Assembly: GCF_002866025.1 (NCBI RefSeq)
Contig: NZ_LNDE01000002.1
Coordinates: 124,001 to 188,000 of the forward strand
Direction of reading: 5' to 3'
Length of the DNA stretch: 64,000 nt
Source: Thermotoga sp. KOL6
Lineage (GTDB): Bacteria; Thermotogota; Thermotogae; Thermotogales; Thermotogaceae
The notes under the pieces were generated by a model, which was not told where the DNA came from, did not search any database, and saw nothing but the letters and a program-made list of their open reading frames with translations. The position numbers were made by a program, and so were the translations under genes. Below are positions 1 to 64,000 of the stretch, one piece after another. Numbering within the stretch: the first letter of the stretch is position 1; the number at the start of each line of letters is the position of its first letter.

Positions 1-41
1 AATCTATTTCCATTCCAGACAAGAGCACCTTTCAGAATCAT
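1..41 (-). CDS. start of a gene downstream of pyrE (cut by window edge)
   Basis: Only the first 13 codons are visible, beginning MILKGALVWNG. The ATG shares bases with the pyrE stop codon (ATGA junction), and an AGGGGA ribosome site lies just upstream inside pyrE, so it is very likely the next gene of the pyrimidine operon. The opening resembles the first strand of amidohydrolase or dihydroorotase-type proteins, but 13 residues cannot establish a family. Confidence 0.55.
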   Translation of the reverse strand, partial: MILKGALVWNGNR

Positions 42-601
42 TTCAATCCCCTGCTTCCCGGTTTCATCGAGGGGATCCCTTGTTTACAAAGGGGACATTC
101 GTCCGGTTCGTATGTGGGTAGATCAAGCGTTAGTAATTTTTTAAAAGGAACACCAAAGTCCACTTTGCTTCTCGATCTATCAATTATTGCCCCAACACAC
201 ACCACAGTGGCACCTTCTTTCTTGAGAAGTTCTATAACTTCCTTTACAGAACCACCTGTCGTTACGACATCTTCAACTACCGCTACTCTTTCTCCTGACT
301 TCACATGAAATCCTCTCCTGAGTTTCATTACACCGTTTTCTCTTTCCGCAAAGAGAGCTCTTGCCTTCAGATATCTCGCTACTACGTAAGAAAGTATCAC
401 TCCACCCATTGCAGGTCCGACAACCGTCTTCACATCGTACTTTTCAAGAAGTTTCGCTAGCTCTTTACCCACGACATCACCATACTCTGGAAATTCAAAA
501 AGTCTTGCACATTGAACATATTTGGAAGAGTGTTTCCCAGAAGAAAGGACGAAGTGGCCTTCCATAAGGGCACCGGTCTTTTCCAAGATTTCTTCTATCA
601 T
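38..601 (-). CDS. pyrE: orotate phosphoribosyltransferase
   Basis: Transfers the phosphoribosyl group of PRPP to orotate, giving OMP, the fifth step of de novo UMP synthesis. The 187-residue protein carries the PRPP-binding signature VVEDVVTTGGS at about residues 108-118, preceded by the GPAMGG loop near residue 62. The C-terminus is Cys-containing (CPLC, residues 169-172), as in a subgroup of longer OPRTases, and could hold a metal or a disulfide; that is inference. Its start overlaps the pyrF stop by four bases, so the two consecutive enzymes are translationally coupled. It is a late gene of the run pyrC-pyrK-pyrD-pyrF-pyrE. Confidence 0.96.
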   Translation of the reverse strand: MIEEILEKTGALMEGHFVLSSGKHSSKYVQCARLFEFPEYGDVVGKELAKLLEKYDVKTVVGPAMGGVILSYVVARYLKARALFAERENGVMKLRRGFHVKSGERVAVVEDVVTTGGSVKEVIELLKKEGATVVCVGAIIDRSRSKVDFGVPFKKLLTLDLPTYEPDECPLCKQGIPSMKPGSRGLK

Positions 602-1203
602 GTTATCGTCTCCTTGATTTTCCTTATTTTTTCCTTAGGATTTCCACTTAAGTAAATTTCTCGCCCCAGTACTGCAAAATCCGCTATTCCTTTCATCTCT
701 TCCAAGGTCGCCACATCTTTCTGATCATCTGCTTTGACTTCCATTCTGATTCCGGGAACGAGAATTTTTCCTTTTATTCTCCCTCTCAAGATTTTTGCCC
801 AGGATCCTGGCAGAACAAAATCGCATCCGATATTGTTCAACTTCTCAATCCAGTCGATATAATCCTCGAGATTTCCTTCCATAGAGGTGAGTTTTACAAC
901 GGCAAAAATGTACTTGTCTGTCGTCTTAAGAGCTCTTTCAATACTTTCATACCCCGAACAGGAATGAACAGTGAAACCTATAATGGCGGGGTGATCCCAA
1001 CTTTTAATAGAACGTTCTACTGTTGATGGAATATCGCAAAATTTCAAATCCAAGATCACTTTTAAGTTCATTTCATATAGACTATCCAGAATCTTTTTCC
1101 CGTAGACGGCCAAGTTGTGCCCCACTTTCACCACATCGAAACTACCGTTCTTTTTTATAAAGTCAAGAGGGTCTTCCATATCCAAGCTCAAAACCGGTAT
1201 CAT
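598..1203 (-). CDS. pyrF: orotidine 5'-phosphate decarboxylase
   Basis: Decarboxylates OMP to UMP, the last step of the pathway. The 201-residue TIM-barrel protein has the catalytic D-x-K-x-x-D array at D52, K54 and D57 within LDLKFCDIPS. The C-terminal phosphate-binding region (VPGIRMEVKADDQKD, then VLGREIYLSGNP) is intact. The length is normal for the short bacterial/archaeal type. Four-base overlaps join it to pyrD upstream and pyrE downstream, consistent with one polycistronic message. Confidence 0.96.
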   Translation of the reverse strand: MIPVLSLDMEDPLDFIKKNGSFDVVKVGHNLAVYGKKILDSLYEMNLKVILDLKFCDIPSTVERSIKSWDHPAIIGFTVHSCSGYESIERALKTTDKYIFAVVKLTSMEGNLEDYIDWIEKLNNIGCDFVLPGSWAKILRGRIKGKILVPGIRMEVKADDQKDVATLEEMKGIADFAVLGREIYLSGNPKEKIRKIKETIT

Positions 1204-2012
1204 CCTTTCACCTCCAAAAGATATCTGCCGATTTCTTCTACGATTTCGGGATTTTTGAACAAAGCACTTCCTACACCTACAACATTTGCGCCAACATTTA
1301 GAAATTCCTCTGCATCTTTAACACTATAAACGCCTCCACTCGCGATGATAAAGAGATCAGGATACATTTTTCTGACTTCGTAAACTGCCCTGAGAGCTAT
1401 TGGCTTCAACAAAGGACCGGAAAGACCTCCCAAGATCATGTGACCTCTTTCGAAATGAAGTCCTCTCACTGTATTGACGAGGGTGATACCGTTCCAACCG
1501 GAATCCACTACGATTTTTGCAGCTTTTTCGACAAAGACACCTTCTATTCCCACCTTCGCGATCAAGAAAGTATTTGGAAGGATGGTTCTGATCTCGTTCA
1601 AGAGGTTTTTCCACCTGTTTGTGTCTTCGACGATCGAAAGACCACCTTCTTTTACGTTCGGACAGGAAAAATTGTATTCAACACCGCAAAATCTCTCTGA
1701 AACTTCCTTGAAAATGCGTGAAACTTCCAAGTATTCTTCGAAGGAATCTCCACCTAGGCTTGCTATTGTTGGGATAGAAAGTTGAGGGATCTGACGAATG
1801 AACGCATGAATCCCTGGGTTTTCTAAACCTATTCTGTTTATCACATAGAAATCTCCGTCTGCCATTCTCGGAGTGGGGTTTCCCTTTTTAGGATGGAGCG
1901 TGACAGTTTTCAATATAACTCCTCCAACGTATTTTGGATCAACGAGCTTCAAATATTCTCCAAAACCAGTGGGACCGGAAAGTAACACAAGTGGAGGACT
2001 CAACTCCAACAC
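1200..2012 (-). CDS. pyrD: dihydroorotate dehydrogenase, catalytic subunit (class 1B)
   Basis: Oxidises dihydroorotate to orotate on FMN. The 270-residue barrel has the motif NFSCPN (114-119); its Cys117 is the catalytic base of class 1 enzymes, whereas class 2 enzymes use Ser. The glycine-rich FMN phosphate site (ASGGVYSVKDAEEFL, then GANVVGVGSALF) is near the C-terminus. Class 1B enzymes pair with an iron-sulfur/FAD subunit, and pyrK lies immediately upstream with a 13-base overlap, so the PyrD-PyrK heterotetramer passing electrons to NAD is expected. Confidence 0.95.
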   Translation of the reverse strand: MLELSPPLVLLSGPTGFGEYLKLVDPKYVGGVILKTVTLHPKKGNPTPRMADGDFYVINRIGLENPGIHAFIRQIPQLSIPTIASLGGDSFEEYLEVSRIFKEVSERFCGVEYNFSCPNVKEGGLSIVEDTNRWKNLLNEIRTILPNTFLIAKVGIEGVFVEKAAKIVVDSGWNGITLVNTVRGLHFERGHMILGGLSGPLLKPIALRAVYEVRKMYPDLFIIASGGVYSVKDAEEFLNVGANVVGVGSALFKNPEIVEEIGRYLLEVKG

Positions 2013-2653
2013 AACTCATCACCTCTAAATATAGGTCCATCTGTGCAGACATGTTTCACCCCATTCTTTGTAAAAACGGCACATGATTTACATGCTCCTA
2101 TACCGCAACCCATATACTCCTCAAGGGAAAAATAAACGTTTTTTCCCCTCAGATGGTTCCAACACACTTTTTCCATACTTTTGGAGCCAGAAACGAGATA
2201 CCAATCGTACTCTGGAAGGGTAGAGATCTTATTCAAAAATTCTTCGTTTCCTACAACAACGTCGAACTCAAGAGGTACAAGTACGGGTGTTTTACTTCCC
2301 ACCAGAACATCCACATTAACTTTCTTTCTAAAGGCATTCACCATAGTGAGACATGTAGGGGAAACGATGAGGATTCCCTTCCCGTCTTTTTTGAAACCGT
2401 TTCCAAGTGGACCGTGACCTTTAACTTTCCGTGTCTCCTCGACGAGCCATTTTGTTCCCTTTCCTTTTACCTGAACAGATATTGCGAGATTGTCTTCCCA
2501 ATAACCGAGGACGAATGGTTTTCGAACGAGTTTTGGGGTTTCCAACATAACAAACTGACCTGGTAAGAAATCAAGATACTCTTCGAAAATGATTATCCAA
2601 GTGTCTTCATTTATCCGGATACTTTTTTTCTTCGTTAGGCAGAACTTCTCCAT
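2000..2653 (-). CDS. pyrK: dihydroorotate dehydrogenase electron transfer subunit (FAD, 2Fe-2S)
   Basis: Carries electrons from the FMN of PyrD to NAD. The 217-residue protein starts with a ferredoxin-reductase-like FAD domain (RKPFVLGYW, residues 44-52). It ends with the 2Fe-2S ligand set C183-x4-C188-x2-C191-x11-C203 in MGCGIGACKSCAVF. The chosen ATG lies inside the end of pyrC (47-base overlap) behind a GGTGAT ribosome site; no better downstream start is visible. Its NAD-binding region is rather short and divergent. Confidence 0.92.
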   Translation of the reverse strand: MEKFCLTKKKSIRINEDTWIIIFEEYLDFLPGQFVMLETPKLVRKPFVLGYWEDNLAISVQVKGKGTKWLVEETRKVKGHGPLGNGFKKDGKGILIVSPTCLTMVNAFRKKVNVDVLVGSKTPVLVPLEFDVVVGNEEFLNKISTLPEYDWYLVSGSKSMEKVCWNHLRGKNVYFSLEEYMGCGIGACKSCAVFTKNGVKHVCTDGPIFRGDELCWS

Positions 2654-3746
2654 CTATCATCACCCATCTTCCCTTGAGTTTCAAAGCGATTACCTTTCCT
2701 TTCAGTTTTACACCGTCGAACATGGAATTTTTTCCCTTACTTTTGAATTTTTTCGCATCGACAACATACTCGGCTTCGGGATCTATGAAAACCAGCGAAT
2801 CTTTCTCCAATTTCCTACTGATGCCGATAACTTCAAGAGGGCGCTTTGTGAGCTTGTCTATCACTAATTCGAGATCTTTCAGAACAGTGTAGTAAGCGGA
2901 GAAAGCGATTTCTATAGAGGTTGAACCGTACGGTGCGGTAGAGAAATCGTTTGGTTTTTCAGGATGGGGTGCGTGGTCTGTAGCCAAGACATCCACCACA
3001 CCCGTTTTCACCGCCTCAACTAGGGCTTCCCTGTCTTCAGGAGATCCGAGAGGGGGATTAACTTTGAAGTTCGTGTTTTTGATGTCACTGTAGCAGAAAA
3101 AAAGGTGATGTGGAGTGGTTTCGCATGTGACTTTGGCGAACCGTTTTAGAAAAGTAATCATTTCTATCGAATACTTCGTTGTTAAATGCTGAATGTGAAA
3201 TTTGCGAAATCCAAATTCCAAGCCAGTAAAGACGGTCCTTGCTATACCGATCGCTTCGTTCGAACGAGGTCTCTTGGGGAGTTCTAAATGGGCGCCTTCG
3301 TAAAGGATGCCATCTATTTCATAAAGTTGACTGTGATCAAACCAGAGCGATTCTCTTTTTTTCTTCATTGCCTCAACCAGCGTAGGATAATCGTATTCTA
3401 TCCCATCTGTTGAGAAGCCCACCACCCTTTCATCTTCTACTTCGAGTGATCCGAAAGGAGACACGGTGAAGAGAAACTCCACTCTTTTGTTTTTTGATAA
3501 TTTCAAGTGATTTTCAAGGACGGTGCGATTTTCTATGGGTGGAGACGTGTTCGGTTGAATTAATGTTTTAGAAAAGCCTCCCACAAGGGAGGCTTTCTCT
3601 AAAGAGTCGTAATCTTCTCCGTTGTTGAGTCTGATATGAGTGTGAAGATCAACGAACGGAGAAGTAGCGATTAAACCTTTAGACGGGAAAGGAGTTTTAA
3701 TATCTTCCTCCAGCCACTTTTTTCGAAAAGGATCGTAGATTCTCAC
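2607..3746 (-). CDS. pyrC: dihydroorotase
   Basis: Zinc amidohydrolase that cyclises carbamoyl-aspartate to dihydroorotate. The 379-residue protein has the first metal motif as D33-x-H35-x-H37 (FVDLHTHIRL). The arginine after the second His matches the substrate carboxylate-binding position of dihydroorotases. The late motif LATDHAPHP supplies the catalytic Asp. The start is GTG behind GGAGGG, 30 bases after estD. It is the first pyr gene of the run, with no promoter, PyrR site or attenuator visible in that 30-base gap, so it may be transcribed from upstream of ygiQ/estD. Confidence 0.93.
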   Translation of the reverse strand: MRIYDPFRKKWLEEDIKTPFPSKGLIATSPFVDLHTHIRLNNGEDYDSLEKASLVGGFSKTLIQPNTSPPIENRTVLENHLKLSKNKRVEFLFTVSPFGSLEVEDERVVGFSTDGIEYDYPTLVEAMKKKRESLWFDHSQLYEIDGILYEGAHLELPKRPRSNEAIGIARTVFTGLEFGFRKFHIQHLTTKYSIEMITFLKRFAKVTCETTPHHLFFCYSDIKNTNFKVNPPLGSPEDREALVEAVKTGVVDVLATDHAPHPEKPNDFSTAPYGSTSIEIAFSAYYTVLKDLELVIDKLTKRPLEVIGISRKLEKDSLVFIDPEAEYVVDAKKFKSKGKNSMFDGVKLKGKVIALKLKGRWVMIDGEVLPNEEKKYPDK

Positions 3747-3776
3747 CGTTTTCCCTCCGAGGTTTCTTTCTTCCGA

Positions 3777-5015
3777 TTATTTTACCATCCATTTTGCAAT
3801 AGTTTCTATTACGTTTTCGTCAACATGACCTTTCTTGATGTATTCGATTGGAGTAGACTGCTCCTTCCCACTCATCATGAGATGATTGAGATCTTTGAAC
3901 ACGACAATTTTCACATTTTGCTTCTCCGAAAGCTCTCTGCTCCAAATTTCGCGATCTTTTTTCGTCACTTGGTAGTCTCTTTCGCCAAAGATTAGAAGCA
4001 TAGGTATCGAAATCTCTTTCGCAACGGAAACAGGATTTCTATCTTCCAAATCGTAGAAATAACGAGCAGAGGCTCCTAAAACAATCTCATCAGGTGGTAC
4101 TTCTCTTTTTTTGAGTTTCTCAAGAATTTCCAGGTTTTTTTCTACATCATGAGCGAGTCCCAAAGATTGAAGATATTTCAGCTGATCTTCCATCACTTCT
4201 TCAAGGGGTCTTGCAGGAGGAGATATCATGACAACACCATCTGCGTGCGACCTTTCTGCAATCTCGGGTGCGAGCATGGCACCAAGACTGTGACCCAGTA
4301 CAAATACTTTAGAAACATCCTTTCTTTTTCTCAAGATTTGTACAGCTTTGATTGCATCTTTTATAACTTCTTCTTCAACTGTCAACGATGACGGATCCAT
4401 TGGTTTCACGTATGTTCTTTTGTGATATCTGAGAACTATTATCCCGTTCGAAGAAAGACCATAAGCTATGTCCTTGAATATCTTGTTGGGTCCGATGGTT
4501 TCGTCCATATCGTTTGGACCAGATCCATGGATCAGGACAACAGCGGGGAAAGGTCCTGTACCTTTTGGAACGGTGATCTTTCCAGGGAGATCACCTACCA
4601 TCACATCTTCTTCAATGAATCTCTCTGTGTTCACGTACTCAGGAGGAGAATATTTCTCTTCTGGTGCTTGGGTGAAAAAAAGACCTGCAACTTTTCCATT
4701 TCTGTCGACGGTGACTAGAGTGGAAATTTTCCCCCTTTCGAACTTTAGAACGACGTTATAGACTTCATATTCACCTTTTTGTGTGCCTTCGTAACTCACT
4801 ACTTCTTTGAAACTTCCAAATTGAGTTTTCAATGAATTCCAGATGTTTGAAAGACTTTCCGGGGTGAGTTGAGCTTTTACTTGATCGGTACACATTTTCA
4901 GAGCGGCGTCGAATTTTTCGGATACAAGTGTTTGAACGAAAAGAAACACTTGTTGATCGAACGATGCAAACAAGAAGACACTTGCGAAAACGAAAAAGAG
5001 AACGAGTTTTTTCAT
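3777..5015 (-). CDS. estD: secreted or membrane-anchored alpha/beta-hydrolase esterase, EstD type
   Basis: A 412-residue esterase. Residues 1-18 form a hydrophobic signal peptide or anchor. Residues about 20-115 resemble the DUF3887 accessory domain, and the alpha/beta-hydrolase domain follows from about residue 135. The oxyanion loop is LIHGSGPND (161-169), the nucleophile Ser243 lies in GHSLG, and Asp347 (FGERD) and His378 (LNHL) complete the triad. The arrangement matches the T. maritima carboxylesterase EstD as I recall it. The start overlaps the ygiQ-like stop (ATGA), and its ribosome site AGGAGGGAG is inside that gene. Confidence 0.88.
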   Translation of the reverse strand: MKKLVLFFVFASVFLFASFDQQVFLFVQTLVSEKFDAALKMCTDQVKAQLTPESLSNIWNSLKTQFGSFKEVVSYEGTQKGEYEVYNVVLKFERGKISTLVTVDRNGKVAGLFFTQAPEEKYSPPEYVNTERFIEEDVMVGDLPGKITVPKGTGPFPAVVLIHGSGPNDMDETIGPNKIFKDIAYGLSSNGIIVLRYHKRTYVKPMDPSSLTVEEEVIKDAIKAVQILRKRKDVSKVFVLGHSLGAMLAPEIAERSHADGVVMISPPARPLEEVMEDQLKYLQSLGLAHDVEKNLEILEKLKKREVPPDEIVLGASARYFYDLEDRNPVSVAKEISIPMLLIFGERDYQVTKKDREIWSRELSEKQNVKIVVFKDLNHLMMSGKEQSTPIEYIKKGHVDENVIETIAKWMVK

Positions 5016-6718
5016 TTTTTCTCCCTCCTCTTCTTGAATTTGATCAGAACATTTTCTTTCATTTTGTTTCTCACTCTCAGAGATCTTTCAACATGAACTC
5101 TTTCACCGGTGAACGGATCGATCCCCGAGTAATACATTGCTGTGCTCACTGTTCCTGGGGTTGGTGTGAAGATTTGTATTTGTTGTGGGAAGTAGCCCAA
5201 ATGCTTTAGTATGAATTCTCTCAGATAGTTGTTCTCTTTCAAGCCTTCGCCTGGATGACCCACCATGAAGTATCCGATCACGTACTTTTTCTTCATCTGT
5301 TTTCGAGCGAAGTGTTCGAATCTCCTTTTGAATTCTAAAAATAACTCGACAGGGGGTTTTCTCATGAGCGACAAGACTTTTGGGTGAGCGTGTTCTGGTG
5401 CTAATTTCAATTGACCTGGAGTGTACTTCACCAATTCCTTCAAAAAGATATTTGGATCTTTCTCAGCAAGTACAAAATCATGTCTGATACCAGAGGAGAT
5501 AAAAACATTTTTCACTTTAGGAAGTTTTTTGATGGATTCGAGGAGGTCTATGAATTCATTGTGGTTTGGTTTGTTCCCTCCACACACATGTGGATACAGA
5601 CAGAATTTTTGACACTGCCCTTTGGCCTCTCTGACAAGGCATCTCGAACCATAAAGATTCGCTGTTGGACCGCCCACATCTGTGATGACACCTTTGAAAT
5701 CTTCCCTCTTTGTCAGAACTTTCACTTCTTCGAGTATCGATCCTTTACTCCTTGAAACAACATGTGTTGTTTGATGTTGAGTAATAGCACAGAAAGAACA
5801 ACTTCCAAAGCAGCCACGAACTGCTGTGATCGAAAATTTCACAGTTTCAATTGACTTCACCCTTCCCATCTTTCTATAAAAAGGATGTACTTCTCTCTCG
5901 AAGGGAAGAAGATAGAGATAATCCAGATCTTTCTGTGATAGGGGCGGAAAAGGAGGATTTTGAACCACATATCTTGTGTCCTGGCGTTGGTACAGAATGG
6001 TGTTTCTGTAAGAATCGGTGTACCATGTTTGAAGCCTGAGTGCTTCTGCATACTTTTCGGGTATTTCATTGATTTCATCGTAAGAGGGCAGTTCTATTCC
6101 ATTCTTTGGTTTTTTGGAAGTCCACCAGACAACCCCAGGAACGCGTTTGCATTTCTCAATATCACCTGTCTCTGAAAGAATCCTTGCAATTTCTAAGATC
6201 GCTCTTTCACCCATTCCATAAACGAGTAAGTCCGCTTTAGAGTCGACCAAGACAGACTTTCTAACAATATCTTGCCACCAATCGTAATGTGCGAATCTCC
6301 TAAGACTGGCCTCGATACCTCCGAGCACGATGGGAACACCAGAGAAAAAATGTCTTATGAGATTTGAGTAAACGATGGTTGCTCTATCTGGTCTCTTACC
6401 AAACTTTCCACTGGGAGTGTAATCGTCTGTTTTTCTTCTCTTCTTTGAGGCGGTGTAGTTTGCAACCATGGAATCTACATTTCCGGATGTTACGCCAAAG
6501 AAAAGGCGGGGTCTTCCAAGTCGTGTGATATCTTTCTCGGTTCTCCAATCTGGTTGGGCAATGACACCCACTTTGTATCCCTTTGAGAGTAACAACTGAC
6601 CGATCAAGGCTACTCCAAAGGAAGGATGGTCGACATAGGCATCTCCCGTTACAAGAATCACGTCCAGTTCTTTCCAACCTAAACTTTCCATTTCTTCGCG
6701 CGTTGTAGGAAGAAACAC
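5012..6718 (-). CDS. YgiQ-family radical SAM protein (UPF0313)
   Basis: A 568-residue iron-sulfur radical SAM enzyme of unknown reaction. An N-terminal cobalamin-binding-like Rossmann region (about 15-290) precedes the radical SAM core with C303-x3-C307-x2-C310 (RGCFGSCSFC). A further Cys cluster follows (CLVREAKGQCQKFCLYPHVC). The C-terminal third has the family motifs LKLAPEH and GHPGE. The start is GTG at 6718, chosen because GGGTGAT lies five bases upstream; an in-frame ATG nine codons later lacks such a site. It heads the ygiQ-estD-pyr run, preceded by a mini-gene and a Fur-like box. Confidence 0.9.
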   Translation of the reverse strand: MFLPTTREEMESLGWKELDVILVTGDAYVDHPSFGVALIGQLLLSKGYKVGVIAQPDWRTEKDITRLGRPRLFFGVTSGNVDSMVANYTASKKRRKTDDYTPSGKFGKRPDRATIVYSNLIRHFFSGVPIVLGGIEASLRRFAHYDWWQDIVRKSVLVDSKADLLVYGMGERAILEIARILSETGDIEKCKRVPGVVWWTSKKPKNGIELPSYDEINEIPEKYAEALRLQTWYTDSYRNTILYQRQDTRYVVQNPPFPPLSQKDLDYLYLLPFEREVHPFYRKMGRVKSIETVKFSITAVRGCFGSCSFCAITQHQTTHVVSRSKGSILEEVKVLTKREDFKGVITDVGGPTANLYGSRCLVREAKGQCQKFCLYPHVCGGNKPNHNEFIDLLESIKKLPKVKNVFISSGIRHDFVLAEKDPNIFLKELVKYTPGQLKLAPEHAHPKVLSLMRKPPVELFLEFKRRFEHFARKQMKKKYVIGYFMVGHPGEGLKENNYLREFILKHLGYFPQQIQIFTPTPGTVSTAMYYSGIDPFTGERVHVERSLRVRNKMKENVLIKFKKRREKK

Positions 6719-6801
6719 TGTGTATCACCCTGTATATTCTAAACCAAAATCCTCTCAAAGAAAAGATTTGTCCTAGGAATAAAGAAAACACAGGGGCCCA
6801 T

Positions 6802-6876
6802 TCACTGCTTTCTCTTTTTGCCAACTTTTTCATTGTGAATAGCTATCAATACATTTGCTGGTATGAATGGTATCAT
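6802..6876 (-). CDS. 24-codon mini-gene with very strong ribosome site ahead of the ygiQ-like gene
   Basis: The frame begins MIPFIPANVLIAIHN and ends in a basic tail (KVGKKRKQ) before TGA. It is preceded by AAGGAGGTGAAAAGT-ATG, one of the best ribosome sites in the window, and stops 83 bases before the ygiQ-like GTG. The first 13 residues are hydrophobic, so it could be a tiny membrane-associated peptide or a translated leader. I see no run of regulatory codons and no terminator hairpin after it. The family is unknown, and the coding claim rests on the ribosome site and start. Confidence 0.5.
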   Translation of the reverse strand: MIPFIPANVLIAIHNEKVGKKRKQ

Positions 6877-6893
6877 ACTTTTCACCTCCTTTT

Positions 6894-6908
6894 TGAGAAT
6901 GATTCTCA
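6894..6908. promoter_or_regulatory. Fur-like operator, perfect 7-1-7 inverted repeat
   Basis: TGAGAAT-G-ATTCTCA is an exact 7-1-7 palindrome of the Fur-family type (classical core TGATAATnATTATCA). It lies between a candidate minus-strand promoter (6921-6949) and the ribosome site of the mini-gene. A metal-dependent Fur-family repressor bound here would block transcription into the mini-gene, ygiQ-like gene, estD and possibly the pyr genes. The identity of the regulator is inference. Confidence 0.6.
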
Positions 6909-6920
6909 TCTACTGTTCAA

Positions 6921-6949
6921 ATCGTACCACTCGAATGTTAAGAATTAAA
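6921..6949 (-). promoter_or_regulatory. candidate promoter for mini-gene/ygiQ/estD run
   Basis: On the minus strand TTTAAT (6949-6944), a 17-base spacer and TACGAT (6926-6921) are seen, with TGG just before the -10 box (extended -10). Transcription would start near 6914, placing the Fur-like box in the first part of the transcript. The -35 match is poor. Confidence 0.4.
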
Positions 6950-7036
6950 TGAGCCGCAGCTAATTAAATGTAACAATTTGCCATTAAAAAGGCACTTTTA
7001 GCTCTTTTTTCTTTTATTAAAAATTTTTTGGGGTAC

Positions 7037-7066
7037 TTGACAAATTATTTGGAATATGACTAAAAT
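7037..7066 (+). promoter_or_regulatory. promoter of the DUF2089/MFS operon
   Basis: TTGACA (7037-7042), an 18-base spacer and TAAAAT (7061-7066), followed by AGGAGGTGA and the ATG at 7089. The rest of the 6.72-7.09 kb gap is A+T rich and otherwise holds only the divergent minus-strand signals and mini-gene listed separately. Confidence 0.7.
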
Positions 7067-7088
7067 ATTTTGTAGGAGGTGACAAAAT

Positions 7089-7472
7089 ATGCTACCGAAA
7101 TGTCCGGTGTGTGGAAAAGAGATGATTGTGACAGGGCTTCATTGTGATAGAGATAACGTCACCGTGAAAGGACGTTTTAGAGCAAGTCCCTTTGATTTTC
7201 TGGATGAAGATGATCTCGAATTCGTCATTCTATTTTTTAGGGCGCGAGGGAATTTAAAAGAGATAGAGCGTTACACGGGACAAGGATATTTCGCTCTGAG
7301 AGGGAGATTGGAAAGAATTCTGGAGAAGATGAAACTTCAACCGCTTGGAGAAGTGAAAGAAGAGGTTTCAGAGGAAGATCTTTTTAAACAAGTGAAGGAG
7401 GGAAAGATCAGTGTTGAAGAAGCTTTGGAACTCCTTAAGAAAAGGAAAAAGGGAGGGGAAAGTGATGTCTGA
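7089..7472 (+). CDS. DUF2089 family protein (zinc ribbon plus helix-turn-helix-like region)
   Basis: 127 residues. The N-terminus has a CPVCGK zinc-ribbon half (C5, C8) with a further Cys19. Residues about 40-90 contain a sigma-like or HTH-like helical region (GNLKEIERYTGQGYFALRGR), and the C-terminus (about 92-120) resembles a short SHOCT-type helical hairpin (KQVKEGKISVEEALELL). DUF2089 proteins are usually regarded as small regulators; their targets are unknown. Perfect ribosome site AGGAGGTGA. It is first in an apparent four-gene operon and overlaps the next gene by eight bases, so it may regulate its own operon. Confidence 0.82.
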   Translation: MLPKCPVCGKEMIVTGLHCDRDNVTVKGRFRASPFDFLDEDDLEFVILFFRARGNLKEIERYTGQGYFALRGRLERILEKMKLQPLGEVKEEVSEEDLFKQVKEGKISVEEALELLKKRKKGGESDV

Positions 7473-7977
7473 GGAAATCAGAAAGATCCTGGAAGCGGTA
7501 GCAAGAGGTGAAATCAGTCCTGAGGAGGGAGAGATGTTGGTGAACGCTCTCCTGGAAAAGGAAGAAAAAATCGATTTTTCCAAAAATTCAGAAGTCTCAT
7601 CAGAGAAAGATTTCATACTCGAGAGAGATGAAGTAGTGGATGGGGATCTTGTTCTCAGCAAGAAAAAGGTGATCATAAAGGGAAAGGTCAGAGGAGATCT
7701 TGCTCTCATAAACTGCAATACAATTTTTTCAGGAGAAGTGGATGGAGATCTTGCGGTGATCAGCGGAAAAGTGGTGTTCGACGGTGGTAGAGTGAAAGGT
7801 GATCTTGCGTTGATCGGAGCGAAAGAGTTGGGCGAAAAACCGGTTGTTGAAGGTGAAATTGCCAAAATCTCCAACTTTTTCATCGGAGGGATTTTGAAGA
7901 TGATAGCACCTTTTATAGACAATATCTCTGTTTCTTCCAAAAAGCGAAAAAAAGAGGAAATTCACGGAGAGGAGTGA
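7465..7977 (+). CDS. bactofilin/polymer-forming-like protein with N-terminal SHOCT-like segment
   Basis: 170 residues from the ATG at 7465, which follows GGGAGGGG; a longer frame upstream lacks a ribosome site. Residues 1-30 (EIRKILEAVARGEISPEEGEML) are a helical hairpin like the one ending the preceding DUF2089 protein. Residues about 50-130 are a right-handed beta-repeat with recurring VxGDLxL/VxGDLAVI turns, typical of bactofilin-like or YvlB-like proteins. Hydrophobic residues near 135-150 may contact membrane. Probably an envelope-associated scaffold or stress sensor; function unproven. Confidence 0.72.
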   Translation: MSEEIRKILEAVARGEISPEEGEMLVNALLEKEEKIDFSKNSEVSSEKDFILERDEVVDGDLVLSKKKVIIKGKVRGDLALINCNTIFSGEVDGDLAVISGKVVFDGGRVKGDLALIGAKELGEKPVVEGEIAKISNFFIGGILKMIAPFIDNISVSSKKRKKEEIHGEE

Positions 7978-7981
7978 TTTT

Positions 7982-8218
7982 ATGAAGATTTATCTGATGG
8001 TATCGGTAGCTTTCGTGGGATTGTTATTTTCGTTGATAGGATTGTATGTAATATTGTTTCCATCTCCAGAGCAAGAATTTTATGCGTCATCAGTAGAAGA
8101 TCTAAACCTATCTAATGGAATGTCAGAGGTTTCAAAAGAAATTTTCATAGTTTTCGATAGAAGTGCATCTATCAACATCAATTCCAATATATTTCCACCA
8201 AAACAGAAAGATCGATAA
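7982..8218 (+). CDS. small single-pass membrane protein, unknown
   Basis: 78 residues; family not recognised. Residues 1-27 form one hydrophobic helix (MKIYLMVSVAFVGLLFSLIG), followed by a polar Ser/Asn-rich tail of about 50 residues. The ribosome site GGAGAGGAGTGA lies in the end of the previous gene, and the MFS start follows 11 bases after its stop, so it is part of the operon. It could be an accessory subunit or a sensor of the transporter; this is inference from position. Confidence 0.6.
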   Translation: MKIYLMVSVAFVGLLFSLIGLYVILFPSPEQEFYASSVEDLNLSNGMSEVSKEIFIVFDRSASININSNIFPPKQKDR

Positions 8219-8229
8219 GGAGGGATTGT

Positions 8230-9492
8230 GTGAAAAACAAGGTTTCTTGGAAAAGAAATTTTATTCTTCTTGCCGTTGGGCGGTTTGTCTCTATACTTGG
8301 CAGTTCGATTCAAGCGGTGGCAATTCCTCTTTTTGTGTTAGATTTAACGCATTCTGGTGCCGCCGTTGCCACTATGTCAATAGCCTACATGCTTCCTAGA
8401 ATATTCCTTATGCCCATCGCTGGAATCATTGGGGACAGAGGAGATAGAAAATTTCTCATGGTTTCAATGGACTTCTTGCGAGGATTTCTCATTTGTTTTT
8501 TGGCATTTCTTGCTTCCAGGAATCTGGTTAGCTTACCAATCCTCCTTTTCGTACAGGCTGCAATGGCAGTCATGGACAATCTTTTTGAAATACCAACCGG
8601 CGCCATGTTTCCTGACATAGTTCCACAGGAGTTCTTAATGAAAGCAAACTCTATCATGGGTATGGTCAGAATCTTTCCCCAGATTCTCGGACCCGCTCTA
8701 GGGGGTGTTCTGTACGGTTTCTACGGTATAACGGTAGTATTTCTCGTGAACGGGATATCTTTTATCCTCTCGGCCATCAGTGAGCTGTTCATAGTTTATA
8801 AACAAAAAATAGAAAAAAAATCTGCGCACGTTTCTCAAATCTTCGCAGATCTCAAAGAGGGATTCCTTTTCGTGTGGAATCACTCCCTTATTCGTACTAT
8901 ATTGATCTTCGCCTTGTTTCTCAACTTTCTCGTATCCCCCCTTTTCATGGTAGTTTATCCTTACACGATGAGGGAAGTGATGAAATTTTCAGCCCAAGAG
9001 TTTGGTTTTCTGGAGACTTCTTTCACTTTGGGAGCACTGTTGGGGAACTTTTTAATAGCTTCCTATTTGTCGAAAAGGAATATATGGAAAGCAATGAAAG
9101 TTTCCGTCTTTCTCTTCGAGGTTCCCATCATACTTATGGGTATATTGGTTGCGCCTAATGTTGTAGCAGCACTTGAGAAGGCTACTCTTTTCATCTCATT
9201 CTTCGTGATGCTTCTGATTATGGGATTTTTGAATCCGATTATAAATGTTCCTCTCGATACTGCTTTTCAAAGAATGACACCTTCACACATAAGAGCTCGT
9301 GCTTTCTCTTTTTTAGTACTGGTCAGCAGTGGTATGGTACCACTCGGATCCGCATTGTACGGTTATCTCGTGGACAGTTTACCAACACATTTGCTCTATT
9401 ACACAATTGGAATTTCATCGTTGGTTTTGGCTTCAGCTCTGTTGATTACAATTAGAGGGAAGAACTTTTTCTCCGACAACTTTTCAGAATGA
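8230..9492 (+). CDS. MFS transporter (drug-efflux-like)
   Basis: 420 residues with about 12 membrane helices; GTG start behind AAGGAGGG. The loop after helix 2 has the MFS signature region (IAGIIGDRGDRKFLM, about residues 62-76), and a charged cytoplasmic loop (KQKIEKKSAHVSQIF) separates the two six-helix halves. It resembles the DHA3 / MFS_3 efflux group, which exports macrolides or siderophores, but no substrate can be read from sequence. Last gene of the DUF2089 operon, suggesting export coupled to an envelope-stress response. Confidence 0.85.
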   Translation: MKNKVSWKRNFILLAVGRFVSILGSSIQAVAIPLFVLDLTHSGAAVATMSIAYMLPRIFLMPIAGIIGDRGDRKFLMVSMDFLRGFLICFLAFLASRNLVSLPILLFVQAAMAVMDNLFEIPTGAMFPDIVPQEFLMKANSIMGMVRIFPQILGPALGGVLYGFYGITVVFLVNGISFILSAISELFIVYKQKIEKKSAHVSQIFADLKEGFLFVWNHSLIRTILIFALFLNFLVSPLFMVVYPYTMREVMKFSAQEFGFLETSFTLGALLGNFLIASYLSKRNIWKAMKVSVFLFEVPIILMGILVAPNVVAALEKATLFISFFVMLLIMGFLNPIINVPLDTAFQRMTPSHIRARAFSFLVLVSSGMVPLGSALYGYLVDSLPTHLLYYTIGISSLVLASALLITIRGKNFFSDNFSE

Positions 9493-9512
9493 GGCTTAAA
9501 AGCGGCCTCATT
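9488..9512. terminator. hairpin shared by two convergent gene ends
   Basis: AATGAGGC (9488-9495) and GCCTCATT (9505-9512) form an 8-bp stem spanning both stop codons of the MFS gene and the convergent radical SAM gene. No T-run follows on either strand, so it may be a weak terminator or an mRNA 3'-end stabiliser. Confidence 0.4.
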
Positions 9513-10443
9513 GCTCCACCTTATAGTAATAGAATGTTATAGATCTCCACTCTTTCAAAATTACCCGAGGATGTTTTCGAAGGTTTTCAACGGACATCCT
9601 CGGGTCGTTGGAAAATCTAGAGAGCAGACTAGTCACCTCTGCTTCAGTCATAGGATGACGTTTGATTATAGAAATGATACCTTCAATGGGATTTTGCGAG
9701 AAAATTTCGTAGTCACTTTCAGTAAAGAAGTCCAGTGCGATCGCATTCAAAATTTTAGCTGCTTTTTTCAAAGTCTGAGTATCAGGTGGCTCTACCCATG
9801 CTTCTGCTGGAGGCCTTATAGGAACATTGAGATAAACCCTATCTGGAGAGATCTCTTCGACGATATGTTTTATTCTGGAAAGAACTGAGTCACTGTCGTT
9901 GATGTTTTTCATTAACATTATTTCCAACCATACTTGTCCCGTGTATTCTTTGATGAACGTTTTCAAACCTTCGATGATTTCCTCGAATTTGAGCGACGGA
10001 TGTGGTCGATTAATTCGACGAAAGCTTTTCTCATCCCATGCATCCAGAGATGGAAGAACGATGTCGGCGTACGACAGTGCTTTTCTTACTTCTGGTTTGT
10101 AAAGCAGCGAACCGTTGGTGATGACAGCTATTGGTAAACTCACATACTTTCGAATTCCCAATATGAGTTCGTCGAGTTTTGAATAAAGTGTCGGTTCTCC
10201 TTCTCCGACTATGGTAACAACATCCGCATCGCTCGGTGGAATATTCGCTATCTCTTCTATGATATCCTTCACCGGATAGAACTCTTGCCTTGTGTTGGTC
10301 ATTCTTGTGGTCCTACCGAGCTGACAATATACACAGGAATAATTACACGTTTTCGCGGGAATAGGACTAACCCCTAGGGATTTCCCTAGGCGTCTTGAAA
10401 ACACAGGTCCATAAACATACTTGTAATCCATACACATCACCAT
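9508..10443 (-). CDS. radical SAM protein of the Mrp/NifX cluster
   Basis: 311 residues. The radical SAM cluster motif is C-x3-C-x2-C in KTCNYSCVYCQLG (about residues 33-43), followed by the SAM-binding GEGEPTLY segment and VITNGSLL. The C-terminus is an HTH-like extension (HPMTEAEVTSLLSRF). Homologues are annotated only as radical SAM proteins, often beside NifX/Mrp genes. The start is uncertain among in-frame GTG/ATG codons at 10443-10431; GGTGAT favours the last. It follows the tandem NifX-like gene directly and is the last gene of the cluster. Confidence 0.85.
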   Translation of the reverse strand: MVMCMDYKYVYGPVFSRRLGKSLGVSPIPAKTCNYSCVYCQLGRTTRMTNTRQEFYPVKDIIEEIANIPPSDADVVTIVGEGEPTLYSKLDELILGIRKYVSLPIAVITNGSLLYKPEVRKALSYADIVLPSLDAWDEKSFRRINRPHPSLKFEEIIEGLKTFIKEYTGQVWLEIMLMKNINDSDSVLSRIKHIVEEISPDRVYLNVPIRPPAEAWVEPPDTQTLKKAAKILNAIALDFFTESDYEIFSQNPIEGIISIIKRHPMTEAEVTSLLSRFSNDPRMSVENLRKHPRVILKEWRSITFYYYKVEQ

Positions 10444-11163
10444 TCATTCTACAGAGTGAGTTGGGCCACTCATTTTCGTCAGCGTTCCTTGTTTGTACGC
10501 CTCGATCGCTCCTTTGAGAGTTTTGCCTTGGAACAAGTATATCTCTATACCTGCCATTTTCAACGCTTCGTAGGCATTGGCGCCTACATTTGCGGTGATC
10601 AAGACATCAACTCCTTTGTCCGCCAGGAACTGTGCCATCCGTGGTCCTGCCCCATGAGCTTCAGCTACAGTATTTTCATGGAAATTGAATTCGCCCGTTG
10701 CCTCATCGAAAATCGCAATATAAGATGCTCGTGCGAATCTCTGATCTATTTCTGCATCGAGGCTTTCTGAAGTAACCGGTATAGCCACTCTTTTCGGTTT
10801 CCGACTGTGAAAATGTTCTGTAGGTTCGTACTCAGAGTCCTTCAACTCGCCTCGAAGGTAGGACTCTACCAGTTCCTTTACAGTTCCATGAGCACCACGT
10901 AAAACACGAATTCCGTACTCATTCAGATATTCAACGGCTCTGTGGCCTATACCTCGTGCGATCAGAACGTCTACACCTTTCCCTTTCATGTATCCAGGGA
11001 TCTGACCAGGGCCATGTTCGATGAATGGATTTGGCTCCACTTCCACAGAGACGATTTTTCCATCTTCTACTTCTATGAATGCGTAATACGGTGCTCGGCC
11101 GAAATGTTCTGATATCACTGAATTTAAACCCTCATCTTTGATGACAGGTATAGCTATTTTCAT
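10444..11163 (-). CDS. tandem NifX/NifB-type dinitrogenase iron-molybdenum cofactor domain protein
   Basis: 239 residues made of two copies of the NifX-like fold: residues about 1-115 (MKIAIPVI, SEHFGRAPYYAF, GVDVLIARGIG) and 127-235 (RVAIPVTS, DQRFARASYIAIFD, GVDVLITANVG). Such domains bind or carry metal clusters in nitrogenase maturation and in the orange-protein complexes of anaerobes; no nitrogenase is visible here. The ATG at 11163 is chosen for its GGGAGGGG site; a longer frame from 11178 has none. The position between ferredoxin-ATPases and a radical SAM enzyme suggests a shared iron-sulfur or metal-cluster task. Confidence 0.85.
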   Translation of the reverse strand: MKIAIPVIKDEGLNSVISEHFGRAPYYAFIEVEDGKIVSVEVEPNPFIEHGPGQIPGYMKGKGVDVLIARGIGHRAVEYLNEYGIRVLRGAHGTVKELVESYLRGELKDSEYEPTEHFHSRKPKRVAIPVTSESLDAEIDQRFARASYIAIFDEATGEFNFHENTVAEAHGAGPRMAQFLADKGVDVLITANVGANAYEALKMAGIEIYLFQGKTLKGAIEAYKQGTLTKMSGPTHSVE

Positions 11164-11179
11164 TTCAACCCCTCCCATT

Positions 11180-12049
11180 TCAGATTTCGAGTTCTTTCTT
11201 CAGATTTTTGAATATCTCAACAATACTGTACACTGCCGGACTCTCAGGGTATTCTAAAATGGATACACCGTTCACAGTAGCAGTGTTTACAATTGGGTCA
11301 AAAGGAATCTCTCCCAAAATAGTGATATTTTCATTTTTACAGTATGAAGCTATTTCTTCTTTTCTTTCGGGATTTATTGTAGACTTGTTGATTACCACTC
11401 CAAATCTCCTTCTGTAGAGCCGAACAGTTTCAACAATGCGTTGAAGATCGTGAAATCCTGATGCGGTGGGTTCTGTCACTATTACAACGTAAGTCGCGCC
11501 GGTGATAGAAGAAGTAGCAGGACAACCGATACCTGGGGCTCCATCAATGACAACGATATCCCGTCCAGATTCCTTGAACTTCAGGGCAGCTTTTCTCACT
11601 TCCGCGACAAGGCCTCCACTGGTCTCTTCACCAGGCTGGAGTTTTGCGTGAACCATGGGACGATTACCTGCCATGGAAACATAATATTCCCCGGCTTTGT
11701 TACTCACTAAATTTACTGCACTGTATGGACATTTGAGTACACAGACACCACAGCCTTCACAAGCGTAAGGATCAATCGTTACCTTACCTTCTTCGTGTTT
11801 TATTGCGTTGAATCTACAAAACTTTTCGCAAACTCCACAAGAAGTGCATTTTGTGTAATCTATGACCGCTTTTTTTCCTCCAAAGTATTCGTATTTTTGC
11901 TGTATGATCGGCCGAAAGATAAGATGGAGGTTCGGAGCGTCTACATCACAGTCTGCTATTACGTTATTTTCGAAGAGCAGGTTCAAAGCAGCTGAGAGTG
12001 TGGTCTTTCCTGTTCCACCTTTCCCACTTACGACAGCTATTTGTATCAT
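11180..12049 (-). CDS. Mrp/MinD-type P-loop ATPase with inserted 2[4Fe-4S] ferredoxin domain (second copy)
   Basis: 289 residues from an ATG overlapping the preceding stop (ATGA). The deviant Walker A SGKGGTGKTT lies at residues 8-17. Two ferredoxin motifs are inserted at about residues 65-110 (CTSCGVCEKFC, then CEGCGVCVLKCPYSAV). The switch motif VVIDGAPGIGCP follows. Proteins of this architecture are thought to bind or deliver iron-sulfur clusters using ATP; two paralogues side by side probably act as a heterodimer. An in-frame upstream ATG exists but sits inside the first copy. Confidence 0.88.
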   Translation of the reverse strand: MIQIAVVSGKGGTGKTTLSAALNLLFENNVIADCDVDAPNLHLIFRPIIQQKYEYFGGKKAVIDYTKCTSCGVCEKFCRFNAIKHEEGKVTIDPYACEGCGVCVLKCPYSAVNLVSNKAGEYYVSMAGNRPMVHAKLQPGEETSGGLVAEVRKAALKFKESGRDIVVIDGAPGIGCPATSSITGATYVVIVTEPTASGFHDLQRIVETVRLYRRRFGVVINKSTINPERKEEIASYCKNENITILGEIPFDPIVNTATVNGVSILEYPESPAVYSIVEIFKNLKKELEI

Positions 12050-12897
12050 ACGTTCACCAGCTCCTTGATCTCTTTGAAAAGTTCGGTGAATTTTGTCTTC
12101 CACTCTGGAAGTTGAGCCGAGAGAAGTATTCCTCGCGAGTAAAGCTCTGCAATCCGGGTATCATAAGGGATTCTCATAAGAATCGGTATACCACTCTCTT
12201 TTGAAAAAAGGTCTATACCGTTGAAGCCCTCAGAATCTCTGTTCACAACTATCCCGGATTTAATTCCCATTTCTGCCACCAATTCTGCTGCCATACGGAC
12301 ATCATGAAGACCAAACGGTGTAGGTTCGGTAACAAGCAAAGCAAAATCTGCCCCACGGAGGGATTCCACCACAGAACAGGACGTACCCGGGGGTGCGTCA
12401 ATTATCACAACGTCAGCTGAAGTGTCTATGTTTTTCTTTAATTCTCTGATAATTTTCACACCAGAAGGTTCTCCGATATTTAAAACTCCCATACCAAAAC
12501 GAATATCATTGAGAGCTTCCCCTAACTTTATTTGACCGATGGGTTTGGGAATCTCTGTGATGGCTCTTTCAGGACATATCATAGAACAGGCACCGCAACC
12601 GTGACAAAGCGATTCAAAAACCATCACACCCGCTTTGAACACAGATATGGCGCCGAACTGGCATGCTTTGGCACACTCCCCACATTTGGTACAAACGGTC
12701 TGGTTCACTTTGGGAATTAATATCTCGACAGATTTCGTTTCATCTATTTGTGGCGATAGAAAAAGATGAGCATTTGGTTCTTCGACATCTGCGTCTAGTA
12801 ATTGTACTTTCCATTCAAAAGATAGAACCCATGCAAGATTAGTAGCAACAGTGGTTTTTCCCGTTCCACCTTTACCACTCAAAACTGTGATTATCAT
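12046..12897 (-). CDS. Mrp/MinD-type P-loop ATPase with inserted 2[4Fe-4S] ferredoxin domain (first copy)
   Basis: 283 residues. The deviant Walker A SGKGGTGKTT opens the protein (residues 7-16). Ferredoxin motifs CTKCGECAKACQFGAI and CHGCGACSMICPERAI follow at about residues 70-110, then the Mrp-type DAPPGTSC motif. It is about as long as, and collinear with, the next gene, evidence of an ancestral duplication. SD GGAGGTAATCG lies just upstream. The strong hairpin at 12931-12956 separates it from the DUF5320 gene and could lower its transcription relative to that gene. Confidence 0.88.
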   Translation of the reverse strand: MIITVLSGKGGTGKTTVATNLAWVLSFEWKVQLLDADVEEPNAHLFLSPQIDETKSVEILIPKVNQTVCTKCGECAKACQFGAISVFKAGVMVFESLCHGCGACSMICPERAITEIPKPIGQIKLGEALNDIRFGMGVLNIGEPSGVKIIRELKKNIDTSADVVIIDAPPGTSCSVVESLRGADFALLVTEPTPFGLHDVRMAAELVAEMGIKSGIVVNRDSEGFNGIDLFSKESGIPILMRIPYDTRIAELYSRGILLSAQLPEWKTKFTELFKEIKELVNV

Positions 12898-12930
12898 TTC
12901 GATTACCTCCGTAATGTTATCTTCGATAAA

Positions 12931-12956
12931 TGGCCCCTCTTACAAAAGAGGGGCCA
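12931..12956 (-). terminator. strong hairpin between DUF5320 gene and ATPase genes
   Basis: TGGCCCCTCTT, loop ACAA, AAGAGGGGCCA: a perfect 11-bp stem just after the DUF5320 stop. On the minus strand only ATTTATCG follows, not a T-run, so it is probably a partial terminator or an RNA 3'-stabilising element that sets a higher level for the small protein than for the ATPases. Confidence 0.5.
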
Positions 12957-12962
12957 TGCCTC

Positions 12963-13214
12963 TTACCACCAAAAACCGGCTCTAGGGCCTCCACGCCATC
13001 CCCAACCTCTTCTGAACTGCATGCCAAAACCCCATCCTCGTCTCCATCCGAATCCTCTGCCCCATCCGGGCCAGAATCCGAAAGGTCTTCTGTACCAAGG
13101 TGAAACAGCGTAAGGACCATAGCCGGCCCCATAACGACACCATCCAAGGCCACGACCGGTCATTGGACCCATTCCTGCTGGTCCTGTTCCATCAAGTCCA
13201 GGCATGTTCTTCAC
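12963..13214 (-). CDS. DUF5320-like small Gly/Trp/Arg-rich protein
   Basis: 83 residues with the family opening MPGLDGTGPAGMGPMTGRG, one Cys (WCRYG), and then a Trp-, Gly- and Arg-rich tail ending in GGPRAGFWW. Such small proteins are repeatedly found with NifX-like and Mrp-like ATPase genes in anaerobes; their role is unknown. Strong ribosome site AAAGGAGGTGAAGAAC-ATG. It is the first gene after the palindrome-covered promoter at 13250-13287. The composition (17 Gly, 9 Trp by eye) is unlike its neighbours. Confidence 0.75.
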   Translation of the reverse strand: MKNMPGLDGTGPAGMGPMTGRGLGWCRYGAGYGPYAVSPWYRRPFGFWPGWGRGFGWRRGWGFGMQFRRGWGWRGGPRAGFWW

Positions 13215-13249
13215 CTCCTTTTGTTCTCGCTGTATATTACCTTCTTACC

Positions 13250-13287
13250 ATATATGTATTATACATATATTGTCTGTGATAAGTCAA
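13250..13287 (-). promoter_or_regulatory. promoter with 10-1-10 palindromic operator over its -10 box
   Basis: Minus strand: TTGACT (13287-13282), 18-base spacer, TATAAT (13263-13258). The -10 hexamer lies in the centre of a perfect inverted repeat, ATATATGTAT-T-ATACATATAT, at 13250-13270. A dimeric regulator bound there must exclude RNA polymerase. It drives the DUF5320/Mrp/NifX/radical SAM genes. The regulator is unknown. Confidence 0.68.
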
Positions 13288-13355
13288 GGGTGAGTGTGCA
13301 ACTCGTTGAGGGAATCGCGATCGAAAAATATCAGATTCGAAAACGTTCAGATCTC

Positions 13356-13384
13356 TTGATTTTCGTGAAGTGTTCTGTTAGAAT
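13356..13384 (+). promoter_or_regulatory. promoter of the aromatic operon and its leader
   Basis: TTGATT (13356-13361), a 17-base spacer and TAGAAT (13379-13384). The expected start near 13391 leaves only a few bases before the leader peptide ribosome site AGAGGTGG (13396-13403). Confidence 0.75.
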
Positions 13385-13409
13385 AATAATCAAATAGAGG
13401 TGGAAAGTT

Positions 13410-13493
13410 ATGCTTGTAGACAAAACGATGTGGATTGAACCTGTCAAGCACAATTATTATTACTTTTGGTTTAACAAGGGCACCTGTCCGTGA
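13410..13493 (+). CDS. aromatic leader peptide (27 codons) of the aro operon
   Basis: ATG at 13410, seven bases after AGAGGTGG, TGA at 13491-13493. The middle of the peptide reads HNYYYFWFN: three Tyr, Phe, Trp, Phe codons in a row at 13455-13472, plus another Trp at codon 8 (13431-13433). All three end products of the downstream pathway are thus sampled within six codons. The last codons and the stop overlap the first arm of the hairpin series at 13478-13577, the classical layout of a translated attenuator. Position, ribosome site and codon run make chance very unlikely. The peptide itself probably has no function. Confidence 0.85.
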   Translation: MLVDKTMWIEPVKHNYYYFWFNKGTCP

Positions 13494-13584
13494 GTGCAAC
13501 AGCTCCGGGCAGGTGCCTTTTTCGGTATCTGCCCGGAGCTAAATCAAAGAACAAAAGGGCTCCGGGCAGCGGAGCCCTTTTTTT
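13478..13584 (+). promoter_or_regulatory. five-segment transcription attenuator of the aro operon
   Basis: Five segments can pair only with their neighbours. A 13478-13490 pairs with B 13506-13518 (13 bp including two G-U, followed by TTTTT). B 13501-13512 pairs with C 13529-13540 (12 bp, perfect). C 13529-13539 pairs with D 13559-13569 (11 bp, perfect). D 13557-13564 pairs with E 13570-13577 (8 bp, loop GGCAG) followed by seven T. Proposed logic: a ribosome stalled on the aromatic codons leaves A free, so A:B and C:D form and the terminator D:E cannot. A ribosome reaching the stop codon covers A, so B:C and then D:E form and transcription ends. The logic is inference; the pairings are read directly. 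Confidence 0.82.
13557..13584 (+). terminator. intrinsic terminator of the aro attenuator
   Basis: GGGCTCCG, loop GGCAG, CGGAGCCC, then TTTTTTT, 27 bases before the aroF ATG. Its left arm is also complementary to 13529-13539, the antiterminator arm. Confidence 0.85.
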
Positions 13585-13611
13585 ATTACCAATTAGGGAG
13601 GTGGTACACCT

Positions 13612-14628
13612 ATGATTGTGGTTTTGAAACCTGGTTCTACGGAAGAAGATATAAAGAAGGTGGTGAAGTTGGCGGAAAGTTACAATTTGAAATGTCATAT
13701 TTCGAAAGGTCAGGAAAGAACAGTTATAGGTATCATCGGAGACGATAGGTATGTAGTTGCAGACAAATTCGAATCGTTGGATTGTGTTGAGAACGTAGTT
13801 CGAGTTTTAAAACCTTACAAGCTTGTTTCTCGTGAGTTCAAACCAGAGGATACGGTGATAGATCTTGGAAAAGTAAAAATAGGAGATGGATACTTCACCA
13901 TCATGGCGGGACCCTGTGCTGTGGAAGATAGAGAAATGCTCATGGAAACAGCTCATTTCTTAAAGGAAATGGGTGTGAGTATTCTCAGGGGTGGTGCTTA
14001 CAAACCTCGTACATCACCTTATTCGTTCCAAGGCCTTGGTGAAAAGGGTTTGGAGTATTTGAGAGAAGCAGCTGATGAATATGGTATGTTCGTTGTAACG
14101 GAAGCCTTGGGCGAGGAAGAACTTTCTAAGGTTGCAGAATACGCCGATATCATCCAAATTGGCGCAAGGAATGCGCAGAATTTCAGGCTCCTTTCGAAAG
14201 CTGGTAACTACAACAAGCCCGTTCTTCTGAAAAGAGGTTTTATGAACACCGTTGAGGAATTTTTGCTCTCTGCTGAATATATTGCGAATTCTGGAAATGC
14301 GAAAATAATTCTCTGCGAGAGGGGAATAAGGACTTTCGAAAAGGCTACTAGAAACACCCTGGATATTTCCGCTGTTCCCGTAATCAAAAAAGAATCACAT
14401 CTTCCTATTTTGGTCGATCCGAGTCATTCTGGTGGAAGAAGAGATCTCGTCGTACCACTTTCAAAAGCCGCTATCGCTGTTGGTGCCCATGGAATCATGG
14501 TAGAAGTTCATCCGAATCCGGAAAGGGCTCTCTCCGATGGAAAACAAAGCCTCGATTTCAAATTGTTTGAGGAATTGATCAAAGAGATGAAAAGACTCGC
14601 AGTAGCGTTGGGGGTGAAGGTGAATTGA
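13612..14628 (+). CDS. aroF: 3-deoxy-D-arabino-heptulosonate 7-phosphate synthase (class I-beta, ACT-like regulatory domain)
   Basis: Condenses PEP and erythrose 4-phosphate, the entry step of the shikimate pathway. 338 residues: an N-terminal ferredoxin-like/ACT domain (1-about 70, starting MIVVLKPGS), then the TIM barrel with GPCAVED, RGGAYKPRTSPYSFQG, GARNAQNF and the late DPSHSGGRRD and EVHPNPE motifs for metal and PEP. In T. maritima the ACT domain of this enzyme gives tyrosine feedback inhibition, so enzyme control and the leader attenuator would act on the same signals. Ribosome site GGGAGGTGG. Confidence 0.96.
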   Translation: MIVVLKPGSTEEDIKKVVKLAESYNLKCHISKGQERTVIGIIGDDRYVVADKFESLDCVENVVRVLKPYKLVSREFKPEDTVIDLGKVKIGDGYFTIMAGPCAVEDREMLMETAHFLKEMGVSILRGGAYKPRTSPYSFQGLGEKGLEYLREAADEYGMFVVTEALGEEELSKVAEYADIIQIGARNAQNFRLLSKAGNYNKPVLLKRGFMNTVEEFLLSAEYIANSGNAKIILCERGIRTFEKATRNTLDISAVPVIKKESHLPILVDPSHSGGRRDLVVPLSKAAIAVGAHGIMVEVHPNPERALSDGKQSLDFKLFEELIKEMKRLAVALGVKVN

Positions 14629-15386
14629 GAATCTCTATCTTGGGGGCTGGATGTATAGGTGGTTCAATAGTTTTTAAATTGAATGGAAAGCATCAGCTCA
14701 AGGTCTTTGACAACGATGAAGAAACGAGGAAAGTGTTACTGGAAAGAGGATTGAACGTGGTTTTCAATCAAAGAGATCTTTACGACACAGATCTTCTTAT
14801 TCTTGCACTTCCGATGAGGGAAGAGGAAAGGTTTTTAAACGAGACGGACTTCGAGGGAAAAATTCTCGATGTTGCGAGTGTGAAATCTCCTTTCATGGAG
14901 ATAGCAAAGAAAAGAAGGTTGCGTTTTGTAGGAGGTCATCCAATGGCCGGAAACGAACGAAAGGGAAAAGAAGGTTGGGACCCTGAGATGTTTGAGGGAA
15001 AGATTTTTTTTCTCTGCTCTTTGGATGGGCTTAAGGATGAAGAGGTAGAAACCGTTGTAAAAGATCTTGGGGCGAAACCTGTATGGATAGATCACAACAT
15101 GCACGATGAGATTGTTGCTGCAGTGAGTCATGTGCAGTACTTAATATCTTTGACAGCGAAATACATCGGAAAGAATCATGAGAGATTCGCTGGTCCTGGT
15201 TATCGATCGAATACTAGGCTTTCAAAACAGAACATGGAAATGGCGTTGGATATGATCAGATATAATAAAAGAAACGTTCTTAAATATTTGGAAGGTGCAA
15301 GAAACTTTCTGAGTTCTCTTTACACCCTGGTGAAAAACGAAGAGTTCGAGTATTTGGAAAGAACGATAAGGGAAGTGACATCATGA
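14625..15386 (+). CDS. tyrA: prephenate dehydrogenase
   Basis: NAD-dependent oxidative decarboxylation of prephenate to hydroxyphenylpyruvate on the tyrosine branch. 253 residues with Rossmann motif GAGCIGGS (7-14), the family motifs DVASVKSP and [12 protein letters not shown], and SHVQYLISL (catalytic His region). The start is TTG, overlapping the aroF stop (TTGA). No ACT domain follows, so allosteric control by tyrosine may be weak or absent. A chorismate mutase gene is not seen in the operon. Confidence 0.92.
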
Positions 15387-16645
15387 AGATTGAACCTGCA
15401 AAGAGCGTGAAGGGAGTTTTGAGTGTTCCTCCCGACAAGTCTATAACGCATAGAGCCCTCATTCTGGCTGCCCTTTCTGAGACGGAAAGTACGCTTTATA
15501 ATCTATTGAGATGTCTTGATACGGAAAGAACTTATGATATTCTTCGAATACTCGGAACGGAGTTCGCAGGTGATTGGAAAAAAATGAAAGTTTTTCCAAA
15601 ACCATTCGTTGAGCCAATTGAACCTCTTTTCTGTGGAAACTCTGGTACAACAACGAGACTGATGAGCGGTGTTCTGGCTTCCTACAAAATGTTTACTGTA
15701 CTGTACGGTGACGATTCTCTATCCAAAAGACCTATGGGGAGAGTTATTGAACCCCTTGAAATCATGGGAGCAAGATTCATGGCACGTCGGAACAACTATT
15801 TGCCTATGGCTATAAAAGGCAATCGTCTTTCGGGAATAAGCTACAAAACACCTGTTGCGAGTGCTCAAGTGAAAAGTGCTATTCTCCTGGCTGGACTGAA
15901 GGCTGACGGGAAAACGATCGTTATCGAGCCGCGGAAGAGTAGGGATCACACAGAGAGAATGTTGAAGAATTTAGGAGTTCCTGTCCACGAAGAAGGAACA
16001 CGCGTGGTTTTGAACCCTTCTTCTTTCAGAGGATTTCAGATAGAGATACCAGGAGATATTTCTTCGGCTTCTTTCTTCGTTGTTTTAGGTGCAATACATC
16101 CCAACGCTCGTATTACTGTGAACGACGTGGGGTTGAATCCTACTCGTATAGGTCTCCTCGAGGTTATGAAACTCATGGGGGCAAACGTAGAATGGAAAAT
16201 CACGAGAGAAGATCTCGAACCGATTGGAAGGATCGAAGTAGAGACATCTCCAAATTTGAAAGGCATCATCGTTCCAAAAGAGTTGATCCCGTCCATGATA
16301 GATGAACTTCCCCTTGTCGCATTACTTGGTGCCTTTGCCGAGGGTGAAACAATCGTCAGAAACGCGGAGGAGTTGAGAAAGAAAGAGTCAGACAGGATAA
16401 GTGTTCTTGTAGGGAATTTCAGGAAAATAGGAGTAAAAATCGAGGAGTACAATGATGGTTTCAAAATTACTGGCAAACAGAGAATAAAAGGAGGTAAGGT
16501 GGATCCGAAAGGGGATCATAGAATAGCAATGCTTTTCTCTATAGCAGGAGTTGTGAGTGAAGAAGGAATAGAAGTGCAAAACCACGGGTGTGTGGAAGTG
16601 TCTTTTCCCAATTTCTACGAACTTCTCGAGAAGGTGATAGAGTGA
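15383..16645 (+). CDS. aroA: 3-phosphoshikimate 1-carboxyvinyltransferase (EPSP synthase)
   Basis: Transfers the enolpyruvyl group of PEP to shikimate 3-phosphate. 420 residues of normal length, with [15 protein letters not shown] (about 17-31), the [12 protein letters not shown] motif (about 85-96), and the late DHRIAM motif that binds PEP. It overlaps tyrA (ATGA) and aroE (GTGA) by four bases. Its [10 protein letters not shown] loop is the family-typical one. Confidence 0.95.
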
Positions 16646-17403
16646 AATTCTGCATAATTGGTTACCCAGTTAAACACAGTATATCTCCCAAGTTGTACAA
16701 CGAATATTTCAAGAAAGCTAGAATGAACCATTCTTACGATATGAAGGAGATACCTCCTGAGCTTTTTGGTTCCGAAATTGAGAAAGTGTTAGAGGAATAC
16801 GATGGTTTCAACGTCACGATCCCTCACAAGGAAAGAATGATGAAGTATATTGAACCTTCTGAAGAGGCGAAAGCAATAAAAGCAGTCAACTGTGTTTACA
16901 AAGGAAAGGGATATAACACCGATTGGTTGGGTGTGTTGAAGTCACTTGAGACGGTGGAGGTAGAAGAACCAGCAGTGGTCGTGGGAGCAGGAGGAGCTGC
17001 ACGGGCGTTGATCTATGCCCTTCTTCAAAAAGGAGTGAAAGATATTTGGGTAACGAACAGAACTCTCGAAAAAGCAAGGAATTTAGAATTCCCCGTTCAA
17101 GTTTTTTCCTTTGACCAACTTGAAGAAATGGTGAAAAAAGCTCGTAGTTTTTTTAACGCCACTTCTGTGGGAATGAAAGGGGAAAGATTCAATATTTCTG
17201 AAGATTCTTTGAGAGACCTTAATCTCGTTTACGACGTGATATATTTTGATACTCCGCTTGTAACCACAGCGAAAAAGCTCGGTATAAGGTATGTCATAAA
17301 AGGGAATCTGATGTTCTATTATCAGGCTATGGAGAATCTTAAGATATGGGGAATATTTGTCGAAGGAAATTTTTACGAGGTGTTCAAGGAGGTTCTAGGA
17401 TGA
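16642..17403 (+). CDS. aroE: shikimate dehydrogenase
   Basis: NADP-dependent reduction of 3-dehydroshikimate. 253 residues from the GTG that overlaps the aroA stop. Motifs: [14 protein letters not shown] (shikimate-binding serines), NVTIPHKE (catalytic Lys), DWLG, the Rossmann [10 protein letters not shown], and the NADP-specific [10 protein letters not shown] longer frame begins at 16588 inside aroA but its extra 18 residues are not family-like. Confidence 0.94.
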
Positions 17404-18530
17404 AACTCACAATAGCAGGTGATTCGCATGGAAAGTGCATGGTTGCCGTTTTAGAGGGTATCCCTGCAGGAGTGAAGATCGATGAAGACATTATGAAAAC
17501 TGATTTATTCAGAAGGAGAAACTGTTATGGTAGAGGAAAGAGAATGAACATGGAAGAAGATAACTTTGAGATAGTTTCTGGAGTCTGGAAAGGTCTTACA
17601 ACAGGAGCGCCTATCACGATCCTCATCCCAAACAAATCAGGGAATCCTGTAAAAGATGTTCGAAGTGTTCCAAGACCAGGTCATGTGGATTTTTCTGCAT
17701 GGGTAAAGTACAAACTGCCAGATTTGAATGTTTATGTGGAACGTGCCAGTGCAAGATGGACTGTGGCTTTAACTGCCGTCGGATCGTTGTTGAAAAGTCT
17801 TTTGAAAGAATTTGGAATAGAGATTATGGGTTTTGTTACGAGGATAGGGAATATTGAAGTCAAAGAGACTCCTTCGAATTATGAAGAAATAAAAAAGAGA
17901 AGAGACGAATCCCCTGTGTTCTGTCCGGATCTGGAAGCAACGAAGAAGATGATTGAAGAGATAGATAAAGCAAAGAAAAAGGGGAATACCCTCGGAGGGA
18001 AGATAAAAGTAATTGCCAGGGGTGTTCCAATGGGAATAGGAAGCTATTCGAACTTGTTCAAAAGACTCGACTCGAAAATAGGATCTCTTTTCTTTGCTAT
18101 TCCTGCGGTGAAAGGGGTTATTGTGGGAAGTGAAGAAATGTGGTATGGATTCGATTATTTGGATGAGTTTGAAATCGTAAACGATCGGATAAAAAGAAAA
18201 ACGAACAATCTTGGTGGAATAGAGGGTGGAATTTCTAATGGAGAAGATATTTGGGTGAACGTTTATGTAAAACCTATTCCCACAACGGGAAAATCTTTGA
18301 ATTCTGTTGATTTGAGAACTCTCAAACCTGCTAGAACTCCTTATGTTAGATCCGATGTAACGGCTGTCCCACCCGCTTCCGTGGTTAGTGAGGCAGCGCT
18401 CGCGGTTGTGTTGGCCGATGCTCTACTCGAACACCTGGGTGATGGAAACATTCAGGATTTGAAAAGGAGGCTTGAAAATGAAAGTCTTCCTCGTTGGGAT
18501 GATGGGTTCTGGGAAAAGTACGATCGGTAA
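17400..18530 (+). CDS. aroC: chorismate synthase
   Basis: FMN-dependent 1,4-elimination converting EPSP to chorismate, the branch-point product. 376 residues from the ATG overlapping the aroE stop (ATGA). Motifs: GDSHGK near the N-terminus, RRRNCYGRG, NKSGNP, RPGHVDFSA, ERASARWT and the late PVRSDV-like RTPYVRSDVTAVPPAS. The last 53 bases overlap the start of aroKB in another frame. An in-frame ATG at 17346 lies inside aroE and is not used here. Confidence 0.94.
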   Translation: MKLTIAGDSHGKCMVAVLEGIPAGVKIDEDIMKTDLFRRRNCYGRGKRMNMEEDNFEIVSGVWKGLTTGAPITILIPNKSGNPVKDVRSVPRPGHVDFSAWVKYKLPDLNVYVERASARWTVALTAVGSLLKSLLKEFGIEIMGFVTRIGNIEVKETPSNYEEIKKRRDESPVFCPDLEATKKMIEEIDKAKKKGNTLGGKIKVIARGVPMGIGSYSNLFKRLDSKIGSLFFAIPAVKGVIVGSEEMWYGFDYLDEFEIVNDRIKRKTNNLGGIEGGISNGEDIWVNVYVKPIPTTGKSLNSVDLRTLKPARTPYVRSDVTAVPPASVVSEAALAVVLADALLEHLGDGNIQDLKRRLENESLPRWDDGFWEKYDR

Positions 18531-19956
18531 GAAGGTAGCTGAGATCCTCGATCTTCAGTTCGTGGATATGGACGAGGAGATAGAAAAGAGAGAGGGGAAA
18601 AGTATCAAAAGGATATTCGAAGAAGATGGCGAGGATTATTTTCGTTTGAAAGAAAAGGAACTTTTGAAAGAACTCATTCAGAAAGACAATGTTGTAGTGT
18701 CAACAGGTGGAGGCGTGGTGACCGACCCCGAAAACAGAGCTCTTTTAAGAAGAACGAAAACACTTTTTCTCTACGCTCCTCCTGAAGAGCTGGTTCAACG
18801 AGTTACTGTGGAAAACAGACCCCTTCTCAGTGAAGGGAAGGAAAAGATATACGAAATATGGGAGAAGCGAAAATCATTTTATGCAGAGTTCAAGAGAATA
18901 GATACTTCGAAATTGAACGAATGGGAAACAACCGCTCTTGTTGTGCTTGAAACTCTCGATGAAATAGAAGTGACATCGATCGAGAAACCCCACCGTATTG
19001 AGGTCGTTCTTGGTGGCTTTAAAAGAGTGAAAAACGAAGAATTAGTCTTTACCACGGAGAGAGTAGAAAAGATTTATGGAAGGTACCTTCCAGAAAGGAA
19101 ACTTCTCTTTCCTGATGGTGAAGAGGTGAAAACCCTCGAACATGTGTCTAGGGCTTATTACGAGCTCGTGCGAATGGATTTTCCCAGGGGTGAAACTATA
19201 GCGGGTGTTGGTGGGGGAGCACTCACAGACTTCACGGGTTTTATAGCGAGTACCTTCAAAAGAGGTGTTGGCCTTTCTTTTTATCCAACAACTTTGCTAG
19301 CCCAAGTTGATGCTTCTGTTGGTGGAAAAAACGCAATAGATTTCGCTGGCGTGAAGAACGTTATAGGGACTTTCAGAATGCCAGATTATGTGATTATAGA
19401 TCCCTCAGTGACGATTTCTATGGACGAAGGTAGATTTGAAGAAGGTATAGTCGAGGCGTTCAAAATGATTCTCATTTCTGGTAGGGGAGTAGATCTTCTC
19501 GATGATCCAAAGGGAATAGAGAAGAGAAATCTCAAAATCATCAGTGAAATGGTGAGAATTTCTGTTGAAGAAAAAGCAAAGATAGTGATGGAAGATCCAT
19601 ACGATATGGGGATCAGACATGTTCTAAACCTAGGTCACACTTTGGGACATGTTTACGAAATGCTAGAAGAAATCCCTCATGGAATAGCGGTGGCATGGGG
19701 ATTGGAGAAGGAAACTATGTATCTTTACAGGAGAGGGGTTGTCTCAAAAAAGATTTTGAAATGGATCGTTGAAAAGCTCAAGCAGATTGTACCAATTCCT
19801 GTACCTTCTGTCGATAAAGAAAGAGCGAAGGAACTCATTTTGAACGACAAAAAAATATTGAAAGGTTCTAAAGTTCGACTTCCCTATGTAAAAGAAATAG
19901 GAAAGGTGGATTTCTTGGAAGTGGATCCTCTTGACCTTTTGGAGGTGATAGATTGA
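18478..19956 (+). CDS. aroKB: fused shikimate kinase / 3-dehydroquinate synthase
   Basis: 492 residues carrying two non-consecutive pathway enzymes. Residues 1-about 160 are AroK: Walker A GMMGSGKST, DMDEEIEKREG, and the shikimate-binding TGGGVV. Residues about 165-492 are AroB: the NAD site GVGGGALTDFTGFIAS, PTTLLAQVDASVGGKN, and the zinc ligands including HVLNLGHTLGH. The ATG at 18478 is preceded by AAAAGGAGGCTTGAAA inside aroC. The same fusion is known in T. maritima. Confidence 0.95.
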   Translation: MKVFLVGMMGSGKSTIGKKVAEILDLQFVDMDEEIEKREGKSIKRIFEEDGEDYFRLKEKELLKELIQKDNVVVSTGGGVVTDPENRALLRRTKTLFLYAPPEELVQRVTVENRPLLSEGKEKIYEIWEKRKSFYAEFKRIDTSKLNEWETTALVVLETLDEIEVTSIEKPHRIEVVLGGFKRVKNEELVFTTERVEKIYGRYLPERKLLFPDGEEVKTLEHVSRAYYELVRMDFPRGETIAGVGGGALTDFTGFIASTFKRGVGLSFYPTTLLAQVDASVGGKNAIDFAGVKNVIGTFRMPDYVIIDPSVTISMDEGRFEEGIVEAFKMILISGRGVDLLDDPKGIEKRNLKIISEMVRISVEEKAKIVMEDPYDMGIRHVLNLGHTLGHVYEMLEEIPHGIAVAWGLEKETMYLYRRGVVSKKILKWIVEKLKQIVPIPVPSVDKERAKELILNDKKILKGSKVRLPYVKEIGKVDFLEVDPLDLLEVID

Positions 19957-20387
19957 AGATTCTCGTCGTAAATGGACCGAATCTGAACATGTTGGGAAAG
20001 AGAGATAAGAATGTCTATGGTAATTTTACGCACAACTATTTGGTAGAGGAAATAAAAAAGTGGGGGGAGGAAAACAGCATAGAAGTGGAAGTTTTCCAGT
20101 CTAATCACGAGGGGGAGATTATCGATCGATTACATAGACTAGATTTCGATGGACTTGTGATAAATCCTGGAGCTTTTACTCATTACAGTTATGCTATAAG
20201 AGACGCCCTTGAAATAGTGAAAGTACCGAAGGTAGAGGTTCATATTTCCAATATACATAAGAGAGAGGAATTCCGGAAAATAAGTGTCACGGTAGAAGCG
20301 TGCGATGGCCAAATCACTGGTCTTGGCCTGCACGGTTACATCTTGGCTTTGGAGTACATAAAAAGGAAATTGGAAGAGGTCATTTGA
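19953..20387 (+). CDS. aroQ: 3-dehydroquinate dehydratase, type II
   Basis: Dehydrates 3-dehydroquinate to 3-dehydroshikimate. 144 residues with NGPNLNMLGKR at the N-terminus, the active Tyr in the following DKNVYGNFT lid, SNHEGEIIDRLH, INPGAFTHYS, and the HISNIHKREEFR block. TTG start overlapping the aroKB stop. Last gene of the seven-gene operon. Its 3' end overlaps the convergent lysE-like gene by eight bases and no terminator is visible between them. Confidence 0.94.
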   Translation: MKILVVNGPNLNMLGKRDKNVYGNFTHNYLVEEIKKWGEENSIEVEVFQSNHEGEIIDRLHRLDFDGLVINPGAFTHYSYAIRDALEIVKVPKVEVHISNIHKREEFRKISVTVEACDGQITGLGLHGYILALEYIKRKLEEVI

Positions 20388-20991
20388 AAACACCAATTAA
20401 AAAATATATTCCAAAACCTATTAACATCAAGGACGTCAAAATTAGCATAATCTTGTACACCACTTTCCATGAAGATTTTGCGAAAAGATGTCCAGAAATT
20501 CCTAAAAGGGTGTACCAGGATATGTCCGAAAGTATGTGGCCCAAGTAAAACATAAGAACTCCGAAAAAGAGAGATTCTTGTGCTTGAAGGAGAAAAGTGC
20601 TTCCTACCGTAAACCACCAAAAGAGGAAATAGGGGTTAGAAATGGATATGAGAACTCCTTGAAGAGGTATCGGAAGAGAGAGTTTTCTTTTTCTGCTCCT
20701 CAGGAACGATGGGAGTTCTCTCATCTCACGGAATTGAGAAATCCCCATGTAAATAAGGAATGAACCACCTGCTGCAGAGACAATCTTCATCGAAGCAGAA
20801 GATTTTAGTACTTGGACACCCGCGATCAAAAGGAGTACCAAGAACGCTTCTAGGATCACGTGTCCTAAGATCAATTTCAAAGAATTCTTCCAATTTTTTG
20901 CACTTTTTGAAATTGCCACCACCATTAAAGGTCCTGGTGCCATGGCACCGGAGAGACCCACAAGGAAGCTTCCAAGGAATATGGAGAGCAT
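20380..20991 (-). CDS. LysE/RhtB-family amino acid exporter
   Basis: 203 residues with about six membrane helices. The opening FLVGLSGAMAPGPLMVVAISKS is the family signature around helix 1. LysE/RhtB proteins export lysine, threonine, homoserine or other amino acids; substrate cannot be assigned. It lies divergently from the threonine ammonia-lyase gene, so threonine overflow is an attractive but unproven role. ATG behind AGAGGGATT. Confidence 0.88.
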   Translation of the reverse strand: MLSIFLGSFLVGLSGAMAPGPLMVVAISKSAKNWKNSLKLILGHVILEAFLVLLLIAGVQVLKSSASMKIVSAAGGSFLIYMGISQFREMRELPSFLRSRKRKLSLPIPLQGVLISISNPYFLFWWFTVGSTFLLQAQESLFFGVLMFYLGHILSDISWYTLLGISGHLFAKSSWKVVYKIMLILTSLMLIGFGIYFLIGVFK

Positions 20992-21023
20992 AATCCCTCT
21001 TCACCCGCCTTTGTTTTTCTAGG

Positions 21024-21051
21024 ATTCTATCAGAATTTATTCGCATCTCAA
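21024..21051 (-). promoter_or_regulatory. candidate promoter of the LysE-family gene
   Basis: Minus strand TTGAGA (21051-21046), 16-base spacer, TAGAAT (21029-21024), with TG one base before the -10 box. Confidence 0.5.
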
Positions 21052-21224
21052 AGTTTCTAAGGAACTTTCATGTAGATACTTCCTTGTTTTAAAATTTTCA
21101 AATTTTATTCCTCCGATGGGGAAAAACATGAAAATTGACTTTTTCATAGACAAGTAGAGAGCATCATTGTTTTGACGGGAAGTTTTTATTGTACAATTCA
21201 ATCGGTTCGAAAGGAGGTGGTAAT

Positions 21225-22430
21225 ATGGTCTCCATAGAGGATGTAAAAGAAGCTCAAGATGTTTTAAAGAAAGTAGTCCATCGAACTGCTCTAACTTATT
21301 CTTCTGTTTTGAGTGAAATTACTGGCGGAGAGATTTACTTGAAAATGGAAAATCTCCAAAAAACAGGTGCGTTCAAAATAAGAGGTGCTTACAACAAGAT
21401 AGCTCACTTGAGCGATGAGGAAAAAGAGAAAGGAGTTGTTGCTGCCTCCGCAGGGAATCACGCCCAGGGAGTTGCATTGGCTGCAAGAATTTTCGGTATT
21501 TCTGCAACCATCGTCATGCCGAAATACGCGCCTCTGTCAAAGATCACTAAAACAAAGAAATTGGGAGCGCAAGTGATCCTCGAAGGTAATGTCTTTGACG
21601 AAGCATATGAGGCAGCTTTGAGAATTCAAGAAAAAACTGGAGCGGTTTTCATCCATCCCTTCAACGATCCTTATGTGATAGCAGGGCAAGGAACAATAGG
21701 ACTTGAAATACTAGAAGATTTGCCGGATGTGGATCTCGTTGTCGTACCAGTTGGCGGAGGAGGGTTGATATCTGGTATCTCTGTTGCTATTAAATCCTCA
21801 AAGCCTGGCGTTCAGGTGATAGGGGTCCAAACTGAGAACATGCCTTCTATGGTTGCTTCTTTGAGACGAGGAAAAGTGGAAAAGGTGGAAGGAAAACCCA
21901 CTCTCGCCGATGGAATAGCTGTGAAAAAGCCCGGAGATTTGACGTTCGAGATAATAAAAAAATACGTTGATGAAATGATTCTGGTTAACGAAGAAGAAAT
22001 AGCAGATGCAATTCTTTTTCTTTTGGAACAAGCAAAGGTAGTAGCTGAGGGAGCAGGGGCTGTTGGTGTAGCGGCTCTCTTGAACAGATTAGATGTGAAG
22101 GGGAAGAAAGTTGCGATTGTTATAAGCGGTGGGAACATAGATGTGAACATGATAGATCGCATAATAAACAAAGGACTCGTAAAAAGTGGTAGGAAGGTCT
22201 TCATAGAAACTTTCGTGATGGATAGACCAGGTGCGCTCAAAGAGCTTCTCGGAGTTGTGGCAGAACTGGGAGCAAACGTCCTTTCTGTATCCCATAACAG
22301 ATCTTCCAAAGATGTTCCAATCGGATATGCGAAAATAGAACTCGAGCTTGAAACAGTCGACGAAAAGCATGTCGAAGAGATAGAAAGAGTCCTTATCGCC
22401 AAGGGATACGAAGTGAGAATACCCGGATGA
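21225..22430 (+). CDS. ilvA: threonine ammonia-lyase (threonine dehydratase) with C-terminal ACT domain
   Basis: PLP enzyme deaminating threonine to 2-oxobutyrate. 401 residues. The PLP lysine is in [17 protein letters not shown] (about 45-61), the substrate loop is [12 protein letters not shown], and the phosphate cup GGGGLISG. An ACT-like regulatory domain occupies about residues 330-401 ([16 protein letters not shown]). One short ACT domain points to the catabolic/TdcB-like type; isoleucine supply is also possible. The ATG at 21225 follows GGAGGTGGTAAT; a longer frame from 21189 lacks support. Confidence 0.9.
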
Positions 22431-22445
22431 CTGTATGAGAAAATT

Positions 22446-22478
22446 TTCACAATTGTAATCGTTATGAGATTCACAATT
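22446..22478. repeat. direct repeat TTCACAATT upstream of the alcohol dehydrogenase
   Basis: TTCACAATT at 22446-22454 and again at 22470-22478, 24 bases apart, upstream of TTACGAT and the start at 22520. It could be a tandem regulator site, but nine-base repeats in A+T-rich DNA may also arise by chance. Confidence 0.3.
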
Positions 22479-22519
22479 AAGTTACATGGTTTACGATCGA
22501 CACTGGGAGGTGATAAACG

Positions 22520-23735
22520 ATGTGGACCAAAGAAGTTGATATAAAAAATGTAGTTGAAATGAGGCTCAAAACAACTTGCTACTTCGGTGTCGGTGCTCTG
22601 GGAAAGATAAAAGATATTCTCGATTTTTTGAAGGAGAAAATGGGAATCAGATCAATAGCCATTATCACAGATAAAGTTGCATACAAGGTTACTGGTGTTT
22701 GGGATGTTCTGGAACCCGAGTTGAAGAGGAAGGGTATCGAGTACATAGTGTATGAAAATGTTACACCGAATCCAACTACTGCGCAAATAAATGAGGCAAC
22801 GAAGAAAGCTTTGGATATTAACGCTCAAGCGGTAATCGGTATTGGTGGGGGAAGTCCTATAGACACAGCTATAAAGTGTGGCGATTCTCTTGGAATATTC
22901 TCAAAGGAGTGCTGAGGAATTGTATGAGCAAAAGTTTGCTCCAGAGAGGGCAAAACCCATAGTGGCTATAAACACAACTCATGGTACTGGTACAGAGGTT
23001 GATAGGTTCGCAGTGGCATCTATTCTCGAAAAAGAATACAAGCCAGCAATTGCATATGATTGTATATATCCAACCTTTTCTATCGATGATCCAGAACTTA
23101 CAAAAACACTTCCAGAAAAACAAAGTATTTATACATCACTGGACGCTCTAAACCATGTAACGGAAGCATCGACAACCGTTCTAACGAATTCTCTCTCTAT
23201 AAACCTTGCAAGGGACACTGTGGAACTGATAGCAGAATATCTACCAAAGGTGATTGAAGAACCTGAAAATTTGGAAACACGTTATTTCTTAATGTACGCT
23301 TCCATGATTGCCGGTGTTTCTTTCGATAACGGCATGCTACACCTCACACACGCTCTCGAGCATCCATTGAGTGCCGTAAAACCAGACTTGCCCCATGGGT
23401 TGGGGCTTGCAATGCTCCTTCCAGCTGTTGTTAAGTATACTTATAAAGTTAAACCTCAGATACTAGCCTATATCTATCAGCCAATAATCCCCGGGCTAAA
23501 GGGTATATCAGACGAAGCCGAGGAAGTTGCTGCGAAGCTGGAGCAGTGGATTTTCGAGCTTGGAGTTAAAGAAAAACTCGCGGACGTCGGTTTTTCGGAG
23601 GAAGATATTCCCAAACTCGTAAAACTTGCCTTCGAAACGCCTGTTCTCGATCTCCTTTTAAATTCAGCTCCGATGAATGTCGATAAGGAATTGGTCAAAA
23701 CGATTTATAGTGAATCCATGAAACCTTACAATTGA
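22520..23735 (+). pseudogene. iron-containing alcohol dehydrogenase, interrupted by a one-base insertion
   Basis: The first frame (22520-22915) starts behind GGGAGGTGATAAACG and runs through the NAD motif GIGGGSPID-TA. The second frame then continues the family sequence from VAILLEYSQRS through the metal motifs (HLTHALEHPLSA, LPHGLGLAML) to 23735. The expected junction is DTAKSVAILL; the sequence GCTATAAAGTGTGGCG has one extra T at about 22872 compared with the in-frame reading GCTAAAAGTGTGGCG. Everything else is intact, so it is either a very recent inactivation, a sequencing error, or programmed slippage. A complete enzyme would have about 404 residues. Confidence 0.85.
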
Positions 23736-23758
23736 TTGGTACAAAGAGGCTACAACAA

Positions 23759-23785
23759 CAAGGGCAGGGAAATCCTGCCCTTTTT
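23759..23785 (+). terminator. intrinsic terminator after the alcohol dehydrogenase
   Basis: AGGGCAGG (23761-23768), loop GAAAT, CCTGCCCT (23774-23781), then TTTTC. A short promoter-like TAGAAT follows at 23789, before the next gene. Confidence 0.85.
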
Positions 23786-23813
23786 CTGTTAGAATATCTT
23801 TTGCGGAGGTGAA

Positions 23814-24023
23814 ATGTTGAGACTCGTTTCTGATATCTCGTTTTTTGTGGGGTTTGGTGCCCTTTTTGTATCCATCGTGTTCTTTGATCTTGGGACTCGT
23901 GCCATTAAACGAAAACAGGAACAAAAGAAAAGGTTTTACGATAAGAAGGGAAAGAAATTCCTTCTTTTGAGTCTCATTTTCTTTGCTGTATCCATAACTC
24001 TTGCGTTGGTTGGCAGGGGATGA
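23814..24023 (+). CDS. small two-helix membrane protein, unknown
   Basis: 69 residues; family not recognised. Two hydrophobic helices (about residues 7-25 and 48-66) flank a strongly basic loop (KRKQEQKKRFYDKKGKK) that should lie in the cytoplasm. GGAGGTGAA-ATG gives firm support for translation. It overlaps the following lipid kinase gene by four bases (ATGA), suggesting a shared role at the membrane, perhaps as a partner of that kinase. Confidence 0.7.
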   Translation: MLRLVSDISFFVGFGALFVSIVFFDLGTRAIKRKQEQKKRFYDKKGKKFLLLSLIFFAVSITLALVGRG

Positions 24024-24934
24024 GTGTGGTCTTTCTGATCTGCAATCCAGTATCGAATAGTGGAAATACTGGAAAAGTTTGGCCGAAAGTAAAAAAAATC
24101 CTTGAAAAATACGGAATATCATACGAAGTTATTTTCACGAAAAAGCCGGGTCATGCTGTTGAGATCTCTAGAGACGCTTGTATGAAAGGTTATGATAGGA
24201 TCGTCGCGATGGGTGGAGATGGTACAGTGAACGAAGTAGTAAACGGAGTGTTCTTGAGTGATTGTGACTTGGAAAAAGTTACTTTCGGATGGATCCCCGT
24301 TGGAAGTGGAAAGGACTGGGCCAGGACGATTAACGTTCCCTTGGATCTCGAAAAGGCAGTCGAAGTGTTGAAAAAAGGTAAAACTTTCGTGCAGGATTTG
24401 GGAATAGCAGAATATGAGGCACTGGATGGTAAAAGGAAAAAACGAGCGTTTGTTAACGTCGCTGGATTGTTTTTCGATGGATTTGTAACGTATAGAACAA
24501 ATCTTCTCAAGAAGAAGAGCAGATTTTCTTATTTTTTGAGGATTTTCTCTTCCATTTTAAAGTACAAACCCACGGATGCAATCATTGTAATCGATGGAAA
24601 GAAATGGAAAAAGAAAGTTTTCTCTATGAACGTTGGAATTTGTAAGTACAATGGAGGGGGGATGAACCAAGTACCCCATGCTGTTCCCGACGATGGACTT
24701 CTCGCGGTTACGGTGATCAACGATATAGGTAAACTCAGAATATTGGCTAATGTTCACAGGGTGTTTAATGGGAAACTTTTGGAGCATCCCGGTGTTGAAG
24801 GTTATCAAGCGCAGAGGGTGACCGTGGAATTTCAGAAAGAGGAACCAATAGAGCTGGATGGAGAAACTATTTGGGTAAAAAAAGTGACTTTCTCTATATT
24901 ACCAAAGGCATTGAAAGTAATGGTGGAAAAGTGA
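24020..24934 (+). CDS. YegS/diacylglycerol-kinase-family lipid kinase
   Basis: 304 residues. The nucleotide-binding signature MGGDGTVNEVVNG is at about 66-78, preceded by NPVSNSGNTGK; GSGKDWARTINVP and the late VPHAVPDDGLLAVTV belong to the second family domain. These enzymes phosphorylate diacylglycerol or related lipids on the inner membrane face; the Thermotoga substrate is unknown. ATG overlapping the small membrane protein stop; the gene ends inside the terminator it shares with the convergent glycosyltransferase gene. Confidence 0.88.
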   Translation: MSVVFLICNPVSNSGNTGKVWPKVKKILEKYGISYEVIFTKKPGHAVEISRDACMKGYDRIVAMGGDGTVNEVVNGVFLSDCDLEKVTFGWIPVGSGKDWARTINVPLDLEKAVEVLKKGKTFVQDLGIAEYEALDGKRKKRAFVNVAGLFFDGFVTYRTNLLKKKSRFSYFLRIFSSILKYKPTDAIIVIDGKKWKKKVFSMNVGICKYNGGGMNQVPHAVPDDGLLAVTVINDIGKLRILANVHRVFNGKLLEHPGVEGYQAQRVTVEFQKEEPIELDGETIWVKKVTFSILPKALKVMVEK

Positions 24935-24957
24935 GGGGAAAATACCCCTCACTTTTT
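24927..24957. terminator. bidirectional terminator between convergent genes
   Basis: AAAAGTGAGGGG, loop AAAATA, CCCCTCACTTTTT. Both strands end in a T-run, and the stop codons of the lipid kinase and of the glycosyltransferase are part of the stem or touch it. Confidence 0.85.
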
Positions 24958-26019
24958 GATAGACTTTGCAAGCTCCAAAAACTCTTGAGCTATTTTATCT
25001 CCACCATACTTCTCCACAAAAATCCTTACTTCTTTCCTTATATCTTCCACTAGTTCCTCATCCATCATAAGAAGTTCAAGTTTTTTCACCAAATCGTGTA
25101 CATCCTTGTACTTTACGATAGGCCCGAATCCGTAAGAATCCGTTTGAATCGTTTCAACGAATCTACTGTCTCTTATGACGATAGGGGTTTCACTTGCGAT
25201 AATCTGATAGAGTGTAGAAGATACTACCACATTTGGTGTATTCCCCTTTGGTAGCAGATGAACGTTCGAACCTTTTAGATAGCTGTATAATTTTTCCACA
25301 GTCGGTCGTTTCTGCCACTGAGTAATCCATTCTGCATCGTAGTCGACTCTACCATCCGATCTAATTATCCAATAATGAAGATTGGAGAACTTATTTCTCA
25401 GTTTCCTCAAAGCGTTCAGGAAATCACAGTACTCTTCAACGGGCTGCCTTCCGAAGGAAAAAAACAAAAATTTATTTTCATCAATGGGTCTTTCCGGCGT
25501 TACATCGAATGGTTTCATCACTGGATAGCTGATTACTTCTACTTTTTCTCTGGGAATTTCGTAAAATTCAAGGATTTCATCGTAAAACCTCCTATCGAAT
25601 ATTACGATCTTGTCGGCTGGCAATTTCACAATTTCTTTTGCCTTGAAAATGTTGGCCTCGTGGAAGACAGATATAATAGGAACTTTTAGCTTTTCGATCA
25701 ATTTCGTGAGAGGTTTCACTGGGATCTTCCAAAATGCTTCTACTATCAACAGGTCGAAATCTTCCTTCAAAATCTCTTCTTCTTTTATCCATCCCTCTTC
25801 CGTGACGTTGTCCACTTCGGTGTACATTTCCCTTTTAACAAATTCAGGGTCTTGAGCTTCCGTTCTTTTGTAGTACTTCACTTCCTTTAAGGCGCTCTCT
25901 TCCGTTGGGGCGAAAACTATCACTTTGTGCCCCATTCTGATTAATTCTCTTGCGAGGATCTCTGCATGCATCCCCACGCCACATGTGGCGCCCCATCTAC
26001 TGATGAATGCTATCTTCAT
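24949..26019 (-). CDS. glycosyltransferase, family 4 / group 1 fold (GT-B)
   Basis: 356 residues. The N-terminal Rossmann half opens MKIAFISRWGATCGVGMHAEILAREL; the C-terminal half has FFSFGRQPVEEYCDFL and the donor-binding region LPKGNTPNVVVSSTLYQIIASETPIVIRD in place of the usual EPFG-x-Glu motif. Donor and acceptor are not evident. The ATG at 26019 is preceded by AAGGAGGTGAAAGAT; the GTG three codons earlier lies inside that ribosome site and is rejected. Confidence 0.85.
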   Translation of the reverse strand: MKIAFISRWGATCGVGMHAEILARELIRMGHKVIVFAPTEESALKEVKYYKRTEAQDPEFVKREMYTEVDNVTEEGWIKEEEILKEDFDLLIVEAFWKIPVKPLTKLIEKLKVPIISVFHEANIFKAKEIVKLPADKIVIFDRRFYDEILEFYEIPREKVEVISYPVMKPFDVTPERPIDENKFLFFSFGRQPVEEYCDFLNALRKLRNKFSNLHYWIIRSDGRVDYDAEWITQWQKRPTVEKLYSYLKGSNVHLLPKGNTPNVVVSSTLYQIIASETPIVIRDSRFVETIQTDSYGFGPIVKYKDVHDLVKKLELLMMDEELVEDIRKEVRIFVEKYGGDKIAQEFLELAKSIKK

Positions 26020-26133
26020 ATCTTTCACCTCCTTATTTTTTGATTCTTCTACTATAATTATTTTAAACCAGCGAAGGATTGTGACTTGGTCGAGTTGCTA
26101 ATATGGACAAAAGAGTTTTAAAGGAGGTGTGCT

Positions 26134-26484
26134 ATGATAGAAGAACTTTGGGATATAATCCAGAGGAGCCTTCAAAAATGTCCGTGGCTTGAAAAACAAA
26201 GTCTGTACGATCTTCTCCAAGCACTTTCTTCTGAGATCGAGGAAATAAAAAAAGCCCTTGATGAGAAAGATCTAGACAATCTCGAGGAAGAGATAGGGGA
26301 TTTGATATACGATGCTTTTCTTGTAGGAGTAGTGGCCAAAAGGGATTATGGAATAAACCTCGATAATTCTATAAAAAGAGTGGTAAAGAAAATCTCTCAC
26401 AGAAAACCGTGGTTGTTTTGGGAAAGAAGAATATCACTGGAGGAAGCAGAAAAAATCTGGAGAGAGCGCAAGAAGAAAGTTTAA
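26134..26484 (+). CDS. MazG-like nucleoside triphosphate pyrophosphohydrolase
   Basis: 116 residues, a single MazG domain (full MazG has two). Opening CPWLEKQSLYDLLQALSSEIEEI, metal ligands E-x2-E then E-x3-D in EEEIGDLIYDA (about 48-58). Such enzymes hydrolyse non-canonical or excess NTPs to NMP and pyrophosphate. Strong site AAAGGAGGTGTGCT-ATG. Its stop overlaps the convergent LemA-like gene by four bases. Confidence 0.85.
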   Translation: MIEELWDIIQRSLQKCPWLEKQSLYDLLQALSSEIEEIKKALDEKDLDNLEEEIGDLIYDAFLVGVVAKRDYGINLDNSIKRVVKKISHRKPWLFWERRISLEEAEKIWRERKKKV

Positions 26485-26804
26485 TCTATCTTTTCTATGG
26501 GTTTCTCACCAAAGAGTTTAGCGGGTAGAAAGAAAATGGGTGATCTGAGTTTTCGGTTGAATTTTTCCACCTCTGAGTAGTATTCCTTTCTCGCTTTTTC
26601 CAAAAGGGACAGTATTTCTTTGTATTTTCCTTCGACAAGAGAATTACCGGATTTTACTTCTCTCTTGAAGAGTTTTTCTCTCTCCTCCAAAATGGATATG
26701 TCTCTCTCTATGTATTTGATGATTTTTCTGTGGCGAATCAGAAAGGCCCAAGTGTAAAATGAATATATGGTGAAGGCTAACACAATCAAAGCAACTGTCC
26801 ACAT
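26481..26804 (-). CDS. short LemA-like membrane protein
   Basis: 107 residues from the ATG at 26804 behind GGGTGAT. An N-terminal membrane helix (MWTVALIVLAFTIYSFYTWAF) is followed by two charged coiled-coil helices and a tail (KFNRKLRSPIFFLPAKLFGEKP) that resembles the end of LemA proteins (x-N-x-x-IRSFP-x-LFGFKP). It is much shorter than typical LemA (about 180 residues), so this may be a minimal relative. Role unknown. A longer upstream frame reads into the antiparallel nfo gene start and is not supported. Confidence 0.6.
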   Translation of the reverse strand: MWTVALIVLAFTIYSFYTWAFLIRHRKIIKYIERDISILEEREKLFKREVKSGNSLVEGKYKEILSLLEKARKEYYSEVEKFNRKLRSPIFFLPAKLFGEKPIEKID

Positions 26805-26858
26805 ATCTAGATCACCCTCACCAATGATAACACAAGGTGTTCGAAAGGAGGAAGTGGA

Positions 26859-27722
26859 ATGATAAAGATAGGTGCTCATATGCCAATTTCGAAAGGATTC
26901 GATAGAGTTCCGGGAGATACAGTAAAAATTGGGGGAAATTCTTTTCAAATATTTCCCCACAACGCCCGTTCATGGAGAGCTTCCATCCCTTCTGATGATG
27001 TTTCTAATAAGTTCAAGAGGGAAATGAAAAGGTGCAAAATCGATTGGGAAAATGCTTTCTGTCACTGCGGATATTTGGTAAATCTCGCCAGTCCAAAAGA
27101 AGACGTGTGGGAAAAGTCTGTAAGTTTGTTGAAAACAGAGGTAGAGATTTGCAACAAATTGGGGATAAAATACTTGAACATTCATCCTGGGAGTCATCTT
27201 GGAACTGGTGAAGCTGAAGGAATGGATAGAATCGCTCGTGGTTTGAACGAAGTTTTGAACACCACAAAACGCGTTGTTATACTCCTCGAAAATGTGTCTC
27301 AAAAGGGAGGGAATATCGGTTACAAGCTGGAACATTTGAAGAAGATATACGATCTTGTTGATCAGAAAGATAGGATGGCGATCACGTACGACACGTGTCA
27401 TGGTTTTGACTCCAACTACGATATCACCAAAAAAGAAGGAGTGGAAGCTCTCTTGAACGAAATAGAAGATCTTTTTGGACTGGAAAAGCTCAAGATGATT
27501 CATCTCAACGATTCTAAATATCCTCTTGGAGCCGCAAAGGACAGGCATGAGAGGATAGGAAAGGGTTTTATCGGTGAAAAAGGTTTCGCCGTTTTCTTTT
27601 CTTTCAAAGAGATTCGCAATGTGCCTTGGATTTTGGAAACACCAGGTGGAAACGAAGAACATGCGGAGGATATCAGAAAAGTTTTTGAGATCATAGAGAA
27701 GTATGGCATAGAGGTTGAGTGA
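26859..27722 (+). CDS. nfo: endonuclease IV (AP endonuclease)
   Basis: Cuts DNA 5' to abasic sites. 287 residues, TIM barrel with three zinc ions: NIHPGSHLGTG, ENVSQKGG, TYDTCHGFDSNYDI, IHLNDSKYPLGAAKDRHERIGKGFIG and the final LETPGG. All family metal ligands are present. ATG behind AAAGGAGGAAGTGGA. It begins an apparent plus-strand run nfo-rqcH-mgtA-apeA-nth-AIM24 with tiny spacers or overlaps. Confidence 0.95.
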   Translation: MIKIGAHMPISKGFDRVPGDTVKIGGNSFQIFPHNARSWRASIPSDDVSNKFKREMKRCKIDWENAFCHCGYLVNLASPKEDVWEKSVSLLKTEVEICNKLGIKYLNIHPGSHLGTGEAEGMDRIARGLNEVLNTTKRVVILLENVSQKGGNIGYKLEHLKKIYDLVDQKDRMAITYDTCHGFDSNYDITKKEGVEALLNEIEDLFGLEKLKMIHLNDSKYPLGAAKDRHERIGKGFIGEKGFAVFFSFKEIRNVPWILETPGGNEEHAEDIRKVFEIIEKYGIEVE

Positions 27723-27723
27723 T

Positions 27724-29379
27724 ATGCCGGTAGACGGTTTATTGATCTACAAGGTGGTCAGGGAATTGAGGAACCTAAAAAACGAATACCTCAGGCAGAT
27801 ATATCAGCCTACAACCGTTGATTATTACTTTTTGTTTCGGTCAAGAGTTATTCGTGTGTGTCTGAAACCAGATATTTCTCACGTTTCTATTGCCGAAAAG
27901 GAAAGCTCATCAGAAAAAATGCCTACTTCTTTTACGATGCTTCTGAGGAAGGAACTGAAAGGAGCGAGGCTTCTGGGTATAAAACAGCTGGGAATGGATA
28001 GAACGATCGTTTTCGAGTTTGAAAAGTTAGATGAGGTAGAAGGAAATGTTCAAAAAAACCTCTTTGTAGAAATAATGGGGGCACACTCTAACATAATTTT
28101 GGTGAAAGAAGGAAAAATCGTAGATGCTCACAAGAGAATTGTGACGAAGAAAAGAGAGATTCTTCCCGGGAAAGAGTTCACTCCTTTTCCATCTGGGAAG
28201 TTTTCTTTATTTGAGCTCAAAGAACTTCCTGATAAAAGTCCGAAGACGGCAAAGAATGTTCTTTTGTCTCTCTTAGAAGGTTTCTCCCCTTTGTCTGTGG
28301 AGGAAGTGTTGTACCGATGTGGATACTCCTCCGATACACCATGGAATGAAGTGGACAGGATAAGGATCCTCGAAGCCCTAAATCGGATAAAGGAAGAGAT
28401 CGTTGATAACGGTGTTTTTGTTTACTACGAGAAATCACACCCTGTGGAAATTTCTGCTTTCAAATATACGATGCTGAACCTTGATGAAAAGTATTTCGAA
28501 AGCCCTTCTGAAGGACTCAACGAGTTTGTAAGATGGAAAGAAGAAAAATCTACTTTGGAAAACATGAAGAATCGTCTTTCTAAAATCGTGACGAAAAAGA
28601 TCGAGGAGTTGGAAGAGTTAGAGGAAAAGCTTTTGAAGGAGCTCTCGAGTACAACAAAAGCGAAAGAGCATAAAAGAATCGGTGATCTGATAATTCAGAA
28701 TCTTTGGAAAATCAAAGGGAAAACAGGGAAAGTTGAACTTGTGGACTGGGAAACGGGTGAGAAGGTTGTTGTAGATGTAGGTAATGATCCTTCTCGTACT
28801 GCTCAAAAGTACTATGACACTTACAAAAAACTTTTGAGAAAGAAAGAAAAGGTTAGCAAACGAATCCAGGATATTCAGAAAGAGAAGGATTATCTTTATC
28901 AACTATGGCAAACCATAGACGACGCGGAAGATCTGGAGTCACTTGAAGGAATAGAGGAAGAAATGAGAGAAGCTAGGCTCTTGAGGAAAAAAGAAAGTAA
29001 AAACAAACACAAGAGAAGAGAAACTTCTCGATTTAGAGAGACGAAATATATGGGGTTTAGAATTCTTATAGGAAAGAACAACAAGCAAAATGATGAACTT
29101 GTTAGATCTTCTTCCAAAGAAGATATTTGGTTGCACGCTCACGAGATGCCGGGAGCACACGTTGTTGTAAAAGCAGGTGGCAAAACAGTTCCACAGGAGG
29201 TTATAGAGTACGCAGCGAGTTTCGCTGCAGGTTATTCAAAAGGAAAAGATTCCGGGAAAGTCCCAGTAGATTATACTCTCATAAAATATGTTAAAAAGCC
29301 AAAGGGGTTCAAACCTGGGATGGTCATATACACGAACTACAAAACAATATTGGTAGAACCTAGGAGGTTGGAGGAATGA
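27724..29379 (+). CDS. rqcH: RqcH/Rqc2 homolog (NFACT protein, fibronectin-binding-like)
   Basis: 551 residues. In bacteria RqcH binds stalled 50S subunits carrying peptidyl-tRNA and recruits tRNA-Ala to add alanine tails for degradation. The NFACT-N domain (1-about 215) includes LGMDRTIVFEFEKL with the Asp-Arg pair important for tailing. A long coiled coil occupies about 280-440, and NFACT-R follows (RILIGKNNKQNDELV, DIWLHAHEMPGAHVV). The ATG at 27724 lies after GAGG; a TTG three codons earlier is an alternative. Confidence 0.9.
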   Translation: MPVDGLLIYKVVRELRNLKNEYLRQIYQPTTVDYYFLFRSRVIRVCLKPDISHVSIAEKESSSEKMPTSFTMLLRKELKGARLLGIKQLGMDRTIVFEFEKLDEVEGNVQKNLFVEIMGAHSNIILVKEGKIVDAHKRIVTKKREILPGKEFTPFPSGKFSLFELKELPDKSPKTAKNVLLSLLEGFSPLSVEEVLYRCGYSSDTPWNEVDRIRILEALNRIKEEIVDNGVFVYYEKSHPVEISAFKYTMLNLDEKYFESPSEGLNEFVRWKEEKSTLENMKNRLSKIVTKKIEELEELEEKLLKELSSTTKAKEHKRIGDLIIQNLWKIKGKTGKVELVDWETGEKVVVDVGNDPSRTAQKYYDTYKKLLRKKEKVSKRIQDIQKEKDYLYQLWQTIDDAEDLESLEGIEEEMREARLLRKKESKNKHKRRETSRFRETKYMGFRILIGKNNKQNDELVRSSSKEDIWLHAHEMPGAHVVVKAGGKTVPQEVIEYAASFAAGYSKGKDSGKVPVDYTLIKYVKKPKGFKPGMVIYTNYKTILVEPRRLEE

Positions 29380-30701
29380 TAGGGTATCAGTTGTACGTAA
29401 GATCTTTCAGAGATGGAAATTTCGATGGCTTAGGAGACTTCAAAGGGTTGATATCCTCCATCGGATATTTCAAAGACATCGGTGTAGATTTTGTCTGGCT
29501 CATGCCGGTTTTTTCTTCCATATCATTTCATGGATACGATGTAGTGGACTTTTACTCTTTTAAAGCTGAATATGGTACGGTGGAAGAGTTCAAAAAATTG
29601 GTTTGTGTCTTTCATGAAAATGGTATGAAAATCGTTCTCGACCTTCCCATTCATCATACGAGTTTCCTGCATTTGTGGTTTCAAAAAGCTATGAAAGGTG
29701 ATCAGAAGTACAAAGATTATTATGTTTGGGCGGACGATAAAACAAATTTAGATGAAAGAAGGGATTGGGATGGGGAGAGGATATGGCATCCTTTGGAAGA
29801 TGGAAGATACTACAGAGGATTGTTCGGGCCGCTTTCCCCGGATTTGAATTACAACAATCCCAAGGTGTTCGAAGAGATGAAAAAACTGGTTCAATATCTT
29901 TTAGAAATGGGCGTGGATGGTGTTAGATTCGATGCAGCAAAACATATGAAAGATTCTCTCGAACAAAATGTGCGTTTTTGGAGGCATTTTCTTTCCGGAT
30001 TGGACGGTATTTTCCTTGCGGAAATATGGGCGGAATACAAAGTAGTCGATGAGCATGGTAGAATTTTTGGATACATGCTGAATTTCGATACGTCTCATTG
30101 TATAAAAGAAGCCATCTGGAAAGAAAATGCCAGTATTTTGGTTGCATCCATCGAGAGAGCGTTGATCGGGAAAGACTATCTTCCCGTCAATTTCACATCG
30201 AACCATGATATGTCGAGACTTGCAAGCTTTGAAGATGGTTTCATAAAAGAGAAAGTGAAACTCTCTCTCTCCATTCTTTTTACGCTTCCCGGTGTGCCGT
30301 TGGTATTTTACGGGGATGAACTGGGAATGAAAGGGATTTATCGGAAACCACATACTGAAGAAGTGTTGGATCCATTTCCTTGGAGTGAGAATATGTGCGT
30401 TGAGGGACAGGCTTTTTGGAAATGGCCATCTTTCAACGAACCTTTCAGTGGAATTTCCGTTGAGCATCAAAAAAAGGATCCAAACTCTGTTTTTTCTCAC
30501 TTTCTGAAATGGGCCACGTTTCGGAAGGAAAATCCATGGTTGGACAATGCAGAATTGGAATTTCTCTGCAGAGAAGGGAAACTTCTTGTATATCGACTAA
30601 AAGATAAGAACCACTCTCTAAAAGTGTTCCACAATTTGTCTGGAGAGGAACATGTTTTCGAAGGTGTTCATGTAAAAGCTTACAGTACGGAGGTGATTTG
30701 A
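29376..30701 (+). CDS. mgtA: 4-alpha-glucanotransferase (GH13), MgtA type
   Basis: 441 residues, the same length as T. maritima MgtA, which I recognise it as. It transfers maltosyl and longer 1,4-glucan units between maltodextrins. The GH13 motifs are in order: DLPIHH (region I), GVDGVRFDAAKH with the nucleophile Asp (II), FLAEIWAE with the acid/base Glu (III), and NFTSNHDMSR (IV). No signal peptide, so it is cytoplasmic and works in maltodextrin turnover. ATG overlaps the rqcH stop by four bases. Confidence 0.93.
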   Translation: MIGYQLYVRSFRDGNFDGLGDFKGLISSIGYFKDIGVDFVWLMPVFSSISFHGYDVVDFYSFKAEYGTVEEFKKLVCVFHENGMKIVLDLPIHHTSFLHLWFQKAMKGDQKYKDYYVWADDKTNLDERRDWDGERIWHPLEDGRYYRGLFGPLSPDLNYNNPKVFEEMKKLVQYLLEMGVDGVRFDAAKHMKDSLEQNVRFWRHFLSGLDGIFLAEIWAEYKVVDEHGRIFGYMLNFDTSHCIKEAIWKENASILVASIERALIGKDYLPVNFTSNHDMSRLASFEDGFIKEKVKLSLSILFTLPGVPLVFYGDELGMKGIYRKPHTEEVLDPFPWSENMCVEGQAFWKWPSFNEPFSGISVEHQKKDPNSVFSHFLKWATFRKENPWLDNAELEFLCREGKLLVYRLKDKNHSLKVFHNLSGEEHVFEGVHVKAYSTEVI

Positions 30702-32057
30702 GTGAAAGCGGAAAAAAGGAATGTCTGGCACTACAGAGAAAGAGGAGAGATAGAATCTTTCTCAAAGGACTACATAGCATTCATAGGAAGAGCGAAAACG
30801 GAACGTCTCGTTGTAAAAGAGGTGAAAGACCTTCTTGAAAACGCAGGGTTTGTTCCTCTTGGAGATTTTGTAGGAGATCCTATGAACATGACTGTTTATG
30901 TTGTGAACAGAGGGAAAGCAATTGCCGCTTTCAAGGTGGTAGATGATCTGAGAAAAGGCTTAAATATGGTAGTGGCTCACATCGATTCTCCCAGGCTAGA
31001 TTTCAAACCCAATCCCTTGGTTGAAGACGAACAAATTGCACTGTTCAAAACTCATTACTACGGCGGAATAAAAAAATATCAGTGGTTCAGCATACCTCTT
31101 GAGATTCATGGAGTGTTGTTCAAATCGGATGGGAGTGAGGTAGAAATTCATATAGGTGATAAGCCTGACGATCCTGTTTTCACCATTCCGGATCTTCTAC
31201 CTCATCTGGACAAAGAAGATGCCAAGATCTCCGAGAAGTTCAAAGGGGAAAATCTCATGCTCATTGCTGGAACCATTCCTCTGAATGAGGAAGAAAAAGA
31301 AGCGGTGAAGACGAACGTTTTGAAAATCTTGAATGAAATGTACGGTATCACAGAAGAAGATTTCGTCAGTGCTGAGATAGAGGTTGTTCCCGCTTTTCCT
31401 CCCAAAGAAGTAGGTGTGGACAGAAGTCTTATAGGAGCCTATGGACAGGATGATAGGATATGTGCTTATACAGCTTTGAGAGCTCTGCTCGATTCACAGC
31501 CTGAAAAGTCTGTGGGGGTTGTGCTTTTCGATAAGGAGGAAATAGGTAGTGATGGAAACACGGGAGCAAAAGCAAGATTCTATCTAAGAGTTTTGAGGCA
31601 AATTCTGAAAATGCAAGGGGCAAAAGATTCAGAATTTGCTCTCGATGAAGTTCTAGAGAGAACATCGGTGATTTCCGGAGATGTTTGTGCCGCGGTTAAT
31701 CCACCTTACAAAGATGTGCACGACTTGCAAAACGCTCCCAGAGTTGGTTACGGTGTGGCGCTTGTCAAATACACGGGAGCCCGGGGAAAATATTCTACAA
31801 ACGATGCTCACGCGGAATTCGTTGGCCGTGTCAGAAAAGTTCTGAACGAAAGAAATGTGATATGGCAAGTGGCGACACTGGGAAAAGTTGATCAGGGGGG
31901 AGGAGGTACAATAGCGAAATTTTTTGCGGAAAGAGGAGCAGATGTGGTCGATATGGGACCCGCTCTTCTTGGAATGCATTCTCCTTTTGAACTCTCCTCA
32001 AAAGCGGATCTTTTCGAAACTTACAAAGCTTACAAATATTTACTCGAAGATCTGTGA
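30702..32057 (+). CDS. M18-family zinc aminopeptidase
   Basis: 451 residues. The first metal ligand region is VVAHIDSPRLDFKPNP (about 87-102); FDKEEIGSDGNTGAK supplies the catalytic Glu pair, then GDVCAAVNPPY and the terminal MGPALLGMHSPFELSSKADLF with the last His. M18 enzymes form dodecameric tetrahedral shells cutting N-terminal residues from peptides, often acidic or hydrophobic ones. GTG start with GGAGGTGATTTGA, directly after the mgtA stop. Confidence 0.92.
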   Translation: MKAEKRNVWHYRERGEIESFSKDYIAFIGRAKTERLVVKEVKDLLENAGFVPLGDFVGDPMNMTVYVVNRGKAIAAFKVVDDLRKGLNMVVAHIDSPRLDFKPNPLVEDEQIALFKTHYYGGIKKYQWFSIPLEIHGVLFKSDGSEVEIHIGDKPDDPVFTIPDLLPHLDKEDAKISEKFKGENLMLIAGTIPLNEEEKEAVKTNVLKILNEMYGITEEDFVSAEIEVVPAFPPKEVGVDRSLIGAYGQDDRICAYTALRALLDSQPEKSVGVVLFDKEEIGSDGNTGAKARFYLRVLRQILKMQGAKDSEFALDEVLERTSVISGDVCAAVNPPYKDVHDLQNAPRVGYGVALVKYTGARGKYSTNDAHAEFVGRVRKVLNERNVIWQVATLGKVDQGGGGTIAKFFAERGADVVDMGPALLGMHSPFELSSKADLFETYKAYKYLLEDL

Positions 32058-32063
32058 GGTGAG

Positions 32064-32687
32064 ATGTTGATAGAAGAACTCGCGCGAGAGATTATAAGAC
32101 GTTTTCCAAGGGATCATAAAGAGAAAGATCCTTTTAAAGTGCTGATTTCGACCGTTTTAAGTCAGCGAACTCGTGATGAAAACACAGAAAGAGCTTCGAC
32201 GAAACTCTTCAAAGTTTATAGAACGCCAGAAGATCTTGCCAAAGTTAAACCAGAGGATCTTTATGAACTGATAAAGGAATCTGGTATGTACAAACAAAAA
32301 GCCGAAAGAATCGTTGAGATATCCAAAATCATCGTGGAAAAGTACAATGGAAAAGTTCCTTCCGATTTAGAAGAGTTGCTGAAACTTCCAGGTGTAGGGA
32401 GGAAAACCGCTAATATTGTGCTTTGGGTTGGATTCGGAAAACCAGCTCTTGCAGTAGATACCCATGTTCATAGGATCAGTAACAGATTGGGATGGGTGAA
32501 AACGAAAACACCGGAGGAAACAGAAAAAAAATTGAAGAAGCTCTTAACTAAAGATCTCTGGGGACCTATCAACGGTTCGATGGTCGAGTTTGGAAGAAAA
32601 GTGTGTAGACCAGTGAATCCAAAATGCGAAGAGTGTTTCTTGAAAAAACACTGTGAATTTTACAGAAAAAGGGGGAAAGAAAGATGA
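32064..32687 (+). CDS. nth: endonuclease III (DNA glycosylase / AP lyase)
   Basis: 207 residues. Removes oxidised pyrimidines. The helix-hairpin-helix and catalytic lysine lie in LPGVGRKTANIVLW, the catalytic aspartate in AVDTHVHRISNRLG, and the [4Fe-4S] ligands C-x6-C-x2-C-x5-C in CRPVNPKCEECFLKKHC. ATG behind GAGGTGAG, six bases after the aminopeptidase stop. Endonuclease IV is encoded upstream in the same run, so two base-excision repair steps share a transcript. Confidence 0.95.
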   Translation: MLIEELAREIIRRFPRDHKEKDPFKVLISTVLSQRTRDENTERASTKLFKVYRTPEDLAKVKPEDLYELIKESGMYKQKAERIVEISKIIVEKYNGKVPSDLEELLKLPGVGRKTANIVLWVGFGKPALAVDTHVHRISNRLGWVKTKTPEETEKKLKKLLTKDLWGPINGSMVEFGRKVCRPVNPKCEECFLKKHCEFYRKRGKER

Positions 32688-33361
32688 ACTACGGAATAGA
32701 GCTAAAGGGAAGCTACTCCCTCTTGAAAATTTTCCTATCTCCAGGTGAAAGTGTGAAAGTAGAGCCAGGTGCAATGGTGTACATGAAGGGGGACATAGAA
32801 GTCAATACCTCATCAGGAGGCAGTGTTTGGAAAGCTTTAAAAAGAGCCATCCTTGGTGGTGAGAGTTTCTTCATGAATACCTATACCTCCCACGGAAATG
32901 GGGAGGTTGGTGTAGCTCCGGAACTTCCCGGTGATATTGAAGTGATATCCCTGAAAGAGGAACTTTACGTACAATCTACTTCTTTTCTGGCTAGCGATAC
33001 CTCGGTGGATATAGATGTTTCTTTTGGAGGATTCAAATCGTTTTTTGCTGGAGAAGGAATATTTTTGTTGAAGCTTTTAGGATTTGGTGATGTGGCTGTT
33101 TCTTCTTTTGGCGGCATCAAAGTAATAGATCTTCAACCGGGCGAAGAGATAACAATAGACACAGGTCATGTTGTTGCTTTTGATGGAACGGTAAATTGGA
33201 ATGTCAGAACATTTGGTGGATTGAAATCTACTATTTTTGGTGGTGAAGGATTAGTATGCACTTTCACGGGGCCCGGTAGAGTTTACATTCAAACTAGGAA
33301 TTATTCCGCATTTGTTAAATGGATCGAATCTCTTGTATCCAAAAAAACAGGGAGTAGATAG
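32684..33361 (+). CDS. AIM24 / TIGR00266-family protein
   Basis: 225 residues of mostly beta structure with the family features: VKVEPGAMVYMKGDIEV, GGESFFMNTYTSHGNGEVGVAPELPGDIEVI, and repeated glycine-rich strands (FGGFKSF, FGGIKVI, FGGLKSTIFGGEGLV). Members are common in bacteria and archaea and in the mitochondrial protein Aim24, but the molecular function is unknown. It overlaps nth by four bases (ATGA), so co-translated. No signal peptide or membrane helix. Confidence 0.85.
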   Translation: MNYGIELKGSYSLLKIFLSPGESVKVEPGAMVYMKGDIEVNTSSGGSVWKALKRAILGGESFFMNTYTSHGNGEVGVAPELPGDIEVISLKEELYVQSTSFLASDTSVDIDVSFGGFKSFFAGEGIFLLKLLGFGDVAVSSFGGIKVIDLQPGEEITIDTGHVVAFDGTVNWNVRTFGGLKSTIFGGEGLVCTFTGPGRVYIQTRNYSAFVKWIESLVSKKTGSR

Positions 33362-33375
33362 TTCTCGTATTGTGG

Positions 33376-33397
33376 TAAAATAGTTCGTGAAACGAAC
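33376..33397 (+). promoter_or_regulatory. extended -10 promoter with 6-3-6 operator
   Basis: TGG-TAAAAT (-10 at 33376-33381, extended) with no recognisable -35 box. Directly after it lies the perfect inverted repeat GTTCGT-GAA-ACGAAC (33383-33397), covering the expected start point. A repressor bound here would control the MFS gene at 33416. Confidence 0.55.
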
Positions 33398-33415
33398 AAA
33401 AATGGGAGGAGACTT

Positions 33416-34537
33416 ATGCTTTTTTTAACTAACACACTTCGCTCAATGGGGACCATGAGTTTTAATCTGTTGATACAGCTTCGCATGAAGGAAATCGGGG
33501 CAACGCTTTTTTTGATAGGTCTCCTTTCCAGTCTTCGAGGGGCTGTTGGTACCTTTTCAAATCTCTTCTGGGGAAGAATATCCGATAAAACAGGTCGTAG
33601 GAAGCCTTTTCTTATTTCGAGTCTGGTTCTGGCTTCTGCATTTTATCCGTTGTATGCAGTCATAAATAGTCCGCTTTCTATCCTAATAATCTCTATGGTA
33701 ATTGCTTTTTTCAACGGAATGTATCCTCCTGCAGCTATGGCACTCAGTAGTACCAAAAAAAGAATGGCACTTGGTTTTTCTCTCTACAATTCTTCAAACT
33801 CATTGGGGATGCTTTTGAGCAGGCTCTCTATAGGTTTTCTACTTATCTTCATCGATTTAAAAATGGCTTTTGTTTTCTTTTCGATTGTTATAGCCGTTGC
33901 GGTGATTCCCATTCTTATGTTGAAAGAAAAGAAATTGGAGAAAAAGAGAGAAGAGAAACATTTTAAGAGACTCGTTCTCGAAAATGGAACATGGGCTGTA
34001 TACGTCGGCAGCCTTCTGAGGCAAATGGGAACCTCCGGATCTATGTCTTTGATAGCAGTTTATTTGAACGATACCTTCCATTTTGATGCTTCAACAATAG
34101 GGTTCATAACATCGGTAAATCCGCTCATTCAGATACCCTCTCATTTTTTATTCGGTAGATTGTCAGAGAAAATCGATCCGAAAATAGTGAGCGCTTTGGG
34201 GATTTTTTTATCAGCGCTGACTCCATTTTTAATGATGGTTCCTGAACGATGGGCTCCTGTTCTCGCTTATGCCACCTTAGGTACAAGTTTTGGGGCTTTC
34301 ATCAACGGTACCAACAATTTTTTGGGAAGAAGGTTCCATTATCTCCAAAGAGGACAGGCCCTTGGCCTTCTCAGCTCGGCAAGGTTCTTTGGTGCTACCG
34401 TTGGACCTCTTTTGGCGGGTATTCTCGCGGAGAAATCCTATGATCTCATGTTTTCAGTACTAGGAAGTGTGATACTCTTAGGAGGTCTTGTGGTATTATT
34501 TTTTACAAGAAGCGGGGAGAGATCCCCCGCCTCATAA
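33416..34537 (+). CDS. MFS transporter
   Basis: 373 residues, about 11-12 membrane helices. The inter-helix 2/3 signature is FWGRISDKTGRRKPFL (about 57-72); a basic loop (KEKKLEKKREEKHF) separates the halves, and FGRLSEKIDPKIV is the matching motif in the second half. Substrate unknown; shape and length suggest sugar or drug efflux. ATG behind GGGAGGAGACTT. A palindromic operator lies just upstream, so expression is probably inducible. The stop meets the convergent HTH gene; a short GCGGGG/CCCCGC stem lies at the junction. Confidence 0.85.
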   Translation: MLFLTNTLRSMGTMSFNLLIQLRMKEIGATLFLIGLLSSLRGAVGTFSNLFWGRISDKTGRRKPFLISSLVLASAFYPLYAVINSPLSILIISMVIAFFNGMYPPAAMALSSTKKRMALGFSLYNSSNSLGMLLSRLSIGFLLIFIDLKMAFVFFSIVIAVAVIPILMLKEKKLEKKREEKHFKRLVLENGTWAVYVGSLLRQMGTSGSMSLIAVYLNDTFHFDASTIGFITSVNPLIQIPSHFLFGRLSEKIDPKIVSALGIFLSALTPFLMMVPERWAPVLAYATLGTSFGAFINGTNNFLGRRFHYLQRGQALGLLSSARFFGATVGPLLAGILAEKSYDLMFSVLGSVILLGGLVVLFFTRSGERSPAS

Positions 34538-34960
34538 TTTCTGGATGATGGACTCCAATTTCTGTTTAATTTCTTCAAGTTCTTTTTTGATCACTTGGAG
34601 TTTTTCACTCTCAGAAATCGACATGCCTTCCCCTATGATTCCTTCTACGTTCAATCTTCCTTCTTTAAGCAATTCATAGGTTTCGTTTACGAGCTTCCCA
34701 GCTTTGGTATCTCCTTTAACGTGTTCTCTAATAGTTGCTTCAGTTCTTCCAAGTTCTTCAGCGATCTCAGATGCGGTCATTCCTGCTTTCGCTCTTGCAA
34801 GCGCACCGGATGCCACTGCCAAGCTGTCTACCCATGTGAGTCTTTCAGAAGAATTGCGGATCTCTTCTAGTACCTCTTTTCTGAAAAGAGTTCCAACGAG
34901 CAAAGCAACTTCGAGTCGATGGATTTCCTCTTTAGTCACCGGATTGAAATTAAGCTTCAT
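34532..34960 (-). CDS. HTH DNA-binding protein paired with the KaiC-like ATPase
   Basis: 142 residues, all-helical. A helix-turn-helix is visible at about residues 60-85 ([24 protein letters not shown]), preceded by a conserved-looking N-terminal helical region and followed by a C-terminal coiled coil ([22 protein letters not shown]). The ATG at 34960 lies inside the end of the kaiC-like gene (11-base overlap) behind GGGGGGTGAAAAAG. The tight coupling indicates the two proteins work together; targets unknown. Confidence 0.78.
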
Positions 34961-35684
34961 CTTTTTCACCCCCCTCTGAAAGATGTATTACGATTCCTTT
35001 GTTGGTGATCTCGAAGGGATGCCTTTTCATAGAATGTGATGTTCCTCTCATTTTCCATACGATCAAACTTCTTTTGAGTTCACCATCTATCTCGTCTAAA
35101 TCGAGTCTTATGATACCGTCCACACCGTGTTCAACGCCAGGGCCTCCAAATCCCTTTTCCGTAACCGATACTTGACTTACAAAAAGCGAAGTACAACCAA
35201 GACCGGAAAGGATTCTTTTGAGTTGGAATATCACACTTCTTGCCATCGCTGGTTTCGTTATGTAAAGAGTTGTAACAGAATCTATAACCACTCGCTTTGC
35301 CTGTATATCTTTTATTGCTCTTCTCAAAACCTCAGCGAGTTCTCTTACGTCGTCTATATCCCTCACAACATACAGCTCTTTTTCTGCATACTCACCGATT
35401 CCACCAGTAAAAGCATCCACTATGACAAATTTTCCTTCCTTTTCAAAAGGTGTTACATTCCAACCAAATTCTTCCATATTTTTCTTTACTTGAACGGGAT
35501 GCTCTTCAAGAGCAACGTAAATGCCTGGTTCTCCTATCTGAAGCCCATTCCAAAGGAATTGCTGAGAAAAGATGGTCTTACCTGTTCCAGGTCCCCCTGA
35601 AAGGAGAACAATATTTCTTTCAGGTATTCCTCCATGGAGAATTTCATCCATACCTGGGATACCCGTTTTTACCCTTTTGATCAT
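34950..35684 (-). CDS. single-domain KaiC-like RecA-superfamily ATPase
   Basis: 244 residues with one KaiC domain (cyanobacterial KaiC has two). Walker A GGPGTGKT at about 30-37, the paired catalytic Glu in YVALEEHP (about 56-63), Walker [12 protein letters not shown], and the Gln/Ser-containing [12 protein letters not shown]. Similar proteins are widespread in archaea and thermophilic bacteria and act in signalling rather than circadian timing as far as is known. SD GAGGGGGTGGGAAA-ATG. No KaiA or KaiB gene is nearby. Confidence 0.88.
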
Positions 35685-35784
35685 TTTCCCACCCCCTCTA
35701 TGATTTTTAGCAGAGATATATTAAGATCGATAAACAAAAAACTTACAATTAAATTAACATCACCATAACAAATGAATTTTTCTT

Positions 35785-35813
35785 CTGATTTTTTTATATT
35801 TATGCTGTATAAT
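35785..35813 (+). promoter_or_regulatory. candidate promoter of argR
   Basis: CTGATT (35785-35790), 17-base spacer, TATAAT (35808-35813), with the argR ribosome site at 35840. I found no convincing 18-bp ARG box overlapping it. Confidence 0.55.
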
Positions 35814-35853
35814 TGTATGTGCTTTCAATATTGAAGAACGGAGGTGATTGGTC

Positions 35854-36312
35854 TTGAAAGTGTCAAAAAAAAGAAGACAAGAATTGATAAAAAAGATAAT
35901 ACACGAAAAGAAAATAAGCAATCAATTTCAAATCGTAGAGGAGCTGAAAAAGTATGGAATAAGGGCCGTTCAACCAACCATAGCTCGTGATCTAAAAGAA
36001 ATCGGAGCGGTGAAAATTATGGATGAAAACGGGCATTACGTTTATAGACTCTTGGATGAAACGCCCGTTATCGATCCCTGGAAAGAATTGAAAAGAAATT
36101 TCAAGTCCTTCGTTGAGAGTATAGATAAAGCGGGAAATTTGATCGTTATAAAGACTATACCAGGAACTGCCAGTGGTATAGCCCGAGTCATCGATAGACT
36201 TGACATTGATGAAATTGTGGGAACGCTTGCAGGTGATGATACAATATTTGTTGCTGTGAGGGATACTGAAAGCTGTGAAAAGATCGTTGAAAAGCTTTCT
36301 TCTATACTTTGA
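35854..36312 (+). CDS. argR: arginine repressor ArgR
   Basis: 152 residues. N-terminal winged helix (KKRRQELIKKIIHEKKISNQFQIVEEL, then VQPTIARDLKEIGAVKI with the recognition helix), linker, and C-terminal oligomerisation/arginine-binding domain (GTASGIARVIDRLDIDEIVGTLAGDDTIFV with the Gly-Asp-Asp motif). The TTG at 35854 stands six bases after GGAGGTGA; the TTG at 35848 would lie directly on that site. Arginine and lysine-type genes elsewhere are the expected targets. The 3' end overlaps the convergent RND gene by 11 bases. Confidence 0.93.
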   Translation: MKVSKKRRQELIKKIIHEKKISNQFQIVEELKKYGIRAVQPTIARDLKEIGAVKIMDENGHYVYRLLDETPVIDPWKELKRNFKSFVESIDKAGNLIVIKTIPGTASGIARVIDRLDIDEIVGTLAGDDTIFVAVRDTESCEKIVEKLSSIL

Positions 36313-39304
36313 TTTTTCTTCGGAACAATGAGTAAATCACCGGTATTACAAACAGTGTGAACAGCATGGATATGAGCATTCCAAAGATCACAACCCATGA
36401 AATGGGAGATTCTATTTCGGCGCCTTCTCCATGGCTCAAGGCTGTTGGAAGCAACGCCACAATGGTAGTGAAGGTGGTCATTAATATGGGTCTAAGCCTT
36501 CCTTGTGCTCCTTCCAAAATAGATTCTTTCAAATCTTTATCTTTTCTTATTTGCTCGATTCTAGTAAGCATAACGATTGCGTTGTTAACAACAGTTCCAG
36601 ATAGTGTTAAAAGACCGACAAGAACGGGTACATCCAGCGAGTAATTGTTTATCAAAACAGCAAAGGCTACACCAACGATTGCGAAGGGAACGGTGAGGAA
36701 AATGACGAATGGTAGAACGAAAGATTCGAACTGAGCCGCAAGGATCATGTATACAAGAGAAATCGCTATGTAAACAACTGAACGAAGCTCAGAAAGCGCT
36801 TCATCCATGAAAATTTTTTGTCCTGAAAGATCTACTTTCACTCCTGAAAGGTCCAGTTTTTCTAGAGTTTCTTCTACTTTCTTTGATATGTTTCCAAGCG
36901 ACCCTTCTGCTATCACCACATCCACGTAAGCAACTCTTTCACCGTCTGAATGATCTATCACCGAGGGAATGTCTCGTTGAGAAATGCTTGCGATTGTTCC
37001 GAGAGGAACATCACCTTTCAAGCCTCCAAGAGGTATTTTGGGCAAATATTCCACCGTGAGAGATTCGCTTTTTCTTAAGATTATGGGTAATGTTCCTTCA
37101 GATGTTTTCAAAGTTCCCAGAGTCTTTCCGAGAAGGTACGTTTGCAGATCCAGGAATACCTGACCAGCTACCACACCGTTCATAAGCGCTTTATTTCTAT
37201 CGATTTCGATGTGCATTACATTCTTTTTATATGAATCTCTGATCTGAACCTTTTCGATTTCTGGAATGGCTTTCAGTGAGTTGTAAATTTCTTCGGCTTT
37301 CCTTTGGATTACTTCCAAATTATCTCCTCTCACCTCGATTGTTATAGGATATCCGAGGATCTCGTAAATCTGTTGGGATTGTTCCAAAACTTCTACCTTC
37401 GCGCCAGAAATATTAAGCGAAGATATGTCTTTTTTCAGTCTCTCTCTATTTCGACCGAACTCTTTTCTGCTACCTCCTAGATTCACCATGATTCGAGCTT
37501 CATTCTGCCCTCTTCCCATCAATTGGGAATATTCACTCGTCACACCTATTTCCGAATAAAAAGATGTTATGTTGTAATCCAATCGATATGTATTCAGGTA
37601 GTCCTCTATCACTCGGACTGCTTCTGCTGTTTTCTTATAAGAAGCTTGGGGGGGGAGTTTCATATCAATTACAACAAGATTCGTTTGAAAGGTCGGAATG
37701 AAACCCAGTGGTTTTGAAAGAAGAAACATTGCAGATATGATCACAAGAGCAATTGCAACAGTGAGAACGATACTTTTTCGCTCCAAACACCACTCCAGTG
37801 CTTTTCTGTACGATCTTTGAAGTTTCTCGGTCATTCTGCCCTTTTTCGGCTTTATCCAACGTGTGCCAGCTGGAACGATGACCGTTGACACAAAGAGTGA
37901 AGAAAAGAGGGCCAACGCAAAGGCAAGCGCGAAGTACTTGAACAATCTAACCACGAAGCCAGTAAAGAAGACAACGGGAAGGAATACGGATACGGTAGTC
38001 AGAGTAGATGCCAGTATGGCGACCCATACTTCGCTAGTTCCTTCCCTAGCAGCATCGGGGATAGGTTTTCCCTGGGAACGGTGTCTGTAAATGTTTTCGA
38101 ACACAACAATCGAGTTATCCACCAACATCCCCAATGCCATTATTAATCCGCCGAGCGTCAGTGTATCTAGGTTGATTCCGAAAGCGTACAGAAAGACAAA
38201 AGTTACCGTCAAAGAGAGAGGTATAGAAAAAGAGGTGACGAATGTGGAGGTGAAATCTTTAAGGAATATCAAAACCACGATAAAAGCAGCAATAAAGCCA
38301 TAAAACAGATTTTTGAGGAGATTGTCTATAGCTCTTTCCGTATAATAGGCTTGATTCACAGCTTCGACATAATTTATGCCGGAATTTTTCAAGATCTTTT
38401 TTATTTCTCGTACAGTTTTAACCGTGTTCGCACCACTTCTTTTATATACTGCGACGAGAGATGCTTTTTTTCCGTTGACCCTGATTTCTCCTTGAACGTT
38501 TTCTTCTGTTATCTTGACATCTGCTATGTTTTTTAAACGAACGGGGACGAGTAATTTGGGAATATCTCCTCTCAACAGAGACTGGTATTTCACTCCTCTG
38601 AACCCAACGATAGTGTTTTTCAAATCTTCTAAGCTTTTAAAACGACCGTCCACGGACACTGGATAGATATTTCCTTCACTGTCTTCTACATAACCAAAAG
38701 GATAAACCAAGTTTCCAGAGAGAAGAGTTTCTATAAGTGATGGATCTACATCCAACTTCTTTATTTTTTCATGGTTCAGAACGATTTCAACGACTTTCCT
38801 AGGTTTTCCCAACTCTTCCACACTGGCAACGTCGGACAATCTTCTTATATGTGAGACAACTTCTTCGTAGTTTTCTTCAGTTGAGAAGGCGTACACTGGT
38901 AGCAAAGATGGATCAAATTCAACTACTATTGGTTTCACGCCTTCCGGGAGCTCTCTTGCTGCAAGGTCTATGTATCGAGAGAGTCTGCCTACTGCGTCAG
39001 AAGTTTTCACGTTCCAGTTGAACTCCACAATTATGAACGAAACAGAATCCATAGACATGGAAGTAAACCTTCTAACCCCTGGTGTAGAGGAGATGTACTT
39101 TTCGAGAGGGATTGTTACGAGTTCTTCTACTTCCTCCGTCCCTGCTCCCATGTACGTGGTTATAACGACGGCATACGGATATTCGATCTGCGGTAGGAGA
39201 TCTAACTTCAGGTGTTGAAAAGATATAATCCCTAAGAATACAACAGCGGTTAGTAACATCAGGATGGCAATAGGTCTCTTTGATGATGCTTCTGCTAGTT
39301 TCAT
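36302..39304 (-). CDS. RND-superfamily efflux transporter (AcrB-like)
   Basis: 1000 residues with the RND plan: one helix, a large periplasmic loop, six helices, a second helix and loop, then five to six helices. Helix 4 reads GGLIMALGMLVDNSIVVFENI: the first proton-relay Asp of AcrB is present while the second is Asn. The C-terminal half has GTVVNNAIVML and GAQGRLRPILMTT. No membrane-fusion protein or TolC-like gene adjoins it, so partners lie elsewhere or it works alone. ATG behind GGGAGGG; a TATAAT lies at 39334-39329 on this strand. Confidence 0.9.
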   Translation of the reverse strand: MKLAEASSKRPIAILMLLTAVVFLGIISFQHLKLDLLPQIEYPYAVVITTYMGAGTEEVEELVTIPLEKYISSTPGVRRFTSMSMDSVSFIIVEFNWNVKTSDAVGRLSRYIDLAARELPEGVKPIVVEFDPSLLPVYAFSTEENYEEVVSHIRRLSDVASVEELGKPRKVVEIVLNHEKIKKLDVDPSLIETLLSGNLVYPFGYVEDSEGNIYPVSVDGRFKSLEDLKNTIVGFRGVKYQSLLRGDIPKLLVPVRLKNIADVKITEENVQGEIRVNGKKASLVAVYKRSGANTVKTVREIKKILKNSGINYVEAVNQAYYTERAIDNLLKNLFYGFIAAFIVVLIFLKDFTSTFVTSFSIPLSLTVTFVFLYAFGINLDTLTLGGLIMALGMLVDNSIVVFENIYRHRSQGKPIPDAAREGTSEVWVAILASTLTTVSVFLPVVFFTGFVVRLFKYFALAFALALFSSLFVSTVIVPAGTRWIKPKKGRMTEKLQRSYRKALEWCLERKSIVLTVAIALVIISAMFLLSKPLGFIPTFQTNLVVIDMKLPPQASYKKTAEAVRVIEDYLNTYRLDYNITSFYSEIGVTSEYSQLMGRGQNEARIMVNLGGSRKEFGRNRERLKKDISSLNISGAKVEVLEQSQQIYEILGYPITIEVRGDNLEVIQRKAEEIYNSLKAIPEIEKVQIRDSYKKNVMHIEIDRNKALMNGVVAGQVFLDLQTYLLGKTLGTLKTSEGTLPIILRKSESLTVEYLPKIPLGGLKGDVPLGTIASISQRDIPSVIDHSDGERVAYVDVVIAEGSLGNISKKVEETLEKLDLSGVKVDLSGQKIFMDEALSELRSVVYIAISLVYMILAAQFESFVLPFVIFLTVPFAIVGVAFAVLINNYSLDVPVLVGLLTLSGTVVNNAIVMLTRIEQIRKDKDLKESILEGAQGRLRPILMTTFTTIVALLPTALSHGEGAEIESPISWVVIFGMLISMLFTLFVIPVIYSLFRRKIKV

Positions 39305-39469
39305 TTGTATCCCTCCCTAACGCAATTTATTATAGCTTATTTTTTTAGGAAAATGTTCTTGTCATTCATACATTTCGTTTGCTATACAATATTATTACAT
39401 ATACATTACCATACACAAAATGGTCTTTTTATCATATTTTTATCTATTAACCAATTTGAATCCTAACAC

Positions 39470-39498
39470 TTGACATATTACCCAGAGCTTTCTATAAT
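39470..39498 (+). promoter_or_regulatory. consensus sigma-A promoter of dnaK
   Basis: TTGACA (39470-39475), exactly 17 bases, TATAAT (39493-39498): a perfect match to both hexamers. No CIRCE (TTAGCACTC-N9-GAGTGCTAA) element is present in the 227-base gap. Confidence 0.85.
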
Positions 39499-39531
39499 TT
39501 TCCACGGAAAGACCGATAAGGAGGTGGAAAA

Positions 39532-41322
39532 ATGGCAGAAAAGAAAGAATTTGTTGTTGGAATAGACCTCGGAACGACTAATTCTGTCATAGCTTGGATG
39601 AAACCGGATGGAACGGTTGAGGTGATACCCAACGCGGAGGGTAGTAGAATAACACCATCTGTTGTTGCTTTTACTAAAAGTGGAGAAATTCTCGTTGGTG
39701 AACCTGCCAAGAGGCAAATGATACTCAATCCCGAGCGGACAATAAAATCCATAAAGAGAAAAATGGGAACCGATTACAGAGTTAGAATAGATGACAAAGA
39801 ATATACTCCGCAAGAAATCAGTGCATTCATTTTGAAAAAGCTCAAAAAAGACGCTGAGGCGTATTTGGGTGGGGAAATAAAGAAAGCAGTCATCACATGT
39901 CCTGCATACTTCAACGATGCTCAAAGACAGGCAACAAAAGAAGCAGGAATCATAGCGGGACTTGAAGTTTTGAGAATCATCAACGAACCAACAGCGGCGG
40001 CTCTCGCGTACGGTTTGGATAAGGCTGGTAAAGAACAGAAAGTCTTGGTTTATGATCTCGGAGGAGGAACTTTCGATGTTTCAATACTTGAAATAGGTGA
40101 TGGAGTGATCGAGGTTATCGCAACCGCTGGTAATAATCATCTTGGTGGAGATGATTTCGACCAGAGACTCATAGATTGGATGGCTGAGGAGTTTAAAAAG
40201 CAACACGGAATAGATCTCAGAGAGGACAGGCAAGCTCTTCAGAGATTGAGAGATGCAGCCGAAAAGGCTAAGATAGAACTCTCGACGAAGATGGAGACAG
40301 ATGTTAGTCTTCCGTTCATAGCAGTTTCTCCAAGTGGTCAACCTTTACACCTCGAGATGAGAATCACAAGGTCCTTGTTTGAATCGCTCACCAGAGATCT
40401 CGTTGAAATGACTCGTGGGCCTATAGAACAAGCACTAAACGATGCTAAGCTTTCGCCAAAGGATATAGACGAGATCATACTGGTTGGTGGAATGACGAGA
40501 GTCCCAATGGTTCAAAGGTTTATAAAGGAGATCTTTGGGAAAGAACCCAATAAGAGTGTTAATCCGGATGAGGCTGTTGCGATCGGAGCAGCAATACAAG
40601 CAGCCATACTGGCAGGAACGGAGGGGGCCAAGGGAAGGGACATTGTTCTTGTAGATGTCACACCACTCACCCTTGGGATAGAAGTCAAAGGAGGTCTCTT
40701 TGAACCGATCATACCAAGAAATACCAAGATACCTGTAAGGAAAAGTAAGATCTTCACGACTGTCGAGGACGGTCAAACAGAGGTGGAAATCAGAGTTTAT
40801 CAGGGAGAAAGACCTATTGCGAGAGAAAATATTTTCCTTGGAAGCTTCAAACTCGTGGGAATACCACCTGCACCGAGAGGGGTACCTCAGATAGAGGTGA
40901 CATTCGACATAGACAGCGATGGTATTGTTCACGTGTCTGCAAAGGATCTGGGTTCTGGAAAAGAGCAATCTATGGTTGTCACCGGTAGACACAAACTCTC
41001 GGAGGAAGACATAAAGAGAATGATAGAGGATGCTAAGAGGTACGAAGAACAAGACAGGCGCATCAAAGAGGAAATCGAACTCAAGAATAAAGCAGACGAT
41101 CTCGCTTACAGTGTTGAAAAAACGTTGAGAGAGTACGGTGACAAAGTCCCCGTAGATCTCAGATCGAGATTGGAGAACATGATTAAAGAACTTCGGGATG
41201 CTATTAATAGAAACGACATTCCGAGAGTTAAAATGCTCTTCGATGACCTCCAGAAAGAAAGTATGAAGATAGGGGAGTATCTCTATAAATCCGCAACTGG
41301 TGGTGAATCATCGAATCAATAA
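39532..41322 (+). CDS. dnaK: molecular chaperone DnaK (Hsp70)
   Basis: 596 residues. ATP-dependent folding chaperone. Nucleotide domain: [13 protein letters not shown] (about 9-21), [12 protein letters not shown] and [13 protein letters not shown]; substrate domain from about 365 ([16 protein letters not shown]), then the helical lid ending in GGESSNQ. The sequence has the deletion typical of Gram-positive and thermophile DnaK in the first lobe. Neither grpE nor dnaJ is adjacent; hsp20 follows after 19 bases. Ribosome site AAGGAGGTGG. Confidence 0.97.
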
Positions 41323-41341
41323 AAGAGGGGGAGGTGATACG

Positions 41342-41785
41342 ATGCTTCTCGGAAGAAGAGAGGATATATTCAAACCGTTCAGGGAACTCCAGAGGGAAAT
41401 AGACAGGCTCTTCGAAGATTTCTTCAGGAGTGACCTGAGGCCAGCTGCTGAGGCTTTTGCACCGGATATGGACGTGTACGAAACAGACGACGAAGTGGTG
41501 GTAGAAGTTGAGATTCCGGGTATAGATAGAAAGGATGTCAAAATAACGGTCGAAGAAAACATATTGAAAATTTCCGGTGAGAAAAAGGTCGAAAGGGAAC
41601 AGAAGGGGAAGAACTACTACTTCGTCGAAAGGAGCGCCGGGAAATTCGAAAGGGCAATAAGGTTACCAGACTATGTAGACGTGGAAAAGATCAAAGCAGA
41701 GTACAAGAATGGAGTCTTGACTATCAGAATACCGAAGAAAGAAGAGAGAAAGAAGAGAGTCATAGAAGTGGAAGTTCAAGAGTAA
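41342..41785 (+). CDS. small heat shock protein Hsp20
   Basis: 147 residues with an alpha-crystallin domain at about 35-140: DMDVYETDDEVVVEVEIPGIDRKDVKITVEE region, the AGKFERAIRLP loop, and the A-x-x-x-n-GVL motif in AEYKNGVLTIRIPK. The C-terminus lacks an obvious I-x-I/V tail motif beyond VIEVEV. Holdase that keeps unfolding proteins for DnaK, in one transcript with dnaK. The ATG at 41342 follows GGGGGAGGTGATACG; a longer frame overlaps dnaK and is rejected. Ends at a strong terminator. Confidence 0.93.
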   Translation: MLLGRREDIFKPFRELQREIDRLFEDFFRSDLRPAAEAFAPDMDVYETDDEVVVEVEIPGIDRKDVKITVEENILKISGEKKVEREQKGKNYYFVERSAGKFERAIRLPDYVDVEKIKAEYKNGVLTIRIPKKEERKKRVIEVEVQE

Positions 41786-41788
41786 GAT

Positions 41789-41816
41789 AAAGGGGAGCAA
41801 TCGCTCCCCTTTTTAA
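41789..41816. terminator. bidirectional terminator after hsp20
   Basis: AGGGGAGC (41791-41798), loop AATC, GCTCCCCT (41803-41810), T-run to 41814; A-run on the other side gives the minus-strand pduL-like gene a terminator too. Confidence 0.88.
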
Positions 41817-42403
41817 AATTCTACTATGTAAACAAAGTCCCCTGTGTTCAGCATGGCAGCATTCGCCTCATCGGTGTCAACGTGAAACTCCAATACAAAA
41901 TCTTCTCTTACCCTTATGAGAACATCGTCAAATATCAATTTTCTGTCACCGTTCTCGACGATCACTTTGACAATATCTTTATCTTTCACACCAAAATGTT
42001 CTGCATCTTTAGGGTGCATATGAATATGTCTCTTTGCAAGGATCACACCTTTTTCTTTCACCAGGATCCCGTTCGGTCCGATTATCACGATGCCGGGAGT
42101 GCCTTCGAGATCACCAGAATCTCTCACCGGAGGCCGAATTCCCAATCTGAAAGCATCTGTTCTTGAGATTTCAACCTGTGTTTCTTTTCTTACGGGTCCA
42201 AGTACCCTCACGTTCTCAATAGCACCTTTGGGCCCTACTATGGTAACAGTTTCTTTGGCAGCGTACTGACCTGGCTGTCTGAGATCTTTTATTGGTGTAA
42301 GTTCATAACCTTTACCGAATAACGCTTCAAGATCTTCTTTTGAGAGATGAACATGTCTGTTGCTCACTCCTACAATAATTCCTGGTTCTTTTTTTATCAA
42401 CAC
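41813..42403 (-). CDS. pduL: PduL-type phosphate acyltransferase
   Basis: About 196 residues. Interconverts acyl-CoA and acyl phosphate with zinc. Both PduL halves are seen: GVSNRHVHLSKEDLEALFG near the start and ILAKRHIHMHPKDAEHFGV near the middle, each with the His pairs that bind metal. No microcompartment genes are nearby and no encapsulation peptide is evident, so it may be the housekeeping acetyl-CoA/acetyl phosphate enzyme of acetate formation. Start uncertain: AAGGAGGTG precedes GTG (42403) and TTG (42400); an upstream ATG (42427) precedes that site. Confidence 0.87.
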   Translation of the reverse strand: MLIKKEPGIIVGVSNRHVHLSKEDLEALFGKGYELTPIKDLRQPGQYAAKETVTIVGPKGAIENVRVLGPVRKETQVEISRTDAFRLGIRPPVRDSGDLEGTPGIVIIGPNGILVKEKGVILAKRHIHMHPKDAEHFGVKDKDIVKVIVENGDRKLIFDDVLIRVREDFVLEFHVDTDEANAAMLNTGDFVYIVEF

Positions 42404-42480
42404 CTGCACCTCCTTTGGTTTATGCATTTATTCCAATCGATATAATTACACATCTTTATTTCTTTCTCGTTGAAAGTTAA

Positions 42481-43206
42481 TTAAAAAATGTATTTTATTC
42501 CTGCAATCACTATTGCAATGAACACTATCCATCTCACCCATTCCGATCCCTTCTTGATAGAAAGATTCGCTGCAAGCCAGGCACCTGTCATGTTGCCAAG
42601 AGCTAGTACAAACCCGTACAGAAAGTTCACCTTTCCGTTGAGTATAAAAATCACAAGCGCTATCAAGTTGTAAGATGCCACGATGAAAACTTTTATGGCG
42701 TTGGTTTTTACCAGTTCGTATCCAAGAAGTAGGGTGATAGCCGGCATGAGGAGGAATCCTACTCCTGCTTGTATGAAGCCGCCGTATACACCTATCAAAA
42801 AGAAAGCGATGTATATCAACATCCAATTTCTCTTTGTTTCTCTATCCTCCACCCATATTCTTGGTTTCCATATGAGAGATATCGCCATGATAAGGAATAT
42901 CACACCCACGATTTTTTGAAGGAGATCTTTGTTTATTTGGACGGCTATGCTACTCCCCAATAGGGCCCCTCCAATAGCTGGTATGGACACAAGAAAAGCC
43001 TCATTCATTTTCAGCATCTTTTTGGCTTTGAACCTTTCAATGGCAACAAGGTTTTGTAAGATTATGGCGATTCTGTTTGTACCGTTTGCTACGTCAATAC
43101 TAAGCCCCAATGCGGTGAGTATCGGAAGAGTGATCATCGATCCTCCGCCTGCCATTACGTTTAGAAAGCCTGCCAAGATACCTCCAAGAAAAGCAAAAAA
43201 TAACAT
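42481..43206 (-). CDS. TauE/SafE-family permease (UPF0721)
   Basis: 241 residues, about eight membrane helices in two repeats: GFLNVMAGGGSMITLPILTALG near the start and GGFIQAGVGFLLMPAITLLLG in the second half are the duplicated family signatures. Members move sulfur-containing anions or organic acids (sulfite, sulfoacetate, taurine-related); substrate not assignable. ATG behind GGAGGTGACCACGA. The pduL-like gene follows about 80 bases downstream on the same strand, so both may be co-transcribed. Confidence 0.87.
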   Translation of the reverse strand: MLFFAFLGGILAGFLNVMAGGGSMITLPILTALGLSIDVANGTNRIAIILQNLVAIERFKAKKMLKMNEAFLVSIPAIGGALLGSSIAVQINKDLLQKIVGVIFLIMAISLIWKPRIWVEDRETKRNWMLIYIAFFLIGVYGGFIQAGVGFLLMPAITLLLGYELVKTNAIKVFIVASYNLIALVIFILNGKVNFLYGFVLALGNMTGAWLAANLSIKKGSEWVRWIVFIAIVIAGIKYIF

Positions 43207-43270
43207 TCGTGGTCACCTCCAAATGCTTGAAATATCACAAAAAGATGATAACATGATGAAAAGAGGGGGG

Positions 43271-44149
43271 ATGATTTTGGAAGTGTTGAAAGTTGTTAAT
43301 CTGAAAAAATACTATGGCGAAGTGAAAGCGGTTGATGGGATCAGTTTTTCCGTGGAAAAAGGAACTGTGTTTTCATTTCTTGGCCCCAATGGTGCTGGAA
43401 AGACAACCACAGTGGAGATTCTAGAAGGGTTAAGAAAGAAAGATGAGGGAGAGATCTACTATTTCGGAAAAAGGAAAGAATTTTTGGATAACGATACTAA
43501 GAAGAAAATAGGGGTTTGCCTTCAGAAAAATTCATTTTTTGAAAACCTCACCGCGTGGGAAACTCTGAAACTTTTCAAAGGGCTTTACGGAAGAGGACTA
43601 GAACTTTCAGAAGTTGTTGATTTGTTTAGTCTAGAAGGGATAAGAAACAAGAGAGTGAAAAATCTCTCCGGCGGACAATTTCAAAGACTTGCTGTAGCGA
43701 TCGCTTTTATCAATGATCCTGAGATCGTTTTTCTCGATGAACCTACCACAGGACTCGATCCTCAAGCGAGAAGACAAGTGTGGGAAGTGATCAAACATTT
43801 CAAAAATCGTGGCAAGACGATCTTTTTAACAACCCATTATATGGAAGAAGCAGAGAGACTTTCGGATTACGTGTGTATCATCGATCACGGCAAGATCATC
43901 GCCGAAGGGTCACCAGATCACTTGATAAACTCTTCAGGCCTGAAAACGGTTGTAGAGTTCGACAGCGAACAGAGCATCACGGTGGATTTTCTTGAAAAAA
44001 AAGGCAGTCATTACGTTGTTGAAACAGATAAACCGGAAGAGTTAATAAAAGATCTCATAAAGAGATGGGACGTTTCAAATATTATGATCAGGAAGCCTAA
44101 TCTCGAAGACGTTTTTTTAAAACTCACAGGTAGGGATCTGAGAGAATGA
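43271..44149 (+). CDS. ABC-2 type exporter, ATP-binding subunit
   Basis: 292 residues from ATG at 43271 (a TTG at 43277 has better spacing from AGAGGGGGG and may be the real start). Walker A GPNGAGKTTT (about 43-52), Q-loop CLQKNSFFENLT, signature LSGGQFQRLAVA, Walker B IVFLDEPTTGLDPQA and the switch TTHYMEEAERL. The C-terminal 80 residues are the usual DrrA/NatA-type extension. It forms a transporter with the two following permeases, and drug or polymer export is typical of this class. Confidence 0.92.
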   Translation: MILEVLKVVNLKKYYGEVKAVDGISFSVEKGTVFSFLGPNGAGKTTTVEILEGLRKKDEGEIYYFGKRKEFLDNDTKKKIGVCLQKNSFFENLTAWETLKLFKGLYGRGLELSEVVDLFSLEGIRNKRVKNLSGGQFQRLAVAIAFINDPEIVFLDEPTTGLDPQARRQVWEVIKHFKNRGKTIFLTTHYMEEAERLSDYVCIIDHGKIIAEGSPDHLINSSGLKTVVEFDSEQSITVDFLEKKGSHYVVETDKPEELIKDLIKRWDVSNIMIRKPNLEDVFLKLTGRDLRE

Positions 44150-45228
44150 GGCGATTGATCGTCTCCATTCTGAAGAACGATTATTTCAGAAACAAAGGCA
44201 CTCTTTTTTGGAATTTCATCTTTCCGATTGTTCTATACTTAATTCTGGTTTCTATCTTCGGTGGCATGCCATCCAGTATGAATCTTAGAATAGGGATAGT
44301 TGGGGATAGCAAGATATTGAAAAGCGTTTTCGATAACCTACCATCGGGAATAAAAGTGATTGAAATCGAAGAACCTGAGAAAGCCCTGAAATATGGGAGA
44401 GTTGATGCATGTATTATCATACCTGAAAATTTTGATTCTTTGTTTTCACAAGCCCTCTTTCTTTCTAAAACAAAAGTGCGAGTTCCGGTCAGGATAACCG
44501 TCGCCTATGCAGCGGAAAGGCAAGAATCGATAGCCCTAGCCAACATTATTTCAAGTATTCTAGAATCTCTTGATTTACAGATTAGAAAACTCAAGGAAGT
44601 CAAGGTGGAATACAAAAAGAAGGAAAGGGAAAATATTAATTACTCACATTTCGTGTTTCCTGCCATTTTACTTGTAGGGATAATGTCCGTCGGCCTCTTC
44701 ACGGTTCCCTATCAACTGGTACTTTACAAAGAACAAGGCATTTTGAAAAGACTCCTCGCATCTCCTTTGAGCAAATATGGATACCTAGTCGTTCTTATCG
44801 TTTGCGGGCTCTTTGCTATGACAATGACGTCTACCGGAATCATGGTCCTCGCACGGGTGGTTTACGGAGTTTCCCGTTTGAGTTTAAATTTTTTCGGCGG
44901 TGTACTTTTCTCTTTCCTAACTTTTCTGAGCATTTCTTTCCTCATGGTTTCTTTGTTCAAAAGTTTTTCCGCTCTTGGTGCGGCTTCGCAGGTTTTCAAC
45001 CAAATTTTTATGTTCATGGGGGGATTCTACTTCGACGTGTCAAACGTTCCTTGGCCTTTGAAAGCTTTTGTTCTGGGGAATCCAGCCACGTATCTTGTGG
45101 ACTATTTGAGGGGGAATCTTGGTTACAAGATGATCTATTCGAACCACCTTTTGGTTCCAGTCATATGGATTGCTGTTTCTCTGATCCTTTTCTTGTTTAG
45201 ATGGAGGCAGGTGATGGTCGTTGAGTAA
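44146..45228 (+). CDS. ABC-2 type exporter, membrane subunit 1
   Basis: 360 residues. One N-terminal helix (LFWNFIFPIVLYLILVSIFGG, about 21-41), an external domain of about 130 residues, then five or six helices with the ABC-2 features (FPAILLVGIMSVGLF, LKRLLASPLS coupling helix, MFMGGFYFDVSNVPWPLK). ATG overlapping the ATPase stop by four bases. Pairs with the next gene as a heterodimeric channel. Confidence 0.88.
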   Translation: MRRLIVSILKNDYFRNKGTLFWNFIFPIVLYLILVSIFGGMPSSMNLRIGIVGDSKILKSVFDNLPSGIKVIEIEEPEKALKYGRVDACIIIPENFDSLFSQALFLSKTKVRVPVRITVAYAAERQESIALANIISSILESLDLQIRKLKEVKVEYKKKERENINYSHFVFPAILLVGIMSVGLFTVPYQLVLYKEQGILKRLLASPLSKYGYLVVLIVCGLFAMTMTSTGIMVLARVVYGVSRLSLNFFGGVLFSFLTFLSISFLMVSLFKSFSALGAASQVFNQIFMFMGGFYFDVSNVPWPLKAFVLGNPATYLVDYLRGNLGYKMIYSNHLLVPVIWIAVSLILFLFRWRQVMVVE

Positions 45229-46240
45229 GTTTTTAGCTCTCTTTCTCGCTATGTGGAAACAAGCTTGGAGGGATAGAACAGCTACTTTTTTCGGAGTAGC
45301 TTTTCCTGTGTTGTTTCTTTTGATATTTGGTTTCATCTTCGGGGGTTCTGGAACTTCTGCGAAGACAGCTGTTGTAGTTGCTGACTACGAACCCTCAAGT
45401 TTTTCGGATTTCGGTGATGTCTTTTCGTCTCTCGAAGAAATAAAGGATTACTACCACGAGGTAGCTGTGATAAAGAGCGATAAAATAATCTTCATAAGAA
45501 ACACAAGCGACGAATATTATTCATCTCTCCTCGATTCTTGGGAAATGTCTTTGAAAACCAGAGTGGAGAGACTCCTCAACAGATTGAATCCCGTTGTGAT
45601 TGTGGAAAAGAAGGCTGTGGGAAGCTCTAAAGAGCTCACTCCGTTCGATTACACCCTCACTGGAGTTATAGCCATTTCCCTTCTTTCAATTGGCCTTTTT
45701 GGAACGGTAGAGGTGTTTTCACACTATCGTGAGAGAGGGTTCTTGAAAAGGTTAAAAGCAACACCAATTGGAAATTTTTCTTTCGTCTTTGGTTTGATAT
45801 CAGCAAGAATGTTTTATGGTATCGTGAGTACGTCGATTATTCTAATACTTGGTGTTCTCATTTTCGACGTGCACTACTCCTTGAATGTACCTTTTTTTCT
45901 TCTTTCTGTGGTGAGCTCTGTTCTCTCCTTCATCGCGTTGGGAGCTTTTATTTCTCTCGTTTTTAAGAAATCAGAAATAGCTTCAGAAGTCGCCGTCATA
46001 ATCTTTACAATAATGATGTTCTTAGCAGGTGTATATTTCCCTGTTTCCTTCCTTCCTCGCTATCTGAAATTTGTCTCTTACTTTCTTCCTGTAAAGTACG
46101 GTGTGGAACTTATCAGATATTCCATGGGTTTTGAAATATTCCCATTCTCTCAGTATCTTTTCACAACTTCTGTGATGTTTCTACTCGGACTTGCATTCGT
46201 ATTTTATACATCTATTCTCGTTTTTAGAGAAGAAGATTAA
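45221..46240 (+). CDS. ABC-2 type exporter, membrane subunit 2
   Basis: 339 residues, homologous layout to subunit 1: N-terminal helix ([20 protein letters not shown]), external domain, then helices with [20 protein letters not shown] and [19 protein letters not shown] start inside the end of subunit 1 (8-base overlap). The two permeases are paralogues, indicating duplication within the operon. The stop overlaps the convergent Prx-nitroreductase gene by four bases. Confidence 0.88.
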
Positions 46241-47202
46241 ACATTCCATTTGACAATTTCAGAGAGATCTTTTCTCACTCTCTCGGTGTTCTCTATTTTT
46301 CTATGTTTTTCTGAAAGAATGGCTTCATCGCCCAGAAATCCAATGGCGATAAGTGTTATAAGGATATAGTCTTCTGGTATATTCAATATGTTTTTAACTT
46401 TTACAGGATCGTATCCAGCAACAGGGTGTGCTACAAATCCCATTTGAGTTGCTTGAATGAGCAAGTTCCCAACCGCTAAACCCGTATCAAACAAAAAGTA
46501 TTCTCTTCTGTCAGATAGTTCACAGTCGAGTTTTCTTTGTGAATAAACCGCTACCAGAACGGGTGCGTTTTTCATCCAGTAATTTCCACTAGGTAAAGTC
46601 TCGTGTATTTTTGAAAGAACATTCTCATCATCCACAACCACAAAACGCCATGGTTGATTGTTCATACACGATGGAGCAAGGTGTGCGGCTTTAATGAGTA
46701 TCTCTAGCTCCTCTCTTGGTATTTTGTCCCTTTTCAAGGCTCTCCTTGCTCTTCTCCATTCTATGTATTTGTTGAGGGACAGGTCTTCTTTTATCATATT
46801 TAAGAGTTCTCTTTTTACCTCTTCTACATGACCTTCAACTTTGACCTTTCTCCATTCTCTTCTAACAAATCCCCATCTGTCGAGGATGAACGTAGACCGT
46901 ATTGTTTTTTGCCCTTCTTGAACATCGAACATCGAATGGAGTGTTCCCTCTGAATCTGAAAGGAAAGTGATTTTCAAATTGTGTTTCTCCTTGAAATTTT
47001 TCAGAACTTTTATACTGTCCTTAGAAACACCCACAATTTGTGTCTCTTCAAACTGCTCATTAGAAAAATCTATCGCTTCTTTGGTACACCCACTTGTACC
47101 GGCTTTTGGAAAGAAATATAGGATCGTGTACTTTCCATAGAGATCTGTGTGTGTAAACTTCTTCCCTTCTTCCGTCAGAAGTTCAAAGGGTTTCACTCTC
47201 AT
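46237..47202 (-). CDS. peroxiredoxin-nitroreductase fusion protein
   Basis: 321 residues. Residues 1-about 145 are a BCP/PrxQ-like peroxiredoxin with the peroxidatic Cys in [13 protein letters not shown] (the usual TPGC has Ser for Pro) and no clear resolving Cys. Residues about 155-321 are an FMN nitroreductase domain ([42 protein letters not shown]). Likely the reductase half feeds NAD(P)H electrons to the peroxidase half; an orthologous hybrid has been studied in T. maritima. The ATG at 47202 follows AGGAGGGAAAGT. Confidence 0.9.
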
Positions 47203-47259
47203 ACTTTCCCTCCTAGCTAAGCTAAAACTAATTCTCAACGATCATTGTACCATAAAAGA

Positions 47260-47278
47260 ACCCCGCATTGAGCGGGGT
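47260..47278 (-). terminator. terminator after nrdD
   Basis: ACCCCGC, loop ATTGA, GCGGGGT; on the minus strand TTCTTTT follows. It ends the nrdG-nrdD transcript before the Prx-nitroreductase gene. Confidence 0.75.
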
Positions 47279-47281
47279 GAT

Positions 47282-49237
47282 TCATCTTCTTATAGCCGTT
47301 GAGCTGTAGAATTGTCTCTTTGGGTATTCGATTTCTCTTCTTTCTTTGTTAAACGCTGATACAGGAACAAGATAACCTACTATCCTCATGTATTCATCTA
47401 CTTTCGGTTTTCCACAAACAGGACATCTATTTCCGTAGAACGCATGATTTTGTTCACATACACTGATCTTTGTGTTGAAAGCAAAGTACATTACTCCCAT
47501 GTCTGCTATCATTTTCACCATGTTGAACGATTCCTCTTCAGTTTTGAACGGTTCTCCAAGATTTATATGTAATATGGCACCACCGCTCACTTTCTTATCC
47601 CATTTTCCAGAGTATCTGATTCTGTTTAAAACGTCTGTGTTTGCAGCTAGAGGTATCCACTGATTGGAGTAAATCTCGAAAGGCTGTCTTTTTCCGAATA
47701 TGAACCTATCTTTGAGAGCGAGTGTTACTGCGGCCTTTTCTGCGGGAACCTGTTCTATGTTGAATGTGAATCCGTACTCTTCGTATCCTTTTTCTGCTTC
47801 TTCCCTTATGAGTTCCAACATGGTATCCACGAACTTTTCACCTTCTTCTGTATACTTTAGTCCATCGACGTCTTCTTCTGTCATATCCATTATGGAAGCA
47901 CTCTCCCAAACTCCTGTAATTCCTATCGTACCGTATTGCCTGTTCAACAACATGAGTTCATTTTCGTAAAGGGGTAGAAGCCCCTCAGAAATTCTTTCTT
48001 TTATGATCTCTCTAACCGCTGAAAGTGCTTTCTTTACGAGCTGTACTCTATGTTTCAAAATGTGGACGAATCTTTCTTTATCACCATTGCTTTCTAACGC
48101 TATCCTTGGTAAGTTTATTGTTATAACTTTGAACGAACCTATATTCAAATCTGAACCACCTATGGAGTTCATTCTCCCTTTCAGTTTTGTATCTTCTTCA
48201 TTTGAAAGTGAGAACTTTTTCAACGTCCGAGTGGAGGAAGTAAGTCTGCAACACGAGGCAACCGCATCGATTGAATCGGAAATGTACCAATTTGTATCTT
48301 GCCATTTCATATTGATTCTGTTTATGAAGCGGGCGCTATCTTCGTCCAAAAATTTTCCATCTTTGTAAAGCAAACTTGCAGTGAGAACGGGGAAGGTGAA
48401 CATCTGCCTTTCTCTTTCTTTAGAAACCCATTCCCAGTAGTGTTTTTGAAGTCTTATTATGTCTTCCACGTGGTCGGTTATTAAGGTGCCATCGGGATAG
48501 TACTCTCCATCGAAAATGGCCTTTATGTAATTCCTATCGAGATAAGTGAAATTTGTGTAAGGAGATTGTGTTGTTCTGATGGGTTGGTTGAGTGAATATG
48601 TGAGTATTTGAAAGTGCTGTTCTATATACCAGTTGAGCTTTTCAGGAGGAATGATACCTTCCTCTAAATCCTTTTTAATGTAATACCACATCCACACAAA
48701 AAAGTCTGGTAATCCAACTGCACCGGAGCTTTGATTGGATGCAAACATTACGAATTGGATTACATGTTGTATAAATGTAGAAAGGTGTTTGGCGGGTTCT
48801 GATTTTATGGTCTTTATGAAAGGAAGTCCTCTCTCAACAATCGGTTTCAAAGTGTAAGCGAAACAATAAGGCATGAGAGCAGCGTGGTGTCTATCATGAA
48901 GGTAAATAGCACCGTTTATCTGAGACTCAATGAATTCATCGGCATATTCTTTTCCGAACATTTCTTTCATCTTCTGCCAGATTCTATAAAGTGAATACAG
49001 ATAAGTGTGAGGCTTGGAAATCTCAATGAAGTAAGTACTTATATTGGTTACCCTCACATTTGCGTTGGTATCGATGGTGGATTCTATGATACCCCTTTTT
49101 ACGAATTCTTCCGTGAACTTTACCACATCGAGTTGATCCCCTAGGCCGTCCAATTGAAACATTTCGTGACCGTATTTGGAAATAAGACTGTTCAGCAAAT
49201 TTTCGAAATCATTCTCAAATGAATATCGAACTATCAC
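47282..49237 (-). CDS. nrdD: anaerobic ribonucleoside-triphosphate reductase (class III)
   Basis: 651 residues, the length of the T. maritima enzyme. Makes dNTPs using a glycyl radical. The glycyl-radical loop is MRIVGYLVPV near the C-terminus, where most enzymes have RVCGYL; the Gly is conserved. The zinc site just before it is CEQNH-x6-CPVC, that is Cys-His-Cys-Cys rather than four Cys by eye. The T. maritima crystal structure was reported to lack a radical Cys pre-positioned in the active site. Its start overlaps the nrdG end by 23 bases. Confidence 0.95.
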   Translation of the reverse strand: MIVRYSFENDFENLLNSLISKYGHEMFQLDGLGDQLDVVKFTEEFVKRGIIESTIDTNANVRVTNISTYFIEISKPHTYLYSLYRIWQKMKEMFGKEYADEFIESQINGAIYLHDRHHAALMPYCFAYTLKPIVERGLPFIKTIKSEPAKHLSTFIQHVIQFVMFASNQSSGAVGLPDFFVWMWYYIKKDLEEGIIPPEKLNWYIEQHFQILTYSLNQPIRTTQSPYTNFTYLDRNYIKAIFDGEYYPDGTLITDHVEDIIRLQKHYWEWVSKERERQMFTFPVLTASLLYKDGKFLDEDSARFINRINMKWQDTNWYISDSIDAVASCCRLTSSTRTLKKFSLSNEEDTKLKGRMNSIGGSDLNIGSFKVITINLPRIALESNGDKERFVHILKHRVQLVKKALSAVREIIKERISEGLLPLYENELMLLNRQYGTIGITGVWESASIMDMTEEDVDGLKYTEEGEKFVDTMLELIREEAEKGYEEYGFTFNIEQVPAEKAAVTLALKDRFIFGKRQPFEIYSNQWIPLAANTDVLNRIRYSGKWDKKVSGGAILHINLGEPFKTEEESFNMVKMIADMGVMYFAFNTKISVCEQNHAFYGNRCPVCGKPKVDEYMRIVGYLVPVSAFNKERREIEYPKRQFYSSTAIRR

Positions 49238-49754
49238 GATGCTCCCTCCTTTTGATAACGTTTACCATCTTTTCAAAAGTTTCTCTGTCAATATGAAGTT
49301 GGTTCTTAGAGGCTGGAAAACCATCCTGATGATACTTGTGAAGATACCTTCCGAGAACGAATTCATCAACGTATTGAACGTATTCTAGTAGTCTCTCCCT
49401 CACAATGTCTTTTGGTGTTCTCCAACTGAAAAGAAGAATCACAAGTCTGGATCCGTACTTTTCTTTGAAATGTTTTGATAGGAGAAGAACATCTTTTCGG
49501 TTGTTTGGTGCCAAAGGCTCTCCCCCAAGCAGTGCCAAAGAGACTTTTGGAAAGTGTGTCAAGAGATTGGATATCTTCTCATTGATTATTTTTAGCGTCT
49601 TTTCTGGATCTCTCTTGTACTCTTCAGAAACAAGCCATGTCTCTGGGTTATGACACATGTAGCACTTTGGTTCGGCATCGCACCCTTGAAAGTAGACAGA
49701 TACCCCAAGGAGATCTGGATGATCTCTGAATGTACCGATTCTGTTTATGTACAA
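49215..49754 (-). CDS. nrdG: anaerobic ribonucleotide reductase activating protein (radical SAM)
   Basis: 179 residues. Generates the glycyl radical on NrdD. The cluster motif is C-DAEPK-C-YM-C, i.e. C-x5-C-x2-C, in QGCDAEPKCYMCHNPETW, instead of the usual C-x3-C-x2-C; the following HNPETW is the NrdG signature. LALLGGEPLAPNN is the SAM-binding GGE motif. TTG start with GGGGG ten bases upstream. It precedes nrdD in the operon, the reverse of the enterobacterial order. Confidence 0.92.
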   Translation of the reverse strand: MYINRIGTFRDHPDLLGVSVYFQGCDAEPKCYMCHNPETWLVSEEYKRDPEKTLKIINEKISNLLTHFPKVSLALLGGEPLAPNNRKDVLLLSKHFKEKYGSRLVILLFSWRTPKDIVRERLLEYVQYVDEFVLGRYLHKYHQDGFPASKNQLHIDRETFEKMVNVIKRREHRDSSIFI

Positions 49755-49789
49755 TGGGAAAACCCCCTCTCTCGATGAGTTCCAACAAG

Positions 49790-49841
49790 ATTATACCACA
49801 ATATATTGTGGTACTATGAGTTACATATCAATAAATTGTTG
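49790..49841 (-). promoter_or_regulatory. nrdGD promoter with tandem NrdR boxes
   Basis: Box 1 is CCACAATATATTGTGG (49796-49811) inside a perfect 20-bp palindrome (49794-49813); box 2 is TATCAATAAATTGTTG (49826-49841). Their cores CAATATATTG and CAATAAATTG lie exactly 30 bp apart, three helical turns, the arrangement of known NrdR operators (consensus acaCwAtATaTwGtgt). The minus-strand -10 box TATAAT (49795-49790) abuts box 1, so NrdR bound with ATP/dATP would block polymerase. The -35 box is weak. Confidence 0.78.
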
Positions 49842-49881
49842 ATGGAGATTCTAAAACACTGGAAGAGTATGTTAATGTTTT

Positions 49882-50385
49882 TCACCATTTTTCATAATGT
49901 ATTCTTTCGGGTTTGAATCTGTCCTCTGGTTCAGGATGCTCGGCTGGATATCCCACAGGGACAAGAGCGAACGGTATAACGTGTTCTGGTATTTCGAGAA
50001 GTTTTCTGAAGTTTTTCACTCTTTCTTTATTGGGATACACACCACACCAGACGGTACCGATACCAAGCTCTGCTGCTCTCAAAAGCAGATTTTCCACTGC
50101 GGCGGAACAATCTTGTACCCAGAAACCTTTACATTCTTCAAGGGTGGGATCCCCACAAACAAGAATCACAACGGGAGCTTCTGCAGCCATTTTCGCATAC
50201 GGATGGAGTTCCGCTATTTTCCTTTTTGTCCTCTCGTCACGAATCACAACAAAGTGCCATGGTTGTTGATTGCACGCGGATGGCGCATGCATAGCTGCTC
50301 GTATCAACTCGATTACTAATTCGTCAGGGACATCCTTTTTCTGGTATTTTCTGATACTTCTTCTTTTGTAAATGATACTCATCAT
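49882..50385 (-). CDS. nitroreductase-family flavoprotein
   Basis: 167 residues. FMN motifs: YKRRSIRKYQKKDV at the N-terminus, APSACNQQPWHFVV (about 33-46), and AAVENLLLRAAELGIGTVWCGV. NAD(P)H-dependent reductase of nitro compounds, quinones or flavins; natural substrate unknown. Start likely one of the two ATGs at 50385/50382 after GGGGGTGA. Shares ancestry with the second half of the Prx fusion but lacks the peroxiredoxin part. Confidence 0.88.
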   Translation of the reverse strand: MMSIIYKRRSIRKYQKKDVPDELVIELIRAAMHAPSACNQQPWHFVVIRDERTKRKIAELHPYAKMAAEAPVVILVCGDPTLEECKGFWVQDCSAAVENLLLRAAELGIGTVWCGVYPNKERVKNFRKLLEIPEHVIPFALVPVGYPAEHPEPEDRFKPERIHYEKW

Positions 50386-50397
50386 GTTCACCCCCGG

Positions 50398-50403
50398 TAT
50401 AAT
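50398..50403 (+). promoter_or_regulatory. -10 box placing the transcript start at the HhH glycosylase ATG
   Basis: TATAAT ends seven bases before the ATG at 50411; the usual start 7-8 bases downstream of the -10 box would coincide with the ATG, and no ribosome site fits between. The -35 region is not recognisable. Confidence 0.5.
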
Positions 50404-50410
50404 TTTAAGT

Positions 50411-51070
50411 ATGAAGTTGAACGAGCTTTACAAAAAGTTAAAATCGATTCACGGTTCCGTTGGTAAATGGTGGCCTGGAACGCCCGAAGAGATAGTGATA
50501 ACAGCCATTCTAACCCAGAATACAAACTGGAAAAACGTTGAGCGTGCTATGAACAACGTAAAAAAGCGAATCAATGAAAACAATATTCTGAAAGAGTTGA
50601 ACTCCATGCCCGTTGAAGAGATCGCTGATCTCATAAAACCTGCTGGTTTTTTCAATGTGAAAGCGAATAGATTGAAGTCACTATTAGAATTTTTGAAAAG
50701 TTACGATTACAATTTGGGTCTCCTCGAAAAGGTGCCAACAAATATTTTACGAGAATCACTGCTGAAAATAAAAGGCATCGGCAAAGAAACAGCCGATGCC
50801 ATTTTGTTGTATGCATTGGAAAAGCCTGTTTTCGTTGTTGACAGCTATACAAAGAGAATTCTAGAAAGAATTTTCAACATAAAGATTTGTGATTACGACG
50901 AGATCCAGCAACTTTTTATGACGTACTATCCTCCCAATACCTCTTTGTATCAGGAACTGCACGGACTTATTGTGGAACACGCCAAAAAGTTCTGTACAAA
51001 AAACCCAAAGTGTGACAAATGTCCTTTAAACGGAGATTGTTATTTTTCACAGATGAATCGGTCTACCTGA
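50411..51070 (+). CDS. HhH-GPD DNA glycosylase, endonuclease III-like
   Basis: 219 residues. Helix-hairpin-helix with catalytic-type residues in IKGIGKETADAILLYAL, Asp in FVVDSYTKRILERIF, and iron-sulfur ligands C-x6-C-x2-C-x5-C in CTKNPKCDKCPLNGDC. At the usual catalytic lysine position of Nth (GRKTA) the sequence is GKETA, and the aspartate motif is VVDSY rather than VDTHV. That resembles the 3-methyladenine glycosylase (MagIII-like) subgroup more than true Nth. The 3' end overlaps lpd by 24 bases. Confidence 0.85.
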   Translation: MKLNELYKKLKSIHGSVGKWWPGTPEEIVITAILTQNTNWKNVERAMNNVKKRINENNILKELNSMPVEEIADLIKPAGFFNVKANRLKSLLEFLKSYDYNLGLLEKVPTNILRESLLKIKGIGKETADAILLYALEKPVFVVDSYTKRILERIFNIKICDYDEIQQLFMTYYPPNTSLYQELHGLIVEHAKKFCTKNPKCDKCPLNGDCYFSQMNRST

Positions 51071-52396
51071 CACGCCTTCCAAAGCTCCAAGTATGGTTTC
51101 AGACAGAGTGGGGTGAGGATGTATAGCTTTTTCGAGATCTTTTGCTTTCATTCTGTATTTTACAGCAATGACTCCTTCCATGATCATATCAGTCGCGTAT
51201 GGTGAAACGATACTCATTCCAAGAAGAACACCACTTTTCTTTTCTGCTATGATTTTCACGAATCCGATGTTTTCCAACATTGTCCTTGCCCTTCCATTTG
51301 CGGAAACAGGAAATTTAGAGATCACTACATCTTCAGGTTTCACATTCTTTTCCTTTAAACCAACAGATGCTATCTCTGGCGAAGAAAAGATGATGTTGGG
51401 TACGGCGGAATAATCCATTTCGTTTTCTACCCCTGCGATATTTTCCGCAGCCACGATTCCCTCATACATGGCTACGTGTGCAAGCATGATATCTCCTCTG
51501 ATATCTCCTATCGCGTAAACATTTTCTATGTTTGTTCTCATCTTTTTGTCTGTCACCACTCCTCTGTCTATCTTAATGCCAAGTGCTTTCACATCTTCAG
51601 GGATGTTTGGTTGTCTTCCAGTTGCAAGGAGAACACGTTCCGCTTTTAAGGACTCTCCTGTTTCGAGAAGTATTTCAAAGCCATCTTCAAATTTTTTTAG
51701 AGAAGAGATCTTTGTCTTTTCAAGAATTTTCACACCTCTTCTTTTCAAAGACTTTTTCACCTCTTCTGCAACGTCTGAATCTTCGTAAGGGAGAATGTGG
51801 TCTGCTATCTCTACGATCGTTACGTCCACGTCAAAGCTGCTGAAAAATGTCGCAAATTCTATTCCGATAACTCCTCCACCAACTATAACAATTGACTTGG
51901 GAAATTCTTTCATCTTGAAAACATCATCACTCGTCCAAACTCCTTCCGTTTCAAAAGGAGGGAACACTGATGGAACAGATCCGTGTGCCAAAACAAGATT
52001 TTTGGTCTCCAATTTCTCACCTGTTTCTTTCAAAACAACGGTGTTCCTATTTTCTATTATCCCCGTTCCTTTGTAAACATCTATACCGTTCTTTTTCATA
52101 AGATACTCTATTCCTTTTCTGGAGAGCATTACACTTTTTTCAACATGCTTCATTATACTGGAAACATCATAGTCGATTCCTGTGATTCTCAAACCGTACT
52201 TCAATGCTTTTTCCTTTATTTCGATCATCAAATGTGAAACCGTGAGCATCGCTTTTGTGGGAATACATCCCTTATTTGTGCATGTTCCTCCAAGAGCTTC
52301 CTTTTCCACTAAGGCGACCTTCTTGCCGAGTTGTGCTAACTTTATTCCACAGACGTATCCTCCGGGTCCTCCACCTATGATGACAGCGTCGTACAT
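51047..52396 (-). CDS. lpd: dihydrolipoamide dehydrogenase
   Basis: 449 residues, FAD disulfide oxidoreductase. FAD motif GGGPGGYVCG (8-17), redox Cys pair GGTCTNKGCIP (about 37-47), NAD motif GGGVIGIEFA, and the terminal His-Glu in HPHPTLSE. Thermotoga oxidises pyruvate with a ferredoxin enzyme, so this protein more likely serves glycine cleavage or another lipoyl/thiol system; that is inference. The ATG at 52396 follows AGGAGGGAACGAT; the longer frame runs into the terminator. Confidence 0.92.
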   Translation of the reverse strand: MYDAVIIGGGPGGYVCGIKLAQLGKKVALVEKEALGGTCTNKGCIPTKAMLTVSHLMIEIKEKALKYGLRITGIDYDVSSIMKHVEKSVMLSRKGIEYLMKKNGIDVYKGTGIIENRNTVVLKETGEKLETKNLVLAHGSVPSVFPPFETEGVWTSDDVFKMKEFPKSIVIVGGGVIGIEFATFFSSFDVDVTIVEIADHILPYEDSDVAEEVKKSLKRRGVKILEKTKISSLKKFEDGFEILLETGESLKAERVLLATGRQPNIPEDVKALGIKIDRGVVTDKKMRTNIENVYAIGDIRGDIMLAHVAMYEGIVAAENIAGVENEMDYSAVPNIIFSSPEIASVGLKEKNVKPEDVVISKFPVSANGRARTMLENIGFVKIIAEKKSGVLLGMSIVSPYATDMIMEGVIAVKYRMKAKDLEKAIHPHPTLSETILGALEGVSGRPIHL

Positions 52397-52409
52397 ATCG
52401 TTCCCTCCT

Positions 52410-52436
52410 AAAAAATCCCCTCCCAACTGGGAGGGG
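52410..52436 (-). terminator. hairpin terminator between the AhpD-like gene and lpd
   Basis: CCCCTCCC, loop AACT, GGGAGGGG; on the minus strand ATTTTTT follows. The lpd ribosome site lies immediately after the T-run, so lpd may be expressed by read-through only. Confidence 0.78.
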
Positions 52437-52441
52437 AGGTG

Positions 52442-52777
52442 TTATTTTCCAAGGAACTCCATGGCGATTTCGTAAGCTCTCAAACTGTACATTAACGCAG
52501 GACCTCCTCCCATACAAACAGCGACCTTTATCACGTCTAAAATTTCTTCTTCTGTTGCCCCGGCTTTCACAGCAGCTTCTGTATGCCAAATTATGCAGGG
52601 TTCACATCTTACTGCGATAGCTATTCCAAGTGAGATAAGTTCTTTTGTTTTTGTGTCGAGAGTTTTTGGGCTTTCAGCTGCGTGAACATATTCTGCAAAT
52701 TTACCGATTTCAGAAGCTTTTCCGATCAACTCTTGAAGCTGTTTTCTGATTTCTTCGAGTTTTTCCTTGCTCGCCAT
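52442..52777 (-). CDS. AhpD-like carboxymuconolactone decarboxylase family protein
   Basis: 111 residues, all-helical. The AhpD redox motif is CEPCIIWHTEAAVKAGA (C-x2-C with the following His, about 55-71). AhpD proteins link lipoyl/Lpd electrons to alkyl hydroperoxide reductase in mycobacteria; here a flavoprotein disulfide reductase lies upstream and lpd downstream, suggesting a comparable thiol relay. The ATG at 52777 follows GGGAGGTGTTACAA. Confidence 0.85.
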   Translation of the reverse strand: MASKEKLEEIRKQLQELIGKASEIGKFAEYVHAAESPKTLDTKTKELISLGIAIAVRCEPCIIWHTEAAVKAGATEEEILDVIKVAVCMGGGPALMYSLRAYEIAMEFLGK

Positions 52778-52816
52778 TTGTAACACCTCCCAATTTGAGA
52801 AAATTGTCACTAGATG

Positions 52817-54148
52817 TTATAAAACCATTTCCGCAGCCTTCGCCAACGGGTAGACTGTCGGCGCTGCAGTGAGAAGCGGGTGAGTGCCTATTTGCATTGT
52901 GAAGAGATCGTTTGCTGTTATTCCTTTTTGAATTCCAAGGCTAAGTATATTTACAATTTCTCCTACACTCTTTCCACCGCATACCTGTGCTCCAAGAAGT
53001 ATTTTGCTGTCTTCAGAGAATATAAGTTTCACGATGAGCTTAGTGGTATCCTCAAACTTTCCAGGGTGCCTATCTGGCGCTTCTGCTTTACCGACGATAA
53101 TCTCGAATCCTTCTTCTTTTGCTACCCTCTCGGTTATTCCTACAGAACCAAATGCTTTGCTCCCAATTACCGTCGAATAGGCGTTCAACGATCCTTTGTT
53201 CGTTCTGATTACCTTCAATCCGTACAAGTTCGAGGCGGCTATTCTTGCATCGAAAACAGCAGCAGAAGCGAGCATGAGTCTGGAGGGTTTTCCAGTCAAG
53301 AAATCTTTGTGTTGTACGCAGTCTCCCGCTGCAAAAACATCGGTTGCCGATGTTCTCATGTACTCGTCGGTTTCTATGAATCCGAGGTCTGTGACTTTCA
53401 ACCCAAGTTTGTTTGCAAGTTCAGAATTTGGCTTGTAACCTGTCGCCAGTACAACCACATCTGCAGGAATAGTTTCTTCGTTGTCCAATTTCACTCCTTC
53501 AACTTTTGTTGAACCGAGTATTTCCACAATTTTTCTTCCTGTCAGAACTTTCAGATTCTCCGCTTCTATTTCTTGTCTTGCTAGCTCCCCAAAGTCGGGA
53601 TCGAAAGAGATAGGGAGAAGACTATCCATGATCTCTACCAAGGTAACATTCTTCCCCGTCTTTTTCAGTTCGTCTGCAACTTCCACTCCTATGAATCCTC
53701 CACCAACGATCACCACGTTTTTTGCTTCTTTAACTTTTTCAAAGAGCTTTTTCAAGTAGTCGGCGGTTTTTGGAACTGTGAAGACACCTTCTAAATCAAC
53801 ACCAGGGATCTTCGGAATTCTTGGGGAAGATCCTGTTGCTATGATCAATTTGTCGTAGTAAACCTCTTTCCCATCTTTCGTAGTGATTTTTTTCTGATCA
53901 GTATCGCCGCCTACAACCTCGTCTATCATAAGATCTATTCCAGCACTTTTGAAACGTTCTTCTATTCCCATGTAATCCTTTTCAACACCTCCAAGGGTAT
54001 AGAATATGTAAGGAATTCCACATGGTACCATCTCTTTTTCTGTTCTCTTCACCACGAGAATTTTTTTGTCTTTATAGAACCTCTTGGCGGTGAACGCAGC
54101 GACGAGACCAGCTGGCCCGCCTCCTACAATTACTACATCGTACTTCAT
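52817..54148 (-). CDS. CoA-disulfide reductase / NADH oxidase-like flavoprotein
   Basis: 443 residues. FAD motif GGGPAGLVAA (8-17), the single redox Cys in VPCGIPY (about 42-48) that is typical of CoA-disulfide reductase and Nox, NAD motif VGGGFIGVEVADEL, and the FAD-closing AAGDCVQHKD. May reduce CoA disulfide or oxygen with NAD(P)H; both activities are known in hyperthermophile relatives. ATG behind AGGAGGTGAAAGT. A good promoter lies at 54191-54219. Confidence 0.9.
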   Translation of the reverse strand: MKYDVVIVGGGPAGLVAAFTAKRFYKDKKILVVKRTEKEMVPCGIPYIFYTLGGVEKDYMGIEERFKSAGIDLMIDEVVGGDTDQKKITTKDGKEVYYDKLIIATGSSPRIPKIPGVDLEGVFTVPKTADYLKKLFEKVKEAKNVVIVGGGFIGVEVADELKKTGKNVTLVEIMDSLLPISFDPDFGELARQEIEAENLKVLTGRKIVEILGSTKVEGVKLDNEETIPADVVVLATGYKPNSELANKLGLKVTDLGFIETDEYMRTSATDVFAAGDCVQHKDFLTGKPSRLMLASAAVFDARIAASNLYGLKVIRTNKGSLNAYSTVIGSKAFGSVGITERVAKEEGFEIIVGKAEAPDRHPGKFEDTTKLIVKLIFSEDSKILLGAQVCGGKSVGEIVNILSLGIQKGITANDLFTMQIGTHPLLTAAPTVYPLAKAAEMVL

Positions 54149-54190
54149 ACTTTCACCTCCTAAAGAGAAAAAATTCACAATCCCATTGTA

Positions 54191-54219
54191 ATTCTACCAC
54201 TTTAAAGATTCAATTTCAA
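54191..54219 (-). promoter_or_regulatory. promoter of the Nox/AhpD/Lpd group
   Basis: Minus strand TTGAAA (54219-54214), 17-base spacer, TAGAAT (54196-54191), with TGG just before the -10 box. Confidence 0.7.
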
Positions 54220-54251
54220 CAATATAAGTAGAAAAATGTGCTCCAATAGTC

Positions 54252-55208
54252 TCAGAATTCATCTTTCAAGCTTCTTCTCATGAGGTCTCTCATAGACTGG
54301 ATTGGCGACTTTCTTTCATAGACAATGTGGTAAACTTCTTCGGAAATGGGCATTTCCAGTTTTAACTCTTTTGCGATTTTCAGAACAGCTTTCACTGTGA
54401 AAGCACCTTCTACAACTTGATGGGAACTCTCTAGAAGTTTCAAAGGTTCAAAACCCTTCGCTATCAGTTCACCGAATCGTCTATTTCTGCTGTATCTGCT
54501 GTTACAAGTAACCATCAGATCACCTATTCCAGCGAGTCCCATAAACGTAGTTTGTTTTGCTCCAAAGTGGATGCCGAATTTTGCAATTTCATATATCCCT
54601 CGTGTTTCAAGAGCCGCTTTTGCGTTATCCCATCCCCCAAGACCATCAAGAATACCCGCTGCTATTGCTATGACGTTTTTCAGAGCTCCGGCAATTTCCA
54701 CACCTACTACGTCGGTGCAAGTGTAAACCCTAAAATAATCGTTAGAAATCCTCTTTTGAAGTTCCTTTGCGTTTGCTCCAGCGAGTGTGACAGCTGTAGG
54801 GAGTTTCCTTGCCACTTCTTCAGCATGAGAGGGTCCTGAGAGAACCGCGTACGGACAATTCAGCGTATCTTTGACAATTTCGGAAATTCTTTTCCCTGTG
54901 TTAATCTCTATCCCTTTTGAAAGATTCAAAACCATCTTTGGCTTTCTTGGGAGTTTCAAAAGTATTTCTCTAACATGTTGAACAGGAAGAGCTATTACGA
55001 GGATATCTGAACTGCTAAGGTTGTTCAATTTGTTTGTTGCTTCAACTGAGACTTTCATTCCTTCGGTATAAGGACTCGTGTGCGAAGAGTTAATGTAGTC
55101 AGCGACTTCTTTTCTTCTTGCCCAAAGGATCACGTTTTCCCCGTTGTCTTTCAACATCTGGGCGAAAACGGTTCCCCAACTTCCAGCACCAAGAACAAAG
55201 AATCTCAC
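54252..55208 (-). CDS. gpsA: glycerol-3-phosphate dehydrogenase [NAD(P)+]
   Basis: 318 residues. Reduces dihydroxyacetone phosphate to sn-glycerol 3-phosphate for phospholipids. Rossmann GAGSWGTVFA (7-16), NLSKGIE, SGPSHAEEVA, the catalytic Lys in GALKNVIAIAAGI, and GLAGIGDLMVTC. GTG start with GGGGG upstream. Divergent from treT; a TATAAT lies at 55237-55232 on this strand. No terminator separates it from the Nox gene 103 bases downstream. Confidence 0.95.
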   Translation of the reverse strand: MRFFVLGAGSWGTVFAQMLKDNGENVILWARRKEVADYINSSHTSPYTEGMKVSVEATNKLNNLSSSDILVIALPVQHVREILLKLPRKPKMVLNLSKGIEINTGKRISEIVKDTLNCPYAVLSGPSHAEEVARKLPTAVTLAGANAKELQKRISNDYFRVYTCTDVVGVEIAGALKNVIAIAAGILDGLGGWDNAKAALETRGIYEIAKFGIHFGAKQTTFMGLAGIGDLMVTCNSRYSRNRRFGELIAKGFEPLKLLESSHQVVEGAFTVKAVLKIAKELKLEMPISEEVYHIVYERKSPIQSMRDLMRRSLKDEF

Positions 55209-55263
55209 CTTTAAACCCCCTTTTTTACTAAATTATACGTTCTGAAGGTTTGAGGGAAATGTT

Positions 55264-55291
55264 TTGAAAATTTTTTTGAGTGTGGTATGAT
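55264..55291 (+). promoter_or_regulatory. promoter of treT/ROK operon
   Basis: TTGAAA (55264-55269), 16-base spacer, TATGAT (55286-55291), extended -10 (TGG). No obvious ROK-type palindrome was seen overlapping it. Confidence 0.6.
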
Positions 55292-55335
55292 TAAAAACGT
55301 ATTAATTCATGTTACGAAAAAAGGAGGGAATCTTC

Positions 55336-56556
55336 ATGGAAGTGAATCTTGGGATAAAAAACATAGAAGACTACAGAAAGGTGATTGGAGAGAAAGTGGA
55401 CGAGATCAAGGAACTTGCAAAACCTCTGAAGGGAGTGAAAATACTCCATGTGAATGCGACAGCATACGGTGGTGGTGTTGCAGAAATACTTCACAATCTC
55501 GTTCCTCTCATGAGATCTGTAGGGTTGGATGCAAAATGGAGGGTTTTGGAAGCACCGGATGGGTTCTTCAATGTTACTAAGAAGTTTCACAATACTCTCC
55601 AGGGAGCGGACGTAGAAATTTCAGAAGAAGAATGGGATCTTTATGATCGAGTTTGTAAAGCTAACTCGAAATTGATAAAAGATGAAGAAATAGTTGTCAT
55701 CCACGATCCGCAACCTGCTGCGGTGAGAAACTACGTGGGCGGAGTAGATAAAAAGTGGGTTTGGAGGTGCCATATAGATCTTTCAACGCCGAACTTGGAG
55801 GTTTGGAAGAGGTTTTCACGTTATCTTACAGGATACGATAGACTCGTTTTCCATTTGAAAGAGTATTTCCCGAAAGGTTGGGAAGAAAAAAGTACGGCAT
55901 TTCCTCCGAGTATAGACCCATTGAGTGAAAAAAACTGTGAATTGGACGAACAGTTTATAAAGAAGACACTTGAAAGATTCGAGATAGATCCCAATAAGCC
56001 TCTCATAACGGTTGTGGCAAGGTTTGATCCATGGAAAGATCTCTTCAGTGCGATAGACGTTTATAGGTTGGTGAAAAAAGATATACCTGAGGTCCAGCTT
56101 GCAATCGTTTCGGCCATGGCCACGGACGACCCAGAAGGATGGATTTTCTTCGAAAAAGTGCTTAGATACACTGGTATGGATGATGATGTAAAATTCTGCA
56201 CGAATCTTAAAGGTGTTGGTAACAAGGAAGTAAACGCTATCCAAAGATCGGCAACAGTAGCTCTTCACACGGCGACAAGGGAGGGTTTTGGACTTGTGAT
56301 AAGTGAAGCACTTTACAAAAAAGTTCCAGTTGTCGCTAGACCGGTCGGGGGCGTTAAAATTCAGGTAAAACATGGAGAGAACGGATACCTTGCATGGACG
56401 AAAGAGGAGTTAGCAGATTACGTGAAGAAACTTTTGAAAGATGAAAGATTGAGAAAGGAACTGGGAGAGAATGGTAAGAAAACGGTAGTGGATAATTTTA
56501 TCATCACCGTTCACTTGGAGAACTACCTTAGAATGTTTTTAGAAATCATGAGGTGA
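55336..56556 (+). CDS. treT: trehalose synthase TreT (glycosyltransferase family 4)
   Basis: 406 residues. Reversibly joins NDP-glucose and glucose to trehalose. N-terminal half: HVNATAYGGGVAEILHNLVPLM (glycine-rich acceptor loop), HDPQPAAVR, WRCHIDLSTPN; C-terminal half: ITVVARFDPWKD and the donor motif ATREGFGLVISEALYKKVPVVA with the E-x7-E pair. The ATG at 55336 follows AAAGGAGGGAATCTTC. The adjacent ROK regulator probably controls it. Confidence 0.9.
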   Translation: MEVNLGIKNIEDYRKVIGEKVDEIKELAKPLKGVKILHVNATAYGGGVAEILHNLVPLMRSVGLDAKWRVLEAPDGFFNVTKKFHNTLQGADVEISEEEWDLYDRVCKANSKLIKDEEIVVIHDPQPAAVRNYVGGVDKKWVWRCHIDLSTPNLEVWKRFSRYLTGYDRLVFHLKEYFPKGWEEKSTAFPPSIDPLSEKNCELDEQFIKKTLERFEIDPNKPLITVVARFDPWKDLFSAIDVYRLVKKDIPEVQLAIVSAMATDDPEGWIFFEKVLRYTGMDDDVKFCTNLKGVGNKEVNAIQRSATVALHTATREGFGLVISEALYKKVPVVARPVGGVKIQVKHGENGYLAWTKEELADYVKKLLKDERLRKELGENGKKTVVDNFIITVHLENYLRMFLEIMR

Positions 56557-56560
56557 TATC

Positions 56561-57676
56561 TTGCCATCTCATCTACTGAGAAAGGAAAACAAAGTCAAGG
56601 TACTTGAATATGTTTTCGACCACAGTAGAGTCACAAGAGACCAACTCGTGAGTAAAGTAGGGGTTGCTCACAGTACCCTCAGTTATATTGTGCGGGAATT
56701 GGCAGAAGAAGGGTTCTTGATCATTGAGGAGATCAAAACGAAAAGAGGAAGACCGTATCAAATGTTGAGGATAAATCCCAAAAGATTCTCGTTGATCGGT
56801 GTGAAAGTTGGGCGAGAAGAAGTACGTGGAACTCTTTTTGATGCCTCACTGAATCCGTTGAGGAAGTATGCTAGAAGAATATTTTCTACGATGAGAAACA
56901 AAGATGGATACACCGCTGCTCTGAAAGAAGTGGTTCAGCATTTGATCGCTGATGATGTGCTGGGGGTAGGTGTTTGTTCTTCGGGAATAGTTGAGGAAAG
57001 CGAGGTTGTGGTGTCCCATCTTATGGGTGTGAAAAACTGGGATGTGAGGGAAGTTTTAAAAGAAGTGAATAATCTCATTCTCATGAATGATGTAGATGTT
57101 TTATGTTATCAAATTTCTCAAGGGATGAACTCAGATTTTCTCGTTGTTAGTTATGGAACGGGAATAGGGGCAAGTTTTTGGAGTAACGGAAAAGTTCACC
57201 ACGTGGAACTCGGACATACCATCGTTTCTTCCGAAGGAAAATGTTATTGTGGGCAAACAGGATGTCTGGAATATCATTCCTCAGAATACGCTGTCTTGAA
57301 GTCATATTTAAATACAGACATAGATTTCCAGGATTTTGTGGAAAATGAGGAGGAAAAATATCGAAAAATCATTGAAAGCTTGAGGAAAACTGCTAGAGAA
57401 GATTTCGAATCCGTTAAGAGGCATTATGAGAAGGCATTTCAAAGTTTCTCCATTGTTTTAGGGAACGTTTTGATGATGTTGAGACCGGCAAAAGTGTTTT
57501 TCGTTGGAGAAGGTTTGGTTAACGAAGATATGGTGAAGCTTCTCGAAAAGTATGTAAGAAAACGATTCATTTCTGAATTCATAGGGGATGTGGAATTTAC
57601 TATGGCGGACCTTGATTGGATGCTCGGTGCGGCTCGGGCAGTAGTAAAACATTATCTTTTTTCTATTGTGGAATGA
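56561..57676 (+). CDS. ROK-family transcriptional regulator
   Basis: 371 residues. N-terminal winged helix (ENKVKVLEYVFDHSRVTRDQL, AHSTLSYIVREL), then a ROK sugar-kinase-like domain with the zinc motif GHTIVSSEGKCYCGQTGCLEYHS. The ATP site is degenerate, as expected for a sensor rather than a kinase. TTG start behind GAGGTGATATC, four bases after treT, so the pair is co-translated; trehalose or glucose is a plausible effector. Confidence 0.9.
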   Translation: MPSHLLRKENKVKVLEYVFDHSRVTRDQLVSKVGVAHSTLSYIVRELAEEGFLIIEEIKTKRGRPYQMLRINPKRFSLIGVKVGREEVRGTLFDASLNPLRKYARRIFSTMRNKDGYTAALKEVVQHLIADDVLGVGVCSSGIVEESEVVVSHLMGVKNWDVREVLKEVNNLILMNDVDVLCYQISQGMNSDFLVVSYGTGIGASFWSNGKVHHVELGHTIVSSEGKCYCGQTGCLEYHSSEYAVLKSYLNTDIDFQDFVENEEEKYRKIIESLRKTAREDFESVKRHYEKAFQSFSIVLGNVLMMLRPAKVFFVGEGLVNEDMVKLLEKYVRKRFISEFIGDVEFTMADLDWMLGAARAVVKHYLFSIVE

Positions 57677-57678
57677 CA

Positions 57679-57706
57679 ACTCCCGGCGTTTGCCGGGAGT
57701 GTTTTT
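57679..57706 (+). terminator. terminator after the ROK gene
   Basis: ACTCCCGGC (57679-57687), loop GTTT, GCCGGGAGT (57692-57700), then GTTTTT. It ends the treT operon just before the convergent glutamate synthase cluster. Confidence 0.88.
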
Positions 57707-58442
57707 AATACGCGTAGAGTCTACCGTACGGTCTATGAGTGTAAGGTTTCAAAAGAACGAACTCTTCACTCAAAACTTCTTCAAGATCGTAATCGAAGAG
57801 TTTACAAAATTCTTCTATGTAAGGTCTAACACGTCCCATGTCTTCCTCGGTAGGTTCGAAAATTTTCACTTCTTTTCCTAGTTTGTGCTCTTCTATTGTC
57901 CCTCGTAGAAATATCTCTCCACCGTGCATACCCGTTCCCACGTAGTTTCCAGCAATGCTACCATCTTCATCTCTTTCGAGTCCGAGAACTATTAAAAGCC
58001 CACCTGCCATGTACTCTCCAAGAAAATCTCGAGCGAATCCACCTACTACTATTACAGGATAGTTCTCCCTGTAAGCCTTCATGTGTATTCCCACTCGATA
58101 CCCCACGTTTCTCTTCACGTATATGTGTCCGCCCCTCATAGCGTATCCGATGATGTCTCCTCCGTGTCCGTGAATAACAATTCTTCCATTGTTCATTGTG
58201 TTTCCTACTCCATCTTGGGCATTTCCATTCACAACAATTTCTGGACCATCCATGAAAACCCCCAAATCGTTTCCTGGAACTCCGTTTATCTCTATTTTCA
58301 CCTTTTTTCTCATTCCTGCTCCGATGTACCTTTGACCACAAACGTTATCGATTATTACCTCCGTTTCCCCATTTTCCACACTTTCCCATATGATATCATT
58401 GAGTTTTTTGTAGTGGACTCCTTTCGCATCTATTCTAACCAT
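57705..58442 (-). CDS. split glutamate synthase, GXGXG domain protein
   Basis: 245 residues forming the right-handed beta-helix that is domain 3 of the large glutamate synthase subunit. Repeated glycine motifs (GQRYIGAGMRKKV, GDIIGYAMRGGHIYVKRNVGYRVGIHM, GGFARDFLGEYMAGG) make the coils. In the fused enzyme this domain buttresses the ammonia tunnel. Last gene of the cluster; its start overlaps the preceding flavoprotein by 13 bases. ATG behind GGGGGAAGTAAAAAT. Confidence 0.9.
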   Translation of the reverse strand: MVRIDAKGVHYKKLNDIIWESVENGETEVIIDNVCGQRYIGAGMRKKVKIEINGVPGNDLGVFMDGPEIVVNGNAQDGVGNTMNNGRIVIHGHGGDIIGYAMRGGHIYVKRNVGYRVGIHMKAYRENYPVIVVGGFARDFLGEYMAGGLLIVLGLERDEDGSIAGNYVGTGMHGGEIFLRGTIEEHKLGKEVKIFEPTEEDMGRVRPYIEEFCKLFDYDLEEVLSEEFVLLKPYTHRPYGRLYAY

Positions 58443-59710
58443 ATTTTTACTTCCCCCTCCAACATTTTCTTCCTGAACTCCTTTGGTAAATAGACAAGGC
58501 CGAAATTCTCATCGAGGAGTTTGTCTTTAAAAGAAGATACATCAAGTTTTTGAAGGATGAGGCCTGTGTAGATTCCCGCTCTGTCTATATCGTTGACGAG
58601 CACAGCTCCAACAAGTCTGTCACCTTTCAGTACCATCTTTTTGTAAGTGTTTTCGTCTTCATAAGTAAGGACTTCGTACTCTTCTCCTTCTACATTGGTA
58701 TGCCCAACAGAAATGGTAGGAATACCTGCAAGTTCGACAGAGTTCATCGGTATTCCACCAGGGTATCTCACATTTCCTCCTGCCATGTTGTATCCCGCTA
58801 CTCTTCCTTGTGCAACTGCTACAGGCCAAATTGCAATAGTTTTCCTTTGACCGTCTATTAAATCGTAAAATTCAGTACAATCTCCTGCTGCGTAGATGTC
58901 TTTCACATTCGTTTCCATCTTTTCGTTGACGACTATTCCTCTGTTTATTTCTATACCTGAGCTTTTCAAAAAATCCACGTTTGGTCTCACACCGATCGCG
59001 ATTATTAAAAGTTTTGTTGGTATTTCCTTGCCGCTTTTCAGAATGACGGAAGAGATTTTATCGTTGCCTTTTACAGATTCGATAGTATCGTTCGTTATAA
59101 CATCACATCCCACTTTTTTCAAGGCGTTCATGATAATTTCGGAGGCTTTCCTATCAAATGTTACGGAGAGAATTCTGTCTGCTAGCTCAACAATAGTAAC
59201 TTTCACTCCGAGTTCCATCAACGCTTCTGTTGTCTTAAGTCCTATCAAACCTCCTCCAAGTACGATCGCCTCTTTAATATTGTTTTCTTTTATGTACTTT
59301 TCCACCTTTTCCTCATCTTCCCAGGTGGTAAAAGTGAATATACCTTCCTTTCCCTCAAGACCCTCTATTTTTGGAACAAACGGTTTCCCGCCGACAGCAA
59401 GAAGCAGCTTATCGTACGCGAATTCCTGCCCATCTTGTGTTACAACAATTTTTTTCTCCGGGACAACCTTCTTTACTCTTGTGGCGGGTTTTATATCAAC
59501 ACCCAAATCCCTTAAAAATTCCTCAGTTCTGTAATACATTTTTTCTTCCGTTACCTTTCTACCTAGAAGATAAGTTATGAGAGGTCTTGAATAACCAACA
59601 TACTTTTCGGCGGTGATGAGAAGTATCTCGCTGTCTTTATCGAGTTCTCTAATCGCTTCTATCGCGTTCAGCCCGGCAGGTCCTGATCCTACTATTACAT
59701 ATCTCATCAT
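58430..59710 (-). CDS. split glutamate synthase, FAD/NAD(P) oxidoreductase subunit
   Basis: 426 residues, two-dinucleotide-binding flavoprotein. FAD motif GSGPAGLNA (8-16), NAD motif LGGGLIGLKTTEAL (about 151-164), FAD-closing YAAGDCTEF. No redox disulfide is seen, so it is of the rubredoxin/ferredoxin-reductase type. It probably passes NAD(P)H electrons through the neighbouring ferredoxin to the FMN subunit. ATG overlaps the ferredoxin gene stop. Confidence 0.88.
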   Translation of the reverse strand: MMRYVIVGSGPAGLNAIEAIRELDKDSEILLITAEKYVGYSRPLITYLLGRKVTEEKMYYRTEEFLRDLGVDIKPATRVKKVVPEKKIVVTQDGQEFAYDKLLLAVGGKPFVPKIEGLEGKEGIFTFTTWEDEEKVEKYIKENNIKEAIVLGGGLIGLKTTEALMELGVKVTIVELADRILSVTFDRKASEIIMNALKKVGCDVITNDTIESVKGNDKISSVILKSGKEIPTKLLIIAIGVRPNVDFLKSSGIEINRGIVVNEKMETNVKDIYAAGDCTEFYDLIDGQRKTIAIWPVAVAQGRVAGYNMAGGNVRYPGGIPMNSVELAGIPTISVGHTNVEGEEYEVLTYEDENTYKKMVLKGDRLVGAVLVNDIDRAGIYTGLILQKLDVSSFKDKLLDENFGLVYLPKEFRKKMLEGEVKIWLE

Positions 59711-60153
59711 TCTCTCACCTCAACCAACACAAGTGCCTCATTTGGGCATCCCTCAACACAAGCAGGATTTCCTCTGTCAGTACACAAATCGCACTTTGAA
59801 GCAACTTTTTTCTTTTTTGTATCTCTTCTAACAGCACCAAACGGGCAAGCCATCACGCACATCCAACATCCCACACATTTTTCTTGATTCACCTTTATAG
59901 CCCCAGTTTGCTTATCTCTGTACATCGCTCCCGTCATACAAGCTTTCAAACACGAAGGGTCGTCACAGTTTCTACACTGAAGAGCGAAGGTAATGTAGTC
60001 GTGTTCTTCAACGATCACGTTTGGCTCTGGAAGGTCGGGGATATATCTGTAAACCTTTATGAGATTCTCCGTTCCCACTTGTGCGGCCACACAATTTATT
60101 TCACAGAGTTTACACCCCATACAATATTCTTCTCTGATGAGTATTCTTTTCAT
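59707..60153 (-). CDS. split glutamate synthase, polyferredoxin subunit
   Basis: 148 residues with four Cys clusters: CMGCKLCEINC, CRNCDDPSCLKAC, CVGCWMCVMACPFGA and CDLCTDRGNPACVEGCP, enough for up to four [4Fe-4S] centres, like DMSO-reductase-type electron subunits. It should bridge the flavoprotein and the FMN subunit. Start taken as ATG 60153 behind GGTGAG; GTGs at 60165/60162 overlapping the previous gene are alternatives. Confidence 0.87.
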   Translation of the reverse strand: MKRILIREEYCMGCKLCEINCVAAQVGTENLIKVYRYIPDLPEPNVIVEEHDYITFALQCRNCDDPSCLKACMTGAMYRDKQTGAIKVNQEKCVGCWMCVMACPFGAVRRDTKKKKVASKCDLCTDRGNPACVEGCPNEALVLVEVRE

Positions 60154-60158
60154 TATTC

Positions 60159-61682
60159 TCACCACGCCTCTCCTGCAGGTTTTATACCGAGAAGTTTCAA
60201 TTCGTATTCGTGGAGTCCGATACCTCTGAGAGCTTCTCTGTTGCCTCTGAGAGACTCAATAGCGTTTATTCCCATACCACCTAAAATTTCTTTTATTTCA
60301 TGTGCCCAAGCTCTCAGCAAATTTGCTGCCCTTCTTGCACCTATCTCTGGATTTAGCCTCTTCGTAAGTTTGGGATCTTGTGTTGCGATTCCCCAATTAC
60401 ATTTCCCCAGATAACATGTTTGGCAAAGGTGACAACCGAGAGCTACCAAAGCAGCCGTACCAATGTAAACCGCATCCGCTCCAAGAGCAATCGCTTTTAT
60501 GACATCTGCGCTGTTTCTTATTCCTCCTGCAACGACAATAGAAGCCATGTGTCTGATACCCTCTTCTCTCAATCTCTGATCTACAACGGCTATGGCGAAC
60601 TCTATAGGTATTCCAACATGGTCTCTCGTTATCTTGGGAGCAGCTCCTGTTCCACCACGGATACCGTCTATGACTATATAATCCGCCCCCGCTCTAACCA
60701 TACCAGCAGCTATCGGAGCAACGTTGTGGACGGCGGCTATTTTGACGCCAACTGGTTTTTCGTACCTTGTTGCTTCTTTTATGGCGTATATGAGTTGTCT
60801 CAAATCCTCTATGGAGTAAATATCGTGATGAGGAGCAGGAGACAGCGCGTCTGTTCCAACAGGTATCATCCTGGTTTCCGAGATAGGTTCTGTGACTTTC
60901 TCACCTGGAAGATGGCCTCCGATACCCGGTTTTGCTCCTTGCCCGATCTTTATTTCGACAGCGGATCCTGCGTTCAAGTAGTCTGCACTCACACCGAACC
61001 TACCTGAGGCAACTTGTACAATCATGTTGTCTTTGAATTCTCTGAGTTCCTTTGGTAAACCTCCTTCACCTGTGTTGAAAAACGTCCCCACCGTTCTTGC
61101 AGCTCTCGCAAGGGACAAAAGAGCGTTCAAGCTGATGGAACCATAAGACATGGCTGTGAACATCACTGGGACTTCGAGCTTCAGTTGGGGTGCTATTTCT
61201 GTCTTGAGCTTCACGTTACCTTCTTCCTCTTCTTCTATCTCCAATTTCGATTCTTTTCTTCCTATATAGGTTCTGATTTCCATGGGTTCTCTGAGGGGAT
61301 CTATGGAAGGATTGGTCACTTGGCTTGCGTTGAGAACAATTCTGTCAAAATAACTGAAGTATGGTCTGTCGTTTCCCATGCTAGTTAGAAGAACCCCGCC
61401 AGTGTCTGCTTGTTTCATAATTCCTATCAGGTGTTCCGGAGTCCAATGAGCGAGCGGCTTGATGTCAAAGTTATTTCTTTTAATAGTTATCGCTTCAGTT
61501 GGACAGATAGCTTCACAGAAATGACATCCAACACATTTATAGTTTTCTGTATAAACTTTGTTGGCGTTTTCATCGTAATAGTTAGCTCCATAGGAACACA
61601 CTCTAACACATGCGAGACACCTTATACACTTGTAATCGTCACGTTCCACAACGAATTCCGCTGGGACTTTTCTCTTAGCCAT
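60159..61682 (-). CDS. gltB: split glutamate synthase, FMN-binding synthase subunit with N-terminal ferredoxin domain
   Basis: 507 residues. Residues about 15-75 hold two [4Fe-4S] motifs ([26 protein letters not shown]). From about 150 the FMN barrel follows, with [37 protein letters not shown], and the 3Fe-4S ligand loop [20 protein letters not shown]. Converts 2-oxoglutarate and ammonia (from the amidotransferase subunit) to glutamate. Archaeal-type architecture. ATG overlaps the preceding gene by eight bases, SD GGAGGGAGAAA. Confidence 0.93.
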
Positions 61683-62808
61683 TTTCTCCCTCCAATACCA
61701 TCCGAACTTTTTCTTCAGACTTCAGAGTTCCAATTACGGGTTCACCAGCTTTGGGAGTCCAAACTTCATCAGGATTCGGACAAATAATCCTTATAGCGGA
61801 CTCCTCCGAAGCTATGTACAAAAAGTCGTTCTTTGTTGCAGCGACTAAAGGTCTAAGTTTTATCCTGTCGTTTAATCCCATCATCATGTTATTGTTCGCA
61901 ACAATTATGGCAAAAGGCCCGTTGAGAAGAGCTCCTCCATAGTTCATTCTCAATGCAGTGTATAGCTTTTTTTCTTCTTCAGGCATGAGATCTATATCTT
62001 TCCATAAGGGGGCTGCAAGTATTTTGGCGGTAAGTTGAGGACTGTATCCAAATCTCCTCATAAAGAGATCAACAAGGTAAGCAACAACTTCCGTATCCGT
62101 CATGAGGGTACATTTGTAGCCATAAGCCTCTAGGAATCTCCTATTTATGCCGTAAGAAGAAATCTCCCCATTGTGTACAACCGTCCAGTCTAAAATGCCA
62201 AAAGGATGTGCTCCTCCCCACCATCCAACCGTGTTCGTTGGAAACCTGTTGTGTGCAGTCCAAATGTATCCTTTGTACTCGTCTATTCTGTAAAAGTCTC
62301 CTATATCCTCTGGAAAACCGACCCCTTTAAACACTCCCATGTTCTTTCCACTGGACATCACAAAAGCCCCGTTCATTTTTTCGTTTATGAACATAACGGT
62401 GTCAACCACGTAATCTTCTTCTGTTCTGTCCTCAGGAATATCCTTTGGCTTCAAAAAGTATCGCCATAGAATGTGAACTTCTTTGATATGGGGATTTTTT
62501 CTAGTGGGGATAGGTTCACTTTCGATGATTTCGTAATGATCTTTTATGTATTCTTCAGTGTTTTTTTTATCGAGATTGCTATTGTAGAGCATATGAAAAC
62601 AGTAAAAGTCTCTCAGCTCCGGATAAATTCCATAAGCAGCGTAACCCGCACCAAGACCGTTTCCTCTTTCCCTCATGAGTGCCATCGATTCGATTATGAT
62701 GCTGCCGCTGAATCTTTTACCGGATGTGTTCATAATTCCAGATATACCGCACGCAGATGGTACCCTGAAATCCTTATCAGGTAACAAATGCGGGAGGTCA
62801 TAAGGCAA
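61675..62808 (-). CDS. split glutamate synthase, class II glutamine amidotransferase subunit
   Basis: 377 residues. Hydrolyses glutamine to ammonia for the synthase subunit. The Ntn-type Cys lies in [12 protein letters not shown] about 21 residues in, so a short propeptide must be cleaved before Cys. Amidotransferase landmarks: ARGNG-like [59 protein letters not shown]. The TTG at 62808 sits behind AGGAGGTGAATGTC; the longer frame from 62865 has no such site. First gene of the operon. Confidence 0.9.
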
Positions 62809-62864
62809 GACATTCACCTCCTGAAGGATGGAAAAAGCATGAATATAAAATCTTGTGTATAACA

Positions 62865-62893
62865 TTTATACCATATCAAATATGTTTGTGCAA
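62865..62893 (-). promoter_or_regulatory. promoter of the glutamate synthase operon
   Basis: Minus strand TTGCAC (62893-62888), 17-base spacer, TATAAA (62870-62865). Expected start about 62858, giving a 50-base leader before the TTG at 62808. Confidence 0.65.
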
Positions 62894-62996
62894 GAAATGT
62901 AGCATAAATTTTTCAATTGAGAAATGTGGGTGGTATTTGTGAAAAACACCTGTAATTATTCAAAATACCGCATAAAAATAAAAACTGTCTATGAAG

Positions 62997-63025
62997 AAAA
63001 AACAAGGGATGCCACTGCATCCCTT
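62997..63025 (-). terminator. terminator of tRNA-Gln
   Basis: Minus strand AAGGGATGC, loop AGTG, GCATCCCTT, then G and TTTTTT. It starts five bases after the tRNA 3' end. Confidence 0.85.
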
Positions 63026-63029
63026 GTAC

Positions 63030-63103
63030 TGGCTGGGAGGGGAGGACTCGAACCTCCACCAGCGGATCCAGAGTCCGCCGTCCTACCGTTAGACGACCTC
63101 CCA
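63030..63103 (-). tRNA. tRNA-Gln (anticodon CTG)
   Basis: 74 bases with encoded CCA. Acceptor stem TGGGAGG/CCTCCCA, D arm GTC/GAC, anticodon stem GCGGA/TCCGC around loop CTCTGGA (anticodon CTG, reading CAG), variable TGGT, T arm GGAGG-TTCGAGT-CCTCC, discriminator G. It is a single-gene transcription unit with its own promoter and terminator. Confidence 0.95.
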
Positions 63104-63118
63104 ACTTTTGCGTGTTAA

Positions 63119-63147
63119 ATTATACCTCAAAAATAACTGCCTTTCAA
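63119..63147 (-). promoter_or_regulatory. promoter of tRNA-Gln
   Basis: Minus strand TTGAAA (63147-63142), 17-base spacer, TATAAT (63124-63119), about 15 bases before the mature 5' end. Confidence 0.82.
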
Positions 63148-63234
63148 GAAAGATAAGGAGCCTTTTCGAAAATACGAATCGAGAACAAGAGAAGCAAGGT
63201 ATGTCGATTTTACACGCTTTTTTTACATTCAAAC

Positions 63235-63243
63235 TGGTAAAAT
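63235..63243 (+). promoter_or_regulatory. extended -10 promoter of drrD
   Basis: TGG-TAAAAT with no clear -35 box, 34 bases before the GTG start of the response regulator. Confidence 0.4.
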
Positions 63244-63276
63244 TCCACTGAGTCAAAATACATGGAGGGGTGAGAG

Positions 63277-63948
63277 GTGAGAATCCTTTTGGTCGAAGAT
63301 GAGCGCGATCTTGCCGACTTAATAGCAGAAGCGTTGAGAAGAGAAATGTTCACAGTTGACGTTTGTTATGATGGAGAAGAAGGAATGTACATGGCTTTGA
63401 ATGAAGTCTTCGATGTTGTAATATTGGACATTATGTTACCTGTCCATGATGGCTGGGAAATACTGAAAGCGATGAGGGAAAAAGGTATCAACACACCTAT
63501 TCTGATGCTGACAGCTCTTTCTGATGTGGAGTATCGTGTGAAGGGTCTCAACATGGGAGCAGATGATTACCTTCCAAAACCCTTTGATCTAAGAGAACTA
63601 ATTGCCAGAGTGAAAGCCCTGATTCGAAGAAAAACAGAGAACAAGAACACAAAGCTTGTTTGCGATGATCTCGTGTTGGATACCATCAGTAAGAAAGCTT
63701 TCAGAGCTGGAAAAGAAATAGATCTCACAAGGAAAGAGTACCAAATCTTGGAATACCTTATGATGAACAAGAACAGGGTAGTTACAAAAGAAGAGCTTCA
63801 AGAACACTTGTGGAGCCTTGAAGATACTTTTTTCTCTGATGTTTTAAGAAGTCATATAAAAAATTTGAGAAAGAAAGTGGACAAAGGATTCAAGAGGAGA
63901 TTAATTCACACTATAAGGGGAATCGGTTATGTCATTCGTGACGAATGA
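63277..63948 (+). CDS. drrD: OmpR/PhoB-family response regulator, DrrD type
   Basis: 223 residues. Receiver domain 1-about 120: acidic pocket EDERD, phosphoacceptor Asp in VVILDIMLP (about 51), Thr in MLTALSD, Lys in YLPKPFD. Winged-helix DNA-binding domain about 125-223 (EIDLTRKEYQILEYLMMNKNRVVTKEEL, DVLRSHIKNLRKKV, IRGIGYVIRDE). It matches T. maritima DrrD as I recall it. GTG start behind GGAGGGGTGAGAG. A sensor kinase gene overlaps its end, so the two form a two-component pair. Confidence 0.93.
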   Translation: MRILLVEDERDLADLIAEALRREMFTVDVCYDGEEGMYMALNEVFDVVILDIMLPVHDGWEILKAMREKGINTPILMLTALSDVEYRVKGLNMGADDYLPKPFDLRELIARVKALIRRKTENKNTKLVCDDLVLDTISKKAFRAGKEIDLTRKEYQILEYLMMNKNRVVTKEELQEHLWSLEDTFFSDVLRSHIKNLRKKVDKGFKRRLIHTIRGIGYVIRDE

Positions 63949-64000
63949 AAAAGAAGCTTTCAAAAAAACACATCTCACCTGGACTGTCATTTTCACCTTT
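63929..64000 (+). CDS. start of the partner sensor histidine kinase (cut by window edge)
   Basis: 24 codons are visible from the ATG at 63929, overlapping drrD by 20 bases. The sequence begins MSFVTNEKEAFKKTHLTW and runs into a hydrophobic stretch (TVIFTF), as expected for the first membrane helix of an OmpR-partner kinase. The catalytic parts lie outside the window, so the assignment rests on position and these residues; a second ATG at 63945 is in another frame. Confidence 0.65.
   Translation, partial: MSFVTNEKEAFKKTHLTWTVIFTF

Follow-up and report, generated by a model that had tools for sequence, protein, structure and literature searches.

Which protein, if any, acts at a perfect inverted repeat that covers the promoter of an iron-sulfur-type operon in Thermotoga? 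We addressed this question in a 64-kb window (the whole stretch of DNA analyzed here, 64,000 nucleotides), which belongs to a 1.71-Mb genome (G000, the studied genome).

A perfect palindrome spans the -10 box of a DUF5320 operon promoter

An earlier note on this DNA had described an exact 10-1-10 palindrome, with TATAAT inside it, on the -10 box of the DUF5320/Mrp/NifX cluster, and direct reading confirmed this description. The 21-mer ATATATGTATTATACATATAT at 13250-13270 is perfectly palindromic and spans the -10 box of a minus-strand promoter, TTGACT-18-TATAAT, upstream of a DUF5320/Mrp/Mrp/NifX/radical-SAM operon. By direct reading and a promoter scan, the -10 box TATAAT was placed at 13258-13263 and the -35 box TTGACT at 13282-13287 (both on the minus strand), with an 18-bp spacer between them. 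Sigma-70-like promoters in T. maritima have spacers centred on 17 bp (PMC3636130), so the TTGACT-18-TATAAT reading is an ordinary one. The ribosome-binding site AGGAGGTGAA, read directly at 13210-13219 (minus strand), lies upstream of the ATG at 13205-13203. The 64-kb window holds 2 inverted repeats whose arms are 10 bp or longer and whose gap is 0 or 1, versus 0.05 expected under a first-order Markov model; the exact 21-mer had no match in 100 shuffles.

A second perfect palindrome, TACCACAATATATTGTGGTA (10-0-10), was seen at 49794-49813 of the window, ahead of a gene for a 4Fe-4S/radical-SAM activase-like protein (49215-49754, minus strand; the gene is thus downstream of the palindrome on that strand). 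It is present in a single copy in the genome within 3 mismatches, and resembles an NrdR box.

The first gene of the operon (12963-13205; all genes of the operon are on the minus strand) encodes a small Gly/Trp/Arg-rich DUF5320 protein (PF17253, E 8e-9); its longest open reading frame starts at 13214, and a start at the ATG at 13205 agrees with the ribosome-binding site. Domain matches identified the following genes as encoding Mrp1 (12046-12897), an MrpORP-like P-loop ATPase with two 4Fe-4S motifs; Mrp2 (11180-12049), a second P-loop ATPase with 4Fe-4S motifs; a tandem NifX/ORP-type (Nitro_FeMo-Co) protein (10444-11178; PF02579, E 6e-46) that corresponds to the C-terminal part of MrpORP; and, as the last product, a radical SAM protein (9508-10443). 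Mrp-type ATPases and a NifX/ORP domain are common to this operon and to the clusters for MrpORP and orange-protein (ORP) Fe-S carriers (NF041136). Unlike MrpORP, the operon has separate genes without the one fusion, and DUF5320 and radical SAM genes are added; Mrp1 (70.6 bits) and the NifX protein (101.7 bits) score below the NF041136 cut-off of 450, which applies to the fused protein.

Divergent from this operon is an aro operon with its own promoter-like sequence, TTGATT-TAGAAT, read by eye at about 13355-13385; the palindrome is therefore expected to serve the minus-strand operon. Directly before the DAHP synthase gene, at 13410-13600 (plus strand), we noticed an aromatic-rich leader peptide, MLVDKTMWIEPVKHNYYYFWFNKGTCP, ending at a stop codon; strong alternative hairpins and runs of T come after it. 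The region (fold z-score -6.7) resembles an attenuator for the aro operon.

An identical second copy lies on the promoter of another DUF5320 operon

The earlier note had proposed a genome-wide search for the 21-mer, and we carried it out. Exactly one other place in the 1.71-Mb genome was found within 3 mismatches, and its sequence is identical. As in the window, this copy covers the -10 box of a promoter of the TTGACT/TATAAT form. A second DUF5320 gene (PF17253, E 2e-11) begins 12 bp further on and opens an operon (G000:C1:630750) with the order DUF5320, a 47-amino-acid Trp-rich ORF and an MBL-fold hydrolase. Because both copies lie on promoters of DUF5320 operons, the palindrome appears to mark two operons with related first genes, that is, a small two-target regulon as predicted from the genome sequence.

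The 47-amino-acid ORF between DUF5320 and the MBL-fold hydrolase (L001:1742-1882) is rich in Trp and Arg, and other members of the genus have a second DUF5320-like ORF at its position.

The arms are conserved in Thermotogota while their position on the promoter shifts

All six of the other genomes of the genus carry ATATATGTATTTTACATATAT (opposite strand ATATATGTAAAATACATATAT) at the promoter of the DUF5320 gene, and one of them (G003) has extra copies of the motif near contig ends. A search of a plasmid collection with the intergenic region returned no match.

To avoid bias from the motif, Mrp1 loci were found by protein homology, in 29 of 61 genomes. Within 1 kb upstream of Mrp1, at least 12 of the 14 arm bases of ATATATG-N7-CATATAT were present at 23 of the 29 loci (0.34 expected) and at least 13 of the 14 at 17 (0.03 expected). 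A reversed-motif control was contaminated in this test by a one-base-shifted overlap with true sites, and the Markov expectation was used instead. Two further loci (L145 and L146) have their site slightly more than 1 kb upstream of Mrp1, in front of a PadR gene; upstream of Mrp1 in G019, G046 and G058 we found no good site.

Scanning 103 Thermotogota genomes with at most 1 mismatch gave 250 motif sites versus 128 for the reversed control, and 167 versus 61 when the most AT-rich genera (g20), in which the reversed control is nearly as frequent as the motif, were left aside. Most of the exact sites examined precede DUF5320, Mrp1, NifX, radical SAM or PadR genes. In Mesotoga-like genomes, the motif is also found 24 bp from a gene for a CoA-disulfide-reductase-like flavoprotein (L273 and L275, site at 1501), which suggests a larger regulon in these genomes.

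A set of 31 sites was compared base by base; since these sites had been chosen on their arms, arm counts in the set are circular and only the inner positions are informative. Position 8 is Y in 28 of the 31 and position 14 is R in 30, whereas only around one site in three is paired at 9/13 and 10/12, which rules out 10-1-10 as the conserved unit. The consensus in the phylum is ATATATGY-N5-RCATATAT with a 7-7-7 core, represented in the window by ATATATG at 13250-13256 and CATATAT at 13264-13270 on either side of N7 (motif comparison). The exact geometry stressed by the earlier note is thus present in the window, but what relatives keep is ATATATG-N7-CATATAT. The exact inner pairing appears incidental, with the 10-1-10 palindrome of the window being a strong instance and not the rule.

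Counted from where the -10 box ends, the centre of the palindrome lies at -2 in Thermotoga, at -11/-13 in several genomes, at +9/+11 in the largest group and at +18/+21 in others. The arms are therefore kept while their location relative to the -10 box shifts by up to 34 bp. Every one of these positions would hinder RNA polymerase, and none matches a fixed promoter element, and a motif that slides along the promoter is in keeping with a repressor instead. We had looked for relatives that keep the promoter and lose the arms, the outcome named in the earlier note as speaking against a dedicated repressor, and found the opposite; the proposal of a dedicated repressor is well supported by arms that persist as the promoter position moves.

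A PadR-family protein is the candidate regulator

When the genes near the sites were clustered, one transcription-factor family recurred, namely PadR, in 13 neighbourhoods. In several families of Thermotogota, as well as in three Caldisericota MAGs, the PadR gene is part of the Mrp/NifX cluster or adjoins it; in G045 and G057, PadR is the first gene after the site.

The studied genome encodes two clear PadR proteins. The candidate (G000:C1:16220-16567, 117 amino acids) is unlinked to both target operons and neighbours a methyltransferase-like gene and an SAH/MTA-deaminase-like amidohydrolase gene (TM0936-like). It passes the gathering score of the PF03551 winged-helix family (71.2 bits versus a cut-off of 27, E 7.4e-20). 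The candidate has orthologues in all six genus members; with it they give profile E-values from 1e-48 to 1e-52 (1e-52 for the G000 protein) and form a supported Thermotoga clade apart from the paralogue L219. The PadR tree as a whole is poorly resolved (119 columns), and the cluster-embedded PadRs require 3 label changes on it. With few exceptions in the wider set, PadRs of the subfamily, as well as those reached by the 21-mer scan described below, share the recognition-helix motif GN[ILV]YR. The second PadR of G000 (L219) was rejected as the regulator: its helix reads GALYP, it has no PhaQ match and it falls in a separate clade.

By profile search (E 1e-50), the T. maritima orthologue TM0937 corresponds to PDB 2ESH, with other PadR structures also matched. 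The entry 2ESH is described only as a 'conserved hypothetical protein'; the literature searched held no function, operator or regulon for TM0937 and nothing relevant on DUF5320/Mrp/NifX/PadR. Across the 103 genomes, PadR and DUF5320 occur together in 58, PadR alone in 11, DUF5320 alone in 10 and neither in 24 (Fisher p 8e-8, in a test that ignores phylogeny).

Other proteins in or near the cluster were considered. The radical SAM protein was rejected as the regulator, being missing from G002, G004, G005, G019, G021, G027 and G031, most of which have a site. Its C-terminal ~60 residues read like a winged-helix domain and have no Pfam match. DUF134 proteins adjoin such NifX/Mrp clusters; the studied genome has no PF02001 match, and DUF134 was rejected as well. 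A DUF2089 zinc-ribbon/HTH protein, a possible nearby regulator, is encoded at 7089-7472 (plus strand) and is followed by a SHOCT/bactofilin-like protein.

The operator type recurs beside PadR genes outside Thermotogota

We scanned about 85,000 species genomes with the query ATATATGTAWWWTACATATAT and obtained 41 stretches, among them ones from Thermotogota and Caldisericota and many from Neobacillus/Bacillus. In N. pocheonensis, three exact operators surround phaQ-phaP (L027:543-2307), one of them ~20 bp before phaQ. The phaQ product scores 138.4 bits against TIGR02719, slightly under the cut-off of 139.35, and PhaP_Bmeg follows. An exact operator of the 21-mer type also lies upstream of an operon for a class II aldolase and a PadR protein in Acidithiobacillus (L055:668-1736) and in a gammaproteobacterium (L042:1374-2863), where a carboxymuconolactone decarboxylase (CMD) gene comes next in the operon. 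The 21-mer scan, independently, links the putative operator to PadR beyond Thermotogota. Many further matches of the scan may be due to chance. The same 21-mer was also seen at many other Neobacillus loci, which may be further PhaQ targets.

The earlier note had not recognized the site as that of a known regulator. The regulator need not be of an unknown class, as the same type of 21-mer occurs in the phaQ-phaP promoter region of Neobacillus. TIGR02719, the family of the PHB-responsive PhaQ of Bacillus megaterium (phaQ-phaP), is the top NCBIfam match of the candidate (8e-12). At 45.6 bits the G000 protein is far under the cut-off of 139.35, and we therefore regard the candidate as PhaQ-like and not as a PhaQ. 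The two share the GNxYR recognition helix, and an operator of the same type directly precedes phaQ in Neobacillus. They differ in that PhaQ has PHA granule cargo and a site at its own promoter; a phaP neighbour and PHB metabolism are missing at the candidate locus, and PHB is not expected to be the ligand of the candidate. PhaQ itself is established as an autorepressor and hampers the binding of RNA polymerase (PMC9049629).

The published PadR consensus is ATGT-N8-10-ACAT (PMC3506622). LmrR and bcPadR1 (PadR-s2) belong to the same family, with a winged HTH and a C-terminal dimer helix, and likewise have a palindromic operator over the promoter. Their half-sites are N8-10 apart, whereas ATATATG-N7-CATATAT reads ATGT-N5-ACAT where the T is present; the latter form is found in the window and the 7-7-7 consensus elsewhere, so that the site departs from the canonical PadR/LmrR operator.

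Alternative explanations

The overlap of TATAAT with an ATATAT context could mean that the palindrome merely belongs to the promoter, or is an AT-rich repeat that arose by chance, with no regulator involved. The palindrome is indeed AT-rich and its overlap with the -10 box in Thermotoga exact, and the reversed control is nearly as frequent as the motif in g20. Nevertheless, the expectation of 0.05 such palindromes per 64 kb and the 23 loci found versus 0.34 expected in the Mrp1-anchored test stand against this explanation, and it is largely refuted by the movement of constant arms by up to 34 bp along the promoter and by the genome count, with two DUF5320 operons carrying the sole sites in 1.7 Mb. 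We consider it very improbable. The inverted repeat could also work at the RNA level, folding into a hairpin where the mRNA begins or close to its ribosome-binding site. In G027, G031, G033 and G039 it would be transcribed, lying about +9 to +29 past the -10 box beside the ribosome-binding site. In Thermotoga, however, it covers the -10 box, and transcription would be expected to begin past the left arm, leaving only the right arm in the transcript; in G010, g9 and others it is upstream of or within the -10 box. The strictly conserved G/C at the arm ends and the free centre of 5-7 nt fit protein half-sites, and of all the readings we weighed, a hairpin is the least probable.

The remaining alternatives accept a real operator and concern the protein. 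Another dedicated regulator (of the MarR, ArsR or Rrf2 type, or the nearby DUF2089 HTH protein) might bind it, with PadR a mere neighbour. In favour of this, the Thermotoga PadR gene is not linked to the sites and carries no copy of the motif at its own promoter, PadR matches are just weak in G075 and G076 despite their good sites, and the DUF2089 gene lies in the same window. On the other hand, among the neighbourhoods compared PadR is the recurring HTH family, seen at 13 loci from two phyla; a search with nothing but the 21-mer also arrived at PadR genes in unrelated phyla, and the radical SAM and DUF134 proteins are missing as described above. We regard another regulator as unlikely. A repressor that senses redox state or metal and acts directly on the iron-sulfur operon, as the earlier note had suggested, is about equally unlikely. 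Its appeal lies in the cargo of Fe-S/ORP-type genes and in the CoA-disulfide-reductase-like flavoprotein gene that adjoins the same motif in Mesotoga-like genomes. The suggestion found no support in the best candidate, a cysteine-free PadR nearest PhaQ: its only histidines are His28 and His48, and the subfamily has no invariant Cys or metal-ligand set. PhaQ, the closest curated family, responds to polymer (PHB), and other PadRs respond to aromatic or drug-like molecules.

Proposed mechanism and implications

We observed the palindrome, its two sites in the genome, its phylum-wide conservation on the same operons and its association with one PadR subfamily. The palindrome is most likely the operator of a PhaQ-like repressor of the PadR family, the TM0937 orthologue. 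We infer that this protein is the binder, that it represses by binding and that a ligand induces the operons. A PadR dimer would sit on the two ATATATG half-sites with its dyad at the middle base; the bound dimer would cover the -10 box of both DUF5320 promoters and shut out RNA polymerase, and would be released by a small molecule or a cluster-linked signal. As the candidate lacks cysteine, it is unlikely to act as a direct thiol or Fe-S sensor; metal sensing through non-Cys residues is conceivable. Judged from sequence comparison, the conserved operator appears real, the predicted two-operon regulon new and the putative repressor of a known kind.

More broadly, and with somewhat better than even confidence, we propose that the GNxYR-helix PadR/PhaQ-like subfamily and its 7-7-7 operator may be an ancestral, phylum-wide regulator of DUF5320/Mrp/NifX(ORP) clusters in Thermotogota and Caldisericota. 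It would sense the product of the cluster or the state of a cofactor, and would have been recruited to PHB granules in Bacillaceae and to an aldolase pathway in Acidithiobacillus. With this assignment, TM0937/2ESH, an orphan solved structure, gains a predicted operator and a predicted two-operon regulon, and the uncharacterized DUF5320/Mrp/NifX clusters gain a predicted dedicated regulator that is conserved across the phylum. Control of their expression may provide a handle for finding the products of these clusters.
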